From positions 1-11,039 of the forward strand of contig JAKPKF010000279.1 of the NCBI GenBank assembly GCA_029553845.1: 11,039 bases of DNA, given 5' to 3'. The notes beneath the pieces are model-generated. The model had not been told where the DNA came from. It was given only the letters and a program-made list of their open reading frames with translations, and made no database searches. Within the stretch, counting starts at the first letter, position 1. Every line of letters begins with the position of its first letter. Shown in pieces: positions 1 to 11,039 of the stretch. Both the position numbers and the translations under genes were made by a program. This stretch comes from a bacterium. GTDB lineage: Bacteria > Patescibacteria > Dojkabacteria > SC72.

Positions 1-2639
1 AAAGTCTTCTCAGCAGGCGTTAATACTTTATCATATGTATAGTCAGCCATCTTAGCTGCAAAGGCTTCAGCCGGACTTCTAACAGCATTAAACCTATCAG
101 TTGTATCTATCTTAATAGCCTCTGGGTTAATCTTACCTTCAGCATCATAGAACTTGTTCATAAAATGCTGTCTATAAATAGCCCTATCAGCACTGGTTAG
201 AACATTATAGAAAGCCCAATGTGATACTTCATGGGCAAGAGACTTAGGGTTCTTAATAGTCACAAGGTTATCTACAAAACTATAAAATCCACCAACTTCC
301 TTAAGCTTTGGATCTATCTTAAGCTCAAATGTAGGCTGCTTCTTAAGCGTATCAAGAATAGTATTAGCAATCTTAGCATGTCCAGGTTTTCCTTTATAAT
401 GACTAGCAATAGCCTTTCTAGAAAAGGCCATACGCTTATCTCTAATCTTACTATCTGCAATAGCTTCAACTTTCTCAATAGTCTTGAACCATTCAACTGC
501 TTCAGCCTTTGTAAGTGGCATATGTTGATAAACTCTAGAAAGCAAATACCTAGCCCTATCTTCACTAATACTATCTAACCTATTTCTTGCATTATATAAC
601 TCTTTCTCTACATCAACTTTAGCTTTAACAGAATCAGCATGAATCTCTTTATTCCACTTATCTGAACTGAGGAACTCGACATAGTCCTTAATAACTTTCT
701 CTCTTGCAAAGTTAAGCTCTGCAGGCATACCCTCTGCTTCAAGCCTAGCTTCCCAATCCTCAGCTTCCGCCTTACTCTCCCTATCAGCTTTAATCTCCTG
801 AGCCCTAGTCTTAACAGGCTTACCAATATCGGTAATAGGACTAAGATCTTCACCTGGAATATGCTCAGCATCTATCTCCTCAACAGCTTCCTTAAGTGGA
901 ACTCGACGCCTATATAAACCTTTCTTCTGCTTCCCAGTCTTCTCATAATAAGCATCAAGTCTTTGCCTTACAAGATCCCTACGACTCATATAATCTTCGA
1001 GTGTAAGTATAGGCTCTCCTTCTTCATTCACTTCAAGAAACTTTCTAAGCCTCTCAGTAGGTTCCAGGAGTTCACCAAAAGGGAGTTCATTACCAACTTT
1101 CTCTGCCAGCGCTACCATCTTAGCTTCAAGCTCAGGTGTTATCTTATCAGGAGTAACACCTTCCATCTCCTTACGAAGCGCAGCAAGCTCCTGCTCAATC
1201 TCTCCCATAGCACTAACTTGCTTTTTACTTGGATTAAGCTTATTTGTACTACCAAGTGTATTATATCTAGCCTTGGCAGCTGCCTCAACTTTACTCGCAA
1301 GCTCTCTTGCCTTCTCTATCTCAGCAGAAGTCTGCTTAACTTCAGGCACTATATTAAACGTCCTATTATATTGCTCTCTCTGCTTAAATCCAGGAAGCTT
1401 CTTTATCCTCTCAAGCTCCTCAACAGCAAAGACATTTGTATCTTCAAGTGCCTTAAACTCTTCTGCTGTCAACGCCCCTTTGTTCAATTTTTGAACAGAG
1501 GGTGCCTCAGGCTTTGCTTCAGAAACGATATTAGCGCCTTCACCAAATAAGGCCTGTGCCTGCTCTCTTGCATACGTATCAACTAGACTATCTGTCTTAT
1601 ATAGTTCCCTTACCTTAGCAACATCTCCTATCTCCTTAACCTTATCTAAGACAAATAATTTAGTATCAGCATCAAGCTCCTTAACAGCAACTTCAGCAGG
1701 ATCTTCTATCTTAACCTTAGAACCCTCTTCCTGCTCTTTCTTAATCATATCTTGAAACTTAACAAGGTCCTCTTGCTTCTTATTAAGATCATCGACAAGC
1801 TGTCTACGCCTACGCTTTGCAACAGTATTAGCTCCACTCACAGCAGTTGTAGCTCCAAGCAGATCTGGCTTTAAAGAAGGTTGTATAATACCTCCAGTTG
1901 TAGCAGTATCTGGAATACCAGCCTTCTCTGCATTAGCCTGTCTCAAAGCAAACCTTTCTGCTCTAGGTCCTGCTTCTATAGCCTTCTTAGCCATCTGAGC
2001 TCCACCTGTGCCAGCTTTAAGAGCTCCAAGTGTAAGTCCAGTAATAGCAAGACCTTCTGGTGTAACGTCTCTACCTTCAAGTCCAGCCCCTACAGCTTCA
2101 CCTCCACCAACTTGAAGTGGGAAAGCAGTTTTCTGCAACACTTTACTAATTCCTGGAAGCTTAGCAATAGGACCTAAGGCTCCCATAGTCCCACCAATAG
2201 CACCTCCAAGCCCAGCATGCTTGGCGATTGTACTAGGTGAATCTCCTCGCATATAAGCTTTAAAAGCTTCAGTACCTGCCATAGCAGTGGCTGGAATAAC
2301 AGTAGCTGAACCTCCCCAAGTTGCTGGTAAAGCAAGTGTAGCAGGAAGTGCACTAACAGCAAACGCAGGTATATCACCAGCAAGTGTAGCACCACTTCCT
2401 ATAAGCTCCTGCATAAATCCCTTTGGCTGATATTTAGGCTGGGTATATCCTTCCTCTCCACTAAGTGCTCTACCTACAAGACCAGTAGCAGATTCACCAA
2501 ATCCTTGCTTAATAATATCCCAAGTAGAAGGCTCCTTAGGCTTAGCAACACTTTGTATACTAGGAGTATCTTCAATAGGTGTAGCTTTATATACTGGAGT
2601 CTCCTCTATTGGAGTAGCCTGATATATAGTTTCACTCAT
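1..2639 (-). CDS. Large virion protein with zinc-metallopeptidase motif (3' end outside window)
   Basis: An open frame of 879 residues from ATG at 2639 to the left edge with no stop. Its ribosome binding site GTGAGG contains the stop of the preceding gene. Order: an 11-residue tandem repeat (residues 5-26); a Gly/Ala-rich hydrophobic region (about 75-210) with glycine-zipper sequence such as GLGGAIGGTMGALG; a basic patch KRRRRQ (275-280); then a long Lys/Glu-rich helical, partly coiled-coil region (280-780). Near the edge, SLAHEVSHWAFYNVL carries HExxH (H803, E804, H807), and SPAEAFAAKMADY follows with a candidate third zinc ligand, E858. This is the pattern of a zincin-like metallopeptidase. 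Placed last after internal-protein genes, it fits a large virion protein injected with the DNA, with a protease acting on the host envelope, host proteins or its own particle. Phage polyvalent proteins can carry similar zincin domains. The family of the N-terminal part is unknown to me, and further domains may follow beyond the edge. Confidence 0.6.
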   Translation of the reverse strand, partial: MSETIYQATPIEETPVYKATPIEDTPSIQSVAKPKEPSTWDIIKQGFGESATGLVGRALSGEEGYTQPKYQPKGFMQELIGSGATLAGDIPAFAVSALPATLALPATWGGSATVIPATAMAGTEAFKAYMRGDSPSTIAKHAGLGGAIGGTMGALGPIAKLPGISKVLQKTAFPLQVGGGEAVGAGLEGRDVTPEGLAITGLTLGALKAGTGGAQMAKKAIEAGPRAERFALRQANAEKAGIPDTATTGGIIQPSLKPDLLGATTAVSGANTVAKRRRRQLVDDLNKKQEDLVKFQDMIKKEQEEGSKVKIEDPAEVAVKELDADTKLFVLDKVKEIGDVAKVRELYKTDSLVDTYAREQAQALFGEGANIVSEAKPEAPSVQKLNKGALTAEEFKALEDTNVFAVEELERIKKLPGFKQREQYNRTFNIVPEVKQTSAEIEKARELASKVEAAAKARYNTLGSTNKLNPSKKQVSAMGEIEQELAALRKEMEGVTPDKITPELEAKMVALAEKVGNELPFGELLEPTERLRKFLEVNEEGEPILTLEDYMSRRDLVRQRLDAYYEKTGKQKKGLYRRRVPLKEAVEEIDAEHIPGEDLSPITDIGKPVKTRAQEIKADRESKAEAEDWEARLEAEGMPAELNFAREKVIKDYVEFLSSDKWNKEIHADSVKAKVDVEKELYNARNRLDSISEDRARYLLSRVYQHMPLTKAEAVEWFKTIEKVEAIADSKIRDKRMAFSRKAIASHYKGKPGHAKIANTILDTLKKQPTFELKIDPKLKEVGGFYSFVDNLVTIKNPKSLAHEVSHWAFYNVLTSADRAIYRQHFMNKFYDAEGKINPEAIKIDTTDRFNAVRSPAEAFAAKMADYTYDKVLTPAEKT
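219..233 (-). other. HEVSH zinc-binding/catalytic motif
   Basis: Codons for residues 803-807 of the large virion protein read H-E-V-S-H inside a predicted helix (SLAHEVSHWAFYNVL). The two His would bind zinc and the Glu would act as general base. A Glu 51 residues further on, in SPAEAFAAK (codon 66-68), is the likely third ligand. The motif is seen; activity is inferred. Confidence 0.65.
1475..1502 (-). repeat. 28-base dyad repeat, copy B (inside coding sequence)
   Basis: Second copy of the dyad found in the capsid-adaptor gap, with the same orientation and the same core TGTTCAA-N3-TTGAACA (1481-1497), outer CCCT/AGGG arms and internal mismatch. It lies inside the large peptidase-bearing virion protein gene, where it encodes part of PSVQKLNKGAL, in a charged helical region. 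Copy A is non-coding, so the resemblance cannot come from a shared protein motif. It must be kept, or have spread, at the nucleotide level. Confidence 0.75.
2562..2627 (-). repeat. Tandem 11-residue repeat at the N-terminus of the large virion protein
   Basis: Two adjacent 33-base units encode IYQATPIEETP and VYKATPIEDTP. They differ at 9 of 33 bases, and five of these are silent third-position changes, so the peptide rather than the DNA appears to be kept. It may be a docking peptide or linker to another virion protein. Confidence 0.6.
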
Positions 2640-2646
2640 GATAACC

Positions 2647-4137
2647 TCACTTTATATTATACTTTTTACCATTATATTCTACAACACCTGAACCAACAAC
2701 TTTCGCTTTAACCTTCTTCCCATTCAGCTCAACAGTAACCTCAGATCCAACTTTAGGGGATGGTCTTGTAAAAGTAGTCTTTTGTGGAGTAGTCCCAACA
2801 CCAAGTGTTGCAAGTCTATTCCTATATATAGCAATCTCAGTATCAAGTGATTCAGCTTGCTTCATCTGCATAGGTGAGGCCTTAACCTTATTTCCAAGTA
2901 TAAAATCTCTCTCTTGTGAAGGCTTATCAGGATGACCATCTGGAAGTGGCAACTCAATGTTTCCCATCATCTTCCTCATCGCAATAGCACCAGTCATAGC
3001 ATTCTGCACAGCTGCTCTTTCAACCCCAGCTGCTTGAATACCTGCTGAAGTAATAGCTCCACCTGCAGATAACCTAGCAGCTTCTATCCTAGCATTAGCA
3101 TTTCTGTCTGCATTAACTATTGTACCAAGATCAGTAATCCCAAGCGTTCTCATAACATCTCCATAGGTATCTCCGTATCTCTTGAGATTAGGCTCTCTAA
3201 CAGGAACTGTAGAAGCATCAGCTATAATCTGATCTCTAAGCCATAACTCAGCATTCTTATCTCCCATCTTCTTAGCATACTCTATCTGCCCTTGACGTTG
3301 AATATAAGCAGGACTCTGTTCCCATAAGAACTTAGCATTTTCAGTAGAAGCCTTCTGCAAACTTGCTTGCGCTGTAAGATTCTCTGCAGTAGCCTTCTGC
3401 TCATTAATCCTCTGTGTAGCAGTATCAGTAGCCATCTTAAGAGCTGCTTCAGGCCCTAACATACCACCAAGGTACATAAGCATATTACTTCTTTCTTCAG
3501 GAGTAGCTTCACCAACTGGGGCGTTGACAATAGACTCAGGACTCCCAGTGCTAACTCCTGAGCCTTCATTAAAAGACTTTGGACCTTGACTTAATAGACC
3601 AGGTAATTTACTATAACCTCCTGGAGAAAATGTAGTATCCATCTGCTTAATATTACTCATAGAAGGCTGCTGAGCTTGACCTCCAGTTGTCTTCCTCTCA
3701 AACGTAACCTTTTCCTGCACATCAGGAATACCATTAGCGTTAAGATCACCTGGAGTTGCAACAGGTCTAGCCTGAGCTCCAGGTGTACTTGGAGCCATCT
3801 TAGAAACTCCAGACGTTGTAAGATTTCCTCCAAGCTTTCCAGAAACAAGACCTTGTGCAAGATCTCCAAAAGCATTTCCCCAAGTCTTATTAGCCCCACT
3901 TCCCTTAAGTGCAACCTGTCCAGCTGATGCAAGAGCAGGAGCTAACTTAGAAGCATAACCTCCAAGTGTATTCATAAATCCACCTACATTATTTCCCAAG
4001 TTATTATACCAAGGAAGTTGCTGAACAGGGGCTTGAGCAACTGGAGCATATGCTTCCCCAGCAAGTTCTTCCATAAGTGCTCTTCCAGCACTTGGATCGT
4101 ATGTATCTCCAGTTAATTTATAAGCATCACTCCACAT
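2647..4137 (-). CDS. Internal virion protein candidate with EF-hand-like loop
   Basis: 496 residues from ATG at 4137, with GAGGAGG seven bases upstream. I do not recognise the family. Order: acidic N-terminus; Pro/Gln linker (APVAQAPVQQLPWYNN); Gly/Ala-rich amphipathic segment (about 48-110); an EF-hand-like loop DLNANGIPDVQE at residues 131-142; a Gly/Ser/Pro linker to about 205; a mostly helical region (210-395) with TATQRINEQKATAENLTAQA and Ala-rich AGGAITSAGIQAAGVERAA; and a C-terminal basic beta segment (about 460-496) with two similar units, VELNGKKVKAKVV and VEYNGKKYNIK, that looks like a small SH3-like barrel. It lies between a glycine-zipper protein and the large peptidase-bearing protein, so it is probably part of the internal core or ejection complex. 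Its TGA is embedded in the GTGAGG ribosome binding site of the next gene, so the two are tightly coupled. Confidence 0.5.
   Translation of the reverse strand: MWSDAYKLTGDTYDPSAGRALMEELAGEAYAPVAQAPVQQLPWYNNLGNNVGGFMNTLGGYASKLAPALASAGQVALKGSGANKTWGNAFGDLAQGLVSGKLGGNLTTSGVSKMAPSTPGAQARPVATPGDLNANGIPDVQEKVTFERKTTGGQAQQPSMSNIKQMDTTFSPGGYSKLPGLLSQGPKSFNEGSGVSTGSPESIVNAPVGEATPEERSNMLMYLGGMLGPEAALKMATDTATQRINEQKATAENLTAQASLQKASTENAKFLWEQSPAYIQRQGQIEYAKKMGDKNAELWLRDQIIADASTVPVREPNLKRYGDTYGDVMRTLGITDLGTIVNADRNANARIEAARLSAGGAITSAGIQAAGVERAAVQNAMTGAIAMRKMMGNIELPLPDGHPDKPSQERDFILGNKVKASPMQMKQAESLDTEIAIYRNRLATLGVGTTPQKTTFTRPSPKVGSEVTVELNGKKVKAKVVGSGVVEYNGKKYNIK
3712..3747 (-). other. EF-hand / dockerin-like calcium-binding loop
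   Basis: The 12 residues DLNANGIPDVQE place Asp, Asn, Asn, Asp and Glu at loop positions 1, 3, 5, 9 and 12, with Gly at position 6. This is the spacing of EF-hand, dockerin and thrombospondin type-3 loops. It is a single copy inside a Gly/Pro-rich linker. The match is to the motif only; calcium binding is inference. Confidence 0.5.
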
Positions 4138-4151
4138 AATAAGTCCTCCTC

Positions 4152-5693
4152 TTAAGAATAAAGTTTCTGTTCAGGTGTTTCTTCTTTATACTCTCCAATA
4201 CTACTAGATAAGATAGGAAGTCCAGTACTTGGAACAAGCACTTCTACAAATCCAGACTTCTTAGCCTTCTTAGCACTCTCAGCTCCTCGTATTCTAGTCA
4301 TAATAGTATCTACAGATTCATCACTAGTACTACTTCCAGCCCTGCCTTCTTCTCCTTCAACATAATAAGGTTGACCATCTGCACCTATCTGCTGTCCAAG
4401 TTTTCCAAGGTTAGAGTTAAGAGCTATCTTTCCAACCTCTCCCATTAAGCCTCTAACTTTATCCCACAGACTAACATCAGGATTATCTGGATCATAGAAC
4501 GTAGGAAGGTTATACTTATACTCTCCAGGATTATCCTGTGGAGTTATAGTAGTATTATACTTAGGTTCATTAACTGCACCACCCATAGTATAATCAGTAA
4601 TAGGATTAAGCCAAGCTGCATATTTAAGTTCTGGATTAACTTCAACTTGAGGCAAAGTCTGACCAGATAGTTCAGACAATCCAGCTCCACCTTGATTATA
4701 AAAGTCTCCAATAGTTCCACTTGTCTTAACACCAGTTGCCATATCACTTATAGTTCCAAGGTTAGCTCCAACTGCTTGATTAGTATAAAAGTCATTAGGA
4801 ATATCTGGACTAGTAATACCTCCATAAATCTCTCCAGCTGATCCACTAAGTGCTCCACCTACTCCACCTAAACCTGCTCCAATAGCTAATGGCTCAATAC
4901 TACCTTGCTCATAAGCAGCTGGAATTTGACCAATAGCTCCTTTAGCAGCACCTTCCACAACCTTACCAGCTACATTGCCAACTGCTTGACTTCCAGTAGC
5001 ACCTGCAACTCCACTTGGCATTGTAGTAGAAGCCATATCAACAAAACTACCTGGAGTATAGTTCCCTACACTACCAGATACATAGTTCCCAAGTCCTTGC
5101 GTTGCAGCTCCAGCTCCATAGGAAATACCTGCATTTACAAAGTCTCTTCCATAATCCTTAGACCTAGTTCCTGCGCCTATCTTACTCCCAATACCACTAC
5201 CTATAGCCGCACCAGCTGCAGTTCCAATAACAGGAACATATGATCCAACTATACCTCCAACAGTGGCTCCAATGGGTTGAGCGTAACCTACAACATCAGG
5301 AGCAATATCATATAAGATATCTCCAGTCTTTCTTAGTGAATAATCAATAGTCCCAGCAGGATCAACTGCTCTATCAATTCCCTTCCAAACATCAAAGCCT
5401 CCATCTTCAGTAGCAGCTTTATAAGCCTTAGGTAGTTGAGCAAAGCCTCCAGAAAATATATCAGCAGATACATCCTCTAACCAATTCATATCAGATTCAT
5501 CCATACCTAGTGCTGGACCTACGTATCTGATAACTCCAGTAAAGGGAGCTTCACCTCGTTCAATAACATCTAACACACCTAAACTTAACGCTGAAGCAAC
5601 TGGATTATATACTTTCTCAGGAAGTACTGCTCTTCCAACTTCTGATAAGCCACCTGTAGCAACTGCCGCTACTACTCTTCCTACACTTCCCAT
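4152..5693 (-). CDS. Gly/Ala-rich internal virion (ejection) protein candidate
   Basis: 513 residues from ATG at 5693; GGAGG lies six bases upstream. A TTG five codons earlier is in frame but overlaps the previous gene and is not preferred. The N-terminus MGSVGRVVAAVATGGLSEVG is a short amphipathic or hydrophobic segment without a signal-peptide cleavage site. Residues about 139-176 form a strong glycine zipper (IGATVGGIVG, then VIGTAAGAAIGSGIGSKIGAG) long enough to cross a membrane as a helical hairpin. Gly/Ala/Ser-rich low-complexity sequence continues to about residue 345 (VAGATGSQAVGNVAGKVVEG, IGAGLGGVGGALSGSAG). The C-terminal 150 residues are more polar and Pro/Asp-rich (TFYDPDNPDVSLWDKVRGLM) and end with a Lys/Ser segment and EETPEQKLYS. 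Position and composition suggest an internal protein released with the DNA that forms or lines a channel. No enzymatic motif seen. A scaffold or tail-fibre role is less likely. Confidence 0.5.
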   Translation of the reverse strand: MGSVGRVVAAVATGGLSEVGRAVLPEKVYNPVASALSLGVLDVIERGEAPFTGVIRYVGPALGMDESDMNWLEDVSADIFSGGFAQLPKAYKAATEDGGFDVWKGIDRAVDPAGTIDYSLRKTGDILYDIAPDVVGYAQPIGATVGGIVGSYVPVIGTAAGAAIGSGIGSKIGAGTRSKDYGRDFVNAGISYGAGAATQGLGNYVSGSVGNYTPGSFVDMASTTMPSGVAGATGSQAVGNVAGKVVEGAAKGAIGQIPAAYEQGSIEPLAIGAGLGGVGGALSGSAGEIYGGITSPDIPNDFYTNQAVGANLGTISDMATGVKTSGTIGDFYNQGGAGLSELSGQTLPQVEVNPELKYAAWLNPITDYTMGGAVNEPKYNTTITPQDNPGEYKYNLPTFYDPDNPDVSLWDKVRGLMGEVGKIALNSNLGKLGQQIGADGQPYYVEGEEGRAGSSTSDESVDTIMTRIRGAESAKKAKKSGFVEVLVPSTGLPILSSSIGEYKEETPEQKLYS

Positions 5694-5694
5694 C

Positions 5695-6099
5695 TCATAC
5701 CTCCACAAGGTATATATTAATACCTTCTATTGGACTATTAAGCTTCCTAATACCAAGCTTTCTAAAGGAGCAATACTTATGTACATACTGGTCAAGTCTA
5801 CTTCCAACATCAGTATGTATACTAACATTGTTGCAATCACTTCTTCTTGCCAACTTAACAAGCTCATCAGAAAGTCTGATAACCTTACTAATGCTTCTAT
5901 ATCTAGGATCTATAAAGAAGTGATGCAAGTTACAGAGTTTTCCAATCTTATCAACTGACATAAACCCTATAACCTTATCCTTATACAACATAACTTTTGT
6001 ATTGATATTAAGCACATCTATCTTCTCATCAGCAATACCTGCTTCATTAAGATAGTTTCTAATAATAGGATAATACTTAATATCAAAGTCTCTTATCAT
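5695..6099 (-). CDS. Small GNAT-fold-like protein 2 of the structural operon
   Basis: 134 residues from ATG at 6099. A longer in-frame reading begins at 6147, but the 6099 start overlaps the previous stop as ATGA and has AGGTGG just upstream, so it is preferred. Fold pattern: N-terminal helix (FDIKYYPIIRNYLNEAG), strands with TKVMLYKDKVIGFMSVDKIG (about 31-50), NLHHFFIDPRYRS, a long helix (KVIRLSDELVKLARRSDC) and strand NVSIHTD, then SFRKLGIRKLNS and a C-terminal strand. This is the GNAT order, with the strand-helix junction IDPRYRSISKV at the place of the acetyl-CoA loop (R-x-x-G-x-G/A). Both loop glycines are absent, so activity is uncertain. It lies between two internal-protein candidates and ends one base before the next ATG (TGAGATG). 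I could not see clear sequence identity to the other GNAT-like gene beyond the fold order. Confidence 0.5.
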   Translation of the reverse strand: MIRDFDIKYYPIIRNYLNEAGIADEKIDVLNINTKVMLYKDKVIGFMSVDKIGKLCNLHHFFIDPRYRSISKVIRLSDELVKLARRSDCNNVSIHTDVGSRLDQYVHKYCSFRKLGIRKLNSPIEGINIYLVEV

Positions 6100-6959
6100 T
6101 GCGCACCACCTAAAATACCTGCAAGACCACCAATAATAGAACCCCAACCAGCTCCTTCATTACCTCCAATAGCTCCACCAACCATAGCTCCAGCAGCTGC
6201 ACCTGATAAACCAGATCCAATAACCCTTGCAGTCTTATTTCCATCAACTGGAACAGAACCTGTAGTTCCACCTCCAATACCTGCAAGCATGTTAGCTCCA
6301 TACTTATACGCCTCAAGTGGCCATCTCCCAAGGTCACCTGCAATAGCCTTGGTCTCAGTTAAGTAGTCCTGATTAGCAGCAATTTTAAGCCTCAGCTCAT
6401 CAATCCACATAGCTGCAATAACACGACCAAATTCAACCTTCTGCAAATACATCCTTATCATTTCACTAGTAGCAGCTTGTATCAAATCTGCTCTCTTCTG
6501 CTCAGCTTGAAACTCCATATCAGCTTGAAACTTATCAACCTTATCATTCCTATCAAGCTCTATAATAGCCCTGCCTATCGTAAATGCACTAGTCATAACT
6601 GCGTTAATATCTCTCATTCCAGCTTCAAATCTTGGATATACTTTAGTAGTAATCTCATTATCAAGGAAGTTAGCATGAGCAGCTGTCCTAGCAGCAATAT
6701 TATCAGCTGGAGAATAAACAGCTTCAATCTGAGCTGCAGCTGATGTACTAAATAAGTCATAGTCATTATCTGCATCAAGTGATGTTATAATAGTTTGAAA
6801 AGCAGTAATAGCTGTACCCATTGCAGTTACATCAGTAGCTGGATCATAACCAACTAATCCTGTAAAAGGGTTACTTGCTACAGCTGATGTAATAACACTA
6901 TCAAGTGCATTCAACCAAGTACTATGTATAGTCTCCATATATGCTGGATAAGATACCAT
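6096..6959 (-). CDS. Helical virion protein with glycine-zipper C-terminus (internal/ejection protein candidate)
   Basis: 287 residues from ATG at 6959, with a near-perfect AGGAGG five bases upstream. Residues 1-100 are Ala/Thr-rich helix-forming sequence. Residues 105-205 form a long helix or coiled-coil region with MRDINAVMTSAFTIGRAI, then DKFQADMEFQAEQKRADLI and MIRMYLQKVEFGRVIAAM. Residues 218-232 are YKYGANMLAGIGGGTTG. The last 40 residues (about 247-287) are a Gly/Ala repeat with small residues every three or four positions (GSGLSGAAAGAMVGG, then GSIIGGLAGILGG), a pattern typical of membrane-inserting glycine zippers. This fits an internal virion protein that is ejected and inserts into the host membrane, in the role of T7 gp14. 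The pattern is one I associate with conserved podovirus structural proteins, but I cannot name the family. The stop overlaps the next start as ATGA, so the two are coupled. Confidence 0.5.
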   Translation of the reverse strand: MVSYPAYMETIHSTWLNALDSVITSAVASNPFTGLVGYDPATDVTAMGTAITAFQTIITSLDADNDYDLFSTSAAAQIEAVYSPADNIAARTAAHANFLDNEITTKVYPRFEAGMRDINAVMTSAFTIGRAIIELDRNDKVDKFQADMEFQAEQKRADLIQAATSEMIRMYLQKVEFGRVIAAMWIDELRLKIAANQDYLTETKAIAGDLGRWPLEAYKYGANMLAGIGGGTTGSVPVDGNKTARVIGSGLSGAAAGAMVGGAIGGNEGAGWGSIIGGLAGILGGAQ

Positions 6960-6968
6960 GATAACCTC

Positions 6969-7406
6969 CTATATATTCATATTAGCAAACACAAATCTTG
7001 TCTCAACTTCATGCTTACTAACAATATCTAGGATCTTACTATTCATAATATAAGCTCCTATCTTAGAACAACCTAAAGACCAAGCGTGTTTCTTAAGTGT
7101 CTCAAGCTCCCTTAACCAGTTTATCTTAGCCTCTTTATCTATAACAACCATATTATATATAAGCAGTATATTAACACCACTTATATCTCTCATAACAGTT
7201 GTTATAACAAACCCTATATTATGTCTATCTTTATCATCATTACATAGCCAAAGCTTAGTATGATTATAGTCAAACATAAGGCTATACAAGATATTGTTAG
7301 TGTCATAAGTTCCATAGTCTGCAGTAGGAGGAACTGTATCTTCTATATGCCCTTTGAAGAGAGGCCAATAGTTACTAATTTGTTCAGGCAGCAGATCCAC
7401 TAGCAT
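6969..7406 (-). CDS. Small GNAT-fold-like protein 1 of the structural operon
   Basis: 145 residues from ATG at 7406, overlapping the end of the nozzle-like gene by 23 bases; AAGGGGA lies upstream at good spacing. The order of elements suggests a Gcn5-related N-acetyltransferase fold: an N-terminal helix (LLPEQISNYWPLFKGHIEDT), strands with KLWLC and HNIGFVITTVM (about residues 52-74), a central strand VNILLIYNMVVI (about 79-90), a helix ELETLKKHAWSLGC, then SKIGAYIMN and a final strand RFVFANMNI. Small proteins of this kind, often annotated as acyltransferases, are known inside phage structural operons. The canonical acetyl-CoA loop (Q/R-x-x-G-x-G/A) is not visible: the stretch after VVI reads DKEAKINWLREL and has no glycine. 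Catalysis is therefore doubtful, and a structural or chaperone role is equally possible. Confidence 0.45.
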   Translation of the reverse strand: MLVDLLPEQISNYWPLFKGHIEDTVPPTADYGTYDTNNILYSLMFDYNHTKLWLCNDDKDRHNIGFVITTVMRDISGVNILLIYNMVVIDKEAKINWLRELETLKKHAWSLGCSKIGAYIMNSKILDIVSKHEVETRFVFANMNI

Positions 7407-8682
7407 AATTTCCCCTTACACTTGTCTTATCAGTTAACTTCCACTCAACTGTTATATTGTTAATCTCTACACTCTCAACTGGACTAGACATAATACATAT
7501 CTTAAAGTCTGTTCCACTAACGATTGGCGTAGAAACTCCATTAGGTGAACACCTTACCCAACCTGTAGACCTAAACGCTTCAGACCTACTATTCCGCCAC
7601 TTAATCATAATACCACTATTACTTCCAATACTTCCACCTATCTCAACTTGCTGAATAGTCTTTATAGCAGACAAATTAAAGTCAACAACATCAGTTTCTA
7701 TATAAACATACTCACTTCCCATAATCTTACTAGCACCACCAAAGAAGTTACTGGTGCAGGAATCTATAAACAACTCCTGTGCTATAAGCGAAGTCCTTAG
7801 ATTAATAACAGATGTTATTGCAACCCCTATCTCAGTGAGTCCACTTCCAGTATATACAAAGGATCTAAGTCCATTGCTTATATAGAACTCATCTTCATCT
7901 TGATTATAAGTTACTACTATAAGTCCCTTTCCAGTAGTAATACTAAAATCCTCTTGCATAGGCTTAAAAATATGCCTATAACCAAGAGCAGTAGAAACAT
8001 AACCCTGTCCATACTGACCCATGCTTATCTCTCTAAGCTCACCTTCCCTATCTACATAAAGCTGCTTATTCCTTCCATCTCCAGCAGCTGCAAGTGGATT
8101 CATAATACCTATATTACTAAGCAAAGTGTCAAAGCTATAAGTAGGAGCAGGTGAAGCAACTGGAGATAAAAGGCTTACAGACATAGTAGTATAAGTAACA
8201 ACTGAATTCTTCAAAGGAAGTAAAGCCATAACAGTTTCATCAGAGCTAGTTCCCATATAAGCAAACCCAGCCTCATTCTTCTTCGTATTAGCTGTAGCCC
8301 CAAGGAACCTAAAAGCTCCAATCTCAGACCATCTTACTATACGACTATCTGATGGAAATGTAGCTTCAGTAGTATTATAACTTCCACCAAGTAGAACTTG
8401 TCCTTTGAAGAGACAACCACACATAGGAGGCCCCCAACTAGCTAGCCACTGAGTTGCAACGTAAGTAGCTGAAGTTCCCTCAGCAGTAAGCATAGCCTCA
8501 GTTATTGTAATATTACTAGGGGATATATAACCTTCCACATAGGAAAAAGAAATAACATCAGCAAGTGTTGCTCTTGTAGTTGTAAACTCAGAATCAAACC
8601 AAGGTGTCTTTCCAACTACACACCACTTAGCCCCTATGTCATTAACATTGCTAGGTATTATAGTAACAGTAAAGTCTCCCAT
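7384..8682 (-). CDS. Putative tail nozzle / beta-propeller protein, C-terminal component
   Basis: 432 residues from an ATG that shares its A with the stop of the preceding gene (TAATG). A G-rich stretch (GGTGGTGAG) lies just upstream, so reinitiation or weak direct initiation is likely. The protein is almost entirely beta-strand in character: repeated blade-like units such as GCLFKGQVLLGG, RIVRWSEIGAFRFLG (about 112-126), AGFAYMGTSSDETVMALLPL, SVVTYTTMSVSLLSP, KQLYVDREGELREISMGQYG and EFYISNGLRSFVYTG. The WSEIG motif and the regular spacing are reminiscent of propeller-like tail tube/nozzle proteins of short-tailed phages. The C-terminal part (about 330-432) is a separate beta domain, with VEIGGSIGSNSGIMIKWRNS and paired VEINNITVEW strands. 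The 3' end overlaps the next gene by 23 bases. It could instead be a receptor-facing tail protein. Confidence 0.5.
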   Translation of the reverse strand: MGDFTVTIIPSNVNDIGAKWCVVGKTPWFDSEFTTTRATLADVISFSYVEGYISPSNITITEAMLTAEGTSATYVATQWLASWGPPMCGCLFKGQVLLGGSYNTTEATFPSDSRIVRWSEIGAFRFLGATANTKKNEAGFAYMGTSSDETVMALLPLKNSVVTYTTMSVSLLSPVASPAPTYSFDTLLSNIGIMNPLAAAGDGRNKQLYVDREGELREISMGQYGQGYVSTALGYRHIFKPMQEDFSITTGKGLIVVTYNQDEDEFYISNGLRSFVYTGSGLTEIGVAITSVINLRTSLIAQELFIDSCTSNFFGGASKIMGSEYVYIETDVVDFNLSAIKTIQQVEIGGSIGSNSGIMIKWRNSRSEAFRSTGWVRCSPNGVSTPIVSGTDFKICIMSSPVESVEINNITVEWKLTDKTSVRGNYASGSAA

Positions 8683-9149
8683 TAGCTCACCACCAAATAA
8701 GATTCTGCGTTTGAATCATAGTATACAAACTTACTTCCACTTGTAAAAGCTGGATAACCCATAATAGGAATACAAACCCAAGGCCATATAGTTGCACCAG
8801 TACTATAACTCATTAAATAAATGTCAGGAGTCCCAGCAACAACTGGATCTGTAACCTTATAAAGCCCTTCAACAGCTCCAATAAAAACTCCAGCATCTGT
8901 TAAGAAAACCTGTGGAAAAGGCCATCTCCTTGTTATAGTAACTGCATCACTTGTCAAATAGTCATAAAAGCTACGAGAAGGATCTAACACATCATTGATA
9001 TCTGGTATATATCCCTTAAGACCTTGAGGTAGTACTTTAGCATTCCTACAATCTACAAATAAGCCATTGTTCCTAGTAGTAATCTCACCAGGCCTAAGGC
9101 CTCCACCCTTCTCAAAACCCTTACTAATAACAGTCCTAAAGGCCTTCAT
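8682..9149 (-). CDS. Putative tail nozzle / tubular protein, N-terminal component
   Basis: 155 residues from ATG at 9149. A TTG four codons earlier overlaps the previous gene, but GGAGG lies five bases before the ATG, which decides the start. The N-terminus has a basic and Gly-rich segment (GFEKGGGLRPGEITTRNNG, residues about 9-28) and then LFVDCRNAKVLPQGLKGY. The rest is beta-rich with many aromatic residues (FYDYL, ITRRWPFPQVFLTDAGVFIG, GLYKV, FVYYDSNAESYLVV), in keeping with beta-propeller blades as in podovirus nozzles (T7 gp12 or P22 gp10 role). No transmembrane segment. Its TAA overlaps the ATG of the next gene as TAATG, so the two are translationally coupled. The short length and the beta-rich sequence continuing in the next gene suggest one nozzle split in two. 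I do not recognise a precise family; the role is inferred from position and composition. Confidence 0.45.
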   Translation of the reverse strand: MKAFRTVISKGFEKGGGLRPGEITTRNNGLFVDCRNAKVLPQGLKGYIPDINDVLDPSRSFYDYLTSDAVTITRRWPFPQVFLTDAGVFIGAVEGLYKVTDPVVAGTPDIYLMSYSTGATIWPWVCIPIMGYPAFTSGSKFVYYDSNAESYLVVS

Positions 9150-9150
9150 A

Positions 9151-9906
9151 CTAGCCTCCAATCTGGTTTATATTATAAGATTCTTGATCAGCAAAGTCTT
9201 TATCAAGACCATCTACATCAACTTTAAGAGCACTCATCCAATCATTAGCACCTTCAGTATTTCTATAGAACGTCTCAAGCTCATAAAGAGCAGCCTTAAG
9301 AAGTATCTGAGGATGAACTTCAGTCCACATACTCTTGGTCTGCGTCCAAGTTCCAGATGAAACTGTTGCACTAAGTGTTGGACTATAGAATGTGCCATAG
9401 ACGCTGATATAGTAAGTGGTATCTGGAGGAGGCATAATTACTATGCCACTATACTTATAGTGATCAGGAACTGTAGCATGAAGCTGAAGATCATCTATAT
9501 CGTAATATCCTGATAGGCTTGTAGTAGTACTACTATCGGGAAAAGGTCTAAGAATTGCAGGAGCATAATAGTATGGAGTTCCCTGATCTATATCTCCAAG
9601 CTGCTCTTCATACTCTTCCCTAAGCCAATCAAGATCAACTCGAAGCAATTCTACAAGCCCATCTGTAGAGTTTCCAGCCCATGCCTTATGAACTGCCCTA
9701 AGTCCTTCTACATAAACTTTAATAGTCCCTGCAGCTACTGACTTAACATACTTAGCCTTCATCATGCCAGTGTTCTGCATTCTATCCAGGTGAGCCTGCC
9801 CAGCGTTTATATAGAAATCAGCTCCATTATCAGTAAGATCAGCATTTATAAGATCATACCTACCTGATAGTTCACAGAACTTCTTCCTAAGTAAATAGTA
9901 ATCCAC
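9151..9906 (-). CDS. Probable head-to-tail adaptor/connector protein
   Basis: 251 residues starting at GTG, with ribosome binding site AAAGGGGG five bases upstream; no closer ATG fits as well. The first gene after capsid in a podovirus-like operon is commonly the adaptor that sits under the portal and receives the tail nozzle (T7 gp11-like or P22 gp4-like role), and that is the main reason for the call. The N-terminal region, with YDLINADLTDNGADFYINAG followed by an Asp/Arg-rich helix (residues about 18-45), matches the pattern I recall for conserved proteins encoded next to this type of capsid gene. The middle (about 95-195) is acidic and beta-rich with PDHYKYSGIVIMPPPDTTYY. The C-terminal part (205-245) is helical. 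No membrane segment or signal peptide. Its ribosome binding site can be masked by the upstream dyad. Its final codons carry the GGAGG used by the next gene, whose ATG comes one base after this gene's TAG. A tail completion protein is the alternative. Confidence 0.55.
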   Translation of the reverse strand: MDYYLLRKKFCELSGRYDLINADLTDNGADFYINAGQAHLDRMQNTGMMKAKYVKSVAAGTIKVYVEGLRAVHKAWAGNSTDGLVELLRVDLDWLREEYEEQLGDIDQGTPYYYAPAILRPFPDSSTTTSLSGYYDIDDLQLHATVPDHYKYSGIVIMPPPDTTYYISVYGTFYSPTLSATVSSGTWTQTKSMWTEVHPQILLKAALYELETFYRNTEGANDWMSALKVDVDGLDKDFADQESYNINQIGG

Positions 9907-9912
9907 TTTAAC

Positions 9913-9940
9913 CCCCTTTGTTCAATATTTGAACATAGGG
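9913..9940 (-). repeat. 28-base dyad repeat, copy A (covers adaptor ribosome binding site)
   Basis: Imperfect inverted repeat with a perfect 17-base core TGTTCAA-N3-TTGAACA (9919-9935), extended by CCCT/AGGG outer arms with one mismatch in between. It matches copy B at 1475-1502 at 26 of 28 positions; the two differences are at the loop centre and at the already unpaired position, so pairing is kept. As RNA, its 3' arm contains most of the G-rich ribosome binding site (AAAGGGGG) of the adaptor gene that starts at 9906. Its 5' arm CCCTATG (9934-9940) is also the 3' arm of the 14-bp hairpin, so the two folds exclude each other. As DNA it could instead be a protein-binding operator. Confidence 0.75.
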
Positions 9941-9971
9941 CAGGGAGTTGTAAGAACCTCCCCACCCTATG
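9934..9971 (-). promoter_or_regulatory. 14-bp RNA hairpin downstream of the capsid gene
   Basis: Two 14-base arms (9934-9947 and 9958-9971) flank a 10-base loop. On the minus-strand transcript all 14 positions pair, with two G-U wobbles; read on the plus strand those two positions would be C/A mismatches. This indicates an RNA structure of the operon transcript. It starts 27 bases after the capsid stop codon. No U-tract follows, so it is not a canonical intrinsic terminator. It could protect the 3' end of the capsid message, pause the polymerase, act as a processing site, or be one state of a switch with the overlapping dyad. The structure is seen; the role is inference. Confidence 0.7.
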
Positions 9972-9998
9972 TCGCCGCTTACCTGGAGGAGAACACGG

Positions 9999-11039
9999 CT
10001 ACGCAGTATGGTTCAAACCAACACCATTCAAGAACGCTGCAGTGTAAGGATGATGATATTCAAGACCTGCTTCAGTCAAGAACTCTTCCTGTGTCCCATC
10101 AATCCTACCACCATTAGTGCCAGCTGCTGCAGTACCCTTCTCAGACTCACCGTAGAAGTTCGTATCATCAATATAGCGATAGACACAATTCTCAGGCTCA
10201 AACAACAGCATTGAGTTACGAAGCGTAGACTCAATGTTGAACAAAGGATGCGTTTTCAAGTAGATCTTCCCAAAGGGAGTGACCCACTCAGTAACATTTA
10301 TGCCATAGGCCTTAGTTACACTGGTCATCGTGAAGTGAGAACCAGCCTGTGCAAGACGATTGATGCCAAGAAGAGCACCAGTTCCACACACTGCCAGTTT
10401 TTCCTGCCTTCCATATCTGAAGACCCGCTCTAAATACTCATTCAGGAACTCATCTCCACCTCCATCATCTAACCAGTTTTTACCATGGTAGGTAGCATCC
10501 AGCTGGAAGTCAGCAACATTACCACTGTTGTTAGTGCGTAGACAAGTGATAAGCCCTTCAGTTGTCCGCTCAGGCTTACCATTATCTCCAGTGCCTTCAT
10601 AAGGAATACCAAATAAGAAGGCCTTCTCCATCTCAATACCGTGGAGTTCAAGCGCTTCCCTCTTGGCTTCTTTATACTGGTCACCAGTGCGAAGCTTCGT
10701 CTTTCTTGCCGTCCTTGTAATAGACAGCGGCGTACGGAAGATCTGCGTATAGTTATACAGCTTATCAGGATCATAAGCAAGAGCAGAAGGCATCGCAGCA
10801 CCTTCAGCATTCACGTTACCAATGACCATAACCTTATCACAATCACTTAGATCATGGCCATACGCGCTGTTATCATCAGCTTCCAACAGCTTAACACCAA
10901 TACTGGAAGAAGATCCATTACTGGTACGAGCAGTAACCTTACCAACAACATCAACTGTAAAGTCAGAAGCATCACGCATAACAACAGTATGACCAACTCT
11001 GAAGTGAATAATATCAGATGCTGACATCTTCAAATACAA
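9999..11039 (-). CDS. Major capsid protein (DUF5309/SU10-type), 5' end outside window
   Basis: Probable major head protein that forms the icosahedral shell. The visible 346 residues start at the window edge; the frame is open there, so the N-terminus (probably about 80-110 residues) lies beyond it. The edge TTG and the nearby ATG (residue 5) are unlikely to be real starts, because the first visible residues look like the internal beta-rich part of the family. Recognised by the stretch around residues 95-145, containing YNYTQIFRTPLSITRTARKT and then a helix with REALELHGIEMEKAFLFG, which is typical of this HK97-fold-like group. The C-terminal part (about 250-346) is the acidic and aromatic region that ends EYHHPYTAAFLNGVGL. 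Codon use differs from the rest of the operon: of 16 Ile codons I count 11 ATT, 4 ATC and 1 ATA, and Arg is often CGN. This fits a very highly expressed gene. It ends with TAG and is followed by a structured gap before the adaptor gene. The family call is from recall of the motif, not from a search. Confidence 0.85.
   Translation of the reverse strand: MYLKMSASDIIHFRVGHTVVMRDASDFTVDVVGKVTARTSNGSSSSIGVKLLEADDNSAYGHDLSDCDKVMVIGNVNAEGAAMPSALAYDPDKLYNYTQIFRTPLSITRTARKTKLRTGDQYKEAKREALELHGIEMEKAFLFGIPYEGTGDNGKPERTTEGLITCLRTNNSGNVADFQLDATYHGKNWLDDGGGDEFLNEYLERVFRYGRQEKLAVCGTGALLGINRLAQAGSHFTMTSVTKAYGINVTEWVTPFGKIYLKTHPLFNIESTLRNSMLLFEPENCVYRYIDDTNFYGESEKGTAAAGTNGGRIDGTQEEFLTEAGLEYHHPYTAAFLNGVGLNHTA

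What the first reader, a model, noticed from the sequence alone, without database searches (positions are those of the whole stretch)
9913..9940. A 28-base dyad occurs twice, once between genes and once inside a gene 8.4 kb away
Positions 9913-9940 and 1475-1502 agree at 26 of 28 bases in the same orientation, with a perfect 17-base core TGTTCAA-N3-TTGAACA and CCCT/AGGG outer arms. The two differences fall at the loop centre and at a position already unpaired, so both copies keep the same fold. One copy is non-coding and the other encodes part of a virion protein, so protein conservation cannot explain it. Possible roles: operator for a phage regulator, binding site for a packaging or partition factor, an RNA control element, or a small mobile hairpin.
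Basis: partly seen in the sequence, partly recalled or inferred. Interest (0 to 1): 0.75.

Follow-up and report, generated by a model that had tools for sequence, protein, structure and literature searches.

The report
Phage-wide address sites for ParB-methylase
The repeated palindrome is one of many copies spread through the genomes of a group of uncultured phages, and it changes in step with the DNA-reading helix of a phage enzyme that joins a partition-type DNA clamp to a DNA methyltransferase, so it is very probably that enzyme's landing site rather than a hairpin or a chance repeat.

Summary
The dyad is a 23-bp palindrome, CTNTGTTCAA-N3-TTGAACANAG, present 9 times in the nearest virus record (42.8 kb). 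Most of the 17 related records examined have their own family (2-20 copies; 22 in a later one), with a similar outer frame (CTNTG...CANAG) but a different core: TGTCCAA, TGTCAAT, TGGTAAA, TGGAACA, TGATGAT.... Sites mostly lie between a stop codon and the next ribosome-binding site, and usually one lies inside the giant virion gene (15 of 19). Spacing is more even than chance in 15 of 19 records. Mismatch patterns fit DNA, not RNA. Best binder: a ParB_N-HTH-N6/N4-methyltransferase fusion. In 32 phages, recognition-helix residue 146 is His in 8/8 with TGG half-sites (1/24 others) and residue 151 is Arg in 5/5 with C at position 6 (0/27 others); new loci: 5/5 for the first rule. There are exceptions. 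Residue 146 matches, by eye, ParB R173/Noc Q173, a proven specificity residue. That the sites load a sliding methyltransferase is inferred. Such fusions are known; eight literature searches found no description of their sites.

The parts
9916..9938 (.). 23-bp palindromic site (CTTTGTTCAATATTTGAACATAG) between the MCP gene and the next gene
   Evidence: Sequence; same frame in relatives and a site at the same place in 13 of 21
1478..1500 (.). 23-bp palindromic site (CTTTGTTCAATTTTTGAACAGAG) inside the giant virion gene
   Evidence: Sequence; site inside a gene of over 1100 codons in 15 of 19 related phages
9912..9919 (-). Ribosome-binding-site-like AAAGGGGG that merges with the right flank of the site
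   Evidence: Read; the same SITE-AAGG...ATG arrangement is common in relatives
9151..9906 (-). 251-codon gene directly downstream of the site (post-MCP gene, GTG start)
   Evidence: ORF list; family member in 17 of 17 records compared
9999..11039 (-). Major capsid protein gene upstream of the site (runs off the window)
   Evidence: PHROG 1328 major head protein, E 1.6e-28
9932..9973 (-). Strong RNA hairpin at the MCP 3' end that shares one arm of the site and outcompetes it in RNA
   Evidence: -28.2 kcal/mol, z -3.5; hairpins of other sequence seen by eye at the same spot in G001 and G015
3..2639 (-). Giant virion gene (879 codons of it in the window) that contains the second site
   Evidence: ORF list; no Pfam or PHROG match at the thresholds used

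Best explanation
The palindromes are dispersed parS-like landing sites for a phage-encoded ParB_N-HTH-DNA methyltransferase. STRONGLY SUPPORTED by covariation: a dimer of the ParB-type HTH reads the two half-sites, and phage lineages have their own matching site/protein pairs. INFERRED: as in ParB, Noc and KorB, the nucleotide-binding ParB_N domains close around DNA at the site and the clamp slides away; the fused N6/N4 methyltransferase is thereby loaded onto the phage's own genome and methylates it, most plausibly to mark it as self against host restriction. INFERRED: multiple sites, on average one every 2 to 5 kb in most of the longer records and usually with one inside the longest gene, keep much of the genome within reach (G002, with 5 sites in 46.7 kb, is sparser). 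Confidence that the ParB-HTH domain is the binder: about 0.85. Confidence in the sliding-methyltransferase step: about 0.45.
For: (1) Covariation: in 32 phages with the CT-frame site, recognition-helix residue 146 (G001 numbering) is His in 8/8 with half-site TGG and 1/24 others; residue 151 is Arg in 5/5 with C at position 6 (two of the five proteins nearly identical) and 0/27 others. On a tree built without the HTH columns these traits change 6 and 7 times, and 4 and 4 times; in independent pairs on well-supported branches they go together in 3/3 and 2/2. (2) New loci: G at position 3 means His146 in 5/5 and no His means no G in 12/12; of two further His loci one has one TGG half per site and one has none. 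(3) Anchored by eye on GKS, residue 146 corresponds to Caulobacter ParB R173/Noc Q173 (R reads G1, Q reads A1) and 151 to N178, a parS contact (PMC7383237 passages); our two Gln146 phages (TGATACA, TGATGAT) have A there. (4) Model pLDDT 89.9 with a helix starting at 146; Foldseek finds N4/N6 methyltransferases, Noc (1e-9) and ParB (1.6e-8), the last two at low TM-score. (5) TIGR00180 above cutoff in both fusion proteins scanned; GGRR and ENxxR conserved. (6) G009 (46 kb) has neither a fusion hit nor sites; G020 has a hit to the methyltransferase part only and no sites. (7) Largest gap smaller than for random gene-start slots (p<0.05) in 15 of 19 records. (8) DNA-type symmetry. (9) A site lies within 400 bp upstream of the small-gene/ParB-methyltransferase operon in 9 of 13, against 156 of 701 gene starts.
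Against: No binding, NTPase, sliding or methylation was measured. The fusion gene lies outside the window; it is inferred from the nearest record (MCP 97% identical). Exceptions to the rules: His146 without TGG in G003 (TGTCCAA), L240, half of each L232 site, and L212 (a non-CT-frame locus left out of the 32); and two non-CT-frame families with GG at the matching places, G018 and L179, have Lys146. The Arg rule had no case among the new loci. Pair sign tests are not significant alone (p 0.25 and 0.5), and the five new His/TGG loci are 51-65% identical to rows already used. Eight of the 32 families, two of the eight TGG ones among them, did not exceed shuffles in the stricter test; that test was passed by 31 of 50 fusion loci, and G012 (50 kb) failed it. 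The fusion occurs without a clear site family in Microcystis phage Mel-JY34, Vibrio ABTNL-3 (4 copies against 3 in shuffles; its ParB_N is under the Pfam cutoff) and L153 (20.6 kb). Sites without the fusion in the piece held: G005, G010, G019 (22-26 kb) and several shorter contigs. Spacing is not unusually even in G002, G005, G022 and G033. Sites hug ribosome-binding sites and the ParB operon, which also fits a transcriptional role.
Confidence: 0.6

Rival explanations
1. Same binder, other job: the ParB-methyltransferase sits on or slides from these sites to repress or road-block phage transcription (KorB- or stoperator-like), with methylation secondary.
For: Sites often lie between stop codons and ribosome-binding sites, in operons of both orientations; a site lies upstream of the ParB operon in 9 of 13; KorB is a CTP clamp that reaches promoters up to 1.5 kb away (PMC11790492, abstract start and passages).
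Against: Sites are evenly spread in 15 of 19 records rather than tied to certain genes; places before TerL (3/21), portal (7/21) and scaffold (7/21) are mostly not kept; usually one site lies inside a gene. No promoter analysis was done.
Confidence: 0.25
2. The sites serve condensation, partition or packaging of phage DNA through the ParB domain.
For: ParB homology and even spacing.
Against: No ParA seen among 20 of about 56 G001 ORFs scanned; the C-terminal half is a methyltransferase, not a ParB dimer domain; sites are not clustered at one place.
Confidence: 0.1
3. A different phage DNA-binding protein reads the sites: the fast-evolving 157-aa ribbon-helix-helix-like protein (G001 1941-2414) or the 82-aa one beside the ParB gene.
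For: Both are widespread in the group (17 and 14 members found; one more of each in G041).
Against: Their predicted DNA-contact strands do not follow the site: for the 157-aa type, G005 (TGGTAAA) and G029 (TGTTCAA) share VNVQGR, and G009 has it but no sites; for the 82-aa type, G001, G002 and G003 have almost the same strand (RLSII, RLSIE, RLSID) and three different sites. Strand assignment is by eye.
Confidence: 0.08
4. RNA hairpin: the dyad works in the transcript (processing, stability or translation control) or as a single-strand hairpin promoter.
For: 7-bp stem and 3-nt loop beside the ribosome-binding site; folds alone at -13 to -16 kcal/mol.
Against: The W position pairs in only 43 of 132 oriented sites; in gene sense A.C mismatches (67) outnumber G.U (45), the reverse of RNA selection (which includes some false frames); beside the MCP gene a different hairpin wins; no Rfam match at gathering score in the window.
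Confidence: 0.03
5. Small mobile or recombinogenic hairpin that spreads between gene borders.
For: Many near-identical copies per genome, often at gene borders.
Against: The core differs between close relatives (G001, G002, G003) and covaries with one protein; no flanking duplications noticed in the listed contexts, but no systematic empty-site comparison was made.
Confidence: 0.02

Closest known systems
ParB/Noc and their parS/NBS sites
   Same: ParB_N nucleotide-binding domain, HTH reading a palindrome, specificity residue at the start of the recognition helix (Arg/Gln there; His/Gln here)
   Different: Fused to a methyltransferase, no ParB dimer domain and no ParA seen in the ORFs scanned; sites are 17-18 bp in a 23-24-bp frame, spread through the genome, and change core between close relatives
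KorB of plasmid RK2 (PMC11790492, abstract start and passages)
   Same: ParB-family CTP clamp that acts from operator sites at a distance; matched by sequence search (8qa8, E 5e-7)
   Different: KorB is a co-repressor with KorA; here no KorA has been identified and an enzyme domain is attached
17-bp dyad repeats of Cluster O mycobacteriophages, TGTTCGG-N3-CCGAACA, 34 in Corndog (PMC4351075)
   Same: 7-3-7 palindrome repeated through a phage genome, many intergenic and about a third in genes; the phages encode a ParB-like protein
   Different: ParB-like gp94 of Firecracker has no methyltransferase match; its authors left the repeats unexplained and called ParB involvement in genome stability unlikely; protein/site covariation was not reported in the parts read
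Phage ParB-CTPase fold fused to N6_N4 methyltransferase (survey PMC12704722)
   Same: Same two domains, noted as more frequent in phages, function unknown
   Different: No such binding sites in the passages read, and 'palindrom' does not occur in the main text; here sites and a recognition rule are proposed
SAS/ESAS of Cluster K mycobacteriophages (PMC3203893, passages)
   Same: Repeats next to translation starts, with inverted repeats whose consensus differs by subcluster
   Different: [quoted passage not shown] ESAS are imperfect 17-bp inverted repeats with a variable spacer
Stoperators of Cluster A mycobacteriophages
   Same: Many sites per genome bound by a phage protein (recalled; contrasted in PMC4351075)
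   Different: Asymmetric and oriented with transcription (PMC4351075 discussion); these are symmetric

Membership tests
ParB family (binder) | ParB_N domain with GxRR and ENxxR nucleotide motifs | tested here: met
   PF02195 E 3.5e-15; TIGR00180 65.6 bits over 58.45; G57-R60 and E93-N94-R97 conserved in 17 sequences
ParB family (binder) | HTH domain after ParB_N that reads the site | tested here: met
   Helices 135-142 and 146-161 in a model with pLDDT 89.9; residues 146 and 151 covary with the site (146 also). Direct binding not tested
ParB family (binder) | C-terminal dimerisation domain | tested here: not met
   C-terminal half matches N6/N4 methyltransferases
ParB family (binder) | ParA partner in the operon | tested here: inconclusive
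   None among 20 of about 56 G001 ORFs scanned with Pfam
ParB family (binder) | NTP-dependent clamp closing and sliding | not testable with these tools
   Needs purified protein
parS sites | 16-bp palindrome TGTTTCACGTGAAACA (recalled) | tested here: not met
   17-18 bp with lineage-specific cores; may work like parS, not the same sequence
Cluster O-type dispersed dyads | 7-3-7 palindrome many times per genome plus a ParB-like gene | tested here: met
   Firecracker compared (25 kb of its 71 kb)
Stoperators | Asymmetric sites oriented with transcription | tested here: not met
   Symmetric sites
RNA hairpin element / Rfam family | Pairing kept by compensatory change; Rfam match | tested here: not met
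N4 virion RNA polymerase hairpin promoters (recalled) | Single-strand hairpin recognised by a virion RNA polymerase | tested here: inconclusive
   No Pfam match in three giant virion proteins, but RNA polymerase was not searched for specifically; a fixed core per genome and free W pairing speak against it

The most novel reading that the evidence does not exclude
These phages carry an address system: spaced, lineage-specific palindromes load a ParB clamp that carries a DNA methyltransferase, so that methylation is steered to the phage's own genome by landing sites rather than only by the enzyme's short target. Close relatives have private site/enzyme pairs, which would make self-marking phage-specific even against co-infecting relatives. 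Cluster O mycobacteriophage repeats may be the same principle with another cargo.
Probability: 0.4. Interest if true: 0.92.

Novelty: new variant of a known kind. Interest (0 to 1): 0.8.

Why it matters
A recent survey lists phage ParB-methyltransferase fusions as frequent and of unknown function (PMC12704722). This work gives them candidate DNA sites and a testable recognition rule for the CT-frame sites (His146 with G at half-site position 3, Gln146 with A, Arg151 with C at position 6). It suggests an explanation for dispersed dyads reported without explanation in other phages in 2015 (PMC4351075), and it predicts a new way to direct methylation to one genome. Natural site/protein pairs from many phages provide a ready matrix for testing ParB-type DNA recognition.

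Tried and rejected
RNA hairpin reading: rejected on W-position pairing, the A.C against G.U count, the competing hairpin and Rfam. Ribbon-helix-helix-like proteins as binders: rejected because their contact strands do not follow the site. TerS-like HTH protein: aligned, not pursued; it is also in G009 and G020, which lack sites. Mobile hairpin: no sign of insertion noticed, not searched systematically. N4-type promoter: considered from memory, not supported. A first exact scan of viral contigs with wider CCCT/AGGG arms found nothing; the CT/AG frame found 32 stretches in 21 contigs. A distant-mode DNA search of window 8000-11039 in named phages found nothing. The search for repeated 16-mers in 7 records gave clear dyad families in G001, G010 and G011 only. 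Literature searches. What was read: passages, outline and abstract of PMC12704722; passages and the Discussion of PMC4351075; passages only of PMC3203893, PMC7383237, PMC11790492 and PMC10370329; PMC9296519 was seen in a search listing only.

Limits of the counts: the 32-phage table was put together by hand, in part after I had seen the helices; several of its families rest on 2 or 3 sites. Rows aligned but left out of the 32 because their sites are not in the CT frame or were unclear: G018, L153, L159, L174, L176, L179, L182, L194, L198, L201, L209, L212; L187, L188 and L190 had mixed frames and were not aligned. Site lists for the spacing and operon tests were typed in from earlier outputs; one search took the 11 records that I judged richest in sites, adds 8 others. 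Related phages are not independent, so p-values are guides. One search uses a relaxed frame and includes some false sites.

Full report
WHAT WAS CHECKED. No other place in the window comes within 3 mismatches of the core. The genes run on the minus strand: MCP (9999-11039), a gap with the first site, the 251-codon post-MCP gene (9151-9906), seven more genes, and an open giant gene (3-2639) that holds the second site.

MORE COPIES. The window's own assembly is not held. The nearest record, G001 (IMGVR_UViG_3300000032_000059, 42.8 kb; MCP 97% identical), has 7 perfect and 2 one-mismatch copies of the core; a tenth hit had 3 mismatches, and the reversed control pattern scored 3 at that threshold. 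Among 20 other records of MCP relatives, 6 matched the same core within 2 mismatches, three of them with 15, 19 and 20 copies.

MOST PHAGES EXAMINED HAVE THEIR OWN FAMILY. A scan for repeated near-palindromes in 17 records, without assuming the sequence, found families above the shuffles in most: TGTTCAA-N3 (G001), TGTCAAT-N3 (G002), TGTCCAA-N3 (G003), TGTTYAA-N3 (G014, G015, G017), TGTTCAA-N4 (G006, G007), TGGTAAA-N3 (G005), TGGAACA-N3 (G016), AGGTCA-N5 (G018); weak in G010, G012 and G019; none clear in G009 or G020. G011 turned out to have about 17 copies of a looser TGTTRAT type. The outer frame CTNTG...CANAG with a palindromic inside gave 2 to 20 sites in 13 of 17 records, and none in the single letter-shuffle made of each of these 13. 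A named relative, Desulfofustis phage LS06-2018-MD01 (OP947158, MCP 47%), has 9 copies of a TGTCCCA type; its host was inferred by its authors from CRISPR (passages of PMC10370329). A phage contig binned in a Clostridia MAG has 22 exact copies of CTWTGATGAT-N3-ATCATCAWAG, and all matches in that 1.9-Mb bin lie on this contig. Four more distant named phages (Mel-JY34, Kuura, ABTNL-3, PaP2) showed no clear family.

THE SITE MARKS ONE PHAGE GROUP. A scan of the viral contig collection (2.9 million contigs by the tool's description) for CTNTGTTCAA-N3-TTGAACANAG returned 32 stretches in 21 contigs, 5 of the stretches from G001 itself. 29 of the 32 stretches encode proteins of this group. Of the other three contigs, one (L090) encodes a ParB-methyltransferase relative elsewhere on the same contig (L201); the other two (L097, L099) have a single copy each.

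DNA, NOT RNA. In 132 sites oriented by neighbouring genes the W position next to TG pairs in 43, while the outer C and T pair in all by construction; inside the stems A.C mismatches (67) outnumber G.U (45) in the transcript sense. At the window's MCP gap the transcript prefers another hairpin, -28.2 kcal/mol, that uses up one arm of the dyad. The in-gene copy in G003 follows that phage's own core and changes an amino acid to do so (sequence; translation by eye).

WHERE THE SITES LIE. Many sit between a stop codon and the next ribosome-binding site, with the right flank running into AAGG. Upstream of the post-MCP gene: 13 of 21; inside a gene of over 1100 codons: 15 of 19 (G010 and G018 include weak extra hits); upstream of TerL 3 of 21, portal 7 of 21, scaffold 7 of 21. 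The largest gap between sites is smaller than for random gene-start slots at p<0.05 in 11 of 11 site-rich records and in 4 of 8 others (not in G002, G005, G022, G033); against uniform placement in 5 of 11 and 2 of 8. These records are related and not independent.

THE BINDER. Three candidates were compared. Two ribbon-helix-helix-like proteins do not follow the site. The third is a fusion of ParB_N, a ParB-type HTH and an N6/N4 methyltransferase (G001 36617-37960). Its family is found in 13 of the 17 first records, one of them (G020) with the methyltransferase part only; it is missing in G009 and in the 22-26-kb pieces G005, G010 and G019. A profile search of viral contigs returned its best 80 loci, many with site families of their own, though only 31 of 50 fusion loci or genomes tested exceeded 10 shuffles. 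In 32 phages with the CT frame, half-site position 3 is best tied, by shared information among the six columns printed, to residue 146 (0.93 bits; column 52 had a higher z-score with 0.47 bits), and position 6 to residue 151: His146 in 8 of 8 TGG types and 1 of 24 others; Arg151 in 5 of 5 with C at position 6 and 0 of 27 others. On a tree made without the HTH columns the site traits change 6 and 4 times; on well-supported branches 3 of 3 and 2 of 2 independent pairs go together (sign tests p 0.25 and 0.5). Six and four pairs exist on the whole tree; because the traits agree in every row but G003, at least 5 of the 6 and all 4 must go together (deduced, not printed). A second search with another alignment gave new loci; of 60 with the protein, 19 had an automatically called family of 3 or more sites: 5 of 5 with G at position 3 have His146, 12 of 12 without His lack G, and 2 with His are L232, whose sites each have one TGG and one TGT half, and L240, which has TGT (Fisher p 0.0018). 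The five are 51-65% identical to the nearest row used before. Position 6 could not be tested there. Outside the CT frame the rule does not carry over simply: G018 and L179 (GGTCA-like sites) have Lys146 and L212 has His without TGG.

FIT WITH KNOWN ParB. The motif G-K/V-S-x146....x151 corresponds, by eye, to Caulobacter ParB G170-K171-S172-R173....N178. R173 contacts G1 of parS, Noc has Gln there and reads A1, and N178 contacts parS (passages of PMC7383237). The model places residue 146 at the start of the second HTH helix. PDB matches by sequence include Noc, ParB, KorB and N4/N6 methyltransferases; by fold, in the 50 rows printed, methyltransferases, Noc and ParB, the last two with low TM-scores.

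FUNCTION. Shown here: covariation, spread and mostly even spacing of sites, and the fusion to a methyltransferase. Not shown: binding, clamp formation, sliding, methylation. The spacing and the in-gene sites fit a job done on the whole genome better than control of chosen operons, which is why clamp-loaded methylation is put first; the excess of sites upstream of the ParB operon (9 of 13 against 156 of 701 gene starts) keeps a regulatory role alive.

NOVELTY. The fusion is known and listed as frequent in phages, function unknown (PMC12704722, passages). Cluster O mycobacteriophages have the same kind of dispersed dyad and a ParB-like protein, unexplained (PMC4351075, passages and Discussion); Firecracker's version has no methyltransferase match. 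Searches for a paper joining dispersed palindromes and such a fusion showed none in the listings of the open-licence library.

Noticed in passing
window 9932-9973: A strong MCP 3'-end hairpin directly abuts the site; G001 and G015 show hairpins of different sequence at the same spot (by eye), perhaps a 3' end or processing signal of capsid mRNA.
   Followed up: partly
L040:6404-8476 (G001): A 690-aa protein with an Mtd second domain (Pfam), like a diversity-generating retroelement target; no retroelement parts were searched for.
   Followed up: no
L040:17163-17855 and L041:13711-14157 (G001): A LAGLIDADG endonuclease gene upstream of MCP and an HNH endonuclease gene beside the UDG-DNA polymerase A gene.
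   Followed up: no
L041:14150-16696 (G001): Uracil-DNA glycosylase domain fused in front of a family A DNA polymerase.
   Followed up: no
L230 (Firecracker), 25 kb: 23 copies of TGTTCGG-N3-CCGAACA within one mismatch in 25 kb, with a ParB-like gene without a methyltransferase match; may be the same principle with another cargo.
   Followed up: partly
window 3-2639: Giant virion protein with an HEVSHWAF (HExxH-like) motif but no Pfam or PHROG match.
   Followed up: no
L041:18153-18401 (G001) and orthologs: An 82-aa ribbon-helix-helix-like protein is encoded just before the ParB-methyltransferase in many members; it could be a partner, as KorA is for KorB.
   Followed up: partly
G018 and L179: Non-CT-frame site families with GGTCA-like half-sites go with Lys at residue 146, perhaps a second branch of the recognition rule.
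   Followed up: no
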